Part shown: positions 1-59,057 of the stretch, in pieces
Numbering within the stretch: the stretch's first letter is position 1
Layout: every line of letters starts with the position of its first letter
Origin: Marivita lacus
GTDB lineage: Bacteria; Pseudomonadota; Alphaproteobacteria; Rhodobacterales; Rhodobacteraceae
Length of the DNA stretch: 59,057 nt
Reading direction: 5' to 3'
Assembly (NCBI RefSeq): GCF_014637725.1
Contig: NZ_BMFC01000018.1
Coordinates: forward strand, 3,277-62,333
The notes under the pieces: model-generated
Database searches by the model: none
Told to the model about the DNA's origin: nothing
The model's input: the letters and a program-made list of their open reading frames with translations, nothing else
Made by a program: the position numbers and the translations under genes

Positions 1-32
1 TCAGCATGAACCCGGCGATGAGAATGACGGCG
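1..32. repeat. Direct repeat, copy A (32 bp, may extend left)
   Basis: Identical over 32 bp to 393-424. Beyond the identity the two copies differ by a 2-nt indel and then share AAGCGT. Read on the minus strand the shared piece encodes a hydrophobic stretch (AVILIAGFML) in one frame. The copy reaches the window edge, so its true left limit is unknown. Confidence 0.85.
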
Positions 33-135
33 TAAAGCGTCGCCGAGGAAAACTCCGCGACGACAGAGAGCCAGCCCCAGGGACCAGCAGTGTGTAGCGT
101 GGGCGCGCGGAAGCCCGCATTCTCGCCTTGCAACG

Positions 136-162
136 AGCATACCGGTTTTTGGCCGGTGTCAA
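136..162 (-). promoter_or_regulatory. Leftward sigma70-like promoter P2
   Basis: Read on the minus strand there is a consensus -35 hexamer TTGACA (complement of 157-162) and a -10-like TATGCT (complement of 136-141), separated by 15 nt. The spacer contains a small inverted repeat (ACCGG...CCGGT). A 15-nt spacer is short, so this is weaker than P1, but the match and the tandem arrangement with P1 are typical of stable-RNA or very strong promoters. Target unknown, beyond position 1. Confidence 0.5.
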
Positions 163-392
163 GGGTTGCGCGCACGCCGCGCCCAGGCAGAGCCGAAACG
201 TAATCTCAGTGACCATCCGATACTCCTGTTTCTCAAGTCCGAGGAGGGCTATGGCCGGTTCAGAGGCAGGGCTCGCCTGTCGCTTCCACGGACCAATTCC
301 GGCATCGCTGGGATGCTCGGTCACGGCGACCGACAAGGGCTGTCGGGGCGCGAGGCCCGTCGACCCGAGGCCGCCCCCCATCGGATCGGCGC

Positions 393-424
393 TCAGCATG
401 AACCCGGCGATGAGAATGACGGCG
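393..424. repeat. Direct repeat, copy B (32 bp)
   Basis: Second copy of the 32-bp sequence found at 1-32. It begins about 11 nt downstream of the P1 -10 element, so it would form the very start of the P1 transcript. Copy A lies about 100 nt downstream of P2. A local duplication of a leader segment is the simplest reading. Confidence 0.85.
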
Positions 425-434
425 AAGCGTTTTT

Positions 435-462
435 ATCATAACGCGTAAAACTATCGTGTCAA
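435..462 (-). promoter_or_regulatory. Leftward sigma70-like promoter P1
   Basis: On the minus strand: TTGACA (complement of 457-462), 16-nt A+T-rich spacer, TATGAT (complement of 435-440). This is close to the ideal sigma70 consensus and the surrounding DNA is the most A+T-rich of the left edge. It faces away from nrdJ and toward P2 and the window edge. No start codon with a ribosome site follows closely. Confidence 0.6.
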
Positions 463-552
463 CTATATATCGAACTGCCTACTACATCTTGCGGACCGCG
501 CAAACGGCGCATGGATTTGTGGTGGCAGCTCCGCCCCGATGGACAAGATTTG

Positions 553-601
553 ATGGTCAAATGGTCATTTGAATGGTCCTGATGGCCAAGTTTTGATGGT
601 C
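553..601. repeat. Cluster of ATGGTC-like words
   Basis: ATGGTC occurs at 553-558, 561-566, 573-578 and 596-601, with a variant ATGGCC at 582-587, directly beyond the nrdJ stop. AAATGGTCATTT (559-570) and a TTTGATG/CATCAAA hairpin (592-609) are embedded. Function unknown; it may simply be degenerate repeat DNA or part of the nrdJ 3-prime end. Confidence 0.35.
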
Positions 602-626
602 GCATCAAACCCCAAAAAAAAACACA

Positions 627-2918
627 TCACCCGCACTTGCTGTGGCCGCACGACCCGCAGGTCATGCACCCCTCGACCATGCGCATGTCGTATTGCCCGC
701 AGGAGGGGCAGGCCTTGCCACGTCCACCGGGCAGGTTGACCACTTGCGCTTGCGGGTCGGATTTCAGTCCCATGCCTTCGCCCGCGAGGAACCCGATGGC
801 GATCATGTGCTGTTCGATCACACCGCCGATGGCGGCGAGGATCGACGGGATGTATTTGCCGTTCACCCAAGCGCCACCGCGCGGATCAAACACCGCCTTG
901 AGCTCCTCGACCACGAAGGACACATCGCCGCCGCGCCGGAACACGGCCGAGATCATGCGTGTCAGCGCCACGGTCCAGGCGAAATGCTCCATGTTCTTGG
1001 AGTTGATGAACACCTCGAACGGCCTGCGATGCCCGCCGACGATGATGTCGTTGATCGTGAGGTAAATCGCGTGTTCGCTGTCGGGCCATTTCAGCTTGTA
1101 GGTCGCGCCCTCGAGCGCCTTGGGCCGATCCAGAGGCTCGGACATGTAGATCACGTCGCCATGCGGTTGCTGCGGTGCGTCTTCCGTGGTGGCGATGACT
1201 TCGGGGGCCTCCGGCTTCTTCTCCTCCGACACGCTCAACACCGATCCGGTCACGTCGTTCGGCCGGTAGGTCGTGCAGCCTTTGCAGCCGGTCTCGTAGG
1301 CTTCCATATAGACGCTTTTGAACGCCTCGAAGGAAATGTCCTCGGGGCAGTTGATGGTCTTGGAGATCGAACTGTCCACCCATTTCTGCGCCGCCGCCTG
1401 CATCTTGACGTGCTCCAGCGGCGCAAGCGTCTGGGCGTTCACGAAGAACTCCGGCAACTCCCGGTCGCCGAATTTCTCGCGCCACATCTGCACGGCATAG
1501 TCCACCACCTCTTCCTCGGTGCGGGTGCCGTCCTTCTGCAAGACCTTGCGGGTGTAGGCATAGGCAAAGACCGGCTCGATCCCCGAGGACACGTTCCCGG
1601 CATAGAGCGAGATCGTCCCCGTTGGTGCAATCGAGGTCAGCAGCGCGTTGCGGATGCCATGTTCGCGGATCGCGTCGCGCACATCCTCGTCCATCATCTG
1701 CATGGTGCCCGACGCCAGGTATTTGTCGGCATCAAACAGCGGGAACGCACCCTTTTCCTTGGCCAATTGCACCGACGCAAGGTACGCGGCGCGGGCGATC
1801 GCGTGCAACCAGTCCTCGGTCTGTCGCGCCGCCTCGTCCGATCCATAGCGCAGGCCGAGCATCAAGAGCGCATCCGCCAGCCCGGTCACACCCAGCCCGA
1901 TGCGGCGCTTGGCCTTTGCCTCTTGCCGCTGCGCCTCCAGCGGGAAGCGGGAGGCATCGACGACGTTGTCCATCATCCGTACCGCAGTCGCGACCAGCTC
2001 ATTCAGCGCGTCCACATCCAGCGCTGCCGCCTCTTCGAACGGGTCGCTGACCAGCCGCGCCATGTTGATCGACCCCAACAGACACGCGCCATAGGGCGGC
2101 AAGGGCTGTTCGCCGCAGGGGTTCGTCGCCGCGATGGTTTCCACATAGCTCAGGTTGTTGGCCTTGTTGATCCGGTCGATGAAGATCACGCCCGGCTCGG
2201 CATAATCATAGGTCGCCTTCATGACGCGGTTCCACAGGTCGCGCGCCTGAACGGTGCGATAGACGGTGCCGTCAAACACCAGGTCCCACGATCTGTCCGC
2301 CTTGACCGCTTCCATGAAATCGTCGGTCACCAGCACCGACAGGTTGAACATGCGCAGCCGGGCTGCATCCGCCTTGGCGCCGATGAAATCCTCGACATCC
2401 GGGTGATCGCAGCGCATCGTCGCCATCATCGCGCCGCGGCGCGATCCCGCCGACATGATGGTGCGGCACATCGCGTCCCACACATCCATGAAGGACAGCG
2501 GGCCGGAGGCATCCGCCGCCACGCCCTTGACGCTGGCCCCCTTGGGCCGGATCGTGCTGAAGTCATAGCCGATGCCTCCGCCCTGCTGCATCGTCAGCGC
2601 GGCCTCTTTCAGCATCTCGAAGATGCCGCCCATGCTGTCGGGGATCGTGCCCATGACAAAGCAGTTGAACAGCGTCACCGACCGCGCGGTGCCCGCACCT
2701 GCCGTGATCCGCCCGGCGGGCAGGTATTTGAAGTCCGACAGCGCGTCATAGAACCGGTCTTCCCAGACCTGCGGCACTGCCTCGACCTCGGCCAGCGCCC
2801 GCGCGATCCGGCGCCACGTGTCCTCGACCGTACGGTCAATGGCCGTGCCATCCGCCTCTTTCAGACGGTATTTCATATCCCAGATTTGTTCGGCGATCGG
2901 AGCGGTAAAGCGAGACAT
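627..2918 (-). CDS. nrdJ: Adenosylcobalamin-dependent (class II) ribonucleotide reductase
   Basis: Reduces ribonucleotides to deoxyribonucleotides with coenzyme B12, independent of oxygen. The 763-residue protein has the class II active-site stretch NPCGEQPLPPYG near residue 265, the APTGTISL motif and glycyl-type barrel core, and a C-terminal Cys-rich tail (CPSCGQYD...CMTCGSCGHSKCG) that probably binds zinc and carries the re-reducing thiols. I chose ATG 2918 (MSRFTAP...) because conserved sequence starts there; an in-frame extension to 2978 exists but looks non-coding. It is monocistronic and divergent from the cold-shock gene. No cobalamin riboswitch is evident upstream. Confidence 0.95.
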   Translation of the reverse strand: MSRFTAPIAEQIWDMKYRLKEADGTAIDRTVEDTWRRIARALAEVEAVPQVWEDRFYDALSDFKYLPAGRITAGAGTARSVTLFNCFVMGTIPDSMGGIFEMLKEAALTMQQGGGIGYDFSTIRPKGASVKGVAADASGPLSFMDVWDAMCRTIMSAGSRRGAMMATMRCDHPDVEDFIGAKADAARLRMFNLSVLVTDDFMEAVKADRSWDLVFDGTVYRTVQARDLWNRVMKATYDYAEPGVIFIDRINKANNLSYVETIAATNPCGEQPLPPYGACLLGSINMARLVSDPFEEAAALDVDALNELVATAVRMMDNVVDASRFPLEAQRQEAKAKRRIGLGVTGLADALLMLGLRYGSDEAARQTEDWLHAIARAAYLASVQLAKEKGAFPLFDADKYLASGTMQMMDEDVRDAIREHGIRNALLTSIAPTGTISLYAGNVSSGIEPVFAYAYTRKVLQKDGTRTEEEVVDYAVQMWREKFGDRELPEFFVNAQTLAPLEHVKMQAAAQKWVDSSISKTINCPEDISFEAFKSVYMEAYETGCKGCTTYRPNDVTGSVLSVSEEKKPEAPEVIATTEDAPQQPHGDVIYMSEPLDRPKALEGATYKLKWPDSEHAIYLTINDIIVGGHRRPFEVFINSKNMEHFAWTVALTRMISAVFRRGGDVSFVVEELKAVFDPRGGAWVNGKYIPSILAAIGGVIEQHMIAIGFLAGEGMGLKSDPQAQVVNLPGGRGKACPSCGQYDMRMVEGCMTCGSCGHSKCG

Positions 2919-3251
2919 GGCGGCGATTCCCATTTTGGCAGCAGACAGACAAGATAACGTAAAAATCAACAGTTCCACAACGCCTAGATTGCGCGAGCGT
3001 TTACTCTACCATATCCTGTTGCGTCTGTGGAGCACCCTGTGTGTAAAGCTGTCAGCCACATCCGCCTCCCCAGCTAATTTCGCCCATAACGTGAATAAAC
3101 ATTGTATTCTCACCCGATCTGCATCATAAGGGCCATGCAAAGATTCTTCCGACGACCTTCTGTTTCCTAACGGCCTCAGGCGATCCTACGACGACACTGA
3201 GCCGGGCCATCGCATGTTGCGGGTGGCGAATAAATACTAGGAGACAACACG
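2919..3251. other. Divergent intergenic region nrdJ / csp
   Basis: About 330 bp with no credible gene. It must hold the leftward nrdJ promoter and the rightward cold-shock promoter with a long untranslated leader. A possible rightward promoter is TTGTAT (3102-3107), 16 nt, TCATAA (3124-3129). A possible leftward nrdJ promoter reads TTGTGG, 17 nt, TTATCT just upstream of the gene. AGGAG precedes the cold-shock ATG. I saw no clear NrdR box. Confidence 0.4.
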
Positions 3252-3458
3252 ATGGCAAATGGCACCGTGAAATGGTTCAACGGCCAAAAAGGCTTTGGCT
3301 TCATCGCACCCGAGCATGGTTCGAAGGACATCTTCGTTCACATCTCCGCGCTCGAGCGCGCCGGCATTCATCAGCTTGATGACGGCCAGGCCGTGACCTT
3401 CGACGTGGAAAGTGGCCGTGATGGCCGCGAAAGCGCGACAAATCTTGCTCTGGCATAA
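3252..3458 (+). CDS. Cold-shock domain protein (CspA family)
   Basis: A 68-residue single cold-shock domain, an RNA/ssDNA-binding chaperone of the cytoplasm. Both nucleic-acid motifs are visible: [14 protein letters not shown] (RNP1, residues 7-20) and DIFVHISAL (RNP2, residues 26-34). AGGAG lies 9 nt before the ATG. The gene stands alone with its own strong terminator 20 nt downstream and a leader of up to a few hundred nt, as usual for temperature-regulated csp mRNAs. Which paralogue this is cannot be told from one copy. Confidence 0.93.
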
Positions 3459-3477
3459 GCCAAGGCGACACTGATCG

Positions 3478-3513
3478 AAAAGCGGGCGCGGTCCTTGGAC
3501 AGCGCCCGCTTTT
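3478..3513 (+). terminator. Rho-independent terminator after the csp gene
   Basis: AAAAGCGGGCGC (3478-3489) pairs perfectly with GCGCCCGCTTTT (3502-3513) around a 12-nt loop; the A-rich 5-prime and T-rich 3-prime ends make it an efficient intrinsic terminator. Confidence 0.85.
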
Positions 3514-3566
3514 GCGTTTGACGACCCCCAAAACAACCGGGTACGATCCACCGTCAAGGAGATGGA

Positions 3567-3788
3567 ATGATGGCGAAACTCACCAAAGATACCCTCTTCA
3601 AAGCCTCCCAGCCGCGGTCTGAAACCGTGATGGACAAGACCACCCGCGTCGTCCGCGAAATGCTCGACACCGAAGCCGAGCAGCGCGAGGCGAAAACCCA
3701 GCGCCTGCGCAAGACCCGGATGGAACGCGAAGCCCGGACACCGGACGATCCCAAGCCCAAGACCCGCGCCCGCAAGAAACCCGACTGA
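3567..3788 (+). CDS. Small charged conserved hypothetical protein
   Basis: A 73-residue protein of unknown function, very rich in Lys, Arg, Glu and Asp (C-terminal KPKTRARKKPD). Heptad-like spacing in residues 20-55 (VVREMLDTEAEQREAKTQRLRKTRMERE) suggests one long alpha helix or coiled coil. Two ATGs in a row (3567, 3570) follow AAGGAG; either could be the start. Codon use matches neighbouring genes. I recall similar small proteins in related genomes but no function for them. Confidence 0.7.
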   Translation: MMAKLTKDTLFKASQPRSETVMDKTTRVVREMLDTEAEQREAKTQRLRKTRMEREARTPDDPKPKTRARKKPD

Positions 3789-3859
3789 CAGCACACCGCT
3801 CGCGGCTTGAAGCCCCCCCTCCGTCCGCTATGATGATACTGCAGGGGGCTCCGAACAGC

Positions 3860-4291
3860 ATGGCAGGCACGATCCATCTCATCAAACTTTCCGTCGGTTC
3901 CGACAGCGTCGAGCAGATCGAGGACTGGCAACAGAACCGCTCGAAACAACGGGCGAACGAGCACTATTTCCACCTCACCCGCATGTGGCCAAAACGCGAG
4001 GCCGACCTGCTCAATGGCGGCTCGATCTACTGGGTCATCAAGGGGTTGTTGCAAGCCCGGCAAAAGATCATCGGGCTGGAAGAGATCATCGGTGATGACG
4101 GCATCCGCCGCTGCGGCATCGTTCTGGAGCCCGAGCTGATCCGCACCGCCACCGTGCCAAAACGCCCGTTTCAGGGCTGGCGCTACCTCAAACCCGAAGA
4201 CGCGCCGCCCGATCTGGGCAAATCGCGGCTGAATGACGACACCCTGCCGCCGGAGCTTGCCGGGGCGCTGGCCGAAATCGGCGTGCTCTGA
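3860..4291 (+). CDS. DUF1489 family protein
   Basis: A 143-residue protein of the DUF1489 family, widespread in alphaproteobacteria and of unknown function. The conserved start MAGTIHLIKLSVGSDSV and the segment TRMWPKREAD...GGSIYWVIKG, followed by QARQKIIGLEE, fit the family. I use ATG 3860 instead of the upstream in-frame ATG at 3830 because family similarity starts at MAGTIHL. No signal peptide or membrane segment, so cytoplasmic. The following gene starts 93 nt downstream, so it may be transcribed alone. Confidence 0.8.
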   Translation: MAGTIHLIKLSVGSDSVEQIEDWQQNRSKQRANEHYFHLTRMWPKREADLLNGGSIYWVIKGLLQARQKIIGLEEIIGDDGIRRCGIVLEPELIRTATVPKRPFQGWRYLKPEDAPPDLGKSRLNDDTLPPELAGALAEIGVL

Positions 4292-4384
4292 CGGTTTCGC
4301 ACAGCCGGTCTGCACCTCTGCACTGGTACTTCCCGCGCAGGTCCCTAGGTTGAGGTGCGACTCGCAACCAGCAGGACGCAGAAC

Positions 4385-5251
4385 ATGACCGACAGCTATA
4401 CGCCCCCCAAGGTCTGGACCTGGGACAAGGAGAACGGCGGCAAGTTCGCCAGCACCAACCGCCCCATTGCCGGCGCCACCCATGACAAGGACCTGCCGGT
4501 CGGCGCACACCCGTTCCAGCTTTACAGCCTTGCAACCCCGAATGGCCAAAAGGTCACCATCCTGTTCGAGGAACTGCTGGCCGCTGGCCATACCGGTGCC
4601 GAATACGACGCGTGGCTGATCCGCATCGGCGATGGCGACCAGTTCGGCTCTGATTTCGTGGACATCAACCCGAACTCCAAGATCCCGGCGCTGATGGACC
4701 GCTCCGGTGACACGCCTGTCCGCGTCTTCGAATCCGCCGCGATCCTGATGCATCTGGCGGAAAAGTTCGACGCCTTCCTCGGTGCGCCCGAAAACCGCGC
4801 CGAAATGCTCAGCTGGCTCTTCTGGCAGATGGGCAGCGCGCCCTATCTCGGCGGTGGCTTCGGCCATTTCTACGCCTACGCGCCGGAACCGATGGAATAC
4901 CCGATCAACCGCTTCGCGATGGAAACCAAGCGCCAGCTTGATGTGCTCGACCGGCAACTGGCCGAGCACGATTTCATCGCCGGGCCGGATTACACCATCG
5001 CCGATATGGCGATCTGGCCCTGGTATGGCGGGCTGGTGCTGGGGCGGCTATACAACGCGGCCGAATTCCTCGACGTCGAAAGCTACACCAACGTGCTCCG
5101 CTGGGCCAAGGCGATCGACGCCCGCCCTGCGGTCAAGCGTGGCCGCATCGTCAACCGCGTGTCGGGTGACCCCAGCGAACAGCTGCACGAACGCCACGAC
5201 GCCTCGGATTTCGACACCAAGACGCAGGACAAGATCGCGGCGGCGGAATAA
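4385..5251 (+). CDS. yghU: Glutathione S-transferase, YghU (nu-class) type
   Basis: A 288-residue glutathione S-transferase with the long N-terminal extension typical of YghU/YfcG nu-class enzymes (WTWDKENGGKFASTNRPIAG), a thioredoxin-like domain (PFQLYSLATPNGQKV..., VFESAAILMHLAEKF near residues 120-135, which holds the glutathione-binding Glu-Ser) and the all-alpha C-terminal domain with the TIADMAIWPW motif. Enzymes of this class have glutathione- or disulfide-dependent reductase activity; substrate unknown. ATG 4385 is preferred over the frame start at 4355. Monocistronic, with a hairpin downstream. Confidence 0.9.
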   Translation: MTDSYTPPKVWTWDKENGGKFASTNRPIAGATHDKDLPVGAHPFQLYSLATPNGQKVTILFEELLAAGHTGAEYDAWLIRIGDGDQFGSDFVDINPNSKIPALMDRSGDTPVRVFESAAILMHLAEKFDAFLGAPENRAEMLSWLFWQMGSAPYLGGGFGHFYAYAPEPMEYPINRFAMETKRQLDVLDRQLAEHDFIAGPDYTIADMAIWPWYGGLVLGRLYNAAEFLDVESYTNVLRWAKAIDARPAVKRGRIVNRVSGDPSEQLHERHDASDFDTKTQDKIAAAE

Positions 5252-5283
5252 CCCGCCCCCGATCTGACGCAGCACACGAAAAG

Positions 5284-5320
5284 AAGGCCCGCCCATATTG
5301 CCGAACGCAGGGGCGGGCTT
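5284..5320 (+). terminator. Probable terminator after yghU
   Basis: GCCCGCCC (5287-5294) pairs with GGGCGGGC (5311-5318), flanked by AAG and TT, with a 16-nt loop. The T-tract is short, so termination may be partial; it ends 13 nt before the next start codon. Confidence 0.5.
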
Positions 5321-5332
5321 ACCTGATCCCGC

Positions 5333-6652
5333 ATGAAAGACACACCCGATCCCCGCAGCCGCGCCGTTCCCACCGGGCGCACTTCGCGCGCCATGCGGAT
5401 GGGGGGGCTGGCCGGTGGTCTGCTTGGCTCTGCCGCAGCTGCCGGGGCGCGTCAGCTGTTCCAGGGACAGCGCCCCTCGGCGCGGGAGATGTTCCTGACA
5501 CCCTCGAACGCGCATCGCCTGACCGACCAGCTTTCGCAGATGCGCGGGGCCGCGATGAAGATGGGTCAGCTCCTGTCTCTCGAAGCGGGCGATCTTCTGA
5601 CCCCCGAACTCGCCGCCGTGCTGCGCCCCCTGCAGTCACAGGCGCATTTCATGCCTCCCGCGCAGCTCAAGCAGGTGCTGACAGCGGCGTGGGGCACGGA
5701 ATTTACCAAACGGTTCAAGAAATTCGACGTCCGGCCCATCGCTGCCGCCTCCATCGGGCAGGTGCACCGCGCGCAGACCCGCGAAGGGCGCGATCTGGCG
5801 ATCAAGGTCCAATACCCCGGCATCCGCGACAGCATCGACAGCGACCTGCGCAACCTCGCAAGCCTGATGCGGCTTTCGGGCATGATGCCCAAGGGGCTGG
5901 ACCTCAAACCGCTGCTCGAAGATGCCCGGCAGCAATTGCACGAAGAGGCCGATTACGCGCAGGAGGCGCGCAGCTTGCGCCGTTTCGGGGAGTTGTTGCA
6001 GGACGATCCCGATTTCATCGTCCCGACAAGTCACGACGACCTCTCCAGCCGCGATATCCTCGCCATGGATTTCATCCCCTCCGATCCGATCGACACGCTT
6101 GAGGACGCGGACCAGACCACGCGCAACACCATGGCCGAACGGCTCATCACCCTGATGATGCGCGAGGTGTTCGACTTTCACCTCGTCCAGTCCGACCCGA
6201 ATTTCGCGAATTTCCGCTGGCAGCCCGAGACCGGCAAACTGGTGCTTCTGGATTTCGGCGCGACCCGCACCCTGTCGCCCGATCTCGTGGCGCGGTCGCG
6301 CGGCGTGCTGCAACCGGCGCTGGACAATGACCTGCCCGCGATAGAAAGCGCCCTGACCGACCTTGGCCTGCTGTCCGAAGCGCTGCCCGACAGGACCCGC
6401 GCCGAGATCCTGAACATGGTGGAAATGGCAAACGCCCCGATGCTGCACGCCGACGGGTTCGATTTCGGCAACACGTCGCTCGTTGCCAATCTTCGGGACC
6501 GCGGGCTGGCGCTTGGGCGGGACCGGTCGATCCAGCACATCCCGCCGACCGAAGTGCTGTACCTGCAACGCAAGGCCGCCGGGCTGTTCCTGCTGGCGAC
6601 GCGACTGAGGGCGCAGGTGACCCTGCGGGACCTGTTCCAACGATTCGCGTAA
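5333..6652 (+). CDS. ABC1/UbiB (COQ8-like) atypical kinase
   Basis: A 439-residue member of the ABC1 protein-kinase-like family that supports ubiquinone biosynthesis and lipid metabolism. Visible family marks: the KxGQ motif (KMGQLLSLE, about residue 76), the Ala-rich nucleotide loop (AAASIGQVHRA), the VAIK-type lysine (LAIKVQYPG), the catalytic-loop equivalent QSDPNFANF and the metal-binding LLDFGATR. An N-terminal RMGGLAGGLLGSAAAAG stretch may associate with membrane. It converges with hisG across a shared palindrome. UbiB proper usually has C-terminal membrane helices, absent here, so this is an ABC1 paralogue. Confidence 0.88.
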   Translation: MKDTPDPRSRAVPTGRTSRAMRMGGLAGGLLGSAAAAGARQLFQGQRPSAREMFLTPSNAHRLTDQLSQMRGAAMKMGQLLSLEAGDLLTPELAAVLRPLQSQAHFMPPAQLKQVLTAAWGTEFTKRFKKFDVRPIAAASIGQVHRAQTREGRDLAIKVQYPGIRDSIDSDLRNLASLMRLSGMMPKGLDLKPLLEDARQQLHEEADYAQEARSLRRFGELLQDDPDFIVPTSHDDLSSRDILAMDFIPSDPIDTLEDADQTTRNTMAERLITLMMREVFDFHLVQSDPNFANFRWQPETGKLVLLDFGATRTLSPDLVARSRGVLQPALDNDLPAIESALTDLGLLSEALPDRTRAEILNMVEMANAPMLHADGFDFGNTSLVANLRDRGLALGRDRSIQHIPPTEVLYLQRKAAGLFLLATRLRAQVTLRDLFQRFA

Positions 6653-6687
6653 CGCGCCAAATCCGTCGACGGATTGCTCCGCGTTAC
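6649..6687. terminator. Bidirectional palindrome between convergent genes
   Basis: Outer arms GTAACGCG (6649-6656) and CGCGTTAC (6680-6687) enclose a perfect 16-nt palindrome AATCCGTCGACGGATT (6660-6675). Being symmetric, it can fold in transcripts from either side. It overlaps the stop codon of the ABC1 gene and that of hisG. There is no T-tract, so it may block read-through or protect 3-prime ends rather than act as a classical terminator. Confidence 0.55.
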
Positions 6688-7376
6688 ACGCCCAGCCGCT
6701 CGATCAGTGCCCGGAGCACCGTCCGATCCGCGTCCGATTTCTCGGCCAGACGACTGCGGAACAGCGTCGCCTGACTTTCGAGGATCGGCGGTTCATCGAG
6801 AATTTTCAGGTGGTTCGCGCGCAATGTCTCACCGGTCGAGGTGATGTCGGCAATCGCCTCGGCCGTGAGGTTCTTGACCGTGCCTTCCGTGGCGCCCTGA
6901 CTGTCGACCAGCTGGTAATCCGCCACACCGCCCCGGCGCAGGTAGTCGCGCACCAGACGGTGATACTTGGTCGCAATCCGCATTCGAAACCCGTGCCGCG
7001 CCCGGAATGCCGCCGCAGCACCGTCCAGATCGTCCAATGTGTCCACATCGACCCAGCATTGCGGCACTGCCACGATCAGGTTGGCCTGTCCAAATCCCAA
7101 GGGCACCAGCGGTTCGACCTTCTGGTCCCATTGCACCAGCTTTTCCTGGATCAGATCGTTGCCCGTGACACCGAGGTGAATGCGCCCCGCCGCCAGTTCG
7201 CGCGGGATTTCGCCCGCCGAGAGCAGCACCAGATCGACCCCCTCGACACCCTCGACCGCGCCTGCGTATTCGCGCTCCGATCCGGTGCGGGTCAGCGTCA
7301 CGCCCCGCGCGCCGAACCAGTCAAAGGTCTTTTCCATCAGCCGCCCCTTGGACGGCACCCCCAGCTTGACGGTCAT
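6684..7376 (-). CDS. hisG: ATP phosphoribosyltransferase, short catalytic subunit
   Basis: First step of histidine synthesis: ATP plus PRPP to phosphoribosyl-ATP. At 230 residues this is the short HisG without the C-terminal regulatory domain, so it needs HisZ, encoded immediately upstream with an ATGA overlap (7373-7376). The substrate-binding lobes are recognisable: KLGVPSKGRLMEKT at the N-terminus and the PRPP loop DITSTGETLRANHLKIL near residues 178-194. Last gene of a hisS-hisZ-hisG operon. Activity is probably feedback-inhibited by histidine through HisZ. Confidence 0.95.
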   Translation of the reverse strand: MTVKLGVPSKGRLMEKTFDWFGARGVTLTRTGSEREYAGAVEGVEGVDLVLLSAGEIPRELAAGRIHLGVTGNDLIQEKLVQWDQKVEPLVPLGFGQANLIVAVPQCWVDVDTLDDLDGAAAAFRARHGFRMRIATKYHRLVRDYLRRGGVADYQLVDSQGATEGTVKNLTAEAIADITSTGETLRANHLKILDEPPILESQATLFRSRLAEKSDADRTVLRALIERLGV

Positions 7377-8470
7377 GACAGCCCTCCGAGGTCCAGCACA
7401 AGATCGGGCCGGATCACACCGCCCACCGCCGGAATCTCGCGCCCCTGCCCCAACCGCCGGGTCAGCGCGTCATAGCGCCCGCCGGTGGCGACAGGGGGCA
7501 GGTCGGGCCGCTGTTCGCAATAAAAGCCAAAGACGAACCCGTCGTAATACTCCATCGACGTGCGCCCGTAAGATGCCTCGAAGGGAAGCGCGTCCACATC
7601 GATCCCGCGTTGGGCCATCGCCTCGCAGCGCGCCTCGAACCGGTCGAGCGCAGGCAAAAGGCCCGGCAGGTCCACCGCGATGTCGCGCAGATGTTCCAGC
7701 GCGTTCGGGCAGGTTTCCGACACCGCCAGCACCGCGGTGATCAGCTCAACCTCTTCGTCCCGCATCGGTGCCTCGGCCGCGTCGGCGCGCAGCGCGTCGA
7801 TCCGTGCGGCGATCTCGCGCTCGCCGCGCAACCCGATCATCACGCCCGCCTCGGGCAAACCCATGTCCGACCCCAACAGTGCCGCACGCGACGGCGGCAC
7901 AGGCGTCAGCCCGGCAAAGCGTTTGAGCAACGCGGTAAACCGTGCCGGTCGCCAGATATGACGCATCAGCGCGACGCGCCGGTCCTCGGTCGTTTTCAAT
8001 CCCGCGACCATGGCGATCAGGATGCCGATATCCCCCGTCGCCGCGCGCAGGCCCAGCGGGGCCAGCACTTCGGAAAAGCGCCCGAACACATCGGCATCCG
8101 ACGCCGCCGCGTTCGATCCGCCGAACTCCTCGTAGCCGACCTGCATGTATTCGCTCCGGCGGTCGGGATGGTCTTCCTGTTTGCGGAACACTTCGCCGAA
8201 ATAGGTATAGCTGGCGGGGTCTTCGTCGCTCTCCATGTGGTACTGCACCACCGGCACGGTGAAATCGGGGCGCAGCATCATCTCGCCGCGCTCCGGATCG
8301 GTCGTCACGTAAGCACGGGCGCGGATGTCTTCGCCGTAGAGATCCAGCAGCACCTCGGCGGGCAGCAGGATATCGGTCTCGAACCGGGACGCCCCTGCGG
8401 CGACGAACCCGTCGCAGATCGACTCGGCCTCGATCCGGGCGCGCGATTTATAGGGAATGCTTTGCGCCAT
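7373..8470 (-). CDS. hisZ: ATP phosphoribosyltransferase regulatory subunit
   Basis: A 365-residue paralogue of histidyl-tRNA synthetase without aminoacylation activity; it forms a hetero-octamer with short HisG and senses histidine. Class II synthetase-like segments remain: RPDFTVPVVQYHM (motif 2 region), YFGEVFRKQEDHPDRRSEY, and VATGGRYDALTRRLG near the C-terminus. I start at ATG 8470 ([15 protein letters not shown]), which overlaps the hisS stop codon by one base; the upstream extension to 8554 lies inside hisS. Translational coupling with both neighbours is likely. Confidence 0.93.
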   Translation of the reverse strand: MAQSIPYKSRARIEAESICDGFVAAGASRFETDILLPAEVLLDLYGEDIRARAYVTTDPERGEMMLRPDFTVPVVQYHMESDEDPASYTYFGEVFRKQEDHPDRRSEYMQVGYEEFGGSNAAASDADVFGRFSEVLAPLGLRAATGDIGILIAMVAGLKTTEDRRVALMRHIWRPARFTALLKRFAGLTPVPPSRAALLGSDMGLPEAGVMIGLRGEREIAARIDALRADAAEAPMRDEEVELITAVLAVSETCPNALEHLRDIAVDLPGLLPALDRFEARCEAMAQRGIDVDALPFEASYGRTSMEYYDGFVFGFYCEQRPDLPPVATGGRYDALTRRLGQGREIPAVGGVIRPDLVLDLGGLS

Positions 8471-9948
8471 CAGGAATAGCTTTCGAGGATCTCGCGCACC
8501 TTGGTCACAAGCTGGTCGCGCGGCACTTCGAACTGGTTGGGCCGGTCCTGCCATTCCTCGAGGCTCGCACTTTGTGCGATCTTGGTGCCAAGGATCAGGT
8601 CCTTGATCTGCACCACGCCATTGGCCTTTTCATCGCCCCCTTCGATCACCGCAACCGGCGACTGGCGCTTGTCCGCGTATTTCAGCTGGTTGCCGAAATT
8701 CTTGGGGTTGCCCAGATAGACCTCGGCCCGGATGCCCGCATTGCGCAGTTCGGCCACCATCGCCTGGTAATCACCCATGCGGTCGCGGTCCATGACGGTG
8801 ACCACCACGGGTCCCGTGCTCTGGCTGCCGATCCGGCCCTTTTCGCGCAGGGCAGCCAAAAGGCGGTCCACGCCGATGCTGACCCCGGTGGCGGGGACCG
8901 GCTGGCCGGTAAAGCGTTTGACCAGATCGTCGTAGCGCCCGCCGCCCGCGACCGACCCGAACTGCCGCTTTCGGCCCTTTTCATCAAGGATTTCAAACGT
9001 AAGCTCGGCCTCGAACACGGGGCCGGTGTAATAGCCAAGACCGCGCACCACCGATGGGTCGATGACAATGCGGTCCGGCCCATAGCCGCCAGCAGCCAGC
9101 AGATCAGCGATCTGCTCAAGCTCTGCCACACCTTCTGCCCCAATCGCGCTGTCACCAACCGCCGCCTTCAGATTCTCGATCGTCTGAGCGGCAGTCTCGC
9201 CCTTGGAGGTTAAGAACGCGATAACGGGCTCGGCCTGCGCATCGCTCAGCCCCACACCGTCGATATAAGCGCCCGAGGCATCCAGCCGCCCCTTGCCCAG
9301 CAATTCGCGCACACCTGCCCCACCGACCTTGTCGAACTTGTCGATGGTGCGCAGAACCGCGTCGCGCTGGCGGTCGTCAGACAGACCCATGGACTCCAGA
9401 ACGCCGTTCAGAACCTTGCGGTTGTTCACCCGCACGATGTAGTCGCCGCGCGGGATGCCGACCACTTCGAGGCAATCGGCCAGCATCGCGCAAATCTCGG
9501 CATCCGCTGCCACCGACGCGGCACCAACCGTATCCGCATCGCATTGATAAAACTGGCGAAACCGCCCCGGCCCCGGCTTTTCGTTGCGCCAGACCGGACC
9601 CATCGCATAGCGCCGGTAAGGCAGCGGCAGGTCGTTGCGGTGCTGCGCATAGACCCGCGCCAACGGGGCGGTCAGGTCATAGCGCAGGGCGAGCCAGTCG
9701 CCTTTGCCATCGTCCTCCTGCCATGCGAACACACCCGCGTTGGGGCGGTCCACGTCCGGCAGGAACTTGCCCAGCGCCTCGACCGTTTCCACGGCCGAGC
9801 TCTCCAACGCGTCGAACCCGTAGCGATGATAGACCCCGGCGATCTGCGCCAGCATCTCGGCGCGTTCGGTCACATCGGTGCCGAAATAGTCGCGGAAGCC
9901 CTTGGGCGTCTGCGCCTTGGGCTTGGGGGCTTTTTTGTCAGTCGCCAT
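8470..9948 (-). CDS. hisS: Histidyl-tRNA synthetase
   Basis: Charges tRNA-His in the cytoplasm. The 492-residue class II synthetase starts at ATG 9948 ([21 protein letters not shown]). Motif 2 ([28 protein letters not shown]), the HisA motif ([14 protein letters not shown]) and motif 3 ([13 protein letters not shown]) are all present, followed by the anticodon-binding domain ending in [12 protein letters not shown]. It heads the hisS-hisZ-hisG operon, pairing the synthetase with its regulatory paralogue. An open frame extends upstream to 10287 but overlaps slyX on the other strand and shows no conservation. Confidence 0.95.
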
Positions 9949-10120
9949 GGTCAATTCCCGCCTGGGCTTGAGTGTCGCGCCTCCTCTAAACGCTGGAACC
10001 CGAGGGAGCAAGCAGAGGTGCGGGTGCCATGTGACAGAGGGTGATGACAAACCGGTAAAGGTTTCTGCCGCGCGCATGTCCCCCCTTGCCATCGGCGCGT
10101 GACGCGCGCATCTCTGGGGC

Positions 10121-10321
10121 ATGGATACCACCGCCCTGGAAGAGCGCATCGCGCACCTGATACGCGTCACCGACGACCTGTCCGATACCGTGGCCAGACA
10201 GGCGCGCGAGATCGACCGCCTGACCGCGCGGGTCGAGATGCTGATGATGCGGGAAGCCGAACGCGAGTCCGAAGGATCGGGCGGCATCGTTCTGGGTGAC
10301 GAACGCCCGCCGCACTACTAG
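10121..10321 (+). CDS. slyX: SlyX family protein
   Basis: A 66-residue SlyX-like protein, essentially one coiled coil: [19 protein letters not shown] followed by [18 protein letters not shown] shows regular heptads, and the C-terminus DERPPHY carries the PPHY ending characteristic of SlyX. Its biochemical role is unknown. It sits alone between the divergent hisS and a convergent lipoprotein gene, whose stop codon is only 10 nt away. Start ATG 10121 gives the usual SlyX length. Confidence 0.85.
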
Positions 10322-10331
10322 GCCTATCCGG

Positions 10332-11171
10332 TCAGTTGCTGCGGATATCGGTCTCGACCACGGCACCGTCATGCAGCAGGATCGTTTTCCATTCCGGGTT
10401 CGACCCGAAGGTTTCATAGACGCTGACAAAGGCCGTGTTGCGCGACAGCCGTGACAGCGCCGATCCGCAGGGCTTGCTCTTGCCCACGCGGCAGATGCGC
10501 GATTTCAGGGTCTCGTAGGCGGCATCGGTGGACGAATAGGGCTGCACCTTTGACGGCAGGCCATAGCGCAGCTGTTCGTGGGTTTCGGGACTGCCGAACA
10601 GCGCCAGCGCAGCGGTGAACTGCCGCGCGCAGCCATCGTCGAAACCGGTGACGAAAAACGTATGCGGCGCGGTGGTGCCGGGCTGGGAATCGTACAGCGT
10701 GTAGGCGCTGCCATTGTCGGGATACCGCGCGACCCTCCTGCCAAGCCGGCGCGCGTTCACATCGCAGACGCGCGCCAGCACGCCGTAGGGCAACACGGTT
10801 CCCAACGCCACGACCTGGTCATCCGGCGCGCCGGGGTTCGGGCCTCTTGGCGGCGCGACCTGTGCCACCGGGCTTGCATCGCTTTGCGTGCGCGGCGGTA
10901 TGGCGGCAACGCGAGTGCCGTCCTCGGCCTGTGCCGACTGCGCGGCACGGTTCAGGAATCCCAGCAGCCCGCGGCGTGGGGTCACTTCGGTGGCGGGAGG
11001 CGCGGTCTCGGGTCCGCCGACAGGCAGCTCCCCCGCATCCTCGCGCAGCGCCGCCTGCATTTCGGTGTCGGTCACCTCGGCGTCGGACAGGCGCGGCACG
11101 CTGCGCAAGGGATCACCCGCACATCCGGCCAACAGGCCAGCCGCGATCAGGATCGCAAGAAAACGGATCAT
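10332..11171 (-). CDS. Predicted lipoprotein of unknown function
   Basis: A 279-residue protein starting at ATG 11171 with a lipoprotein signal peptide: MIRFLAILIAAGLLAGC, lipobox LLAGC, Cys 17 lipidated. After the anchor comes a Pro/Ala-rich, probably disordered region (residues 20-120), then a globular part with four Cys (RVCDVN, DDGCARQF, SRICRVG, KPCGSAL) that could form two disulfides in the periplasm. I recognise no enzyme motif; similar proteins are common in Rhodobacterales. The long upstream extension to 11495 overlaps dnaE and is not coding. Confidence 0.8.
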   Translation of the reverse strand: MIRFLAILIAAGLLAGCAGDPLRSVPRLSDAEVTDTEMQAALREDAGELPVGGPETAPPATEVTPRRGLLGFLNRAAQSAQAEDGTRVAAIPPRTQSDASPVAQVAPPRGPNPGAPDDQVVALGTVLPYGVLARVCDVNARRLGRRVARYPDNGSAYTLYDSQPGTTAPHTFFVTGFDDGCARQFTAALALFGSPETHEQLRYGLPSKVQPYSSTDAAYETLKSRICRVGKSKPCGSALSRLSRNTAFVSVYETFGSNPEWKTILLHDGAVVETDIRSN

Positions 11172-11256
11172 GTGTCCCCCTCTTTCGCTGAGGCACCCTA
11201 GCGAGGCGTCCGGACCCCGTCCAGCACACCGCATGCAGCGGTCCGCCCTGAGCGGA

Positions 11257-14200
11257 TCACAGCTCTTCGACCTCCAGCACCCCGGACAGCGACTTGATCG
11301 CGCCCTTGATCTCCGGAGTGATCGGAAAGTCGCGCGCCAAGGCCACATCGACCTCGCCGGGCAGACCCGGCGCGTTGAGACAACAAATGCGGATCGGCCC
11401 TTTGCCCGCCCTGGGCAACTGCTCTGCCGCGCGGGACAGCACGGAGGCCACATGCGCGACAACCTCAACCTCATCGACAAAGATGCGCAGACCAAGGCTC
11501 ACCGCATCGGCCACGGCAATGTCCACCGGCGCCACCGACCGGCCCAGCAGCTTGAGCTGATCGGACTCGAGCGTCGCCTCGACCGTGACCAGCACCTTCG
11601 ACCCGGTTTCGAGGTGATCGCGCGCCGCCTCGAGCGTGTCGGAAAACAGCGTGACCTCGTAGGCGCCGGTCGGATCGCTGAGCTGGGCAAAGGCAAACCG
11701 GTTGCCACGTGCCGATTTGCGCTCCTGCCGACCCGCGACAACCCCCGCCATCTTGACCACGCAGGGGCCGTTCTGGACCTTGGCCAACACGTCATCCAGC
11801 GTCATCGCACCCTTGCGTTTCAGCGCCGTCATGTAGTCGTCCAGCGGGTGACCGGACAGGTAAAATCCCACCGCCTTGAATTCCTCGGACAGGCGCTCGG
11901 CGGGCAACCAGTCGGTGACAGGCGACAGGCGCGGTTCGGGCAGGTCGTCCCCTGCTTCGCCGAACAGCGACACCTGCGCAGAGGCGCGCTGATCGTGGAT
12001 CGCTGCGGAATAGCCCACCATCGCATCGAGGCTTTCGAACACGCGGCGGCGGTTGCGATCAAGCTGATCGAACGCGCCAGAGCGGGCCAGCATTTCCAGC
12101 GGCCGCTTGCCAACGCGTTTCAGATCAACCCTGCGCGCCACGTCGAAAAGGTTGACGAAAGGTTTCTCACCCCGCGCGTCGACGATGAGTTTCATCGCCT
12201 CGACGCCGACATTCTTGAGCGCGCCCAGCGCGTAAACCAACGCCCCGTCCTGCACGTCGAACATCGCCTGCGACCGGTTCACACACGGCGGCACCCAGGG
12301 TAGACCAAGCCCCTTCTTCACTTCTTCGAAGAACACGCCCAGCTTGTCTGTCAGGTGAATATCGCAGTTCATGACGCCTGCCATGAATTCGACCGGGTGG
12401 TTCGCCTTGAGCCATCCCGTCTGATAGCTGACCACCGCGTAGGCTGCGGCGTGGGATTTGTTGAAGCCGTAATTGGCGAATTTCTCCAGCAGGTCGAACA
12501 CCTCGCTGGCCTTCTTCGCCTCGACGCCATTCTCGGCAGCCCCCTTTTCGAACTTGGGGCGTTCGGCGTCCATCGCCTCCTTGATCTTCTTGCCCATCGC
12601 ACGGCGCAAGAGATCCGCACCGCCAAGGCTGTAGCCCGCCATGACCTGCGCGATCTGCATCACCTGTTCCTGGTAGACGATGATGCCCTGCGTTTCCTCA
12701 AGGATATGGTCGATCAGCGGATGCACGGATTCGCGCTCTTTCAGCCCGTTCTTGACCTCGCAATAGGTCGGGATGTTTTCCATCGGGCCGGGACGATACA
12801 GCGCCACCAGCGCCACGATGTCCTCGATGCAGGTGGGCTTCATGCGCTTGAGCGCGTCCATCATGCCCGAGCTTTCCACCTGGAACACCGCCACGGTCTT
12901 TGCGGCGGCGTACAGCTTGTAGGTGGCCTCGTCCTCCAGCGGGATATGCCCGATATCGTTCTCGGCCCCCGCAGCAGGCTGGTAAAGCTCGGTGCCATCT
13001 GCGGCGATGTGCAGGTCGCGCCCGGTCTTGAAGATCATGTCCAGCGCGTACTGGATCACCGTCAGCGTCTTGAGGCCCAGGAAGTCGAACTTGACCAGAC
13101 CGGCCTGTTCCACCCATTTCATGTTGAACTGGGTCGCGGGCATGTCGGATCGCGGATCCTGGTAGAGCGGCACCAGTTCGTCCAGCGGACGGTCCCCGAT
13201 CACCACACCCGCGGCATGGGTGGAGGCGTTGCGCAAGAGCCCTTCGACCTGCTGGCCATAGGTCAGAAGCCGGTCGACAACCTCTTCCTCGCGGGCCATC
13301 TCGCGCAGGCGCGGCTCGTCGATCAGCGCCTTCTGGATGCTGACAGGCTTTACCCCCTCGACCGGGATCATCTTGGACAGGCGGTCCACTTGCCCGTAGG
13401 GCATCTGCAACACGCGCCCCACATCGCGCACAGCGGCCTTGGACAGAAGCGCACCGAAGGTGATGATCTGGCCCACCCGGTCCTTGCCGTACTTGTCCTG
13501 CACGTAGCGGATCACCTCTTCGCGGCGGTCCATGCAGAAGTCGATGTCGAAGTCGGGCATCGACACCCGTTCGGGGTTCAGAAACCGCTCAAACAGAAGC
13601 TGATAGCGAAGCGGATCAAGGTCGGTGATGGTCAGCGCATAGGCCACGAGGCTGCCTGCACCCGACCCCCGCCCCGGCCCCACCGGGATGTCCTGATCCT
13701 TGGCCCATTTGATGAAGTCGGCCACGATCAGGAAGTATCCCGGAAACCCCATGCCCTCGATGATGCCCAACTCGAATTCGAGCCGGTCTTCGTACTCCTT
13801 GACCTCTGCCGCATGCGGGATCACCGCGAGGCGGTCCTTCAACCCCGCTCGCGCCTGCCGCTTGAGTTCCTCGACCTCGTCATCCGCGAATTTCGGCAGG
13901 ATCGGATCGCGCCGGTAGGCCATGAAGGCGCAGCGACGCGCGATTTCGACCGTGTTCTGGGTGGCCTCGGGCAGGTCGGCAAACAGCGTCACCATCTCCT
14001 GCGGCGACTTGAAATAATGCTGCGGCGTCAGGCGGCGGCGCGGTTCCTGCTGATCGACATAAGCCCCGTCGGCAATGCAGATCAGCGCGTCATGCGCCTC
14101 GTACATGTCGGATTTCGGAAAATAGACATCGTTCGTCGCGACCAGAGGCAGGCCCATCGCATAGGCCATTTCGACAAAGGGCCGTTCGGTCAGGCGTTCG

Positions 14201-14757
14201 TTCTCCGGCAGGCCGTTCTCGCCCGGATGACGCTGCAACTCGACATAAAGCCGGTCGCCAAAGACACCCGCCAGCCGCTGCATCACCGCCTCTGCCGCCC
14301 CGCGATTGCCCTGCTGCAGGATGCGCCCGATGGCCCCGTCCGGCCCGCCGGTCAGGCAGATCACGCCGTCGCTGTGGCGCTCCAATTCGTCCAGCGTGAC
14401 GTGGGGCAATTCACCGTCACGGCGCAGGTACAGGCAGGAATTGAGCTTCATCAAATGCTCGTACCCGATCTCGCTCTGCGCCAGCAGAACCACCGGCGCG
14501 GTCGGCTTTGCCCGCTCACCCGGTGCCGGGTCGGCCACCCGGAGATCGACCTGGCAGCCGATGATCGGCTGCACACCCGCATCCGCTGCACCCACCGAAA
14601 ATTCGAGCGCTGCGAACAGGTTGTTCGTGTCGGTCAGCGCAACAGCGGGCATGTCCTTGGACAGGCACAGATCGGGCAGCTTCTTGAGCCGCACCGCCCC
14701 TTCCAGAAGCGAATACTCGGAATGGACGCGCAGGTGAATGAATCGGGGATCAGCCAT
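11257..14757 (-). CDS. dnaE: DNA polymerase III alpha subunit
   Basis: Replicative polymerase, 1166 residues, the usual DnaE length. The N-terminal PHP domain begins FIHLRVHSEYSLLEGA; the catalytic palm carries PDFDIDFCMDRREEVI near residue 400 with the acidic metal ligands; GPGRGSGAGSLVAYAL and NYGFNKSHAAAYA follow; a helix-hairpin-helix and an OB-fold occupy the last third. It is a single gene, divergent from the purine locus with a 255-bp gap. Nothing odd in length or motifs. Confidence 0.97.
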   Translation of the reverse strand: MADPRFIHLRVHSEYSLLEGAVRLKKLPDLCLSKDMPAVALTDTNNLFAALEFSVGAADAGVQPIIGCQVDLRVADPAPGERAKPTAPVVLLAQSEIGYEHLMKLNSCLYLRRDGELPHVTLDELERHSDGVICLTGGPDGAIGRILQQGNRGAAEAVMQRLAGVFGDRLYVELQRHPGENGLPENERLTERPFVEMAYAMGLPLVATNDVYFPKSDMYEAHDALICIADGAYVDQQEPRRRLTPQHYFKSPQEMVTLFADLPEATQNTVEIARRCAFMAYRRDPILPKFADDEVEELKRQARAGLKDRLAVIPHAAEVKEYEDRLEFELGIIEGMGFPGYFLIVADFIKWAKDQDIPVGPGRGSGAGSLVAYALTITDLDPLRYQLLFERFLNPERVSMPDFDIDFCMDRREEVIRYVQDKYGKDRVGQIITFGALLSKAAVRDVGRVLQMPYGQVDRLSKMIPVEGVKPVSIQKALIDEPRLREMAREEEVVDRLLTYGQQVEGLLRNASTHAAGVVIGDRPLDELVPLYQDPRSDMPATQFNMKWVEQAGLVKFDFLGLKTLTVIQYALDMIFKTGRDLHIAADGTELYQPAAGAENDIGHIPLEDEATYKLYAAAKTVAVFQVESSGMMDALKRMKPTCIEDIVALVALYRPGPMENIPTYCEVKNGLKERESVHPLIDHILEETQGIIVYQEQVMQIAQVMAGYSLGGADLLRRAMGKKIKEAMDAERPKFEKGAAENGVEAKKASEVFDLLEKFANYGFNKSHAAAYAVVSYQTGWLKANHPVEFMAGVMNCDIHLTDKLGVFFEEVKKGLGLPWVPPCVNRSQAMFDVQDGALVYALGALKNVGVEAMKLIVDARGEKPFVNLFDVARRVDLKRVGKRPLEMLARSGAFDQLDRNRRRVFESLDAMVGYSAAIHDQRASAQVSLFGEAGDDLPEPRLSPVTDWLPAERLSEEFKAVGFYLSGHPLDDYMTALKRKGAMTLDDVLAKVQNGPCVVKMAGVVAGRQERKSARGNRFAFAQLSDPTGAYEVTLFSDTLEAARDHLETGSKVLVTVEATLESDQLKLLGRSVAPVDIAVADAVSLGLRIFVDEVEVVAHVASVLSRAAEQLPRAGKGPIRICCLNAPGLPGEVDVALARDFPITPEIKGAIKSLSGVLEVEEL

Positions 14758-15012
14758 TTCGCTACATTATGCAGGGGATGCCGGACTGAAAAGCCCAAGA
14801 CTTCGTTTGGATGGCCGCTTGAGCCTTGGTTCTTCGCCTTTGAAACAGGCAAACTTCGTCGCCGGACAACGGTGACATGACGAAAGCCCTTGCCAAACCT
14901 GCATTGGCTTGCCTAGCTTTACAGGACGACAGGGAACACCCCGCGCATCTTCTACGCCGCATCGAGGGCGCGCAAACAACGGGGCATGATGGTAAGGCGG
15001 CAGGTTTTTCAC

Positions 15013-16413
15013 ATGGATATCACCTTTCTTCTGAACGGAGAGAGCGTGGAGCTGCGAAACGTGTCCCCCACGGCGACGCTGCTCGACTGGTTGCGCGACA
15101 CGCGCGGCCTCACCGGCACAAAGGAAGGCTGCAACGAAGGCGACTGCGGAGCCTGCACCGTCATGGTGACGGACGCGCGCGGCGCCCGCGCCCTCAACGC
15201 CTGCATCCTTTTCCTGCCCCAGCTTGACGGCTGCGCCGTCCGCACCGTCGAGGGCATCAGCGCCCCCGATGGCACGCTTCATCCGGTGCAACAGGCGATG
15301 ATCGACCATCACGGCTCGCAATGCGGCTTCTGCACACCCGGTTTCGTCGTTTCGATGGCGGTGGCGCACCTGAACGGCGACACGGGCCATGACGACGCGC
15401 TGGCGGGCAACCTTTGCCGCTGCACCGGCTACGCCCCGATCATCCGCGCAGCGCAAGCCGCCACCGATCAGCCAGTGCCCGCCTGGATCAAGGACACACC
15501 CCCTGCTTCTCTGGTTCAAAAATACCCTTCGGGGGGTCTGGGGGGCAGACAGCCCCCCAGCGGTGCCGCACCCGAAACGCTGGACGACCTCGCAACCGCC
15601 TACGCCGCGCGTCCCGACGCGACGCTGATCGCAGGGGCGACCGATGTGGGCCTCTGGGTAACCAAGTCGCTGCTCGATCTGGACGACGTGATCTTCCTCA
15701 ATCGTTGCACCGAGCTGCAACAGATCGAAGAGAGCGACGACACGCTCCGCATCGGCGCGGGCGTGACGATGGACCGGGTCTTGCATGCGGTGAAGGACCT
15801 GCACCCCTCCTACGCCGAGATGATCCGCCGCTACGGCTCTGCACAGGTCCGCGCGGCGGCCACGATCGGCGGCAACATCGCCAACGGCTCGCCCATCGGA
15901 GACAACCCGCCTGCGCTCATCGCACTGGGGGCCACGCTGCACCTGCGGGCGGGCGATCACCGCCGCGACATGGCCCTCGAGGAGTTCTTCATCGCCTATG
16001 GCCGGCAGGACCGCGCCAAGGGTGAATTCGTCGAGGCGGTCACGATCCCGCGCCACGCACCGGGGCTGAAGGTCTACAAGCTGTCCAAACGCTTCGATCA
16101 GGACATCTCGGCCGTCTGCGGCGCGTTCAACATCAGCGTCGAAAACGGCACCGTCGCAAACGCCCGCATCGCCTTCGGCGGCATGGCGGCCACACCGAAA
16201 CGGGCAACGGCGGTCGAGACGGCCCTGACCGGCGCGGAATGGAGCGAAAAGACCGTGCGCGGCGCGATGGCCCAGATGGCAGGGGATTTTACGCCCCTGT
16301 CGGACATGCGCGCCTCAGCCGACTACCGCCTGCGCGCGGCGCAGAACATGCTCCTGCGCTATTGGCACGAGGATCAGGGCACCCCGTCGAACGTGCTGGA
16401 GGTGTCGGCATGA
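15013..16413 (+). CDS. xdhA: Xanthine dehydrogenase small subunit (2Fe-2S and FAD)
   Basis: Carries electrons from the molybdenum centre of XdhB to FAD and NAD in purine oxidation. The N-terminal half has two [2Fe-2S] sites ([22 protein letters not shown] and LCRCTGY); the C-terminal half is the FAD domain ([32 protein letters not shown]). Between them, residues about 163-187, is an unusual linker encoded by a palindromic repeat (see 15500-15560), inserted without breaking the frame. Start ATG 15013 gives 466 residues. The stop overlaps the xdhB start (ATGA). Confidence 0.95.
15500..15560 (-). repeat. Palindromic element inside xdhA (family copy 1)
   Basis: Read on the minus strand it has the same order as the xdhB copy: a G+C hairpin (perfect 9-bp stem, arms 15552-15560 and 15538-15546, loop 15547-15551), a CCCCCG-rich joint, then GTATTTTTGAACCAGAGAAGCAGGGGG (in two parts: GTATTTTTGAACC and AGAGAAGCAGGGG). 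It keeps the xdhA frame open and encodes a Gly/Pro-rich linker between the Fe-S and FAD domains. Confidence 0.75.
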
Positions 16414-18827
16414 GTGTCTCGAAACCGCTGCCCCATGACGCCGCCCGGCTGCATGTCACCGGACAGGCGCGCTATGTCGATGACATCCCGATGCCGCAGA
16501 ACACGCTGCATCTGGCCTTCGGGCTCAGCACCATCGCCGCCGGGCGGATCAGTTCGATCAACCTCGACGATGTGCGCGCCGCCCCCGGCGTGGTGCGTGT
16601 GTGGGAGGCCAAGGACCTGCCCAGCGACTGCGATTGTTCGCCCTCGAACCATGACGAGCCGATGCTGTCGGGCGCGACGATCCAGTATCTCGGTCAGCCC
16701 GTGTTTCTTGTTGCCGCGACCAGCCATCTCGCCGCGCGCAAGGCGGCCCGACTGGCCCAGATCACCTATGGCGAACGCGATGCGATCCTGACCATCGACG
16801 ATGCCATGGCCGCCAACAGCCGTTTTGAAGACGGGCCGCGCGTCTGGGAAAAGGGCGACGCAGGCGAGGCTATCGACACCGCCCCCCGCCGGATCAGCGG
16901 TGTGATCGAAATGGGCGGGCAAGAACATTTCTACCTCGAAGGCCAATCCGCGATGGCGCTGCCGCAGGAAGGCGGCGACGTGGTGGTGCATTCCTCGACC
17001 CAGCACCCGACCGAGATCCAGCACAAGGTCGCCCATGCGCTGCACCTGCCGATGCACGGCGTCCGCGTCGAGACCCGGCGCATGGGTGGCGGCTTTGGTG
17101 GCAAGGAAAGCCAGGGCAACGCGCTGGCCATCGCCTGCGCCGTGGTGGCGTCCGCCACCGGCAGGCCCGCCAAGATGCGCTATGACCGCGACGATGATTT
17201 CATGATCACCGGCAAGCGGCATGATTTCCGCATCGAATACCGTGTGGGTTTTGACGATCAGGGCGTGATTTCCGGCATCGAGTTCGAGCATTACACCCGC
17301 TGCGGCTGGGCACAGGATCTGTCGCTCCCCGTGGCCGACCGCGCGATGCTGCACGCCGACAACGCCTATCACCTGCCCCATGTGCGGATCGAAAGCCACC
17401 GGCTCAAGACCAACACCCAGAGTGCCACCGCCTTTCGCGGCTTTGGCGGCCCGCAGGGGATGCTGGGCATGGAACGGGTGATGGACCATATCGCGCATGA
17501 TCTGGGCCTCGACCCGGTCGCGGTGCGGCGGGCGAATTACTATTCGGCAGAGGTCGAGGGGGGCGCTGCCCCCGTCGCCTCCGGCGACTCCCCCGGAGGT
17601 ATTTCGGACAAGAAGAAGCAGGGGGAAGATCTCACCTCGCGCGGGGCGCAACAGGTAACCGCCGCGGGGGCACCGGTCGTGGCGGATGCCGAACAGACCA
17701 CGCCCTACGGGCAGGTCGTCGAGGATTTCATCCTGCACGAGATGACCGATCGCGTGCTGGAAGGCGCCGATTACGAGGCGCGCCGCGCGGCGGTGGCCGA
17801 CTGGAACGCGGGCAATGCCGTCATCAAGAAGGGCCTCGCCTTTACACCGGTCAAGTTCGGGATTTCCTTTACGCTGACGCATCTCAACCAGGCGGGCGCA
17901 TTGGTGCATGTGTATCAGGACGGCTCGATCCACATGAACCATGGCGGCACCGAAATGGGACAGGGCCTGTTCCAGAAGGTGGCACAGGTGGCGGCCGACC
18001 GGTTTGGGGTGCCTCTGGAGAGGGTCAAGATCACCGCGACCGACACCGCCAAGGTGCCCAACACCTCGGCCACGGCTGCCTCCAGCGGTTCTGACCTCAA
18101 CGGGATGGCGGTAAAAGCCGCCTGCGACACGATCCGCGACCGGATGGCCAATCATCTGGCGAGCCTGCACCAATGCAACACCCGCGACGTGGTGTTCGCC
18201 GATGGCACTGTCACCGTGCAGGGCGAGACCTACAGCTTTGCCAAGGTCGCGCAGCTGACCTACGAGGCGCGCATCAGCCTGTCGGCCACGGGGTTCTACC
18301 GCACGCCGAAACTCAGCTGGGACCGGATCAAGGGTCAGGGCCGCCCGTTCCTCTATTTCGCCTATGGCGCGGCGATCAGCGAAGTGGCGGTGGACACACT
18401 GACCGGCGAGTACCGCATCCTGCGCACCGACATCCTGCACGATGCGGGATCGTCGCTGAACCCGGCGCTCGACATCGGGCAGGTCGAAGGCGGGTTCGTG
18501 CAGGGCGCGGGCTGGCTGACAACCGAGGAACTGGTCTGGGATCAGTCAGGCCGTTTGCGCACCCACGCGCCCTCGACCTACAAGATCCCCGCCTGTTCGG
18601 ACCGGCCTGATGTGTTCAACGTGGCGCTCTGGGAGGGGGCCAACCGCGAGGACACGATCTACCGCTCCAAGGCGGTGGGCGAGCCCCCCTTCATGCTGGG
18701 CATGTCGGTGTTCCTCGCGTTGTCCGACGCGGTGGCGGCTTGTGGTTCGGGCTATCCGGCGCTCGACGCGCCCGCCACGCCGGAGCGGGTGCTGGCGGCC
18801 ATCGAAAGGGTGCGCGATGGCGTTTGA
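16410..18827 (+). CDS. xdhB: Xanthine dehydrogenase large (molybdopterin) subunit
   Basis: Oxidises hypoxanthine to xanthine and urate at a molybdenum cofactor. The 805-residue protein shows MGGGFGGKE near residue 225, [10 protein letters not shown] near 340, GTEMGQG and the catalytic-Glu motif VGEPPFML near the C-terminus. Between RRANYY and [11 protein letters not shown] (residues about 375-430) it carries an extra segment of some 50 residues, part of which comes from a palindromic element (17559-17625). It overlaps xdhA by four bases and xdhC by 11, so the three are translationally coupled. Confidence 0.95.
17559..17625 (+). repeat. Palindromic element inside xdhB (family copy 2)
   Basis: Two back-to-back perfect hairpins, GGGGGC-GCT-GCCCCC (17559-17573) and GTCGCC-TCC-GGCGAC (17574-17588), then CCCCCGGAGGTATTTCGGAC and AAGAAGAAGCAGGGGG. 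The 3-prime half matches the copies in xdhA (opposite orientation) and at 21288-21381. It translates as [21 protein letters not shown], with no stop, as a low-complexity insert in an otherwise conserved enzyme. Confidence 0.8.
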
Positions 18828-19770
18828 CCTTGAAAGCCTGCGCGCGGCGGTGACAGCACATGGCCGGGTCGCCCGCGTGGTGATCGCCGAGGTGCAGGGA
18901 TCTTCCCCGCGCGAGGTGGGCGCTGCGATGCTGGTCTGGGAGGGCGGGCAATCCGGCACGATCGGCGGCGGTGCGTTGGAGTATCAGGCAGCCCAGCAAG
19001 CGTTCCAGCGCGCAGGCTTCAGCAAACACCCGCTTGGCCCCGAACTGGGCCAGTGCTGCGGTGGCGCGGTCACTCTGCTGACCGAAACCTTCGACGCCGA
19101 CCGCGTGCGCGAACTGGAGGGCGAGAGCATCATCGCCCGCGGTCCGGGGGACATGCCGCTGGCCGTCAAACGACTCACCGCCTGCGCGCGCAACCAGGGC
19201 GTCGATCTGCGCCCACGCAGGGTGCAGGGCTGGTTCGTCGAGCCTCTGGCCCGTTCGACGCAGGCGCTCTGGATCTGGGGCGCGGGCCATGTCGGGCGGG
19301 CCCTCGTGGATGTGCTGCACCCGATCCCCGAGCTTGGCATCACCTGGGTCGACACCGCGCCAAGCCGCTTTCCCGACACCGTTCCCGACGCGGTGAACGC
19401 CCTGCCCGCCAGTGATCCGCTGCGCGTCGTTCAACACGCCCCCAAGGATGCCGCGCATCTGATCCTGACCTATTCCCACGCGCTTGACCTGAGCCTGTGC
19501 GACGCGCTGCTGCATCACGGGTTCGGCTTTGCGGGGCTGATCGGATCGGGTACGAAATGGGCGCGCTTTGCCTCGCGTTTGCGCAAGATGGGGCACACAG
19601 ACGCCCAAATATCTCGCATCTGCTGCCCGATTGGGCAAAAATCACTTGGCAAACATCCGCAAGCGATTGCCGTCGGGGTTGCCGCACAGCTATTGAGCCT
19701 TTCAACGACCAACGCAGGTGTTCAGTGTCCTCCAACACGACAGACAACCTCCTTCGCCTCTCGGGCCTGA
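18817..19770 (+). CDS. xdhC: Xanthine dehydrogenase accessory protein
   Basis: Binds molybdenum cofactor, helps its sulfuration and inserts it into XdhB. The 317-residue protein has the XdhC N-terminal motif GSSPREVGAAMLV with GGGALEY, a QCCGG motif, and the C-terminal Rossmann-like part WIWGAGHVGRALV, plus GLIGSGTKWARF. Start ATG 18817 lies inside the last codons of xdhB. The frame runs 46 bp into the next gene, whose GTG start lies at 19725, an unusually long overlap that ties the dehydrogenase genes to the transporter genes. Confidence 0.93.
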   Translation: MAFDLESLRAAVTAHGRVARVVIAEVQGSSPREVGAAMLVWEGGQSGTIGGGALEYQAAQQAFQRAGFSKHPLGPELGQCCGGAVTLLTETFDADRVRELEGESIIARGPGDMPLAVKRLTACARNQGVDLRPRRVQGWFVEPLARSTQALWIWGAGHVGRALVDVLHPIPELGITWVDTAPSRFPDTVPDAVNALPASDPLRVVQHAPKDAAHLILTYSHALDLSLCDALLHHGFGFAGLIGSGTKWARFASRLRKMGHTDAQISRICCPIGQKSLGKHPQAIAVGVAAQLLSLSTTNAGVQCPPTRQTTSFASRA

Positions 19771-21260
19771 CCAAGGCCTATCCCGGTGTTGTCGCCAATG
19801 ACGATGTGTCCTTCGACATCCGCGAGGGAGAGATCCACGCCTTGCTGGGTGAAAACGGCGCGGGCAAGTCCACGCTGGTCAAGATGATCTACGGGCTGGT
19901 GAAACCGGACAAGGGCAGGATGACCCTGCACGGCGCGCCCTATGCGCCGTCCGAGCCAAGTGCGGCGCGCAAGGCGGGTGTGGCGATGGTGTTCCAGCAC
20001 TTCTCGCTCTTCGATGCGCTGGACGTGGCGGAAAACGTGGCGCTTGGCATGGAGAACCCACCGCCGCGCCGCGATCTGGCCCGGCAGATCCGCGAGGTGT
20101 CGGAAACCTACGGCCTGCCGCTCGATCCGTCGCGCACCGTGGGCACGCTGTCGGCGGGCGAACGGCAGCGGGTCGAGATCATCCGCTGCCTGCTTCAGGA
20201 TCCGCGCCTTCTCATCATGGACGAGCCAACCTCGGTGCTGACGCCACAGGAAGTCGGGATCCTGTTCGAGACCCTGCGCAAGCTGAAGACCGAAGGCACC
20301 GCGATCCTCTATATCAGCCACAAGCTCGAAGAGATCCGCACGCTCTGCGACCACGCGACGATCCTGCGGCTGGGCAAGAAGGTGGCGACCTGTACACCCT
20401 CCGAGACCACCGCGCGGGCGATGGCGGAAATGATGATCGGGTCGAGCTTTGTCTCACCCACCGCGAAACACGCGATCCCCGGTGAGGTGCTCTTGCGGGT
20501 CGACAACCTGACGATGCCCCCCCCCGGCGCCTTCGGCACACCCCTGCGCGGCATCAGTTTCGAACTGCGCGCGGGCGAGGTGCTGGGCTTTGGCGGGGTC
20601 GCGGGCAACGGGCAGGATGAACTGCTGCTGGCGCTGTCGGGAGAACGCCTGACCGAGCGTGGCACGATCTGGATCAAGGGCGCGGATGCCAGCCGTGACG
20701 GGCCCGTGCTGCGCCGTGCCGCTGGTTGCCTGACCGCCCCCGAGGAACGACTGGGTCACGCGGCGGCGCCCAATATGAGCCTGACGGAAAACGCCGTGCT
20801 GACGGCGGGGCGTCGGCAAAGGCTGGTGCGAAACGGCTTTATCGACTGGAAACGCGCCGAAGGATTTGCCGCGGATGTGATCCAACGCTTCGACGTGCGC
20901 ACTCCCGGCACCCATGTGGCGGCGCGGGCCCTGTCCGGTGGCAATTTGCAGAAATTCGTCATCGGGCGCGAGGTGGCGCAGAACCCGGACATCCTTGTGG
21001 TGAACCAGCCCACATGGGGCGTAGATGCCGCCGCCGCCGCCGCGATCCGGCAGGCCCTGCTGGATCTCGCCTCCAAGGGCGCCGCGATCCTGGTGATCAG
21101 TCAGGACCTGGACGAGCTTCTGGAAATCGCCGACCGCTTTGGGGCGTTGAACGAGGGGCGGCTGTCGCCGCTCAAGCCGGTGGCGGATCTGAGCATCGAC
21201 GAGATCGGCCTGATGATGGGCGGCGCGCATGACATGGAGGTGGCCCATGTGGAGGCGTGA
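19725..21260 (+). CDS. Nucleoside/purine ABC transporter, ATP-binding protein
   Basis: A 511-residue protein with two fused ABC domains, as in BMP-family nucleoside importers. Domain 1 is canonical: Walker A GENGAGKST, signature LSAGERQRVEI, Walker B LLIMDEPTS. Domain 2 is altered: Walker A position reads GVAGNGQDE, but LSGGNLQKFVIGRE is retained. The start is GTG 19725 (VSSNTTDNLLRLSGLTKAYPG) with an AGG-type ribosome site; the frame opens much earlier inside xdhC. Placement after xdhC argues for purine base or nucleoside import feeding xanthine dehydrogenase. Confidence 0.9.
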   Translation: MSSNTTDNLLRLSGLTKAYPGVVANDDVSFDIREGEIHALLGENGAGKSTLVKMIYGLVKPDKGRMTLHGAPYAPSEPSAARKAGVAMVFQHFSLFDALDVAENVALGMENPPPRRDLARQIREVSETYGLPLDPSRTVGTLSAGERQRVEIIRCLLQDPRLLIMDEPTSVLTPQEVGILFETLRKLKTEGTAILYISHKLEEIRTLCDHATILRLGKKVATCTPSETTARAMAEMMIGSSFVSPTAKHAIPGEVLLRVDNLTMPPPGAFGTPLRGISFELRAGEVLGFGGVAGNGQDELLLALSGERLTERGTIWIKGADASRDGPVLRRAAGCLTAPEERLGHAAAPNMSLTENAVLTAGRRQRLVRNGFIDWKRAEGFAADVIQRFDVRTPGTHVAARALSGGNLQKFVIGREVAQNPDILVVNQPTWGVDAAAAAAIRQALLDLASKGAAILVISQDLDELLEIADRFGALNEGRLSPLKPVADLSIDEIGLMMGGAHDMEVAHVEA

Positions 21261-21287
21261 CGCATCAGCCAACCGCTCCCTCAGATT

Positions 21288-21381
21288 GGTGGCGTTTCAT
21301 TTGCATATTTTTGAAAAGAAGAAGCAGGGGCAGTGCGCGCCACTCCCTTGTTCTTCTTTTTCCAAATATGCACACGCCACC
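21288..21381. repeat. Long inverted repeat with family core (copy 3)
   Basis: Arms 21288-21323 and 21351-21381 pair imperfectly: outer GGTGGCGT/ACGCCACC perfectly, inner TGCATATTT...AAGAAGAA over 22 positions with three mismatches, around a 27-nt loop. The left arm, TATTTTTGAAAAGAAGAAGC followed by AGGGG, matches the core of the elements in xdhA and xdhB. It fills the gap between the ATPase and first permease genes and ends 29 nt before the GTG start, so it may attenuate transcription or set mRNA stability. Confidence 0.8.
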
Positions 21382-21410
21382 TGCCACCCGGCACATACGG
21401 AGGGGTTGCG

Positions 21411-22496
21411 GTGATCCGGCTCGAAAAGCGCCCGCAGCCGTCAAGGGCATGGACAGTGGCGACACCGATCCTGGCGGTGATCCTGACGATGATCTTCGGC
21501 GGCATCATGTTCAGCCTGATCGGCACCTCGCCGTTCGAGGCGATCCGCACGATCTTCTGGGATCCGCTGTTTCATCCGCAATTCGCGGCGTTCTCGCGCC
21601 CGCAACTGCTGGTCAAGGCGGGGCCGCTGATCCTCATCGCCATCGGCCTGTCGATCGGCTTCCGCGCGGGCATCTGGAACATCGGGGCCGAGGGGCAATA
21701 CATCATCGGCGCGATCTGCGGCGCGGCGGCGGGTCTGGCGCTTTACCCGATGGAGTCGGCGCTGATCCTGCCGCTGATGATCGTGGCGGGGGCCTTGGGC
21801 GGCTGGGCCTGGGCGATGATCCCGGCACTTCTGAAGGTGCGCTTCGGCACCAACGAAATCCTCGTCTCGCTGATGCTGGTCTACGTGGCCGAGAACCTCT
21901 TGGCGTCGGTGTCGTCGGGCATCCTGCGCAATCCCGAAGGCATGGGCTTTCCCGGCTCGCGCAACCTGTCGCAATGGTCGTCGTCGCAGAACCTCGAACT
22001 GATCCCGAACACCGGCATGCACCTCGGCGTGCTGACCGCCTTCATCGCGGTGATCCTCGCCTATGTGCTGCTGACGCGGCATATCCAGGGCTACAACATC
22101 CGCCTGACCGGCGAGGCTCCGCGCGCGGCGAAATTCGCAGGCGTGTCGCCCGCACGCACGATCCTGTTCTGTCTGGGCACTGCCGGCGTGCTGGCGGGCA
22201 TGGCGGGGCTGTTCGAGGTCACAGGACCGGCGGGGCAAGTCAGCATCGACTTCGGGTCGGGCTATGGCTTTACCGCGATCATCGTGGCCTTCCTGGGTCG
22301 GTTGCACCCGGTGGGCATCCTGCTGGCGGGGCTGCTCATGGCGCTGACCTACATTGGTGGCGAGTTGGCGCAGCTGATGCTGGGCGTGCCCGGCGCGTCG
22401 ATCCAGCTTTTTCAGGGCATGCTGCTGTTCTTCCTGTTGGGGGTGGATGTATTGACAAATTACCGCGTCCGCTTCGGCGCAAGCGAGGTGGCGTGA
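21411..22496 (+). CDS. Nucleoside/purine ABC transporter, permease 1
   Basis: A 361-residue inner-membrane permease of the BPD_transp_2 (branched-chain/ribose) class, with about nine hydrophobic segments. The family motif GFRAGIWNIGAEGQYIIGA (residues about 80-98) and RLTGEAPRAAKFAGVSPART in the cytoplasmic loop that contacts the ATPase identify it. I chose GTG 21411 (VIRLEKRPQPSRAW), preceded by GGAGG at 8 nt; an earlier in-frame ATG at 21333 lies within the inverted repeat and would give an aberrant N-terminus. The stop overlaps the next start. Confidence 0.9.
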   Translation: MIRLEKRPQPSRAWTVATPILAVILTMIFGGIMFSLIGTSPFEAIRTIFWDPLFHPQFAAFSRPQLLVKAGPLILIAIGLSIGFRAGIWNIGAEGQYIIGAICGAAAGLALYPMESALILPLMIVAGALGGWAWAMIPALLKVRFGTNEILVSLMLVYVAENLLASVSSGILRNPEGMGFPGSRNLSQWSSSQNLELIPNTGMHLGVLTAFIAVILAYVLLTRHIQGYNIRLTGEAPRAAKFAGVSPARTILFCLGTAGVLAGMAGLFEVTGPAGQVSIDFGSGYGFTAIIVAFLGRLHPVGILLAGLLMALTYIGGELAQLMLGVPGASIQLFQGMLLFFLLGVDVLTNYRVRFGASEVA

Positions 22497-23428
22497 TGGA
22501 TCTCGGCAACATCAACCCGGTCCTGCTGGTCGCATCGCTCATGATCTCGGCCACACCGATCCTGCTGGCCGCCATCGGCGAGATGGTGGTCGAGAAATCG
22601 GGCGTTCTCAACCTCGGGGTCGAGGGCATGATGATCACCGGGGCCGTCATCGGCTTTATCGTGGCCATCAACACCGGATCGCCGCTTCTGGGCTTTGTCA
22701 TCGCCGCCGTTGCGGGCGCGGCCCTGTCGCTCTCCTTCGGCGTGCTCACGCAGATTTTCCTGTCGAACCAGGTGGCGACCGGGCTGGGCCTCACGCTGGT
22801 CGGGCTGGGCCTGTCCTCGCTTCTGGGCAAACCCTACGAGGGTCAGAAGACCGCAACGCTGCCCAAGCTCGACATCCCCATCCTCGGCGACCTGCCGGTG
22901 GTGGGTCGGATGCTCTTTTCCCACGACATCATGGTCTATGTCAGCCTCTGCCTCATTCTCGCGGTCTGGGCGTTCCTCAAGTTCACCCGCGCCGGGCTGA
23001 TCCTGCGCGCGGTCGGCGAAAGCCATGACAGCGCCCATGCTTTGGGATACAAGGTGGTGCGCGTGCGCCTGCTTGCCATCATGTTCGGTGGCGCCTGTGC
23101 GGGCCTCGGCGGTGCCTATCTGAGCCTTGTCCGTGTACCGCAATGGACCGAGGGCATGACGGCGGGCGCGGGCTGGATCGCGCTGGCCATCGTGGTCTTC
23201 GCCAGCTGGCGCGCGGGCCGGGTGCTGATCGGTGCCTATCTTTTCGGCGGCATCAGCGTTCTGCAACTCAATCTGCAGGCTGCCGGGATGACGTGGGGGG
23301 TGCAATACTTGTCGATGTCACCATATCTGATAACCATCCTCGTGCTTGTTTTCATCTCGTCCAACCGCAGCCGCAGCAGCCATGATGCGCCCGCGAACCT
23401 TGGACAGACCTTTCATGCGACCCGCTGA
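22496..23428 (+). CDS. Nucleoside/purine ABC transporter, permease 2
   Basis: A 310-residue partner permease, also BPD_transp_2 class, with about eight to nine membrane segments. IGEMVVEKSGVLNLGVEGMM (residues 25-44) and the loop ILRAVGESHDSAHALGYKV are diagnostic of the BMP-associated subfamily. It starts at ATG 22496, sharing one base with the upstream TGA, so the two permeases are made in a coupled, equimolar way. Followed after 61 nt by the binding-protein gene. Confidence 0.92.
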   Translation: MDLGNINPVLLVASLMISATPILLAAIGEMVVEKSGVLNLGVEGMMITGAVIGFIVAINTGSPLLGFVIAAVAGAALSLSFGVLTQIFLSNQVATGLGLTLVGLGLSSLLGKPYEGQKTATLPKLDIPILGDLPVVGRMLFSHDIMVYVSLCLILAVWAFLKFTRAGLILRAVGESHDSAHALGYKVVRVRLLAIMFGGACAGLGGAYLSLVRVPQWTEGMTAGAGWIALAIVVFASWRAGRVLIGAYLFGGISVLQLNLQAAGMTWGVQYLSMSPYLITILVLVFISSNRSRSSHDAPANLGQTFHATR

Positions 23429-23489
23429 CAAACAGGGGCGCTGCAACACCAACGGGGCGCCAACCGCCCCACCAACCGGGAGTACCCAC

Positions 23490-24593
23490 ATGATCCGCAG
23501 AACACTACTCGCGACAGCCGCCGCCGGCCTGACGCTGGCCTTCGGCGCACCCGCCATTGCGCAAGACACCACCAAGGCGTGTTTCGTCTATGTCGGCCCC
23601 ATCGGCGACGGTGGCTGGACCTACCAGCACCACCAGGGCGCGCTGGCGCTCAAGGAAGAATACGGCGACAAGGTCGAGATCGCGTATCAGGAAAGCGTGC
23701 CCGAAGGTGCCGATGCCGAGCGTGTCATCACCCAGATGGCGCTGTCGGGCTGCAACATCATCTTCACCACCTCGTTCGGCTACATGGACCCGACCAATAA
23801 CGTCGCGGCCAAGTTCCCGGACGTGAAGTTCGAGCACGCCACCGGCTACAAGCGCGAGCATCCGAACGTGTCCACCTACAACGCGCGCTTCTACGAAGGC
23901 CGTGCCGTTGTGGGCCACATCGCGGGCAAGATGACCCAGACCAACAAGATCGGCTATATCGGGTCCTTCCCGATCCCCGAAGTGATCATGGGCATCAACA
24001 GCTACTATCACCACGCCAAGCTGGCGAACCCGGAAGTCGAACTCGTCGTGACATGGGCCTATACATGGTTCGACCCGGCGAAAGAGGCCGACGCCGCCCG
24101 CGCGATGCTCGATCAGGGCGTCGACGTGATCACCGCGCATACCGACTCGACTGCACCACTGGCCGAGATCGCCAAGGAAGGCGGCTCTGCATGGGGCTTT
24201 GGTCAGGCGTCCGACATGGCAGCCTTCACCACCAATGATGACGGTACCCCCGGACCGCGCATCGCGTCGATCATCGACGAATGGTCGCCCTATTACATCA
24301 AGCGCGTGGGCGCGCTGATGGACGGCACCTACGAGCAGATCGACAGCTGGGCGGGCATGCCCGAGGGCGAAGTCGTCATCGGCACGATGAACGACGCCAT
24401 CCCCGACGACGTGAAGGCCGAAGCACAGGCGATGATCGACGCCATCACGGCGGGCGAGTACCACCCGTTCACCGGCCCGATGAACAAGCAGGACGGAAGC
24501 GCATGGCTGGCCGAGGGCGAGACCGCCGACGACGGCACCCTTCTGGGCATGGACTTCTACGTCGAAGGCATCACCGGCGACATCCCGAACTGA
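23490..24593 (+). CDS. BMP family substrate-binding protein
   Basis: Periplasmic binding protein of the BMP/PnrA family, 367 residues, predicted to bind a purine base or nucleoside and deliver it to the permeases just upstream. It has a signal peptide (MIRRTLLATAAAGLTLAFG, cleavage after AIAQ) without lipobox Cys. Family features include the N-terminal VGPIGDGGWTYQHHQG, TSFGYMDPTNNVAAKFPDV and DVITAHTDSTAP. A small hairpin (GGGGCG/CGCCCC, 23454-23470) precedes the gene and a terminator follows, consistent with separately boosted expression of the binding protein. Confidence 0.92.
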   Translation: MIRRTLLATAAAGLTLAFGAPAIAQDTTKACFVYVGPIGDGGWTYQHHQGALALKEEYGDKVEIAYQESVPEGADAERVITQMALSGCNIIFTTSFGYMDPTNNVAAKFPDVKFEHATGYKREHPNVSTYNARFYEGRAVVGHIAGKMTQTNKIGYIGSFPIPEVIMGINSYYHHAKLANPEVELVVTWAYTWFDPAKEADAARAMLDQGVDVITAHTDSTAPLAEIAKEGGSAWGFGQASDMAAFTTNDDGTPGPRIASIIDEWSPYYIKRVGALMDGTYEQIDSWAGMPEGEVVIGTMNDAIPDDVKAEAQAMIDAITAGEYHPFTGPMNKQDGSAWLAEGETADDGTLLGMDFYVEGITGDIPN

Positions 24594-24632
24594 TCGGGGT
24601 CCGGCGTCTGCCGGAGAGTTGCGATAGACAGG

Positions 24633-24663
24633 AAACGCCCGGGGGAGACTTCGGGCGTTTTTT
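24633..24663 (+). terminator. Rho-independent terminator of the purine locus
   Basis: AAACGCCCG (24633-24641) pairs with CGGGCGTTT (24652-24660), followed by TTTATAT. It ends the xdh-ABC transporter transcription unit, 40 nt after the binding-protein stop codon. Confidence 0.88.
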
Positions 24664-24749
24664 ATATGGTCGCTGGCGCAGAGCATGCCTTTTCGATCCC
24701 GCGCTTTGTTCCAAATGACAAAGCTGCGGCATCTTCATAACCTGCAGCC

Positions 24750-26012
24750 ATGACGCCACAGATTCTCACAACACTTCCCGGATACACCCGTGCGCTGTTC
24801 CTGCGTGACGTCGTTGCGGGGGTAACCGTGGCGATGGTTGCACTTCCCCTGAGCCTTGCCATCGCGATTGCGTCGGGTGCTGACCCGGCCAAGGGTCTGA
24901 TAACGGCGATCGTTGCGGGGTTCCTGATTTCGCTTCTGGGCGGAAGCCGGGTTCAGATCGGTGGACCAACAGGCGCTTTCATCGTCGTGGTGTTCGGCGT
25001 GATTGCCGATCATGGCTATGACGGGTTGCTGATCGCCACCTTGATGGCAGGTCTGATCCTGTTGATCGCGGGATATTTCCGCGCCGGAAACCTGATCCGC
25101 CTGATCCCCGAGCCGGTGATCAATGGATTTACCATCGGCATCGCCATCATCATTGCGACCAGCCAGTTGAAGGATCTGTTCGGGCTGAGTGTCACGGACG
25201 TGCCAGCGGAATTCCTGGCCAAGATCGAGGTCCTCTGGGACGCGCGCCCCAGCTTTTCGACCGTTTCGGCCCTTGTGGGACTGGGCACGATGGTGCTGAT
25301 CACGGTGTTTCGTCGCGCCGCACCCGCCTTGCCCGGACTGATCGTTGCGGTCGCCATCACCTCTGCCATCGTGGCAGTTCTCGACCTGCCGGTGGACACG
25401 ATCGGGTCGCGCTTCGGGGCGCTTCCCAGCACCCTTCCCTGGCCCTCGCTTCCCGACATCACCGTTGGACGATTGGTCGAGCTGCTGCCCTCTGCCCTCA
25501 TCATCGCCTTTCTGGCCGGGGTTGAATCTCTGCTGTCGGCCATGGTGGCGGACCGCATGATCGCAGGTCAGCATCGCCCGAATGCGGAATTGCTGGCGCA
25601 GGGGGCCGCGAACATCGGCGCGGCGCTGTTTGGTGGCCTGCCGGCGACCGGCGCAATCGCGCGGACGGCCACCAATATCCGCGCCGGGGGGCAGACACCC
25701 GTGGCGGGGCTTGTGCACGCGGTGACGATCCTTCTTGTCATGCTGGTGGCGTCGGGACTTGTCGGCTACATGGCGATGCCCGCCTTGGCGGGGCTGTTGA
25801 TCCTGACTGCCTGGAACATGAGCGAGCCGCACAAATGGCGGGATCACCTGGTCCAGCGCAAGGCCGATGTTTTGCTGCTTGGGCTGACGATGGTTCTCAC
25901 GGTCCTTGCTGACCTGACCGTGGCCATCGGGGTTGGGGTCGCCCTGGGGCTGGCGCTGCGACTGCAACGCCGCAACGCCCCTGACTCGGACTGGTCCGAA
26001 CCGGACCGCTGA
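24750..26012 (+). CDS. SulP family inorganic anion transporter without STAS domain
   Basis: A 420-residue SulP (SLC26-like) membrane protein with about 11-12 hydrophobic segments; family signatures VAGVTVAMVALPLSLAIAIA and GGSRVQIGGPTGAFIVVV are clear at residues 20-75, as is LPATGAIARTATNIRAGG near 300. It ends right after the membrane domain (LALRLQRRNAP), so it lacks the cytoplasmic C-terminal STAS domain. Members carry sulfate, bicarbonate or dicarboxylates; the substrate cannot be told. No carbonic anhydrase or sulfate-assimilation gene is adjacent. Confidence 0.88.
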   Translation: MTPQILTTLPGYTRALFLRDVVAGVTVAMVALPLSLAIAIASGADPAKGLITAIVAGFLISLLGGSRVQIGGPTGAFIVVVFGVIADHGYDGLLIATLMAGLILLIAGYFRAGNLIRLIPEPVINGFTIGIAIIIATSQLKDLFGLSVTDVPAEFLAKIEVLWDARPSFSTVSALVGLGTMVLITVFRRAAPALPGLIVAVAITSAIVAVLDLPVDTIGSRFGALPSTLPWPSLPDITVGRLVELLPSALIIAFLAGVESLLSAMVADRMIAGQHRPNAELLAQGAANIGAALFGGLPATGAIARTATNIRAGGQTPVAGLVHAVTILLVMLVASGLVGYMAMPALAGLLILTAWNMSEPHKWRDHLVQRKADVLLLGLTMVLTVLADLTVAIGVGVALGLALRLQRRNAPDSDWSEPDR

Positions 26013-26118
26013 TCGGGGATCGCATGTCTTGCCCTTGGTCGAGCGGCATGTGCATTCTCGGCCGAGCGCGACTCTTTTCTCGCATCATTCCGCCACGCCA
26101 AGACCCAAGGAACTGCCC

Positions 26119-27357
26119 ATGCACCCCTTCCATCAAGAGCTGAAATCCCGACTGGTGCGCTATTGCGCCATCGACAGCCAGTCGGACATGGACAGCCCCG
26201 GCGCGCCCTCGACGGCGTGTCAGCATGACATGCTCGACCTGCTGGTCACCGAACTGACCGAGATCGGCGCGGCGGATGTCACGAAAACCCCCTATGGCAC
26301 CGTGATCGCCACGATCCCCGGCACCGTGTCCGGTCCGACCATCGGGTTTCTCGCCCATGTGGACACCGCGCCGCAGTTCAATGCCACCGGCGTCAAGCCC
26401 CGTGTGATCGAAGGCTACAATGGCGGTGCGATCACCTATCCCGACGATCCCGACCTCGTGCTGTCGCCCGACGCCTTTCCCTATCTCGCGGGCAAGGTCG
26501 GGGAGGACATCGTCACTGCCTCGGGGCTGACGCTCTTGGGGGCGGATGACAAGGCGGGCGTTGCCATCGTCATGACCGCCGCCCGGCATCTGCTGGAGAC
26601 CCCGGAGATAAAGCGCCCCACGATCCGCGTCGCCTTTACCCCCGACGAGGAAATCGGCCGCGGTGTCGATCCGAACCTGCCCGCCGATCTGGGCGTCGAT
26701 TTCGCCTATACGTTCGACGGCGGCGAACTGGGAGAGATCACCTACGAGACCTTCTCGGCGGATTTCGCCGTGGTCACAGTGACCGGCGTGTCGATCCATC
26801 CCGGCACCGCAAAGGACAAGCTGGTCAACGCCATCCACCTTGCATCCAAGATCGTCGACACCCTGCCCCAGGTCACCCTGACGCCCGAGACCACCGATGG
26901 CACCGAAGGTTTCATCCACGCGGTCGACATGAAGGGCAGCGCCGACCAGATGGAGCTTCGTTTCATCCTGCGTGATTTCGAACTGGAGGGGTTGAAGGCC
27001 AAGGGCGCGCTTCTTCGGCAGGTCTGCGACACCATCGCGGCGACCGAACCGCGCGCGCGGATCACCTGCACCATCACCCCGCAATACCGCAACATGCGCT
27101 ACTGGCTGGAAAACGACATGACGCCCGTGGAACTGGCCCGCACCGCGCTGGCCGATCTGGGGATACCAGAGCAGTCCGTGCCGATCCGGGGCGGCACCGA
27201 CGGGTCGCGCCTGACGGAAATGGGCGTGCCCTGCCCCAACCTGTTCACCGGCATGCAGAACGTGCACGGCCCGCTGGAATGGGTGTCGGTGCAGGACATG
27301 ACCCGCGCGACGGACCTGTGCCTGCGGATCGCGGAACGCGCGGCACAGCCCGGTTAA
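26119..27357 (+). CDS. pepT: Peptidase T (tripeptide aminopeptidase)
   Basis: Cytoplasmic M20B metallopeptidase that removes N-terminal residues from tripeptides. All di-zinc marks are visible: AHVDTAP (about residue 79), LGADDKAGVA (about 140), the catalytic-Glu motif TPDEEIGRG (about 175) and TFDGGELG. The 412-residue length is normal. ATG 26119 (MHPFHQELKSRLVRYC) is chosen over the open frame reaching back into the SulP gene. Likely monocistronic; it converges with the methyltransferase gene with a 6-nt gap. Confidence 0.93.
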   Translation: MHPFHQELKSRLVRYCAIDSQSDMDSPGAPSTACQHDMLDLLVTELTEIGAADVTKTPYGTVIATIPGTVSGPTIGFLAHVDTAPQFNATGVKPRVIEGYNGGAITYPDDPDLVLSPDAFPYLAGKVGEDIVTASGLTLLGADDKAGVAIVMTAARHLLETPEIKRPTIRVAFTPDEEIGRGVDPNLPADLGVDFAYTFDGGELGEITYETFSADFAVVTVTGVSIHPGTAKDKLVNAIHLASKIVDTLPQVTLTPETTDGTEGFIHAVDMKGSADQMELRFILRDFELEGLKAKGALLRQVCDTIAATEPRARITCTITPQYRNMRYWLENDMTPVELARTALADLGIPEQSVPIRGGTDGSRLTEMGVPCPNLFTGMQNVHGPLEWVSVQDMTRATDLCLRIAERAAQPG

Positions 27358-27363
27358 GAGCGC

Positions 27364-28107
27364 CTATTCGTCGTCCGACCAGCGCTTCATGTAATCGGTC
27401 TGGTAGACCCCGCCGCCCGCCTGTTGCGTCAGCGGCTTGCGCACCACGTAGTGCAGGATCACGGGTGAATCCGACGGCAGTTGCCCCCGAATGCGCGGCC
27501 TGACGCCAGTTTCGTTCGGGTTCGTCGTGCGCGCCGTCTTGCGCGCATGGGCCGGGCGGATGGGTTGCAGCAAAAGGTCCAGCACCTCGTAGCCCATCGC
27601 CTTTTGCCAGAACCCGTACACCATTTCGGGGGTGATCTGGTAGAAGCCGTGATTGATCCAGTTGTTGCAGGGCGAATGCCCGATCAGCACAGCGCCGGGT
27701 TTCAGCATCCGGTCGATGTTGCGATAGGCGGTGGGCAGTTCGAACACATGCTCGCAAGTGCCGCCGTCATAGATCACGTCGAACCGCGCGGTCAGGTCTT
27801 CGCCAACGGGCTGCGTCAGGTCGTGGATGATGCTGGCGTTCTCGAACTCCGAAAAATCGAGTGAATCGACGCTGTCGAACCCAAGCTTTTCAAAGAAGGT
27901 CTCGCTATAGGCGTTGTCGGGGTTGCGCAGATCGTCCTCGGTCAGGCCGGGAAGATGCGTCGCGATGGCGGCCGCGAAATCCTGCGCCGCAACACCCCGC
28001 CTGCTGCCGACAAAGCCCTGTCGACCCAGCATGAGGAACGCCCCGCCAAGCTGATGACCTTTGGTTGTCTCGATCAGCAAGGTGCCCAGAACGTCCGGTA
28101 TCGACAT
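27364..28107 (-). CDS. Class I SAM-dependent methyltransferase-like protein
   Basis: A 247-residue soluble protein resembling class I methyltransferases: the segment RFDVIYDGGTCEHVFELP followed by AYRNIDRMLKPGAVLIGHSP matches motifs II-III of the fold, with the usual acidic-to-His turn. The glycine-rich motif I is weak (LMLGRQGFVGSR near residues 26-37). Substrate unknown; the His- and Asn-rich SPCNNWINHGFYQ would be near the active site. It may share a transcript with the cytochrome c gene upstream on the same strand (gap 127 nt). Confidence 0.65.
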   Translation of the reverse strand: MSIPDVLGTLLIETTKGHQLGGAFLMLGRQGFVGSRRGVAAQDFAAAIATHLPGLTEDDLRNPDNAYSETFFEKLGFDSVDSLDFSEFENASIIHDLTQPVGEDLTARFDVIYDGGTCEHVFELPTAYRNIDRMLKPGAVLIGHSPCNNWINHGFYQITPEMVYGFWQKAMGYEVLDLLLQPIRPAHARKTARTTNPNETGVRPRIRGQLPSDSPVILHYVVRKPLTQQAGGGVYQTDYMKRWSDDE

Positions 28108-28234
28108 GGAATTTTCTCACTGTTCACGCATCCGGGAAAGCATCCTCCGGCAGGGACTCCAATGCAAGCCACACGCCTTCGGCCCGCTCTGAAAGCGATG
28201 CGCGAAAACATCATGCGGCTGCCCCGTCAGCCCT

Positions 28235-28642
28235 TCAGTCGGCACCTTGAAGCGATTGCAGATAGCCCACCAGATCGGCGATCGGTTCGGCCACAATCAA
28301 CGGCTGTCCGCTTGGCAGCTTCATCGGCGTGTTGGCGACCCCTTCGAAATAAGGACCGAACACCGGCATGGGGGATCCGTGACTGACCATCGGATCGGTT
28401 CCGTCGATGCGGCTCAGCACCCGCTCCAGCGGAAAGCTGCGCTCGTTGCGCGCCGACAGCGTCGTCAGGTCCGACGGCTGCAAGACCAGCGCGGCCGCTA
28501 GTGGACCCTGCCCCTTGGCATCGGCCCCGTGGCAGGTGGCGCAGTGGGTCTGGAACAGGGCCCGCCCGTGATCGACATCCTGCGCAAGTAGCGGCACAGC
28601 AGTCAGTGCCAGACAGGCAAGGCTGGCAAGGGCATGTCTCAT
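28235..28642 (-). CDS. Small periplasmic c-type cytochrome
   Basis: A 135-residue monohaem cytochrome c. Signal peptide MRHALASLACLALTAVPLLAQ; haem motif CATCHG near residue 36; distal Met ligand probably in SPMPVFGPYF. ATG 28642 fits the signal peptide; the frame opens 54 nt earlier. This is a soluble class I electron carrier for the periplasm. Partner enzyme unknown; it is divergent from the DUF1194 gene. Confidence 0.88.
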   Translation of the reverse strand: MRHALASLACLALTAVPLLAQDVDHGRALFQTHCATCHGADAKGQGPLAAALVLQPSDLTTLSARNERSFPLERVLSRIDGTDPMVSHGSPMPVFGPYFEGVANTPMKLPSGQPLIVAEPIADLVGYLQSLQGAD

Positions 28643-28776
28643 GGATGATCCTCCATCTGACCAAAGATACAGCAACCCTGCAGGAATCCCGCCCATCGCG
28701 CGTTGATCCGGATCAATCCTTTTGAGGTCTCATGCAGATGTCCTAGCTTACGCCAAGTCAGCCAAGAGGATTTGCC

Positions 28777-29505
28777 ATGTACCGCCTGTTCCTGATCGTG
28801 ATGATGACCCTTGCCGCCCCCGCCTTTGCGCAGGACACCGATCTGGAACTGGTGCTGCTGGCCGATGCCTCCGGCTCCATCGACCAGCGCGAGATCGACT
28901 TTCAGCGCCAAGGCTACGCGCAGGCGATCACCGATCCCGAGGTGCTGGCCGCGATTGCCAACACGGCCTATGGCAGCATCGCCGTCACCTACGTGGAATG
29001 GGCCACCAATCAGGCGGTGGTGGCTGACTGGACCCTGATCGACGGGCCAGACAGTGCCACGCTTTTTGCCGCCGAGTTGTTGAACAAGCCGCGTCAGGCC
29101 TATGGGCGCAACGCCATTGGTGCAGCGCTGCTCGAAGGGTTGCGACTGATGGACACCAATGACTTCGATGGCTGGCGGCGGGTCATCGACTTTTCGGGTG
29201 ACTCCGTGCGCAGCTATTCCGGCCCGTCGATTGCCGAGGCGCGCGACACGGTGGTTGCGGCGGGTGTGACGATCAACGCCCTGCCCATCCTGCGCCCTGA
29301 CGATCCCGGTCGCGCGCAAGGCGGTCTCGAGGCGCAATACGAGGCACAGATCATCGGCGGGCTGGGGGCGTTTGTCGTGACCGCCGAGAACCGTGCGTCC
29401 TTTGCCGAGGCGGTGAAGCGCAAGCTGATTCTGGAAATCTCGGGCCAGATGCCGACGCGGAACGTGGCGGAGGCGCGGAACGCTGCGAGACCGTCCTCGC
29501 GCTGA
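28777..29505 (+). CDS. DUF1194 protein with von Willebrand A fold
   Basis: A 242-residue exported protein (signal peptide MYRLFLIVMMTLAAPAFAQ) of the DUF1194 family. The mature part starts DLELVLLADASGSIDQREI, with an intact MIDAS metal-binding DxSGS at about residues 30-34, and has a second-strand IDFSGDSVRSYSG and a later ALPILRPDD typical of vWA folds. Probably binds a divalent metal and a protein ligand in the periplasm. Function unknown; no AAA+ partner gene is nearby. Confidence 0.82.
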   Translation: MYRLFLIVMMTLAAPAFAQDTDLELVLLADASGSIDQREIDFQRQGYAQAITDPEVLAAIANTAYGSIAVTYVEWATNQAVVADWTLIDGPDSATLFAAELLNKPRQAYGRNAIGAALLEGLRLMDTNDFDGWRRVIDFSGDSVRSYSGPSIAEARDTVVAAGVTINALPILRPDDPGRAQGGLEAQYEAQIIGGLGAFVVTAENRASFAEAVKRKLILEISGQMPTRNVAEARNAARPSSR

Positions 29506-29510
29506 GCGGG

Positions 29511-29578
29511 CAAGCCCCGTCCGCGGGGCTTGGGACGCAATGTCGAAATTGCGTGGAAAAGCGGTTTTGAAACCGCTT
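29511..29578. repeat. Three tandem perfect hairpins between convergent genes
   Basis: Hairpin 1: CAAGCCCCG/CGGGGCTTG (29511-29519, 29524-29532, loop 4). Hairpin 2: ACGCAAT/ATTGCGT (29535-29541, 29548-29554, loop 6). Hairpin 3: AAGCGGTTT/AAACCGCTT (29559-29567, 29570-29578, loop 2). All stems are perfect and nearly abut. They fill the gap between the DUF1194 stop (29505) and the opposing gene stop (29586) and can fold in either transcript; a two-way termination or mRNA-end protection site is likely. Confidence 0.8.
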
Positions 29579-29585
29579 ACCGGCG

Positions 29586-30065
29586 CTACTCGTCCAGCGA
29601 TCCGTGCACGGCCAAGAGCGCCATGTCCGCCTCTTGCGGTTCGATCACCCGGAAGCTTTCGCGCACGCCGGACTCGGTCAACTCGCGGCTCACCGTCAAA
29701 AGCGTGTTCGGCGCGTGCTCGTCGCAAAGCTCGGCCATATGGGCAATCTCCGCCTCGGCCACCGGGCGCGCGGCCTCGACCGACGGCGCGCCGTAGAGAT
29801 CGACGAAATGCTGCGCCAAACCCTGCACCAATGCGGCATGTTCCGCCGGTTCGATCTGCGTCACCGCGACGAAACTCACCCGGCCAAAGGTCTCGGCCCC
29901 CAGCCAGCCATTGCTGAACGCCTGTTTCGCACGGCCCTCGAGATCCCCCTCGGACCAGTTGGAAAACTCGAACCCGCCCGAGATGCACCATTCGCCGGTG
30001 CGGGCCGGAGAATGAAAGACGCGCTGGTCGCTTTCGTCGAAATGGATGGCACGGGCAAGGTTCAT
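29586..30065 (-). CDS. DUF6505-like conserved protein
   Basis: A 159-residue cytoplasmic protein starting at ATG 30065 (MNLARAIHFDESDQRVFHSP), overlapping the upstream gene by four bases (ATGA). No catalytic motif recognised. The N-terminal EWCISGGFEFSNW and C-terminal FRVIEPQEADMALL are the parts I associate with the family seen beside DUF4444 genes in Rhodobacterales. The fixed pairing with the ligase-like protein upstream suggests the two act together. Family name is from memory. Confidence 0.65.
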   Translation of the reverse strand: MNLARAIHFDESDQRVFHSPARTGEWCISGGFEFSNWSEGDLEGRAKQAFSNGWLGAETFGRVSFVAVTQIEPAEHAALVQGLAQHFVDLYGAPSVEAARPVAEAEIAHMAELCDEHAPNTLLTVSRELTESGVRESFRVIEPQEADMALLAVHGSLDE

Positions 30066-30769
30066 GAACGGATCTCCAGAAGGTCGGTCACAGGCAGGAG
30101 CATGGTCTGCCCGTCGGCGCGAAGCAAGAGGCCAAGCTTTTCGTCCAGACCCAGAAAATGGCCATTCTTTCCGAGGAAGGTGCCGTCCTTCCCCATGCCA
30201 TAAGCAAGGCCCGCCCATTCGGTATGAAGCGGCCCCATGCCCTCGTCCTCCCACCGGCTGATCCAGTTGAGCAGATGCCGCGACCAGCTTTCCAGCAGAT
30301 CGACCGGCGTCAGGTCACCGCAGCCCTCGCTCATCAGGTCGGTCTCGTCCGGGGTCTCGCCACCGGCAAGGTTGCCTCGCGCAAAGACCAACTCGAACCC
30401 GGTGACAAGCCAGCCGGGTTCCGCGTCCGCATCCTGCGTGTCGGTCGCACCGCGCACTGCGCCACACAGCCCGCCATTGACGCGGATCGGCCCGTCCCAA
30501 CACAGATGCACCGGCATCTCCGACGGCCCCAGCGCCCCCAGCGCGTTCTGCAGCGCGACGCCCGTGAGCGGCACCATCGCCGCCGCGTCGGACAGCGCCA
30601 CTTCAGGGGCCAGCACGATGGCTGCGCGCAACCGTTCGGGTGACGCATCATACAGGATCGTGCCCGCGTCGCAGCCCTGTGCCGCCTCGGAACAGGCCGC
30701 CTCGAACGGGTCCGCCCCCGCCGTATTGATGCCCTGCATCAGCGGCGGGAACGAGGGTCCGGTGCTCAT
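30062..30769 (-). CDS. Degenerate biotin/lipoate ligase-like protein (DUF4444)
   Basis: A 235-residue protein with the fold order of the biotin/lipoyl ligase superfamily: LRAAIVLAPEVALSDAAAMV then VALQNALGAL match the strand-helix core, and CWDGPIRVNGGLCGAVRGA occupies the place of the KWPND...KLAGIL substrate loop. The catalytic Lys and the GRGRRGR nucleotide loop of active enzymes are not seen, so activity is doubtful. The C-terminal piece (GLLLRADGQTMLLPVTDLLE) is the DUF4444 domain. Overlaps both neighbours by four bases. Confidence 0.72.
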   Translation of the reverse strand: MSTGPSFPPLMQGINTAGADPFEAACSEAAQGCDAGTILYDASPERLRAAIVLAPEVALSDAAAMVPLTGVALQNALGALGPSEMPVHLCWDGPIRVNGGLCGAVRGATDTQDADAEPGWLVTGFELVFARGNLAGGETPDETDLMSEGCGDLTPVDLLESWSRHLLNWISRWEDEGMGPLHTEWAGLAYGMGKDGTFLGKNGHFLGLDEKLGLLLRADGQTMLLPVTDLLEIRS

Positions 30770-31830
30770 GCCTTTCCGGCGGCGATCAGCGTGCGGGCCA
30801 GATCGCGGAACGACTGGGCCTGTGCGCTGTCGGGTTTCGACACGACGATGGGCGCGCCGCCATCGGCGGCCTTGCGGATGTCGAGATGCAGCGGGATTTC
30901 CGCCAGAAGCGGCACCCCGATCTTGGCCGCCTCCGCCGCAACACCGCCATGACCGAAGATGTGTTCCTCGTGCCCGCAGTTCGAACAGATATGCGTCGAC
31001 ATGTTCTCGATCAGACCGATGATCGGCACGTTCATCTGGTTGAACATGTCGATCCCCTTGCGCGCATCCAGAAGCGCCACGTCCTGCGGCGTGGAGACCA
31101 CGATGGCCCCGTCCACATACGCCTTCTGGGACAGGGTCATCTGCACGTCACCTGTGCCCGGCGGCAGGTCCACCAGCAGAACATCCAGCGCGCCCCATTG
31201 CACCTGCATCAGCATCTGCTGCAACGCACCCATGAGCATCGGACCGCGCCAGACCACAGCCTGACCTTCGTTGACCATCAGGCCCATCGACATCATCGTC
31301 ACGCCAAAATTGCGCATCGGCAGGATGATCTTGCCATCCGGGCTGGCGGGACGCCCCGACACGCCCAGCATGCGCGGCTGGCTCGGCCCGTAGACATCGG
31401 CATCGAGCAGACCGACCCGACGGCCCTCGGCGGCCAGAGCACAGGCGAGGTTCGCAGAGACCGTGGATTTGCCCACGCCGCCCTTGCCCGAGGCGATGGC
31501 CAGAATGCGGTCCACACCGGGGATTTTCTCGGGGCCGGCCGGTTTCGGCTTGGCACCGCCCTTGAGGTCCGGCGGCGGTTTCGGCGTTGAATGCGCGGTC
31601 ATGACAGCCGAGACGGAAGACGCGCCCAGCGCCTTCACCGCGTCCTCGGCAGCCTGCCGCACGGGGCTGTAGATGGTGGCCTGATCAGCCGCCACCTCGA
31701 CCACAAAGCGCACCGCATCGCCGTCGACGTTGAGCGCCCGCACGATGCCTGCGGCCACGATATCCTGTCCCGAAGCCGGATCGGTCACGGCTTTCAGCGC
31801 GGCCAGAACCGCGTCACGAGTCAGCGCCAC
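30766..31830 (-). CDS. apbC: Mrp/NBP35-type Fe-S cluster carrier ATPase
   Basis: A 354-residue P-loop protein that binds and transfers [4Fe-4S] clusters. N-terminal MIP18/DUF59-like domain (residues 1-80), deviant Walker A GKGGVGKST near 115, DADVYGPSQPRMLG, LVDLPPGTGD, and the cluster-binding CSNCGHEE near residue 280. It is upstream of the DUF4444/DUF6505 pair with an ATGA overlap, and preceded by the DUF6494 gene by 2 nt, forming a compact four-gene operon. It could serve Fe-S enzymes such as the formate dehydrogenase encoded nearby, but that is inference. Confidence 0.92.
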   Translation of the reverse strand: MALTRDAVLAALKAVTDPASGQDIVAAGIVRALNVDGDAVRFVVEVAADQATIYSPVRQAAEDAVKALGASSVSAVMTAHSTPKPPPDLKGGAKPKPAGPEKIPGVDRILAIASGKGGVGKSTVSANLACALAAEGRRVGLLDADVYGPSQPRMLGVSGRPASPDGKIILPMRNFGVTMMSMGLMVNEGQAVVWRGPMLMGALQQMLMQVQWGALDVLLVDLPPGTGDVQMTLSQKAYVDGAIVVSTPQDVALLDARKGIDMFNQMNVPIIGLIENMSTHICSNCGHEEHIFGHGGVAAEAAKIGVPLLAEIPLHLDIRKAADGGAPIVVSKPDSAQAQSFRDLARTLIAAGKA

Positions 31831-31832
31831 GG

Positions 31833-32024
31833 TCAGTCCTGTCCCTTGATCGAGCCGGTGACGACATGTTCGAGGTCAAGCCCGTCAATCGTCAGAACCA
31901 CCTTGGCGTCAAAAATCTTGCCGCTGGTGTCGGCATCGCGCATCGCCTCTTCGATGGCCTGCTGGGACGTGACCCCAACCTGCTTGAGAAACTTGCGCAT
32001 GGACATGTTGAAATCATCGCTCAT
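31833..32024 (-). CDS. Small conserved protein (DUF6494-like)
   Basis: A 63-residue acidic cytoplasmic protein, MSDDFNMSMRKFLKQVGVTSQQ followed by AIEEAMRDADTSG and a beta-rich end VVLTIDGLDLEHVVTGSI. I associate it with the DUF6494 family; function unknown. It is the first gene of the operon with apbC, two bases upstream of it, and divergent from the cytochrome c gene at 32125. ATG 32024 has a good GGAG-like site upstream. Confidence 0.72.
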   Translation of the reverse strand: MSDDFNMSMRKFLKQVGVTSQQAIEEAMRDADTSGKIFDAKVVLTIDGLDLEHVVTGSIKGQD

Positions 32025-32124
32025 CGGTTTTCTCCCCTTGGGCCTCCGCCCGGTCTGGCCGAGGTGAAGCGTTGACGGGTGTAAGCCAGCGCCTTTAGGC
32101 TTTCAAGCGAGGAGGCGCTTCATA

Positions 32125-32886
32125 ATGACAGTGACAGGAAAACAACTCGGCCTCGCCTGCGCCACCATCATGGCGCTCACCGTCGGCACCACCGCCCAAG
32201 CCCAGGACAAGGCCTTCACGCTGGCCGCGCCCGAGGCCCTGGTGGACTCGGGTCTGCTCGGCTACATCCTGCCGCGCTTTTCGCTCAAGACACAGGTGCG
32301 GATCACGCTGACCGAACCCGGGGCTGCGGCGGATGCGGAGTTCGGCACGACCGGGGTTGTGGCCTTTCAGGGCCCCGACACGGTCTGGCATCTGACCACG
32401 GGCGAGGATGCGGATGCCCGGCGCTTTGCCGACTGGCTTCAATCCGAGGTGGGCCGCAGCACGGTGGACAGCTATCAGGTCGATGGCGCGGCACCCTTTG
32501 TCACGCAGGTCGAGGTGGCGCAGGTGGTGGCCCCGACGATCTACGAGGGCGATGCCAAGCGCGGCGAAGAGGTCTCGCTGTCCCATTGCGGGCGCTGCCA
32601 CGTGGTGAACGACACGAACCGCATGAACTCCATCGGCTCGACCCCGTCCTTTGCGGTCCTGCGCACGCTGCGCGACTGGGAGGACCGGTTCCAGACCTTC
32701 TACGTGCTCAACCCGCACCCGGCATTTACACAGATCGCTGATGTGACAGAACCGTTCAGGGCCAACCGCCCCTCGCCCATCCGCGCGGTCGAGATGACGC
32801 TGGACGATCTCGACAACATCATGGCCTTCGTGCAGGGCATTCCCCCCGCCGATCTGGGCGCACCGGTGCAATCGATGGACCAGTAA
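32125..32886 (+). CDS. Exported c-type cytochrome with unusual N-terminal domain
   Basis: A 253-residue periplasmic protein. Signal peptide MTVTGKQLGLACATIMALTV...TTAQAQ; residues 28-135 form a non-haem domain that I do not recognise (LAAPEALVDSGLLGYILPRF; EFGTTGVVAFQG); residues 140-253 contain one haem site, CGRCH near residue 155, and a likely Met ligand. The N-terminal part weakly recalls the periplasmic tungstate-type binding fold, unproven. It is the last typical gene before the A+T-rich islet and lies near the formate dehydrogenase genes, for which it could be an electron acceptor. Confidence 0.78.
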   Translation: MTVTGKQLGLACATIMALTVGTTAQAQDKAFTLAAPEALVDSGLLGYILPRFSLKTQVRITLTEPGAAADAEFGTTGVVAFQGPDTVWHLTTGEDADARRFADWLQSEVGRSTVDSYQVDGAAPFVTQVEVAQVVAPTIYEGDAKRGEEVSLSHCGRCHVVNDTNRMNSIGSTPSFAVLRTLRDWEDRFQTFYVLNPHPAFTQIADVTEPFRANRPSPIRAVEMTLDDLDNIMAFVQGIPPADLGAPVQSMDQ

Positions 32887-33038
32887 AAGCTCCCCATCGA
32901 AGCACACCAGATAACAATTTGGAAAATAGAACAAAGCACTGAAGTAGTGTCGCCGTTTCAGCATTCAGTTGCAGGAATCGGAAAAATTCGACACGATGAG
33001 CCTACAAATTTTAACGTTCTTTTTTTTCACAGTTATTG

Positions 33039-33593
33039 ATGAGCGCGAAAGCCATGATTCCATTAGAATTTCAATGCATTGACAACATCACACCGCAGAT
33101 TTTCACGACCCGGGTGATTGAACCGGTCTTGTGCCACTTGTCAGAGATCGCGTTTTCGAAAGCGGCTTCACAGCTGCTGCTTGGCACAGCATTGCATGAA
33201 AGCATGGGTCTGAAGCATCGCCGACAAGTCGGCGGTGGACCTGCCCGCAGTCTCTTTCAGATGGAGCCAGCTACGCATGACGATATCTGGACCAATTTCC
33301 TTGCTTACAGAGACGCTCTTAAAGGGCAGATCGAGGGCCTTTTGAGTTCACCCACGGCAAACAAGCACCTCGAGTTGGAATTCAATGACAATTATGCAGC
33401 GGGTATGGCCCGGGTCCACTATTTTCGAGCCCCGGACGCCCTTCCAAAAAGCAACGACCTGATTTCACAGTCGAACTATTGGAAAAAGCACTACAATACC
33501 GCATTGGGCGCCGGCACGCCCACAAAATACCAAAACGATTGGAAAGCGCATGGCGGCCCAGACGTCTTGTTCCGTATCGACTGCAGCATATAG
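33039..33593 (+). CDS. Predicted lysozyme/transglycosylase-like protein
   Basis: A 184-residue soluble protein without signal peptide. The segment LLGTALHESMGLKHRRQ followed by GGGPARSLFQMEPATHDD resembles the catalytic part of lysozyme-fold muramidases, where a Glu in HES is followed by a glycine-rich strand and GxFQ; similar motifs occur in phage-encoded proteins. Base and codon use are markedly A+T-richer than in neighbours. Start is uncertain: TTG 33036, ATG 33039 or ATG 33054; ribosome sites are poor. The secreted-protein gene follows after 9 nt, so they are probably one operon. Enzymatic activity is inferred only from the motif. Confidence 0.55.
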   Translation: MSAKAMIPLEFQCIDNITPQIFTTRVIEPVLCHLSEIAFSKAASQLLLGTALHESMGLKHRRQVGGGPARSLFQMEPATHDDIWTNFLAYRDALKGQIEGLLSSPTANKHLELEFNDNYAAGMARVHYFRAPDALPKSNDLISQSNYWKKHYNTALGAGTPTKYQNDWKAHGGPDVLFRIDCSI

Positions 33594-33602
33594 GCCAGCA
33601 AC

Positions 33603-34106
33603 ATGAAGAACTGCATTTACTTACTGAGCGGCATCTTTTTTCTGATTTTCGCCCAATCGCCCGTCCAAGCCGAGATCACCGTCAACACAACAAACGGCAA
33701 AGAGTATCACCATGTTTTGCTGACACTTACTGAGCAAGATTTACTGCCCAATCCAGAAGGCAGGAGTGATGACCTTGCATATACTCTTGCTGATGGGGGT
33801 ATGTTTGAAATCTACATTCCTTCTGGCAGGCTGTCCGATGTGGCTTCTCCTGGTTGCGAAGCCCTCATTGTGCGTATGCCTTGGACCAGCCCCGACCTCG
33901 ATCCGGAATTCGTCTTGGAAAAATCCCAACTGCTCGAAGACATTAACAACGTTCGGGACGGAAGAACGGGCACGGTTACCATCGCCGTTGAACTCGACCC
34001 GTATCTTGATACGTCGGACGACACATTCACGCTCACGCGCTGCAATGTCTTCCTTCGCACCGCCTACGGGCGTTATGTTCCCAACGTGGACCCCCTGCAA
34101 AAGTAA
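33603..34106 (+). CDS. Small secreted protein of unknown function
   Basis: A 167-residue protein with a clear signal peptide (MKNCIYLLSGIFFLIFAQ, cleavage after VQA). The mature part of about 145 residues is beta-rich and acidic, with two Cys (SPGCEAL, LTRCNVF) that could pair in the periplasm. No family recognised. It follows the muramidase-like gene by 9 nt and shares its A+T-rich codon use. A cell-wall hydrolase plus a downstream periplasmic partner is the usual layout of an effector-immunity pair or an enzyme with its inhibitor, but nothing here proves that. Confidence 0.6.
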   Translation: MKNCIYLLSGIFFLIFAQSPVQAEITVNTTNGKEYHHVLLTLTEQDLLPNPEGRSDDLAYTLADGGMFEIYIPSGRLSDVASPGCEALIVRMPWTSPDLDPEFVLEKSQLLEDINNVRDGRTGTVTIAVELDPYLDTSDDTFTLTRCNVFLRTAYGRYVPNVDPLQK

Positions 34107-34187
34107 TCGACGTCGCGTAGTCCCATCGGATCGAAGTGTCCAACGGGACTACGGTAGAATGGGTCGATCCGGTTCATTCACCTGCGC

Positions 34188-36158
34188 TCAATGGTCCTTG
34201 CGTTTCGAGTACGGCCCGTCGCCCAGGTAATCATCCGTGGTGCGCGGGATGCGCGGCTCGCCCAGCGCAAACGGATTGTTCTTCGAATGGTACTGCGCCT
34301 GAATCCGGCAATTGTCGCACATCTGGATCATCTTGGCCGCGTCGCTGGTGGCGAACATGGAATGCTTGCCCGCCAGTTTCTCGGTGATCTTCTCGATGGT
34401 CGATTTCACCCCGAACAAAGACCCGCATTCGATGCAGGCAAAGGGTTCCTCCTCGTTCAGAACCACCTGGCTGAAGGCCGCATCGGTGAGGTTCATGCGC
34501 GGCTCCAGCGTGATCGCCGTTTCGGGGCAAATCGTGGCGCAGATCCCGCATTGCAGGCAGGCATCCTCCTGGAACAGCAGCTGCGGCAGGTCGGGATTGT
34601 CGCCCAGCGCGCCGGACGGACAGAGCGACACGCAACTGAGACACAGCGTGCAGGCGTCCTTGTCCACCAGCACCGCACCGTAGGGGGCGTTTTGCGGCAG
34701 CGGCAGGATCTCGGCCTCGGGGGCCATCGCCTTGGCCGCGACCCGTGCCACCTGACGCCGTGTGCCGATGGGCAGGCTGGGCGTGGCGACGGGCTTGGGC
34801 ACCGCACCGCCATAGAGGTGATCGCTCAGCGCGTCGGGATCGGTCAGGTCAAGCACCTGCACCCGACCGCCGCCTGACAGCGCATTGGCCAGCACCGCCT
34901 CGTGTTCCGGCGTGTCGCGTTCGGTGCGCGGGGCCAGCAGGACATCGACAGACGCAAATCCACAGCTCAGCGCCGCCATCATCTCGGCATGACCAAAGGC
35001 AGCCAAACTGTCCATCGCAAACGGGATCACATCGGCGGGCAAGCCCCGGCCAAACCGTGCGGCAAGGCTGATCATCTCGGTGCCATGGTCGGCATCATGC
35101 ACCAGAAGGCGCGGCGCTGTGCCCCCGGCTTTGCGATAGGTGGACGACAACGTGTCCAGCCGCCGGAACACCGCCGACACCGGCGGCGCGTCATAAGCGA
35201 TGGCCCCCGACGGGCAAAGTGCTGCGCAGGCGCCGCAGCCCGCGCAGATCATCGGATCGATGGCAACGTGATCGCCATCGGGCGTGATGGCACCGGTGGG
35301 ACAGATGTCGAGGCACTTCGAACAGCCCGTCTGTTCGGCACGGCTGTGCGCACACAAAGCAGGCTCCAGCGCGATATAGAGCGGCTTCTCGAACGTGCCG
35401 ACCATCTGCGCCGCCTCGGCCAGCACGGACGCCACAGTCGCGGGCTGGCGCGGATCGGCGCGCAGGTAGCCTTCGCGCTTGTGCGGCGCGGGCACCATCG
35501 CAGGCTCGCCGGTCAGGTCGATCACCACGTCACATTCCGACACGGCCCCGTCCTTGGGATCGCTGAACGCAAACGCGCCGCGCCCGCCGGGCAGCAGTTG
35601 CGAGAACCCGTTGATCCGGACCTCGAACTGGCCCAAAGCGCCGTTCAGGTTGCGCACCTGTCCGCGCACCACGTCAAAGCGGCGGTCGACCGGCACATCA
35701 GACGCGTCGGTCTGCAGCACGGTCACCGCCAGCGTGTCGCACAGCTGTGCCGCCGCCGCGAAGACCGCATCGCCCGCTCCGACGATCAGGCAGGTGCCTT
35801 CGCTGACAACGTCGATCACCTTGGCCGATGGCAGGTTCAGGACTGATTCCGCAGCCAGAGCCGCCTGCTTCGGTCCGGCCTGCCTGGCGTCATCGCTCCA
35901 GCCCGCGCGGTCGCGTATGTCGACAAAGGCGGGCGTATCGACACCCAGTTCCTCGGCCAGCATCTCGAAGAACGCGCTTTCCTGCGCACAGGCGACGATC
36001 ACATCGCCGCCACCAATGGCCTTGGCCGCGCTTTCGGCCTGCGTGCCGCAGAGGTTGGTATAGACCCGCGAGGGATCGAGCGATGTCGCCTCACCGATGC
36101 GTGCGGCGTCGACATTTTGACTGCCAAGGCAATCGCAGAGTAGAAGAGTGGTTCCCAT
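34188..36158 (-). CDS. Multi-cluster 4Fe-4S protein of the formate dehydrogenase locus
   Basis: A 656-residue cytoplasmic iron-sulfur protein (no signal peptide). It carries three or four ferredoxin-like Cys groups: CSKCLDICP then CAGCGACAALCPSGAI near residues 285-325, and CTLCLSCVSLCPSGAL then CLQCGICATICPETAI near 505-550, plus CIECGSLFG and CDNCRIQ near the C-terminus. The N-terminal TLLLCDCLGSQNVD and a middle Rossmann-like part resemble accessory proteins found beside Mo/W formate dehydrogenases in Rhodobacterales. It probably passes electrons or assists maturation. Divergent from the DUF3305 gene. Confidence 0.8.
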   Translation of the reverse strand: MGTTLLLCDCLGSQNVDAARIGEATSLDPSRVYTNLCGTQAESAAKAIGGGDVIVACAQESAFFEMLAEELGVDTPAFVDIRDRAGWSDDARQAGPKQAALAAESVLNLPSAKVIDVVSEGTCLIVGAGDAVFAAAAQLCDTLAVTVLQTDASDVPVDRRFDVVRGQVRNLNGALGQFEVRINGFSQLLPGGRGAFAFSDPKDGAVSECDVVIDLTGEPAMVPAPHKREGYLRADPRQPATVASVLAEAAQMVGTFEKPLYIALEPALCAHSRAEQTGCSKCLDICPTGAITPDGDHVAIDPMICAGCGACAALCPSGAIAYDAPPVSAVFRRLDTLSSTYRKAGGTAPRLLVHDADHGTEMISLAARFGRGLPADVIPFAMDSLAAFGHAEMMAALSCGFASVDVLLAPRTERDTPEHEAVLANALSGGGRVQVLDLTDPDALSDHLYGGAVPKPVATPSLPIGTRRQVARVAAKAMAPEAEILPLPQNAPYGAVLVDKDACTLCLSCVSLCPSGALGDNPDLPQLLFQEDACLQCGICATICPETAITLEPRMNLTDAAFSQVVLNEEEPFACIECGSLFGVKSTIEKITEKLAGKHSMFATSDAAKMIQMCDNCRIQAQYHSKNNPFALGEPRIPRTTDDYLGDGPYSKRKDH

Positions 36159-36284
36159 TTCGGTCCTTTCGCGGCGCCTGCCTGCGTGATCTCTTGTCTT
36201 TGGCTGGAGATTTGGACTTAACCAAGGGCTATGCTACGCAGATGTCAACCGCGCCCGTGAGGCCGGACGACGGAGGAGACAGAT

Positions 36285-36848
36285 TTGACCCAGACCGACA
36301 GCCGATCGATCGACATGCCCGTGGGTGTCGTGATTCAGCGCCGTCCCGGCGTGACACGCTGGCAGAAATGGGCCTACGCGCCCACGGCTTTGTTGCCCGG
36401 CGCGGGGCCTGCGCACTGGAAATTGTTGCGCGAAGAAGGCGACATTTCCGAATACCATGTCGGCACCGCGACCCTGACCCTGTGGCGCACCGATGCCGAG
36501 GCCTACCGCATCGGTCTCGCGGAACCCGTGGTTTCCGCCTACGTGGTGCTGCAACCGGGTGCTGACGAATTTCCCTACAAGATCAAGCTGATCACCGCCA
36601 ACCCGCACGAGGCGATGCAATATACCGATGGCGGCGAGGACGTGGTGGAAAAGGTGCCGATGCCCCCTGCCCTTGTCGCCTGGGTGCAGGACTGGACCGA
36701 CCAGCATTTCGTCGAGGAACCCTTCGTGAAGCGCAAGCGCAAGCGCTACCACGAGGACAAGGTCGAAGACGGCAAGGGGGATCCGCGCATCGCGCAGGTC
36801 AGCGATGTGTACCGCGCGCCCACGACCTCGCGAAAGGCGCGCCCGTAA
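36285..36848 (+). CDS. DUF3305 protein, formate dehydrogenase accessory
   Basis: A 187-residue cytoplasmic protein of the DUF3305 family, found almost only beside periplasmic formate dehydrogenase genes. The conserved VGVVIQRRPGVTRWQKWAY and WKLLREEGDISEYHVGTATL are present; the C-terminus is strongly basic (KRKRKRYHEDK). Role unknown, perhaps in assembly of the enzyme. It shares a base with the start of DUF3306 and opens the accessory run DUF3305-DUF3306-TorD-Tat peptide-alpha-beta. Confidence 0.85.
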   Translation: MTQTDSRSIDMPVGVVIQRRPGVTRWQKWAYAPTALLPGAGPAHWKLLREEGDISEYHVGTATLTLWRTDAEAYRIGLAEPVVSAYVVLQPGADEFPYKIKLITANPHEAMQYTDGGEDVVEKVPMPPALVAWVQDWTDQHFVEEPFVKRKRKRYHEDKVEDGKGDPRIAQVSDVYRAPTTSRKARP

Positions 36849-37528
36849 TGAGCCGCGGATCGGATTTCTGGTCCCGCCGCAAGGCAAAGGTCGAGGCCGA
36901 GCAGGCGGAAGAGACCCGCAAGGTCGAAGAAGCCGAGATCGAGGCGACGCAAAAGCAGCTTGAAGAAAAGACCGACGCCGAGATCCTCGAAGAGTTCGGA
37001 TTGCCCGATCCGGACACTCTGGAGCCTGGACAGAACATCGCCGGTTTCATGAACAAGGCGGTGCCGGAACGTCTGCGCCGCCGGGCGATGCGGCAGCTGT
37101 GGCGGCTCAACCCGGTGCTCGCCAATCTTGACGGGCTGAACGATTACGACGGCGATTTCACCAATGCGGCCACCGATGCGCCGGGGGTCAAGACGGCCTA
37201 CCAGGTGGGCAAGGGAATGCTGCGCCACGTGCAGGCGCTCGAAGAACAGGAGCGCGCCAAGCTGGCGGCGCAGAACGGCGAACACATTGATACCCCAGAG
37301 AATCTGTCGGAAATCGCCCTGCCTGTCGCATCCGATGAAGAATTTCCGCCAACCCCGGAAATTCCGGAAAATCTGCAGGATAATGCAAGTGCTGCACCTG
37401 CATCTACGACCATGGTCGTGGGTGAAGGCGGCGAGGATCAATATGACGTCGGCACACCATTGGATACTGTAAACGAGGAACCTGTGCGTCCCAGACGGAT
37501 GCGCTTCAGACTTGAAAGTGAGACTTGA
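36848..37528 (+). CDS. DUF3306 protein, formate dehydrogenase accessory
   Basis: A 226-residue DUF3306 protein. It opens MSRGSDFWSRRKAKVEAEQA, then a charged coiled coil (residues 12-50), the core AEILEEFGLPDPDTLEPGQ and PERLRRRAMRQLWRLNPVLANLDGL, and a disordered acidic/proline-rich tail ending in PRRMRFRLES. No signal peptide. The family is known only from formate dehydrogenase loci and has no assigned biochemistry. The start overlaps the DUF3305 stop, and the stop overlaps the chaperone start (TGATG). Confidence 0.85.
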   Translation: MSRGSDFWSRRKAKVEAEQAEETRKVEEAEIEATQKQLEEKTDAEILEEFGLPDPDTLEPGQNIAGFMNKAVPERLRRRAMRQLWRLNPVLANLDGLNDYDGDFTNAATDAPGVKTAYQVGKGMLRHVQALEEQERAKLAAQNGEHIDTPENLSEIALPVASDEEFPPTPEIPENLQDNASAAPASTTMVVGEGGEDQYDVGTPLDTVNEEPVRPRRMRFRLESET

Positions 37529-38142
37529 TGACAATGAGCGCGGCTCAGCCCACGCCATCGGTGTCAGACGAGGACCGTCTTCGGGCGGATCTTTACAATT
37601 ATCTGGGCCTGATCCTGTCGGCACCGCCGGACGAGCTTTTGCTCGCACAGACCGCGGGCCTCACCGGCGATGACACGGACCTTGGGCAGGCGATCACCCG
37701 GCTTGCCGAGTGCGCCCGCACAACCACGCCGCAGCAGGCCGAACGCGAGTTCAACAAGCTGTTCATCGGTCTGGGTCGCGGCGAGCTACTGCCCTATGCC
37801 AGTTTCTACCTGACAGGATTTCTGCATGAAAAGCCGCTCGCGGTTCTGCGCACCGATCTCTCGGCGCGCCGCATCGAACGTGCGGCCAATGTCTATGAAC
37901 CCGAAGACAACATCGCCACGCTGATGGAAGTGATGGGCGGGTTGATCGTCGGGCGCTTTGCAGCGCCATCGACGCTCGAGGATCAGAAGACATTTTTCAA
38001 CCGCCATGTCGCGCCATGGGCGGGGCATTTCTATGCCGATCTGGAAACCGCCAAGACCGCGATGCTCTACAGCGCGGTCGGGTCGGTCGGAAAGGCATTC
38101 ATGAAGATTGAACGCGAAGCGTTCAGACTGACCCCGGCCTGA
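37528..38142 (+). CDS. TorD/DmsD-like molybdoenzyme chaperone
   Basis: A 204-residue all-helical chaperone of the TorD/DmsD family, which binds the Tat signal of molybdoenzymes and holds them until cofactor is inserted. Family marks: RADLYNYLGLILSAPPDE at the N-terminus, EREFNKLFIGLGRGELLPYASFYLTG near residues 72-98 (the YxSxYLxG region) and HVAPWAGHFYADLETA. ATG 37528 is used (TGATG overlap with DUF3306) in place of the TTG one codon earlier. The client is very likely the Tat-exported alpha subunit encoded 380 nt downstream. Confidence 0.88.
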   Translation: MTMSAAQPTPSVSDEDRLRADLYNYLGLILSAPPDELLLAQTAGLTGDDTDLGQAITRLAECARTTTPQQAEREFNKLFIGLGRGELLPYASFYLTGFLHEKPLAVLRTDLSARRIERAANVYEPEDNIATLMEVMGGLIVGRFAAPSTLEDQKTFFNRHVAPWAGHFYADLETAKTAMLYSAVGSVGKAFMKIEREAFRLTPA

Positions 38143-38231
38143 AGGCAGGCAAGGGTCAAAAGCACCAGGCGGGCAACCGTCACCTTGCGGCCCACGGGTC
38201 GCACCAATCAGAAAGAAGGGAGGAACCTTCC

Positions 38232-38423
38232 ATGACTGAGAAACCCGAGGCGTCCGCAAGCCGCCGTGCTTTTCTGAAACTGGCAGGCACCGCAGCCCCG
38301 GCTGCCGTGGCGGCTGTCGCCGTATCCGGCACCGAGGCCGAAGCGGCGGAAACGCCCAAGGCGAATGGCCGGATGCAGGACACGGCGCATACCCGCGCCT
38401 ACCTGGCCAGCACCCGCTTCTAA
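38232..38423 (+). CDS. Small twin-arginine signal protein of the fdh locus
   Basis: A 63-residue protein that is mostly a Tat signal: SRRAFLKLAG at residues 10-19, a hydrophobic Ala/Val stretch, then AEAAETP. Only about 25 residues remain after cleavage (ANGRMQDTAHTRAYLASTRF). Proteins of this size and position occur beside formate dehydrogenase genes in many proteobacteria (formate dehydrogenase region Tat target). Role unknown; it may be a small exported subunit. GGGAGG precedes the ATG. Same strand, 98 nt before the alpha gene. Confidence 0.85.
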   Translation: MTEKPEASASRRAFLKLAGTAAPAAVAAVAVSGTEAEAAETPKANGRMQDTAHTRAYLASTRF

Positions 38424-38521
38424 GAGCTCACACATCACCCCTTCTGCACCCGGTATGGCCGGATGCAGACCGCAACCCAGCCAACGGCGTCAGACGCCCC
38501 AGGTAGCTTGAGAGGGACACC

Positions 38522-41494
38522 ATGCTAAGAAAGAAAACCGGAGGGCTGACACGGCGCGCTGCGCGGACCGGCCTGATTTCGGAAATCTCCAACAAATCCG
38601 TCGACAGACGCTCGTTCCTGCGCGGATCGGGCCTTGCCATCGGTGGTCTTGCCGCGATCAGCGCCACCGGCGGCGCGGTCACGCAGGCCAGCGCGCAATC
38701 CGCCGTCAACGGCGCGGTCCAGACCGTCAAGTCGGTCTGCACGCATTGCTCGGTCGGCTGTACCGTCGTTGCCGAAGTCAGCAACGGCGTCTGGATCGGC
38801 CAGGAACCCGGCTGGGACAGCCCGTTCAACCTTGGTGCGCACTGCGCCAAGGGTGCCGCCGTCCGCGAGCACGCCCATGGTGAACGCCGCCTCAAGTACC
38901 CGATGAAGAAAGAGGGTGGTGAGTGGAAGCGCATCTCGTGGGAACAGGCGATCTCCGAGATCGGTGACAAGATGCTTCAGGTCCGCGACGAAAGCGGTCC
39001 GGATTCGGTCTACTGGCTGGGGTCCGCCAAGCACAACAACGAACAGGCGTACCTGATGCGCAAGTTCGCGGCCTACTGGGGCACGAACAACGTCGACCAC
39101 CAGGCGCGGATCTGTCACTCGACCACCGTGGCCGGCGTGGCGAACACATGGGGCTACGGCGCCATGACCAACAGCTACAACGACATGCACAACAGCCGCG
39201 CAATCTTCCTGATCGGCGGCAACCCTGCCGAAGCGCACCCGGTGTCCCTGCTCCACATCCTCAAGGCGAAGGAACAGAACAACGCCCCCGTGATCGTCTG
39301 CGATCCGCGCTTCACGCGCACCGCGGCCCATGCGGATGAATATGTCCGCTTCCGTCCCGGTTCGGACGTGGCGCTGGTCTGGGGTATCCTCTGGCACATC
39401 TTCGAGAACGGCTGGGAGGACAAGGAGTTCATCCGCACCCGTGTCTGGGGCATGGACCAGATCAAGGAAGAAGTCGCCCGCTGGACTCCGGAAGAGGTGG
39501 AGCGCGTCACCGGCGCCCCCGGTTCGCAGCTTGAACGCGTGGCCCGTACGCTGGCCAACAACCGTCCCGGCACCGTGATCTGGTGCATGGGCGGCACCCA
39601 GCACACCAACGGCAACAACAACACCCGCGCCTATTGCGTGCTCCAGCTTGCCCTTGGCAACATGGGAACCGAAGGCGGCGGCACCAACATCTTCCGCGGC
39701 CACGACAACGTGCAGGGTGCCACCGATTTTGGCGTGGTTGCCGATTCGCTGCCCGGCTATTACGGTCTTGCGCCGGGATCGTGGGCCCATTGGGCGCGCG
39801 TCTGGAACGAGGATCTTGACTGGCTGAAGGCACAGTTCTCGCAGGAAATGGTCGGGGATACCCCGATGATGAACCTGACGGGCATCCCGGTGTCCCGCTG
39901 GATCGACGGTGTTCTGGAAGACAAGGAAAACATTGACCAGCCGGACAACACCCGCGTCATGGTTCTGTGGGGCCACGCGCCCAACTCGCAGACCCGACTG
40001 CCGGAAATGAAGACGGCGATGGAAAAGCTCGACACGCTTGTCGTGATCGACCCCTTCCCAACAGTCTCTGCCGTCCTGCATGACCGCACCGATGGTGTCT
40101 ACCTGCTGCCGGCAACGACACAGTTCGAAACCCGTGGCTCCGTCACCGCATCGAACCGGTCTCTCCAGTGGCGCGATCAGATCATGGCCCCGATGTTCGA
40201 GTCGAAGGTGGACCACGAGATCATCGCCCTGTTTGCGCAGAAGTTCGGGTTCCACGACCGCCTGTTCCGCAACATCGCACTGGAAGACGACGGTCTGACC
40301 CCGGTGATCGAAGATGTCACCCGCGAGTTCAACCGCGGCATGTGGACGATCGGCTATACCGGCCAGTCGCCCGAGCGGCTCAAGATGCACATGGCCAACC
40401 AGCATACCTTTGACCGCACGACGCTGCGGGCCAATGGCGGCCCGGCCGATGGCGACTTCTACGGGTTGCCGTGGCCCTGCTGGGGCACACCCGAGATGAA
40501 CCATCCCGGAACGGCGAACCTTTATGACATGTCGTTGCCGGTCTCCAAGGGTGGCCTCACATTCCGCGCCCGCTTTGGCGTGGAAAAGGATGGCGACAAC
40601 CTTCTGGCCGAGGGCGTCTATTCGCAGAACTCGGAAATCCAGGACGGTTACCCCGAATTCACCATGCAGATGCTGGTCGATCTGGGCTGGGACGGCGATC
40701 TGACCCCGTATGAACGGGCGATGATCGAATATGTCTCGGGTCTGCGCGGTGCAGTGCCAGGTCAGAGCGAACTTGGAGAGACAAGCCAGCAGGGCGAGAT
40801 CCCGTCCGACTACACGGCAAAGGTCGGTGGCGTGAACTGGAAGACCGACCTCTCGGGCGGCATCCAGCGCGTTGCGATCAAGCACGAATGCGCGCCCTTC
40901 GGCAACGCCAAGGCCCGTGCGGTCGTGTGGACCTTCCCCGATCCGGTTCCCGTTCACCGCGAACCGCTCTACACAAACCGCTATGACCTTGTGGCCGATT
41001 ACCCGACCTACGAGGACAAGAAGTTCTGGCGCGTGCCGACAATGTACAAGTCGATCCAGGCCAACGACTTCTCCAAGGACTTCCCGATCATCCTCACCTC
41101 CGGCCGTCTGGTCGAATACGAGGGCGGTGGCGACGAGACACGGTCGAACCCGTGGCTGGCCGAACTGCAGCAGGACATGTTCATCGAGATCAACCCGCGC
41201 GACGCCAACGATCTGGGTGTGCGGGACGGTGCGCAGGTCTGGGTCGAAGGTCCTGAAGGCGGCAAGGTCAAGGTCATGGCCATGCTGACCGAAAGGGTCG
41301 CTCCGGGTGTCGCGTTCATGCCCTTCCACTTCGGCGGGCATTACCAGGGCGAGGACCAGCGGTCCAAGTACCCGGAAGGCGCGGACCCTTACGTCTTGGG
41401 TGAATCGACAAACACCGCACAGACCTACGGATACGACTCGGTGACCCAGATGCAGGAAACCAAGGCAACCCTTTGCAAGATCATGGCAGCTTAA
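38522..41494 (+). CDS. fdhA: Periplasmic formate dehydrogenase, alpha (Mo/W) subunit
   Basis: Oxidises formate to CO2 in the periplasm. The 990-residue protein has a Tat signal (DRRSFLRGSG, residues 28-37), a [4Fe-4S] site (CTHCSVGCT near 73-81 and HCAKGAA) and bis-molybdopterin guanine dinucleotide-binding domains of the DMSO reductase family. The metal ligand is Cys 198 in RICHSTTVAG; no internal UGA exists, so it does not use selenocysteine. The final domain contains TSGRLVEYEGGGDETRSNPW. It follows the chaperone and Tat-peptide genes and is 14 nt from beta, so they are co-transcribed. Confidence 0.95.
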   Translation: MLRKKTGGLTRRAARTGLISEISNKSVDRRSFLRGSGLAIGGLAAISATGGAVTQASAQSAVNGAVQTVKSVCTHCSVGCTVVAEVSNGVWIGQEPGWDSPFNLGAHCAKGAAVREHAHGERRLKYPMKKEGGEWKRISWEQAISEIGDKMLQVRDESGPDSVYWLGSAKHNNEQAYLMRKFAAYWGTNNVDHQARICHSTTVAGVANTWGYGAMTNSYNDMHNSRAIFLIGGNPAEAHPVSLLHILKAKEQNNAPVIVCDPRFTRTAAHADEYVRFRPGSDVALVWGILWHIFENGWEDKEFIRTRVWGMDQIKEEVARWTPEEVERVTGAPGSQLERVARTLANNRPGTVIWCMGGTQHTNGNNNTRAYCVLQLALGNMGTEGGGTNIFRGHDNVQGATDFGVVADSLPGYYGLAPGSWAHWARVWNEDLDWLKAQFSQEMVGDTPMMNLTGIPVSRWIDGVLEDKENIDQPDNTRVMVLWGHAPNSQTRLPEMKTAMEKLDTLVVIDPFPTVSAVLHDRTDGVYLLPATTQFETRGSVTASNRSLQWRDQIMAPMFESKVDHEIIALFAQKFGFHDRLFRNIALEDDGLTPVIEDVTREFNRGMWTIGYTGQSPERLKMHMANQHTFDRTTLRANGGPADGDFYGLPWPCWGTPEMNHPGTANLYDMSLPVSKGGLTFRARFGVEKDGDNLLAEGVYSQNSEIQDGYPEFTMQMLVDLGWDGDLTPYERAMIEYVSGLRGAVPGQSELGETSQQGEIPSDYTAKVGGVNWKTDLSGGIQRVAIKHECAPFGNAKARAVVWTFPDPVPVHREPLYTNRYDLVADYPTYEDKKFWRVPTMYKSIQANDFSKDFPIILTSGRLVEYEGGGDETRSNPWLAELQQDMFIEINPRDANDLGVRDGAQVWVEGPEGGKVKVMAMLTERVAPGVAFMPFHFGGHYQGEDQRSKYPEGADPYVLGESTNTAQTYGYDSVTQMQETKATLCKIMAA

Positions 41495-41508
41495 GGAGTT
41501 CATGAGAC

Positions 41509-42102
41509 ATGGCACGAGCTAAATTTCTTGTCGACGCCGAACGCTGCATCGAATGCAACGCCTGCGTCACGGCCTGTAAGAACGAGCACGAAGTTCCGTG
41601 GGGCATCAACCGCCGCAAGGTGGTGACCATCAATGATGGCAAGCCCGGCGAACGGTCGATCTCCGTGGCCTGCATGCACTGTTCGGACGCGCCCTGCATG
41701 GCCGTCTGCCCGGTGGATTGCTTCTACCAGAACGAAGAAGGCGTGGTCCTGCACTCCAAGGACCTGTGCATCGGCTGCGGCTACTGCTTCTACGCCTGCC
41801 CCTTCGGCGCACCGCAATACCCGCAAGCGGGCAATTTCGGCAGCCGTGGCAAGATGGACAAGTGCACCTTCTGCGCCGGTGGCCCGGAAGAGAACCACTC
41901 CGCAGCCGAGTTCGCCAAGTATGGCCGCAACCGGATCGACGAAGGCAAGCTGCCGATCTGCGCCGAGATGTGCGCAACCAAGGCATTGCTGGCCGGGGAT
42001 GGCGACGTTGTCGCCTCGATCTACCGCGAGCGTGTCGTGGCCCGTGGCTTCGGCTCCGGCGCCTGGGGCTGGGGCACCGCCTACGACATGAAGGACGGCT
42101 GA
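41509..42102 (+). CDS. fdh3B: Formate dehydrogenase beta (Fe-S) subunit
   Basis: A 197-residue electron-transfer subunit with four [4Fe-4S] groups: [47 protein letters not shown] and CTFCAGG...CAEMCATKA. It links the alpha subunit to the cytochrome b subunit. No Tat signal of its own, so it is exported with alpha. AAGGAG lies 12 nt before the ATG. A strong terminator follows at 42128, so the gamma subunit, 2.7 kb further on, must be made from another promoter. Confidence 0.94.
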
Positions 42103-42127
42103 TCGTCTTACGGGCCGTTGAACAAAC

Positions 42128-42158
42128 AAAAGCCCCGGAGGTCGCTCCGGGGCTTTTT
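42128..42158 (+). terminator. Strong terminator after the beta subunit gene
   Basis: AAAAGCCCCGGAG (42128-42140) pairs perfectly with CTCCGGGGCTTTT (42145-42157) around the 4-nt loop GTCG, followed by T and C; 25 nt after the fdh3B stop. Confidence 0.92.
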
Positions 42159-42542
42159 CGTTTGAGGTGGGTGGGTGGGCGTGCCGGGCTGAAGCCCGGT
42201 CTACGCGTTTGGGTCCGGTCGGGACTGATCCCGCCGGTCTTTTCATCGTGGGCCGGGTATCTGCCCGGCTTCGCATCCATGTCTTTCAAGAAAGAAGCGG
42301 CGCCGCCCTGTTGGGCCTGACGGTTCTCTCAAATCCCCGATTTAACGGGCGACCTGTACTCCGGGGGTGCCGGAGCCTGTGAAGACCGGTCTCTCAAGGT
42401 CAGCCTTCCGGCATGTGAGAGAAATGTCAGTGTCGTGTCGCGGCATGGGAGTGACCCTTCCCGCTCAAAGCGCTTTGTGTGGGGGAAGGTGCCTCCGGAG
42501 CGTTAAGGTTTTGCGAACGCTGCGCGCGGTGAGGCTAAGTGC
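42159..42542. other. Gap between fdh3B terminator and EEP gene
   Basis: About 380 bp with no gene that I can support. Its first part holds three tandem hairpins (42184-42269). The remainder is G+C-rich with irregular composition and only shadow frames; it may be remnant sequence. No promoter for the flanking, convergent genes would be expected here. Confidence 0.5.
42184..42269. repeat. Three further tandem hairpins
   Basis: CCGGGC-TGAA-GCCCGG (42184-42199); CGGGA-CTGA-TCCCG (42220-42233), extendable by flanking CCGG/CCGG; GCCGGG-TATCTG-CCCGGC (42252-42269). They lie just after the perfect terminator at 42128-42158, giving four hairpins in 140 bp between convergent genes. This recalls the array at 29511-29578 though sequences differ. 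Confidence 0.7.
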
Positions 42543-43220
42543 TCACGCCTCAATGTCCATCCACACCGGCAGGTGGTCGGACGCGCGCCGCGCCTCGCCC
42601 TCTGCGAACACCCCTGCCCCGGCCACCCGCAAGCCGCGCCCGACCGCGAACCGATCCAGCGGGGCAACCGGGCGCGAGGCGTGAAAGCTCCGGCCCGGGC
42701 TGACGACATCGAAGGCATGTTCCAGAATGTCGAACCCGATGCGCGGCGACCATTCGTTGAAATCGCCGGCAATCACGGCGCGGTCGGTCTTCGCGGTCAG
42801 CTCTTCCAGCAGATGCGCCAGTTGCAATTGCCGACAGCCGCGCCGCAGACCCAGATGTGTGCCCACGAGGGTCAGGCTGGTTCCCGGCCCTTCCAGATCG
42901 GCGAGCAACGCCCCGCGCGGCTCGATCCCCGGCAGGCTGAGCCGTTCGGTCGCACTCACCCGCCAACCCTCCCGCACCAGGAGCGCATTGCCATGCCAGC
43001 CCGAGCTTGGCCCGTTGGTCACCCGCAGCACGCGCAGCCCTGTCTGATCGAACAGCGCATCAGGGGGCAGCACTGAAGGGCGCGCGCCCAGACGTTTGTC
43101 CGCCTCCTGCAACGCCACCACATCGGCATCGAGCGCGGCCAGAACCCGGATGATCCGCAGCGGATCACGCCGCCAGTCCAGACCCACCGCCTTGCGGATG
43201 TTGTAGCTCGCGATCCGCAT
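42543..43220 (-). CDS. Endonuclease/exonuclease/phosphatase family hydrolase
   Basis: A 225-residue EEP-fold metal-dependent hydrolase. Metal and catalytic residues are visible: IASYNIRKAV, ALQEAD, THLGLRRGCR, GDFNEW and SDHLPVW at the C-terminus. It could cleave DNA or a phosphodiester lipid head group. ATG 43220 overlaps the TGA of the upstream cardiolipin synthase gene by one base (a GTG one codon earlier is possible), so the two are coupled; this pairing is common and hints at a phospholipid-related role. Confidence 0.82.
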   Translation of the reverse strand: MRIASYNIRKAVGLDWRRDPLRIIRVLAALDADVVALQEADKRLGARPSVLPPDALFDQTGLRVLRVTNGPSSGWHGNALLVREGWRVSATERLSLPGIEPRGALLADLEGPGTSLTLVGTHLGLRRGCRQLQLAHLLEELTAKTDRAVIAGDFNEWSPRIGFDILEHAFDVVSPGRSFHASRPVAPLDRFAVGRGLRVAGAGVFAEGEARRASDHLPVWMDIEA

Positions 43221-44623
43221 CACAGCACCGGCGCGAACAGGCGGGCGACGCGGGCGACCATGCCGGTGAGGAAGGGGCGGTCCGACAGGTCCGTATCGAC
43301 GCGGGTGGCGTTGTCGAAATCCGCGGTCAGCATCTTTTCCACCGCATCAGCGGCGCTCTTGCCCTCGAAAAGCACGGTCAGTTCGAAGTTCAACAGCCCC
43401 GACCGGATGTCGAGGTTGATCGACCCGACGGACACGATGTCGTCATCCACCAGCGCCACTTTCTGGTGTGTGAAGGCAGGATCATAGGTCCAGACCTCGC
43501 CGCCGACTGCACGCAGGTCGTCGAAATAGGCCATGGCCGCGAAATAGGTGAGGTAATGATCAGCACGCCCCGGCACGAGAATCCTGAGATCGACGCCGCG
43601 CAGGGCGGCAAAGCGCAGCGCGGTCAGCACGTCGCGGTCGGGAACGAAATAGGGCGACGCGATCCAGAGGCGGTGCTGCGCGACATGGGCCAGCGCGATG
43701 AAATAGAGATTGCCCGCCGCGGTCTCCTCGGCCGGGGACGGGGCAAGCGAAACCGCCTTGAGCGGTCCAACCTCGTCGGGGGTGCAGGCGGCAATCTCGC
43801 TGAGGTCTTCGCCGGTCGCCCATCTCCAATCCGACGCGAAGTGCAGCGCCAGCTGTTCCACGATCGGGCCACGAACGCGGATGAACGTGTCGCGCCACGC
43901 CCCCATCGAGGGGTCCCGTCCGAGATAGGTGCGCGACATGTTGAGCCCGCCGGTAAAGGCCAGTTCATTGTCGACCACCACAAGCTTGCGGTGGTTGCGG
44001 TAATTGAACTGAAACCGCCCCAGCAGGCGTTTCGGCCCGCTGGGGCGCGCCATATGGATACCGGCATCCTGCAACGCGCGCTTGAAACTGCGGGGCAGGC
44101 CGATGAACGGCAATTCGTCGTGCAGCAGCCAGACGGACACCCCTGCCCGCGCCCTTTCGATCAGCGCATCGCGCAATTCGCGCCCGACCTCGTCATCCTT
44201 GATCGTGTAGTACTGGACAAAGAGTGTCTTCTGCGAGGTTCCGATCGCGCCGAACACCGCGTCATAGGTCGCCTCACCGTCGATCAGAAGCTCCATGTCA
44301 TTGCCCTCGGTGACGGGCAGGCGCGCGATGCGGGCAAACGTATCAAGCCGGGAGGGTGTATCGGCGACACGCGCCTCCGAGGCCATGTCGAAAATGTCTT
44401 CGTCCGATTGACGGCGTTCGCGTTCGAAACTCTTGTAGTCGGCATAGCCGAACACGAGGTACAACACCGTGCCCAGCAGCGGCAAAAGCAGGATCAGCAG
44501 GATCCACGCCGTCGCCCCCTGCGGCGTCCGGGACGTCAGCACCGCGCGATAGGACACCACCAGCGCAAGCCCCCCGAGACCCACCGCGATGGCCACATTG
44601 GAAATGGTCAGGACATCAGCCAT
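43220..44623 (-). CDS. cls: Cardiolipin synthase
   Basis: Condenses two phosphatidylglycerol molecules to cardiolipin at the inner membrane. The 467-residue protein has two N-terminal membrane helices (AIAVGLGGLALVVSY, WILLILLLPLLGTVLYLVF) and two phospholipase D HKD motifs, HRKLVVVDN near residue 215 and HQKVALVDD near 395. ATG 44623. With the EEP gene it forms a leftward pair lying between the formate dehydrogenase beta and gamma genes. Confidence 0.92.
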   Translation of the reverse strand: MADVLTISNVAIAVGLGGLALVVSYRAVLTSRTPQGATAWILLILLLPLLGTVLYLVFGYADYKSFERERRQSDEDIFDMASEARVADTPSRLDTFARIARLPVTEGNDMELLIDGEATYDAVFGAIGTSQKTLFVQYYTIKDDEVGRELRDALIERARAGVSVWLLHDELPFIGLPRSFKRALQDAGIHMARPSGPKRLLGRFQFNYRNHRKLVVVDNELAFTGGLNMSRTYLGRDPSMGAWRDTFIRVRGPIVEQLALHFASDWRWATGEDLSEIAACTPDEVGPLKAVSLAPSPAEETAAGNLYFIALAHVAQHRLWIASPYFVPDRDVLTALRFAALRGVDLRILVPGRADHYLTYFAAMAYFDDLRAVGGEVWTYDPAFTHQKVALVDDDIVSVGSINLDIRSGLLNFELTVLFEGKSAADAVEKMLTADFDNATRVDTDLSDRPFLTGMVARVARLFAPVL

Positions 44624-44820
44624 CAGACGACGCCTTGAAACCCTGAAAAATGGCGGAATTGCTTGCTGTTGGCATCATCTTGAGTATCCTGTCAAAGGTA
44701 CATGAAGCGCCCATGTTTCGCGGGTCGCCATTGCCATCGGACATGGTCAAACTTGGCCCCAAAACACTGAATTTCGCAAGGCTGGGCGCATCTTTCGCCC
44801 GTTAGGGAGGACGCAGGGAC

Positions 44821-46071
44821 ATGCGTGACATTCGACACTTCATCCTTGGTTGCATTGTGGCCGCTCTGGCTTTCATCGGTCTGGTGTCGTCGTTGACACC
44901 GGGCATGGTCAACGCACAAGAGGCCGGTTCCGTTGCACCGCAAACCGAGATCGACCGCTCTGCCACCGGCGGCGCGCCAACACTCGAGGACATCATGCGC
45001 CGGCAACAGGGCCTGCCGGTCGATAATTCCGAACGTGCGGCAAATGTCGGCGACCCCTCGGGGGCGGCGAACCTCTCGGACCAGCTTGGCACATTGGGCG
45101 GTGCGTCCGACCCGGACCTGTGGCGCGGCATGCGGTTCAACGAAGCGGATGTGACGACGCAGGTGCGTGGACCGGCGGCCGAAGTGCTGATCCAGGATCG
45201 CGGCATGTGGTGGCTGCAGTTCCGCGAAGGCCCGTTGCTGACCTATGGCGGCTACCTTCTGCTGGGCACGATCGGCCTGCTGGCGCTGTTCTTCCTCATC
45301 CGGGGACGGGTCAAGATCGACGGCGAAAAGACCGGACGGCGGATCGAGCGGTTCAAGAATTTCGAACGCTTCGGCCATTGGCTTTTGGCCGGGTCCTTCA
45401 TCGTGTTGGGGATCACGGGTCTGGTGTCCCTCATGGGGCGCAAGTTCATGATCCCTGTGATGGGACATGAAAGCTATGCGCTGATTGCAGGGGCTTCGAA
45501 ATGGGTCCACAACAACGTCTCCTGGGCGTTCATGCTGGCGCTGGTGATGATCTTCGTGATGTGGGTCGTGCACAACTTTCCCGACAAGACCGACCTCAAG
45601 TGGCTGGCCATGGGCGGCGGGCTGTTTGGTGGCGGGCACCCGCCGGCCAAGAAGTTCAACGCCGGTCAGAAACTGATCTTCTGGTCCACGATCGTTCTGG
45701 GCGCGTCGATCTCTGTTTCGGGGATTTCGCTGCTGTTCCCCTTCGAATTGCCGCTTTTTGCCAAAACGTTCGCCATCCTGAACAGCACCGGCCTGCCCGA
45801 GATGTTCGGCTTCGGCATCCTGCAGGAAACCATGACACCGCATGAAGAAATGCAATATGCCCAACTCTGGCACGCCATCGTCAGCTTCGTGCTGATGTCG
45901 ATCATCCTTGCGCATATCTATATCGGGTCGCTCGGCATGGAGGGTGCCTATGACGCGATGGGATCCGGCATGGTCGAAGAACAATGGGCCAAGGAACACC
46001 ACAGCCTGTGGGTCGAAGAGGTCAAGGAACGCGAAGGCAAGGCTCCAAGCGGTGCCACCCCTGCCGAATGA
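44821..46071 (+). CDS. fdhC: Formate dehydrogenase gamma subunit (cytochrome b)
   Basis: A 416-residue membrane cytochrome b556-type subunit that passes electrons from the beta subunit into the quinone pool. N-terminal signal/anchor (IRHFILGCIVAALAFIGLV), a periplasmic stretch to about residue 140, then four or five membrane helices with candidate haem His in RFGHWLLAG, KWVHNNVSW, VVHNFP and LWHAIVSFVL...LAHIYIG. It has its own promoter region (about 200 bp) because the cls-EEP pair separates it from fdh3B. A ribosome site GGGAGG precedes the ATG. Confidence 0.92.
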   Translation: MRDIRHFILGCIVAALAFIGLVSSLTPGMVNAQEAGSVAPQTEIDRSATGGAPTLEDIMRRQQGLPVDNSERAANVGDPSGAANLSDQLGTLGGASDPDLWRGMRFNEADVTTQVRGPAAEVLIQDRGMWWLQFREGPLLTYGGYLLLGTIGLLALFFLIRGRVKIDGEKTGRRIERFKNFERFGHWLLAGSFIVLGITGLVSLMGRKFMIPVMGHESYALIAGASKWVHNNVSWAFMLALVMIFVMWVVHNFPDKTDLKWLAMGGGLFGGGHPPAKKFNAGQKLIFWSTIVLGASISVSGISLLFPFELPLFAKTFAILNSTGLPEMFGFGILQETMTPHEEMQYAQLWHAIVSFVLMSIILAHIYIGSLGMEGAYDAMGSGMVEEQWAKEHHSLWVEEVKEREGKAPSGATPAE

Positions 46072-46072
46072 C

Positions 46073-47377
46073 ATGCGCCGCGCTCTGATCACCTCTGCCG
46101 CCCTGTTCTGTGCGACGACCGGGGCAGCGGACGAGTTCTTTACGCTACAAGGTCACGGCGGTCCCATCATGGGGATCGCCGTGTCCGAGACCGACCAGAT
46201 CGCAACGGTGAGTTTCGACAATGCCGTCGGGCTTTGGTCGGGGTCCGATCCTCTTTGGTTCGACGGCCACGAGGCAGCGGTGAATGCCGTGCTGTTCGCT
46301 CCGGATGGCACGGTCTATTCGGCGGGCGATGATTTTACCTTGCGGGTCTGGGCGGCGGACGGCACCGCGCAGGCGGTCCGGGACGGGCACAGGGGCAAGG
46401 TCGTGTCTTTGGCGCTTTCCCCGGATGGTACATTGGTCGCGTCGGCCAGTTGGGATGGCAGCATCGGGCTCTGGCCCGTGGATGGCTCAGAGCCGCGCTT
46501 CCTGACGGGACATGGCGGGCCGGTGAATGACGTGGCCTTTTCCCAGGACGGGCGGGGGCTTTATTCCGCCTCTGCCGATGGCAGCATCCGGTTGTGGGAT
46601 CTGGAAACCGGCAGCGAACGCCAGCGGGTGATCGAGCACGGGTTCGGCGTCAACGAGCTGGAACTGAACGAAGACGCGGGCTGGCTGGCCTATGGCGCGG
46701 TGGATGGCGGCACCCGTGTGCTTGATCTGGCAAGCGGTGACACGCTGGCCGACCTGACGCTGGAACGCCGCCCGATCCTGGCGATGGCGACAAGCCCGGA
46801 TGGCGACCTGCTCGCTGTCGGGGATGGCGAAGGCTACATCATGGTGGTGGAGACGCCCGAGTGGCGCATCGCCCGCGATTTCCGCGCAACCGAACGCGGG
46901 CCGGTCTGGGCGCTTGCGTTCTCGCGGGATGGCGGCAACATCCATGCAGGCGGGCTTGATCCGCGCCTGTATTCCTGGCCCATCGCCGCGATGGACGAAG
47001 CCGACCCGATGGCCACCGGATCCCCCGGCTTTCTGGCGGCGGCGGACACCATGCCCAACGGCGAACGGCAGTTCATGCGCAAGTGTTCGATCTGCCACAC
47101 GTTGACACCCGGCAGCGCGCGCCGCGCCGGGCCAAGCCTGTATGACCTGTTCGGCCGCAGGGCGGGCACGGTCGAGGATTACAGCTATTCCGACGCCCTT
47201 GATGGATCGACCATCATTTGGGACGAGGACACGATTGATGCTCTTTTCGACATCGGACCAGAGCATTACATACCCGGCACCAAGATGCCGATGCAGCGGA
47301 TCACGGGCGCGCAGGACCGTGCCGATCTCGTGACCTACCTGCGCACAGAAACCGCTCCTGAGGAGAGTTCGCAGTGA
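46073..47377 (+). CDS. WD40-repeat / cytochrome c fusion protein
   Basis: A 434-residue exported protein (signal peptide MRRALITSAALFCATTGAA). Residues 20-320 are about seven WD40 repeats (GHGGPIMGIAV, SASWDGSIGLW, SASADGSIRLWDLETG), a beta propeller. Residues 335-434 form a class I cytochrome c with CSICHT and the Met-ligand region GTKMPMQRI, like soluble mitochondrial-type cytochromes. It starts one base after the fdhC TGA, so it is coupled to the formate dehydrogenase gamma gene. The fusion probably takes electrons while docking through the propeller; that role is inference. Confidence 0.85.
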   Translation: MRRALITSAALFCATTGAADEFFTLQGHGGPIMGIAVSETDQIATVSFDNAVGLWSGSDPLWFDGHEAAVNAVLFAPDGTVYSAGDDFTLRVWAADGTAQAVRDGHRGKVVSLALSPDGTLVASASWDGSIGLWPVDGSEPRFLTGHGGPVNDVAFSQDGRGLYSASADGSIRLWDLETGSERQRVIEHGFGVNELELNEDAGWLAYGAVDGGTRVLDLASGDTLADLTLERRPILAMATSPDGDLLAVGDGEGYIMVVETPEWRIARDFRATERGPVWALAFSRDGGNIHAGGLDPRLYSWPIAAMDEADPMATGSPGFLAAADTMPNGERQFMRKCSICHTLTPGSARRAGPSLYDLFGRRAGTVEDYSYSDALDGSTIIWDEDTIDALFDIGPEHYIPGTKMPMQRITGAQDRADLVTYLRTETAPEESSQ

Positions 47378-47505
47378 AAGCCATGCTCGTTGGATTTGTC
47401 GCCATCGCCGTGATCGCCGTTGGCGCCGATTACACCCTCGACCAGATGGGGTGGAGCGCCGCCGAACAGGGCGCGTCCTCCTCATCTGTCCGGTTGGGGA
47501 ACTGA
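47374..47505 (+). CDS. 43-residue single-helix membrane protein
   Basis: A short frame starting GTG 47374, overlapping the upstream TGA in GTGA. Translation begins MKAMLVGFVAIAVIAVGADY and continues TLDQMGWSAAEQGASSSSVR, ending LGN. One hydrophobic helix (residues 3-18) and a short periplasmic tail. GGAG lies about 10 nt before the start. It closes the fdhC-cytochrome run and resembles the tiny membrane subunits often attached to respiratory complexes. Coding status rests on the coupled start, ribosome site and helix. Confidence 0.6.
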   Translation: MKAMLVGFVAIAVIAVGADYTLDQMGWSAAEQGASSSSVRLGN

Positions 47506-47509
47506 ACCG

Positions 47510-48313
47510 TCAGGTTCCGACCTGAAGCACCGACGTTTTCTGACGCAGCATCGCAATGACGCTGAGCGCGGTGATTTTTCCTGTTGCGGGGTTTTCCTCG
47601 GTCGGGCGGTTCTGGATCGTCATGGTGAAGTCTGACGAGTCCGACACCACGCGGACGGTGTGCTGGTTCTTTTCCAGTGCCGGATCGGCCCAGACTTCCA
47701 TGCGGGTCTTGTCGGTGCCGTAGCCCGCAAGGCTGACCGCGACGGCGACGTTCACGTTTGCCGGGAACACCTTGGCGACATCCGTAACCGCCCCGCCAAG
47801 CACCAGTTTCGCTTCCGTCAGGTTGCTGAGGTCGATGTTGTTGTCGATCACGTAAGGCGCCTTGGCCAGACCGGCGACGGGTTTGCGGGTTTCGATCACC
47901 ACGGAGACCAGATTACCGACAGCGGCCCCCTTGATCGCATCAAGTCCGAGGATCGCGCCGGAGGGGATGAGGATTTTCGCACCGGTCTGCGCCGCCTTGT
48001 CCAGCAGCGCCTGCTGGCCCATGAGCTGGCTGGCCGACAGGACCACAAGTTCCTTGCCCGCGTCGATGACCGGCACAGCCAGATCCATGAAAAGCTGCGG
48101 CGGCAGGGTTTCGATGATGATGTCGCAATGATCCGCGATCTCGTTCAGCGCATAGACCGGCACCGGTGTGGCCAGGGTGGCGTTCGCCTCTGCCGCGCGG
48201 TCTGCATTGCGCGCGCTGATGCCCGCAAGTTCGCAGCCGGGAATGCCGCCCCGGTCCAGTTCCTGTGCGACGTGCAGCCCGATCGCGCCCAGTCCTGCAA
48301 TTCCGATTTTCAT
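47510..48313 (-). CDS. Aspartate dehydrogenase-like protein (NadX family)
   Basis: A 267-residue NAD(P)-dependent dehydrogenase. N-terminal Rossmann motif MKIGIAGLGAIGLHVAQEL, then IIIETLPPQ and LIPSGAILGLDAIKGA; the C-terminal half follows the L-aspartate dehydrogenase (DUF108) layout. Such enzymes make iminoaspartate/oxaloacetate from aspartate. ATG 48313 overlaps the stop of the aminotransferase gene upstream (ATGA), so the pair likely handles one amino acid. The substrate is not provable from sequence. Confidence 0.78.
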   Translation of the reverse strand: MKIGIAGLGAIGLHVAQELDRGGIPGCELAGISARNADRAAEANATLATPVPVYALNEIADHCDIIIETLPPQLFMDLAVPVIDAGKELVVLSASQLMGQQALLDKAAQTGAKILIPSGAILGLDAIKGAAVGNLVSVVIETRKPVAGLAKAPYVIDNNIDLSNLTEAKLVLGGAVTDVAKVFPANVNVAVAVSLAGYGTDKTRMEVWADPALEKNQHTVRVVSDSSDFTMTIQNRPTEENPATGKITALSVIAMLRQKTSVLQVGT

Positions 48314-49524
48314 GCCTGATACCTTTTGACCATTTCGACAATCCTGTGTGCGGCCGCGACAGATGCCGCGTGATCCTGTGAGAAATTCAGCCGGATGCTG
48401 GAGGTGGTGTGGGGCGAAAACTCGGACCCCGGCGTGACGGTGACACCAGCCTGAAGGCGCAAGAGGCGCGCGAAATCCTCGGGCGAGACGACCAGTTCGG
48501 GAAGCTCCGGAAAGAGATAACTGCCCGCCTGCGGACAGGCGGTGGGCAGGCCAGCGGCGCGGAAGACCTTGAGCAGGTCGTCGCGGATCGCCTCGTGCTG
48601 GGCGATGCGGGTGTCCATCCAGCCGTCGGGTTCGTGGAACCATGTGCCGAGGGCGGCTTGGGAATAGCCCGCAGCGCGCAGGGACACGATGGCCTGCAAT
48701 TTCTCCATCCGGTCGATCAGCGGGGCCGAACCGAAGGCCACGCCAAGGCGGAAACCGCTGAGCGACTCGGTTTTCGAGGGGCCCATGATCGTGATGAGGT
48801 TATCCGGCCGGGTCGCGCAGGCGCGCATGTGGGTGTAGCCTTGCCCGCTGTAGAGCAGGCGGGAATAGAGCTGATCGACGATCACGGTCACGTTGTGCTC
48901 TGCCGCAAGACGGGCGATTTCGGTGATCGCGTCCTGCTGGGTGACAACGCCCGTGGGGTTGTTGGGGGTCGAGAAGACCAGCACTTCGGCACCGTCCTTG
49001 AACGCGGCTTCCAACTGCGCGAGGTCCGGGCCGCGCTGCGGGGCGTCTTCATGGTAGTGCAACGCGACGGGCAGGATCTCACCGCCGAAAAAGGCGACCA
49101 GTTTGCGGTTGGCAAAGTAATCCGGCTCCATGATCGCGACCTTGGTGCCTCGGTCAACGACAGCGCCAAGCGCGAGGAACAGCGCGCCCTGGGTGCCGGG
49201 TGTGATGATCAACTCGTCCACCGGATCGACCGGCGCGCCGGTGAAGGCGGCAAGGCTGGCGGCCACGTCCTGGCGGATGGTGGCCGCACCGCGATATTCG
49301 GTATAGGCTTGGGACGCGCCGGCCTCGAACCCCTTTTCCCACGCGTTGCGGGCACCGGGGGTGGGCTCGAACGCGTCAACGTCGCCATGCGAGAAATCCA
49401 CCGGGACACCGGGGATCATGTCTCCGCGCATCACCGATTTCAGATCATCCGCGTTCTGGCGGACCTCCTGCCCCGGCGCGTTGTCCGCGCCAAGACGTGC
49501 GAATTTCGCATCAAGACTGCTCAT
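48310..49524 (-). CDS. PLP-dependent class I/II aminotransferase
   Basis: A 404-residue fold-type I aminotransferase. Cofactor residues are visible: the nucleotide clamp TPGTQGALFLALGA near 108, STPNNPTGVVT, the Asp of VIVDQLYSRLLYSG, and the Schiff-base Lys in GPSKTESLSGFRLG (about residue 245). The invariant C-terminal Arg is probably in SSIRLNFSQ. ATG 49524 has GGAGG five nt upstream; the GTG two codons earlier has none. Leads the operon with the dehydrogenase. Divergent from xylB. Confidence 0.88.
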   Translation of the reverse strand: MSSLDAKFARLGADNAPGQEVRQNADDLKSVMRGDMIPGVPVDFSHGDVDAFEPTPGARNAWEKGFEAGASQAYTEYRGAATIRQDVAASLAAFTGAPVDPVDELIITPGTQGALFLALGAVVDRGTKVAIMEPDYFANRKLVAFFGGEILPVALHYHEDAPQRGPDLAQLEAAFKDGAEVLVFSTPNNPTGVVTQQDAITEIARLAAEHNVTVIVDQLYSRLLYSGQGYTHMRACATRPDNLITIMGPSKTESLSGFRLGVAFGSAPLIDRMEKLQAIVSLRAAGYSQAALGTWFHEPDGWMDTRIAQHEAIRDDLLKVFRAAGLPTACPQAGSYLFPELPELVVSPEDFARLLRLQAGVTVTPGSEFSPHTTSSIRLNFSQDHAASVAAAHRIVEMVKRYQA

Positions 49525-49634
49525 CTTCACCTCCCTGTTGGTGATCCTGTCTAGCCCGGCTTTCCGTCTTGCGCCAGTTCCACGACGCGCTCAGACTGCT
49601 TGCGCCGCTGTTAGCGCTGACGTAATGCTGCGGC

Positions 49635-51071
49635 ATGTTTTTGGGCATCGACATAGGCACATCCGCGGTCAAGGTGATCTGCACCGATGGCACGGCGATC
49701 CACGCATCGGCGAGTGCCGATCTGACGGTTCAATCCCCGCAGTCCGGCTGGTCCGAGCAAGATCCGCATGCCTGGTGGGCGGCGACCTGCACGGCGCTGG
49801 CCGAGATCGGTCAGACGCGGTCTTTGTCCGAGGTCACGGCGATTGGGCTGTCGGGGCAGATGCATGGCGCTGTGCTTCTGGACAGCGCGCATCAGGTGTT
49901 GCGCCCGGCGATCCTGTGGAATGACAGCCGGTCGATCGAGGAATGCGCGCGATTGCAAGAGGCGCTGCCTGAAATCGGGACGATTGCGGGCGTGCTGCCC
50001 CTGCCCGGCTTTACCGCGCCCAAGCTGATGTGGGTCGCGCGGCAGGAGCCGGAGGTGCATGCGCGGATCGCGCATGTCCTGTTACCCAAGGATTACATCG
50101 GATTGCGCTTGCACGGCGGGCTTGCCACGGATCGGTCGGACGCGGCGGGGACACTGTGGCTGGATCAGGCCGCGCGAGAGTGGAGCGGTGCGGTTGCCGA
50201 AGCCAGTGACACGTATTTAGGCTGGCTGCCGCGTCTGGCGGATGGGCATGAGGTGGTTGGTCAGCTCACGGCTACCGCCGCAACCGCAACCGGGTTGCCC
50301 GCAGATGTTCCGGTTGTCGCTGGGGGCGGCGATGCGGCCACGGGGGCTGTGTCCCTGGGGGCGACGGAACCGGGGCGCGGGTTCATCTCGCTTGGCACTT
50401 CGGGGCAGTTGTTCGTGGCGGGCGATGCGTATCATCCGAACCCGGCCAAGTTCGTGCACGCCTTTGCGCATACGGTGCCCGGGCGTTGGTACCAGATGGC
50501 GGCGATGCTGAACGGCGCGCGGCCCATCGCGTGGCTGGCCGGGCAATTGGGGATCAGCGCGGGTGAGGTTGTGGCGCTGGCCGAACGTGCCGATGCAGCG
50601 CGGGTGCCGATCTTCCTGCCTTACCTTACCGGCGAACGCAGTCCGCATGGTGATCCGCATATTCGCGCTGGGTTCTTTGGGCTGGAGGACAGCACGGAGC
50701 GCGCGGACCTCTGTCGCGCGGTGGTCGAAGCGGTGGCGTTCACCTTTGCCGACGCGGTCGAGAGTTTCGGCGACTCCATCACCGGGTTGCCGCATCTGGC
50801 GGCCATCGGCGGGGGCAGCAGGTCACCCTTTCTGTTGCAGTTGATCGCCAACGCAACCGGCCAGCGCATCGGGCGCACGGTTGGGTCGGATGCAGGACCT
50901 GCGCTGGGGGCGGCGCGGCTGGCGGCTTGCGGCGCGGGCGCGATGAGCCTGTCGGATCTGGCTCAAGAGCCGGATATCGCGGATTGGTTCGAGCCGAAGC
51001 GCGTGCCGGAACTGGAGGATCGTTTGCGGCGGTACCGCGCGCTCTATCAGGCGCTGAAAACGCTGCGCTGA
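49635..51071 (+). CDS. xylB: Xylulokinase
   Basis: Phosphorylates D-xylulose to xylulose 5-phosphate for the pentose phosphate route. The 478-residue FGGY-family kinase opens MFLGIDIGTSAVKVICTDG (phosphate loop), has IGLSGQMHGAVLLD and ILWNDSRSIEECARL (sugar loop), and the nucleotide loop GGGSRSPFLLQLIANATGQ near the C-terminus. With the downstream polyol genes it handles xylulose made from D-arabitol by MtlK. The regulator gene follows after 146 nt on the same strand. Confidence 0.92.
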   Translation: MFLGIDIGTSAVKVICTDGTAIHASASADLTVQSPQSGWSEQDPHAWWAATCTALAEIGQTRSLSEVTAIGLSGQMHGAVLLDSAHQVLRPAILWNDSRSIEECARLQEALPEIGTIAGVLPLPGFTAPKLMWVARQEPEVHARIAHVLLPKDYIGLRLHGGLATDRSDAAGTLWLDQAAREWSGAVAEASDTYLGWLPRLADGHEVVGQLTATAATATGLPADVPVVAGGGDAATGAVSLGATEPGRGFISLGTSGQLFVAGDAYHPNPAKFVHAFAHTVPGRWYQMAAMLNGARPIAWLAGQLGISAGEVVALAERADAARVPIFLPYLTGERSPHGDPHIRAGFFGLEDSTERADLCRAVVEAVAFTFADAVESFGDSITGLPHLAAIGGGSRSPFLLQLIANATGQRIGRTVGSDAGPALGAARLAACGAGAMSLSDLAQEPDIADWFEPKRVPELEDRLRRYRALYQALKTLR

Positions 51072-51217
51072 CCCACACGGACGGTGGGACTGCCGCTTTT
51101 TCCAGCCAAGACCGCCACGGCGGACACAAACTTTACGTGCAATATTGATTTTTTGCGCGCGATAAGAAAGTGTCACACAAAACCCAGTGACGACAGTTGC
51201 ACAGACAGGGGCCGGCC

Positions 51218-52249
51218 ATGGCGCACTCCGAGATCCGGAACATGGAAGAATTCGCCGCCATCAGCGGAATCTCCCGGCCCACCGTGTCGAAATATTTTCA
51301 CGATCCCAGCAGCGTGCGCAAATCCACGCGGATGCGGATCGAGGCGGCTTTGGAGAAGTACGACTACCGGCCCAACATCTACGCGATGAACCAGAACCGG
51401 AAGCTGACCAAGAATATCGGCATCGTGGTGCCCTATCTGGCCGACCCGTTTTTCGGCGAGATCGTGCGCATGATCGAAGGACGCTGCATCGAGGCAGGAT
51501 TCACGCCGTCGCTGTTCAGCGCACATGGCGATCAGGCCCATGAGAATGCCATTCTGGACAGTTTGCGGTCGATGAAACCAGCGGGTGTGCTGTTGGCGCC
51601 ATTGGGGCGGCAGTCGGACAAATCGGCCATCGAGACCTTCTGCAAACACGTTCCCACGGTGCTTTTTGACAGCAATATCGACGGGATGGGCGAGGCGTTT
51701 GTCGGATCGGACAACCACAGTTTCGTATCGCAGACGGTGGAATACCTGAGCCGCACCGGCGAGGCGCCGTGTTTTTTCGAGATGCGGACGCCCGCCAACC
51801 CGAACGCCAACAAGCGGCGGATCGCGTATCTGTCGATGATGGAGCGGTTGGGTCTGGAGCCGCATGTCGTCAAGGTGGACGGCACCGGTTGGGGGTTCGA
51901 GGAGATCGGGCGCAGGGGTGGCTTGAAGCTGCTGTCGGAAAAGTCGCTGCCGACCAACACGGTGCTGTGCAGCAATGACCGTCTGGCGATCGGGCTTCTG
52001 GCGGCCTGTTACGAAAGCGGTGTGCGGGTCGGGCGCGGAGCGGATTGCGCCTTGCGAGTCGCGTCGCATGACGATCATCCGTTCTCGCGGTTTACCTGCC
52101 CGTCGCTGACCACGGCGGCGCATGATTACAGCGCGGTGTCCGACAACGCGGTCGAGACCCTGTTCCGCCTGATCGAGAGCGGCGGACGGCTGGAGAGCCG
52201 AACCGAAAGCCTGTTTCCGGCGCGGTTGATCATGCGGGACTCGGCCTGA
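51218..52249 (+). CDS. LacI family transcriptional regulator of the polyol locus
   Basis: A 343-residue LacI/GalR-type repressor. N-terminal helix-turn-helix NMEEFAAISGISRPTVSKYF, hinge ALEKYDYRPNIYAMNQN, then the periplasmic-binding-protein-like sensor (NIGIVVPYLADPFFGEIVRM; SNDRLAIGLLAACYESG). I start at ATG 51218 (MAHSEIRN), with a GGCC-rich leader, rather than ATG 51197. It sits between xylB and the transporter genes, and two operator-like sites lie directly after its stop codon, so it probably controls smoEFGK-smoS-mtlK, with a sorbitol, mannitol or arabitol derivative as inducer. TTTACG at 51132 hints at autoregulation. Confidence 0.88.
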   Translation: MAHSEIRNMEEFAAISGISRPTVSKYFHDPSSVRKSTRMRIEAALEKYDYRPNIYAMNQNRKLTKNIGIVVPYLADPFFGEIVRMIEGRCIEAGFTPSLFSAHGDQAHENAILDSLRSMKPAGVLLAPLGRQSDKSAIETFCKHVPTVLFDSNIDGMGEAFVGSDNHSFVSQTVEYLSRTGEAPCFFEMRTPANPNANKRRIAYLSMMERLGLEPHVVKVDGTGWGFEEIGRRGGLKLLSEKSLPTNTVLCSNDRLAIGLLAACYESGVRVGRGADCALRVASHDDHPFSRFTCPSLTTAAHDYSAVSDNAVETLFRLIESGGRLESRTESLFPARLIMRDSA

Positions 52250-52254
52250 TAAAA

Positions 52255-52268
52255 TTTACGCGGGTAAA
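52255..52268. promoter_or_regulatory. Candidate operator 1 (TTTACGCGGGTAAA)
   Basis: Inverted pentamers TTTAC/GTAAA around GCGG, six bases after the regulator stop codon. A second, nearly identical site starts 21 bp further on. LacI-family operators are often such short, partly symmetric words. Confidence 0.6.
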
Positions 52269-52275
52269 AATTTTA

Positions 52276-52289
52276 TTGACGCGGGTAAA
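52276..52289. promoter_or_regulatory. Candidate operator 2 (TTGACGCGGGTAAA)
   Basis: One-base variant of operator 1, exactly 21 bp away, so both sites lie on one face of the helix. Its TTGACG also resembles a -35 hexamer for the smoE promoter, which would let bound repressor block polymerase. The first structural gene begins 52 nt later. Confidence 0.6.
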
Positions 52290-52340
52290 TGATTTGTTGT
52301 TGAGTGCCCCAAGGTAATCCAAAGATCAGGGAGGATTCGG

Positions 52341-53648
52341 ATGCACCTTCGAAACGCACTTCGTGCGGCGACAGCACTGTCGCTGATTTCGGTCGGAGCC
52401 GCACAGGCAGAGACCATCACCATCGCAACAGTCAACAACGGCGACATGATCCGCATGCAGGGTTATACCGACGATTTCACGGCCAAGACCGGCCACGAGG
52501 TCGAATGGGTGACGCTCGAGGAAAACGTGCTGCGCCAGCGTGTGACCACGGACATCACCACAAAGGGTGGCCAGTTCGACATCATGACCATCGGCATGTA
52601 CGAAACGCCGATCTGGGGTGCCAATGGCTGGCTTGTGCCGTTGGACGACCTTTCGGAGGAATACGATGTCGCTGACATCCTGCCCGCCATGCGCGAGGGC
52701 TTGTCCCATGACGGCACGCTTTATGCGGCACCGTTCTATGGTGAATCGTCCATGGTCATGTACCGCACGGATCTGATGGAAAAGGCCGGGCTCGAGATGC
52801 CGGAAGCGCCGACATGGCAATTCATCCGCGAAGCAGCGGCGGCAATGGATGATCCCGAGAACGACATCAACGGCATCTGTCTGCGCGGCAAGGCCGGTTG
52901 GGGCGAAGGCGGCGCGTTCATCACCGTCACCGGCAATTCGTTCGGCGCGCGCTGGTTCGACGAGGAATGGACCCCGCAATTCGATCAGCCCGAGTGGAAA
53001 GCCGCGCTCGAGTTTTACGTCAACCTGATGAACGACTACGGCCCCGAAGGCTATGCCACCAACGGGTTCAACGAGAACCTGTCGCTGTTCCAGCAGGGCA
53101 AATGCGGCATGTGGATCGACGCGACGGTTGCGGCGTCGTTCGTGACCAACCCAAGCGATTCCACCGTGGCCGACCATGTCGGCTTCGCGCTTGCTCCGAA
53201 CGCGGAAGGTGTCGACAAGCGGTCGAACTGGCTTTGGGCCTGGGCGCTGGCGATCCCCGCGGGCACCCAGAAGGAAGAGGCCGCCAAGGCGTTTATCGAA
53301 TGGGCCACCTCGAAAGAGTATATCGAGCTGGTCGCGGAAAATGAAGGCTGGGCCAACGTGCCTCCGGGTGCGCGGACATCGCTTTACGAGACACCCGAAT
53401 ATCTGGAGGTCCCGTTCGCCAAGATGACGCTTGATTCCATCAACGCGGCAGATCCGACCAATCCGACTGTGGAGCCGGTGCCCTATGTCGGCATCCAGTT
53501 CGTTGCGATCCCGGAATTCGCGGGCATGGCGACCGAAGTCAGCCAGGAGTTCTCGGCCGCCTATGCGGGGCAGCAGACCGTCGACGAGGCGCTGGCCAAG
53601 GCGCAGGCGATTGCCACCGAGGTGATGGAAGCCGCTGGCTACCGTTAA
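52341..53648 (+). CDS. smoE: Sorbitol/mannitol ABC transporter substrate-binding protein
   Basis: Periplasmic polyol-binding protein, 435 residues, with signal peptide MHLRNALRAATALSLISVGA (cleavage after AQA). The mature protein opens ETITIATVNNGDMIRMQGYT and has the family 1 solute-binding layout; GMYETPIWGANGWLVPL and APFYGESSMVMYRTDLMEKA are characteristic of SmoE-type proteins. GGGAGG precedes the ATG. It is the first gene after the operators and is followed by a hairpin, the usual device for keeping binding protein in excess over the permeases. Confidence 0.92.
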   Translation: MHLRNALRAATALSLISVGAAQAETITIATVNNGDMIRMQGYTDDFTAKTGHEVEWVTLEENVLRQRVTTDITTKGGQFDIMTIGMYETPIWGANGWLVPLDDLSEEYDVADILPAMREGLSHDGTLYAAPFYGESSMVMYRTDLMEKAGLEMPEAPTWQFIREAAAAMDDPENDINGICLRGKAGWGEGGAFITVTGNSFGARWFDEEWTPQFDQPEWKAALEFYVNLMNDYGPEGYATNGFNENLSLFQQGKCGMWIDATVAASFVTNPSDSTVADHVGFALAPNAEGVDKRSNWLWAWALAIPAGTQKEEAAKAFIEWATSKEYIELVAENEGWANVPPGARTSLYETPEYLEVPFAKMTLDSINAADPTNPTVEPVPYVGIQFVAIPEFAGMATEVSQEFSAAYAGQQTVDEALAKAQAIATEVMEAAGYR

Positions 53649-53665
53649 GCCCTTGGGTTGATCTT

Positions 53666-53693
53666 CAGAGGGCGGTCTGCGCATCGCCCTCTG
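53666..53693 (+). promoter_or_regulatory. Hairpin between smoE and smoF
   Basis: CAGAGGGCG (53666-53674) pairs perfectly with CGCCCTCTG (53685-53693), loop of 10. No T-tract follows, so it is more likely an mRNA-stabilising or partly attenuating hairpin than a full terminator, raising smoE product over the permease products. Confidence 0.6.
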
Positions 53694-53785
53694 ACCCCAA
53701 ACACCTCAACGCACTCACTTTGAACGTGGCCCAATTCTGACAGCGCGATACCCTGCGCGGGTTGGCAACGGAGGAGACGTATCCC

Positions 53786-54652
53786 ATGGCGACGAAAGCA
53801 TCCCGATCAGCGGCCCGACTGATGATGGCCCCGGCGGTTGTCCTGCTTCTGGGCTGGATGCTGGTCCCGCTGATCATGACGCTCTGGTTTTCGTTCCGCA
53901 CCTACCTGCCCTTGCGCGGTGGTGATCTGGGCTGGACCGGGTTCGACAATTACGTGCGGTTTGTCAGTTCGAGCGCTTTCTGGCCTGCGGTGCAGACAAC
54001 GCTGGTTCTGGTTCTTGGGGTTCTGGTGATCACCGTGTGTCTGGGTATCCTGCTGGCGATCCTTCTGGATCAGCCGATGTGGGGACAGGGCATTGTCCGT
54101 ATTCTGGTGATCGCGCCCTTCTTCGTGATGCCGACCGTGTCGGCGCTGGTCTGGAAGAACATGTTCATGGATCCGGTGAACGGGCTTTTCGCGCATCTGT
54201 GGCGGTTCTTCGGGGCTGATCCGGTGAGTTGGCTGTCGGATGCCGCGATGCCGTCGATCATCCTGATCGTGAGCTGGCAATGGCTGCCTTTTGCCACGCT
54301 GATCCTGCTGACCGCGATCCAGTCGCTGGACAGCGAACAGCTTGAAGCCGCCGAGATGGACGGCGCCCCTGCCCTCAAGCGCTTTTTCTATATCATCCTT
54401 CCGCACCTGAGCCGCGCGATCACCATCGTGATCCTGATCCAGACGATCTTTCTTCTGGCGGTCTTCGCCGAGATTTTCGTCACCACGGGCGGCGCGTTCG
54501 GAACCCGCACCCTGTCCTACCTGATCTTCCAGCGTGTGCTGGAAAGCCAGAATGTCGGATTGGGCTCAGCCGGTGGTGTCTACGCCATCATCCTTGCAAA
54601 CATCGTCGCGATCTTTCTCATGCGGATCGTCGGCAAGAACCTGGACAACTGA
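53786..54652 (+). CDS. smoF: Sorbitol/mannitol ABC transporter permease
   Basis: A 288-residue inner-membrane permease of the MalF type with six predicted helices (VVLLLGWMLVPLIMTLWFSF first). The EAA loop that contacts the ATPase is visible: EQLEAAEMDGAPALKRFFYI near residues 188-207. ATG 53786 (MATKASRSAARLMMAP) has GGAGG 11 nt upstream. Works with SmoG and SmoK. Two bases separate its stop from smoG. Confidence 0.9.
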   Translation: MATKASRSAARLMMAPAVVLLLGWMLVPLIMTLWFSFRTYLPLRGGDLGWTGFDNYVRFVSSSAFWPAVQTTLVLVLGVLVITVCLGILLAILLDQPMWGQGIVRILVIAPFFVMPTVSALVWKNMFMDPVNGLFAHLWRFFGADPVSWLSDAAMPSIILIVSWQWLPFATLILLTAIQSLDSEQLEAAEMDGAPALKRFFYIILPHLSRAITIVILIQTIFLLAVFAEIFVTTGGAFGTRTLSYLIFQRVLESQNVGLGSAGGVYAIILANIVAIFLMRIVGKNLDN

Positions 54653-54654
54653 TC

Positions 54655-55485
54655 ATGGCCCGTTCTGTTTCTTCCCGCCGCAAACTGATCAACACAGGGC
54701 TTGCCTGGGCAATCGGACTGCTGATCTTTTTCCCGATCCTCTGGACGATCCTGACCAGCTTCAAGACCGAGGCGCAGGCGATTGCCAGCCCGCCGCTGTT
54801 CCTGAACTTCGACTGGACGCTTGAAAACTATGGCGTCGTGATGGAGCGGTCGAACTATGCGCGGTTCCTGTGGAATTCGATCCTGATAGCAGGTGGATCC
54901 ACTATACTTGGCCTGATCGTTGCCGTGCCTGCTGCGTGGTCGATGGCGTTTGTGCCGTCGCGCCGGACCAAGGACATCCTGCTGTGGATGCTGTCGACCA
55001 AGATGCTGCCTGCGGTGGGGGTCCTGTACCCCATCTACCTGCTGTTCATTCAGCTGGGCCTGCTGGACAGCCGTGCTGGTCTGGTGATCGTGATGATGCT
55101 GATCAACCTGCCGATCATCGTCTGGATGCTTTACACCTATTTCCGCGAAATCCCTGTCGAGATCCTCGAGGCGGCGCGGATGGACGGGGCAACGTTGCGC
55201 GAAGAGGTGCTTTATATCCTCACGCCGATGGCCATTCCCGGCATCGCGTCCACGATGCTGCTGAACTTCATTCTGGCCTGGAACGAAGCGTTCTGGACGC
55301 TGAACCTGACGGCGGTGAATGCCGCCCCGCTGACCGCGTTCATTGCCAGCTATTCCAGCCCCGAAGGCCTGTTCTTTGCGAAACTCAGCGCGGCCTCGAC
55401 CATGGCGATTGCGCCGATCCTCATCCTTGGCTGGTTCAGCCAAAAGCAACTTGTCCGCGGCCTGACCTTTGGCGCCGTCAAATAA
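54655..55485 (+). CDS. smoG: Sorbitol/mannitol ABC transporter permease
   Basis: The MalG-type partner permease, 276 residues, six helices, with the EAA loop VEILEAARMDGATLREEVLY near residues 167-186 and a hydrophobic start LAWAIGLLIFFPILWTIL. The C-terminus ends QKQLVRGLTFGAVK, the usual GAVKG-like ending of this family. Start ATG two bases after the smoF stop; transcribed with smoF and smoK. Confidence 0.92.
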   Translation: MARSVSSRRKLINTGLAWAIGLLIFFPILWTILTSFKTEAQAIASPPLFLNFDWTLENYGVVMERSNYARFLWNSILIAGGSTILGLIVAVPAAWSMAFVPSRRTKDILLWMLSTKMLPAVGVLYPIYLLFIQLGLLDSRAGLVIVMMLINLPIIVWMLYTYFREIPVEILEAARMDGATLREEVLYILTPMAIPGIASTMLLNFILAWNEAFWTLNLTAVNAAPLTAFIASYSSPEGLFFAKLSAASTMAIAPILILGWFSQKQLVRGLTFGAVK

Positions 55486-55510
55486 CGACCTGACACAAGG
55501 AACCTGATCC

Positions 55511-56515
55511 ATGGGACAAATCACACTCAAACAGGTCACGAAAAGCTTTGGCGACGTGCAGGTCATTCCGCCTTTGGACCTGACCATCGAGGACGGCGAG
55601 TTTACTGTCTTCGTCGGCCCATCAGGCTGCGGGAAATCCACGCTCCTGCGGCTGATCGCGGGGCTTGAGGACATCACAACCGGCCATATCGAGATCGACG
55701 GCAAGGATGCGACGGATCTTGTGCCTGCCAAACGCGGTCTGGCGATGGTGTTCCAGTCCTACGCGCTGTACCCGCATATGTCGGTGCGCAAGAACATCGC
55801 GTTTCCGCTGAAGATGGCAAAGATGGCCCCTGCCGAGATCGAAAAGCGGATCGCCAATGCGGCGGCTGTTCTGAACCTCACCGATTATCTGGACCGCCGA
55901 CCGGGGCAATTGTCGGGCGGTCAGCGCCAGCGCGTTGCCATCGGCCGCGCCATTGTCCGCGAACCGGCGGCGTTCCTGTTCGACGAACCGCTGTCGAACC
56001 TCGACGCGGCGCTACGTGTCGGCATGCGGCTTGAAATCAGCGAACTGCATACACGCCTCAAGACAACCATGATCTACGTGACCCACGACCAGGTCGAAGC
56101 GATGACCATGGCAGACAAGATCGTCGTGCTGCGCGCGGGCCATATCGAACAAGTGGGCAGCCCGTTGGAACTGTATCATAGACCACGCAACGAGTTTGTG
56201 GCGGGCTTTATCGGGTCGCCCAAGATGAACATCTTCGGGGGCTCCGAGGCGCAGAAATACGGAGGGACCAAGGCAGGCATCCGCCCAGAGCATATCGACG
56301 TGTCGATGACCGAGGGCACATGGAACGGCAAGGTAGGTGTGGCCGAGCATCTGGGGTCGGACACATTCATCCACGTGCATGACACCGGGCTGGCCGACAT
56401 GGTCACCGTGCGCATCACCGGCGACATCTCGGTCCGGCATGGCGACACGATCTACCTGACGCCGCAGCTTGACCAGATGCACAGATTTGACGCGCAGGGG
56501 CTTCGCATCGCATGA
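55511..56515 (+). CDS. smoK: Sorbitol/mannitol ABC transporter ATP-binding protein
   Basis: A 334-residue MalK/UgpC-type ATPase that powers SmoFG. Walker [13 protein letters not shown]-loop [15 protein letters not shown], signature [14 protein letters not shown], Walker [13 protein letters not shown] and switch His [12 protein letters not shown] are all intact; residues about 240-334 form the regulatory TOBE domain. Slightly shorter than MalK. The final codons overlap the smoS start (ATGA). Confidence 0.94.
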
Positions 56516-57285
56516 AACGACTGGACGGAAAAACTGCCCTTATCACAGGGTCAGCGCGCGGCATCGGCCGGGCCTTTGCCGAACGCTATGTCGCGGAAGG
56601 CGCGCGCGTCGCCATTGCGGATATCGACATGACCCGTGCACAGGAGACCGCTTCACAGATCGGGGACCGCGCCATCGCGGTGCATCTGGATGTGACCGAT
56701 CAGGCCAGCATCGACGCCGCGGTTGCGTCCAGTGTGGAGCAACTGGGGCAGATCGACATTCTCATCAACAATGCCGCGATCTTTACCGCAGCCCCCATCA
56801 CCAAGATCACCCGCGACGATTATGCGCGTACCTTCGACATCAATGTCGCGGGCACGCTGTTCACGCTTCAGGCGGTGGCGCGGCACATGATCGACCGGGG
56901 CATCAAGGGGCGCATCATCAACATGGCGAGCCAGGCCGGGCGTCGGGGCGAGCCGCTGGTGGCGGTCTATTGCGCGACCAAGGCGGCGATCATCTCGCTG
57001 ACCCAATCGGCGGGTCTCAACCTGATCACGCACGGGATCAATGTGAATGCCATCTCACCGGGAGTGGTGGATGGCGAGCACTGGGATGGCGTGGATGCGT
57101 TCTTTGCCAAGTACGAAAACAAGGCCCCCGGCCAGAAGAAACGCGAAGTCGGTGCAGCAGTGCCCTACGGGCGGATGGGCACAGCCGACGACCTGACGGG
57201 CATGGCGGTGTTTCTTGCCAGCGACGACGCCGACTATGTCGTCGCGCAATGTTACAACGTGGATGGTGGCCAATGGATGAGCTGA
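56512..57285 (+). CDS. smoS: Sorbitol dehydrogenase, short-chain type
   Basis: Oxidises D-sorbitol to D-fructose (also galactitol to tagatose in characterised homologues). The 257-residue SDR protein has the nucleotide motif [14 protein letters not shown], the structural NNAA ([13 protein letters not shown]) and the active-site Ser (NMASQAG) with YCATK for Tyr and Lys. The C-terminus DGGQWMS is typical of SmoS. It overlaps smoK by four and mtlK by 13 bases. Confidence 0.92.
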
Positions 57286-58763
57286 AACAGGAACCCGTCG
57301 CGCTGTCACTGGCCACTCTGGACCAGCTGCCGGAGGGGATCGCACGGCCGGGCTATGACCGCGCAGACCTGACACCGGGCATCGTGCATATCGGTCTGGG
57401 CAACTTCCACCGGGCGCATCAGGCATGGTACCTGCACCGGCTGATGCAAGAGGGGCAGGCGCTGGACTGGGCGATCATCGGCGCCGGTGTGCGGGCGGGC
57501 GATGCGCGTATGCGCGACAGCCTCTTGGCACAGGATTGCCTGACCACCCTCATCGAACTCGACCCTGCCGGGATCTCGGGTGAAGTCGTCGGGTCGATGG
57601 TCGATTTCCTGTCGGTCGAAGAGGACAATGCCGCGCTGATCGCCGCGATGTCCGATCCGCGCATCCGCATCGTGTCGCTGACCGTGACCGAGGGGGGCTA
57701 TTTTCGCGACGCCACCGGGGCTCTGGACAGCATGCACCCGGACATCCAGCACGACATGGCTCATCCCGACACGCCGCGCACCGCCTTCGGTGCCATGGTC
57801 GCCGCACTACGGAACCGCAAGCGCGCCGGTCATGCGCCCTTTGCCGGGCAATCCTGCGACAACCTTCAGGGCAATGGCACCATTCTGCGGCAGACACTTG
57901 TGGGGCTTGCCATGGGCAGCGATCCCGATCTGGCGCGCTGGATCGACGAGTACGCCAGTTTCCCCAATTCCATGGTCGATTGCATCGTACCCGCCACTGG
58001 CGAGGCCGAACGCAGGCGCGCCCGTGCTCTGGGGATCGAGGATGCCGTGCCCGTCACCCACGAGAATTTCCGCCAATGGGTGATCGAGGATGCATTCTGC
58101 CAGGGCCGTCCGGACTGGGACAGGGTCGGTGCGACCTTCACGCGGGAGGTGCACAGCTACGAGGCGATGAAGATCCGCATGCTCAATGCCGGGCACCAGG
58201 TCTTGGCAAATGCGGGCGAGATCCTCGGGCTTCCGACAATCGCCGCCTGCATGGCGGACCCGCAGATCGCACCCTTCTTTCGCAAGGTCCAGATGGTCGA
58301 GATCGCACCTCATGTGGCCGCGGTGCCCGGCATGACACCCGAGGCCTATCTCGACCTGATCACCCGCCGATTTGCCAATCCCGAAATTCATGACACGACC
58401 CGACGGGTGGCCTTTGACGGATCATCGCGTCACGCCGGGTTTGTCCTGCCAATTCTGCGCGAAGCGCTGGCATCGGGCGCGCCGATTTCGGGGCTGGCGC
58501 TGACCGAAGCGCTCTGGGCCCGCATGTGTCATGGGACCCGCGAGGACGGGAGCATGATCGAGGCGAACGACCCGATGTGGTCCGGTCTGCAGACAACTGC
58601 GGACTTCGCCCGCGAAGAGCCTGCCGCATGGCTGCGGCAAACGCAGATTTATGGCGACCTGTCGCGGCATGAGTCGTTCGCCGCAGCATTTGAGCGCTGG
58701 TTGTCGCGGATCTGGGAAGGCGGGACGCGCGCGGCGGTGAAAGAGTATATCGAGCAGGTTTGA
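57273..58763 (+). CDS. mtlK: Mannitol 2-dehydrogenase, long-chain
   Basis: A 496-residue polyol-specific long-chain dehydrogenase: mannitol to fructose and D-arabitol to D-xylulose. NAD site VHIGLGNFHRAHQAWYL near residues 40-56; the catalytic-Lys motif KIRMLNAGHQVLANAGEI near 300. ATG 57273 lies inside smoS (13-base overlap). It is the last gene of the transporter-dehydrogenase operon and xylB upstream can phosphorylate its xylulose product. No clear terminator follows before the insertion element. Confidence 0.93.
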   Translation: MDELKQEPVALSLATLDQLPEGIARPGYDRADLTPGIVHIGLGNFHRAHQAWYLHRLMQEGQALDWAIIGAGVRAGDARMRDSLLAQDCLTTLIELDPAGISGEVVGSMVDFLSVEEDNAALIAAMSDPRIRIVSLTVTEGGYFRDATGALDSMHPDIQHDMAHPDTPRTAFGAMVAALRNRKRAGHAPFAGQSCDNLQGNGTILRQTLVGLAMGSDPDLARWIDEYASFPNSMVDCIVPATGEAERRRARALGIEDAVPVTHENFRQWVIEDAFCQGRPDWDRVGATFTREVHSYEAMKIRMLNAGHQVLANAGEILGLPTIAACMADPQIAPFFRKVQMVEIAPHVAAVPGMTPEAYLDLITRRFANPEIHDTTRRVAFDGSSRHAGFVLPILREALASGAPISGLALTEALWARMCHGTREDGSMIEANDPMWSGLQTTADFAREEPAAWLRQTQIYGDLSRHESFAAAFERWLSRIWEGGTRAAVKEYIEQV

Positions 58764-58933
58764 AACAAGCATCCGGCGCGGCTTGCATGGACCCACTCCG
58801 TCACTGGAGATAGGGTTGATGCGTGGTCACATGGAAACGGGCTATTGCTTTGCCAGGGCAGAAATCTGATGAAGCAGTGACCTGCTGACCTTGGTTCCTC
58901 GATCATAACGAGAGTCTGCGGGTGCGATTTTTC

Positions 58934-59057
58934 GTAAGCATTCGCTGGAGGCCGCGGTCAAGCGACCTTGACCAGGGGCGTGGCCCCGTCCCATTCCCAC
59001 GGCAGCAACTCGTGCAGGCGCGAGACCGGCATATCGGAGATGCGGGCGATGATGTCG
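58934..59057 (-). mobile_element. End of an IS66-like insertion sequence (partial)
   Basis: GTAAGCA at 58934-58940 starts like IS66-family terminal repeats (GTAAGCG...). The transposase frame ends 24 nt inside that tip and runs leftward from the window edge. The other end and target duplication lie outside, so completeness is unknown. It abuts the polyol operon, about 170 bp after the mtlK stop. Confidence 0.65.
58958..59057 (-). CDS. IS66-family transposase, C-terminal fragment
   Basis: The last 32 codons of a leftward frame: DIIARISDMPVSRLHELLPW then EWDGATPLVKVA and stop at 58958-58960. The HELLPWEW ending is the conserved C-terminus of IS66 TnpC transposases (usually xxLLPWxW). The rest of the gene is outside the window, so I cannot say whether it is intact. 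Confidence 0.7.
   Translation of the reverse strand, partial: DIIARISDMPVSRLHELLPWEWDGATPLVKVA

Follow-up and report, generated by a model that had tools for sequence, protein, structure and literature searches.

The stretch of DNA analysed here, referred to as the window, comprises 59,057 nucleotides of the Marivita lacus genome and carries the genes encoding two subunits of xanthine dehydrogenase. Both genes are host to a copy of a palindromic repeat, which is also found in an intergenic gap of the window. The features considered are as follows.

14986..16413, + strand: xdhA, FeS/FAD subunit, host gene (Pfam)
15501..15559 (C18:18777-18835), - strand: antisense copy in xdhA, with a subtype C tail, TATTTTTGAACCAGAGAAGCAGGGGG (tail match, covariance model, reading)
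16410..18827, + strand: xdhB, molybdopterin-binding subunit of xanthine dehydrogenase, host gene (Pfam MoCoBD_1 and MoCoBD_2; relative of 1JRO chain B)
17559..17573, + strand: hairpin 1, GGGGGC-GCT-GCCCCC, GGGGGCGCTGCCCCC (sequence, fold)
17574..17588, + strand: hairpin 2, GTCGCC-TCC-GGCGAC, GTCGCCTCCGGCGAC, with arms that vary between copies (sequence, fold; in other XdhB copies still palindromic, but with different arms)
17589..17599, + strand: C-run and GGAGG spacer, TCCCCCGGAGG, the CCCCCGRRG module (alignment of 28 own-genome copies)
17600..17625, + strand: tail TATTTCGGACAAGAAGAAG-CAGGGGG, subtype A, encoding ISDKKKQG (51 genome tail matches; alignment)
21302..21372, no single strand: inverted tail pair of subtype B, GCATATTT... 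(tail patterns, covariance model, fold)

In xdhB the element runs from 17559 to 17625 in the order GGGGGCGCTGCCCCC, GTCGCCTCCGGCGAC, TCCCCCGGAGG, TATTTCGGACAAGAAGAAG and CAGGGGG. As described in the original prediction, two perfect hairpins, each with a 6-bp stem and a 3-base loop, are exactly adjacent and followed by a tail within the coding sequence, and the reading frame stays open across them. RNA folding adds a third stem, in which the C-run pairs with the final G-run, and the complete element has a predicted folding energy of -33.9 kcal/mol, with a z-score of only -1.7 against shuffled sequences. The element corresponds to 22 in-frame residues (384-405) located between the two molybdenum-cofactor (molybdopterin-binding) domains, MoCoBD_1 (aa 145-377) and MoCoBD_2 (aa 449-733). 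The segment of about 50 residues originally attributed to it is the full variable linker, of which the element encodes approximately 22. Judging from its variability and from the Pfam boundaries, this linker is probably a surface loop. The closest other copy, intergenic at C2:187410, shares 92% identity with the xdhB element over 60 bases.

The same tail had also been proposed to occur in xdhA and at 21288-21381. A copy is indeed present in xdhA, but it lies on the minus strand and carries a different tail subtype; it falls in the linker that separates the [2Fe-2S] domain, which ends at aa 157, from the FAD domain, which starts at aa 195, and the xdhA frame is open through the antisense element, which encodes approximately 22 residues. 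Tails are likewise found in the second region, but these represent a third subtype, arranged as an inverted pair in an intergenic gap flanked by genes for an ABC ATPase and a permease, and here the fold of 21288-21381 has a z-score of -8.4. No Rfam family matches the window at gathering score, nor the interval 15400-21500 at E<=1. Near the window start an exact 32-base duplication occupies 1-32 and 393-424, 392 bases apart.

Searches of the whole window genome (G000; 4.77 Mb in 65 contigs) revealed a dispersed family. The pattern TATTTN{2,14}AAGAAGAAG has 51 matches, against none for the reversed control, and TATTTN{2,12}CCAGAGAA has 30, against one, which together represent 81 distinct copies. 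A covariance model built from 28 copies, with which it had been suggested that further copies should be sought, found many: 94 matches at E<=1, 53 of them below 0.001 and all 28 training copies included, in a search that scored only 150 of 1669 first-look candidates. Since 18 of these 94 have no tail match and five tail matches are missed by the model, the total is 99 candidate places, a few of which may be chance matches, perhaps including several weak model matches (L353-L356). The tails fall into subtypes GAGTATTTGGAACAAGAAGAAG, GCATATTTGGAAAAAGAAGAAG and CCGAGGTATTTNNGAACCAGAGAAG, with variation. Of the 81 tail copies, 32 have a G-run/C-run hairpin in the 60 bases upstream, so that in many copies the tail stands without hairpin 1. 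The copies are normally intergenic and mostly downstream of a gene: in a tally that also counts both xdh copies, 35 of the 81 lie between two genes in the direction of the element, 10 between two genes in the opposite direction, 22 between converging and one between diverging genes, and 13 are unclear. Each of the six tail frames is free of stop codons in 60-79 of the 81 copies, more than in shuffled sequences. No target duplication was noticed around the copies, and no mobilising enzyme was found for the repeat. Some copies have particular surroundings. At L037 the element begins right at the T-run of a hairpin resembling an intrinsic terminator, and at L006, L022 and L051 elements likewise adjoin T-runs. 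Extra palindromes (GTTTCCG..CGGAAAC, GATGCGT..ACGCATC) stand beside the element at L033, L034 and L039, which suggests a larger modular mosaic.

Only two of the 99 places in the window genome are inside genes, namely the xdhB copy and the antisense xdhA copy. Of these places, 98 were assessed by codon score or by reading, the remaining one being the intergenic copy of the window at 21345-21372. The codon score, for which the genes of the window served as training set, recovered the two xdh copies, although strongly decayed coding copies would escape it. At a loose threshold it flagged five of the 81 tail copies, and none of the 17 further covariance-model matches. The other three flagged copies, L045, L060 and L101, were rejected as coding copies: in each a stop codon closely precedes the element in that frame, and at L060 the frame continues without a stop into the following gene, which has its own start further on. 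Being located just after stop codons, these three lie between genes, and thus only the two xdh copies are coding. In four relatives, none of 60 loci is within a gene (0 of 30 in G018 and 0 of 30 in G041, G006 and G053 together), these loci being the first of 134 and 116 matches, taken without the xdh copies of those genomes and possibly including a few chance matches. Among public plasmids, searched at the best place per record and with an incomplete gene table, 20 of 30 matching records are covered to at least 80%, and in 18 of these the best match overlies no listed feature, while two lack annotation. Partial matches lie under genes in two Paracoccus records (32 bases under a FixB gene) and in one Streptomyces record (22 bases).

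The repeat belongs to the Rhodobacteraceae/Roseobacter group. A strict tail pattern has at least five matches in 30 of 61 genomes of the family and in none of 40 outside it, and at least one match in 41 of the 61, the window genome included, against one of the 40, where the match is single; single matches of this pattern are at the level of the control, which has one match in 6 of 101 genomes. A looser tail pattern yields 17-134 matches per genome, against 0-8 for the reversed control, in each of 11 genomes. G041 and G053, which have other tails, show no match to the strict pattern and 40 and 39, respectively, to the looser one. The main tail differs by genome, being CCCGGGATATTTNNGGACAGAAGAA in G018 (134 pattern matches, none in the control) and CCCGGAGTATTTNNGGAAAGATGAA in G041.

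In order to compare the insert among orthologues, XdhB sequences were collected from 140 loci, 139 of which gave a linker (L194 gave none), resulting in 130 distinct sequences. A core, CCSRRRNTATTT, is present with at most one mismatch in the forward direction in 58 of the 130 XdhB linkers and in reverse in one, where codon shuffles expect 1.2, and the reading phase is identical in all 58 carriers. In XdhA linkers the same core occurs in reverse in 30 of 121 and never forward, with 1.1 expected, and 29 of the 30 share one phase; the strict core fails to detect the window's own XdhA copy. Both XdhB and genomic copies were consulted when the core was designed, so the comparison with chance is somewhat too favourable; a longer form of this core is the looser tail pattern that is enriched in each of the 11 genomes above. 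With tuned cores, derived from those same XdhB linkers, 75 of the 130 are within two mismatches, including a false match, L330. The carriers belong to 23 of 40 named groups and to 25 of 45 coded genera, two overlapping lists in which samples share genera and are not independent. The linker is hypervariable and the insert absent from many orthologues, so that the segment is not a conserved part of all XdhB proteins. In five genomes from outside the family in which both XdhB blocks were matched (G067, G074, G096, G099 and G100), 6-12 bases separate the blocks, corresponding to 2-4 residues instead of 46-49; two more matched one block only. In XdhB copies hairpin 2 is still palindromic with changed arms, with a mean longest stem of 4.96 against 2.93 in shuffled sequences (48 segments, some wrongly cut). 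A different hairpin module, with the head CCTCCGGCGGG, is found at the same linker in L081, L082, L165, L170, L190 and L324. After TATTT, at the base that determines which residue follows Ile, 50 of the 58 XdhB copies have C, compared with 87 of 416 listed genomic copies, and the corresponding codon is Ser in 48 of the 58. This excess of C is consistent with Ser having been favoured by selection and Trp or Phe disfavoured.

The tails of the XdhB inserts often resemble those of intergenic copies in the same genome. Ten XdhB tails were compared over the last 11 positions with tail lists of twelve genomes, which are partial and partly hand-picked (51 of 134 matches in G018; 11 of 54 in G015; 32 of 37 in G006, where five rows without an element-like tail were dropped; 13 in G003 and 13 in G012, picked by eye; and, for G000, a list made with other patterns) and in which the XdhB copies were kept, being removed for the own-genome comparison only. 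In seven of the ten genomes, 19-77% of the genome's own listed copies are within one mismatch of the XdhB tail. The own list has the highest share of the twelve in G000, G041, G018, G060 and G055 (27-77%), while the list of a congener scores higher for G015 (own 60%) and G006 (own 19%), and the XdhB tails of G027, G051 and G012 lack a good counterpart in the same genome (12%, 0% and 0% of listed copies differing at no more than one position). When the lists are ranked by mean distance, the genome's own list comes out nearest for only four of the ten. When the ten inserts were reassigned to the ten genomes in 20,000 permutation draws, an equal or better sum was obtained in a fraction of 0.00025. 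In G018 the XdhA insert also carries the same host tail.

On a FastTree phylogeny of the 130 XdhB sequences without the linker, presence of the insert changes at least 27 times with a loose core or at least 30 times with the strict core, against a shuffled mean of 42-43, which argues for both descent and turnover. The insert is not new to M. lacus, as a version of it is found in 12 of 14 Marivita orthologues by the loose test; by the strict test the core is found in three of the 14, M. lacus among them. These loci (genus code g1) were assigned to Marivita through named records that have identical linkers. Most other Marivita share one decayed insert, that is, vertical descent. The left junction GAGGTCGAGGGGGGC is common to seven of the 14 Marivita linkers, including that of the window genome, while the interior and the tail differ. 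XdhA copies are patchy within Ruegeria, and the XdhA of L072 is devoid of the element-coded stretch that is present in most congeners.

Taken together, these results make it probable that xanthine dehydrogenase has, at two of its inter-domain linkers, repeatedly acquired a REP-like palindromic repeat by capture or conversion. The element is small, apparently non-autonomous and REP-like, and occupies the variable xdh linkers in frame, in sense orientation in XdhB and antisense in XdhA. We hypothesize that its recurrence results from repeated turnover, either by insertion, by loss or by conversion of the linker by the current subfamily of the lineage; that inter-domain linkers tolerate a soluble peptide and the element can be read without stops; and that selection may retain only versions which read as a soluble, flexible peptide, usually with a Ser codon after ATT and no stop codons. 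Nevertheless, a single ancestral insertion would likewise produce a constant phase and orientation. A serious rival is one ancestral insertion per subunit gene, retained since then, homogenised with intergenic copies by ectopic gene conversion (concerted evolution) and lost in some lineages. It would account for the left junction shared by half of the Marivita linkers while interior and tail differ, and for a similar peptide already being found in the xanthine dehydrogenase of R. capsulatus. The 27-30 or more changes between presence and absence, the differing hairpin modules at the same linker, including the CCTCCGGCGGG head, and the patchy XdhA copies inside Ruegeria speak against it, and we regard it as possible but somewhat doubtful.

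The hairpins might instead act as an mRNA element in xdhA and xdhB, for example by slowing translation at domain boundaries for domain or cofactor assembly, with the intergenic copies serving at mRNA 3' ends. The position of both coding copies exactly between Pfam domains would suit such a role, as would the palindromic state of hairpin 2 despite changed arms and the finding of no other host gene in the window genome and the loci of the four relatives; yet the xdhA copy is antisense, 72 of the 130 XdhB linkers lack the strict core and the xdhB fold has a z-score of only -1.7, all of which renders this explanation unlikely. A linker that is simply hypervariable and of low complexity, in a genome rich in GC, and that resembles the repeat by chance would agree with the wide variation of the linker and with unrelated motifs such as GPGTGRRFGGAHSP in other linkers. 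Chance similarity was rejected, and we consider it extremely improbable, owing to the 60-base match with an intergenic copy and to the excess of the core over expectation, in a single phase.

Concerning known systems, MITEs and mosaic intergenic elements of rhizobia (RIME) are modular palindromes in alphaproteobacterial intergenic gaps, and by description the present repeat is similar to these. The closest comparisons are with the Rickettsia elements considered below and with intragenic REPs. REPs are high-copy short palindromes which are reported to be mostly intergenic, at gene 3' ends, with some within genes, and to occur at about the same recB site in two Xanthomonas species (PMC3733652). 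The repeat described here is also high-copy, short and mostly extragenic, and its distribution at gene ends resembles that given in PMC3733652, the main text of which does not contain the words Rhodobacter, Roseobacter or Ruegeria. In contrast to GTAG/CGTC REPs, the tag is not conserved: within 45 bases upstream of the tail, CGTC is found in 21 and GTAG in one of the 81 own copies, and other genomes have variable sequence at the matching place. A RAYT-driven REP system was rejected for the window genome, which has no match to Y1_Tnp (PF01797); this family is present in 13 of 61 genomes overall and in 6 of 37 in the Rhodobacteraceae.

The original prediction had likened the insert to Rickettsia palindromic elements (RPEs), which are reported to be inserted in frame in many unrelated protein genes and also found outside genes (PMC10969869). 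A palindromic family that uses both genes and gaps while keeping the frame is confirmed here by the 99 places and the two open xdh frames, and in this respect the likeness in behaviour holds. The part of the analogy that concerns spreading through protein-coding genes is not supported: RPEs occupy many unrelated genes, whereas here two places of 99, both in one enzyme, and none of the 60 in four relatives are within genes, and the same site is occupied across many genera, often by the host's own subfamily. Lacking the many host genes of RPEs as well as the tag and the transposase of REPs, the repeat is REP-like and RPE-like in behaviour and a member of neither group.

In the B chain of the crystallised R. 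capsulatus enzyme (1JRO and others), the peptide NFYDPPERGGLSAPPSP.EPIATKKTQTTHYG (the dot standing for one residue not printed) is found at the same place, and in L319, a relative, a similar peptide, NFYAEAGGASAPPSPPEGISAKKTQCTHYG, is encoded by DNA in which the core is exact. On the basis of the peptide, the R. capsulatus segment probably derives from the element; the best match for R. capsulatus among 394 genomes is 78%, the species itself seemingly lying outside that set. We tentatively propose, as a reading that may be correct but that we hold to be somewhat short of an even chance, that an enzyme evolves in concert with selfish DNA, the two xdh linkers being repeatedly overwritten by the current palindromic subfamily of the host lineage, at the same codons, phase and orientation, throughout the family and probably including the R. 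capsulatus enzyme. If so, part of a protein sequence would be dictated by intergenic repeat DNA across a bacterial family. The occupation of the same spots in many genera, often by the version of the host genus, makes it appear that repeat DNA supplies part of an enzyme's sequence and repeatedly replaces it. Coding palindromes are already known, above all from Rickettsia, where the insertions are dispersed among many genes; in the literature searched, lying mostly outside subscription journals, no description of this repeat family or of such same-site turnover was found. The enzyme has a known structure, and one of its linkers is found across many genera in empty, occupied and decayed states and in lineage-specific versions, which allows a direct comparison of how the repeat enters, is lost or is converted and of how selection acts on the peptide it encodes. 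The analysis also adds a repeat family without an Rfam match and helps to account for the strong variability of the XdhB and XdhA linkers in Rhodobacteraceae.

Several linkers have contents of their own. In the XdhB linkers of L066 and L134, a longer palindrome, GTCGCCAGTGC...GCACTGGCGAC, takes the place of hairpin 1 or extends it, a picture that resembles the insertion of one palindrome into another. A recurring GPGTGRRFGGAHSP-like peptide takes the place of the repeat in the XdhB linkers of L086, L088, L188, L193, L330 and L335, and that of L158 has a run of seven lysines. The XdhA FeS/FAD linker of L085, free of the element, contains a short tandem repeat with a period of about nine residues (EDTSFTAVR/EDTSLNAVR/EDT...).
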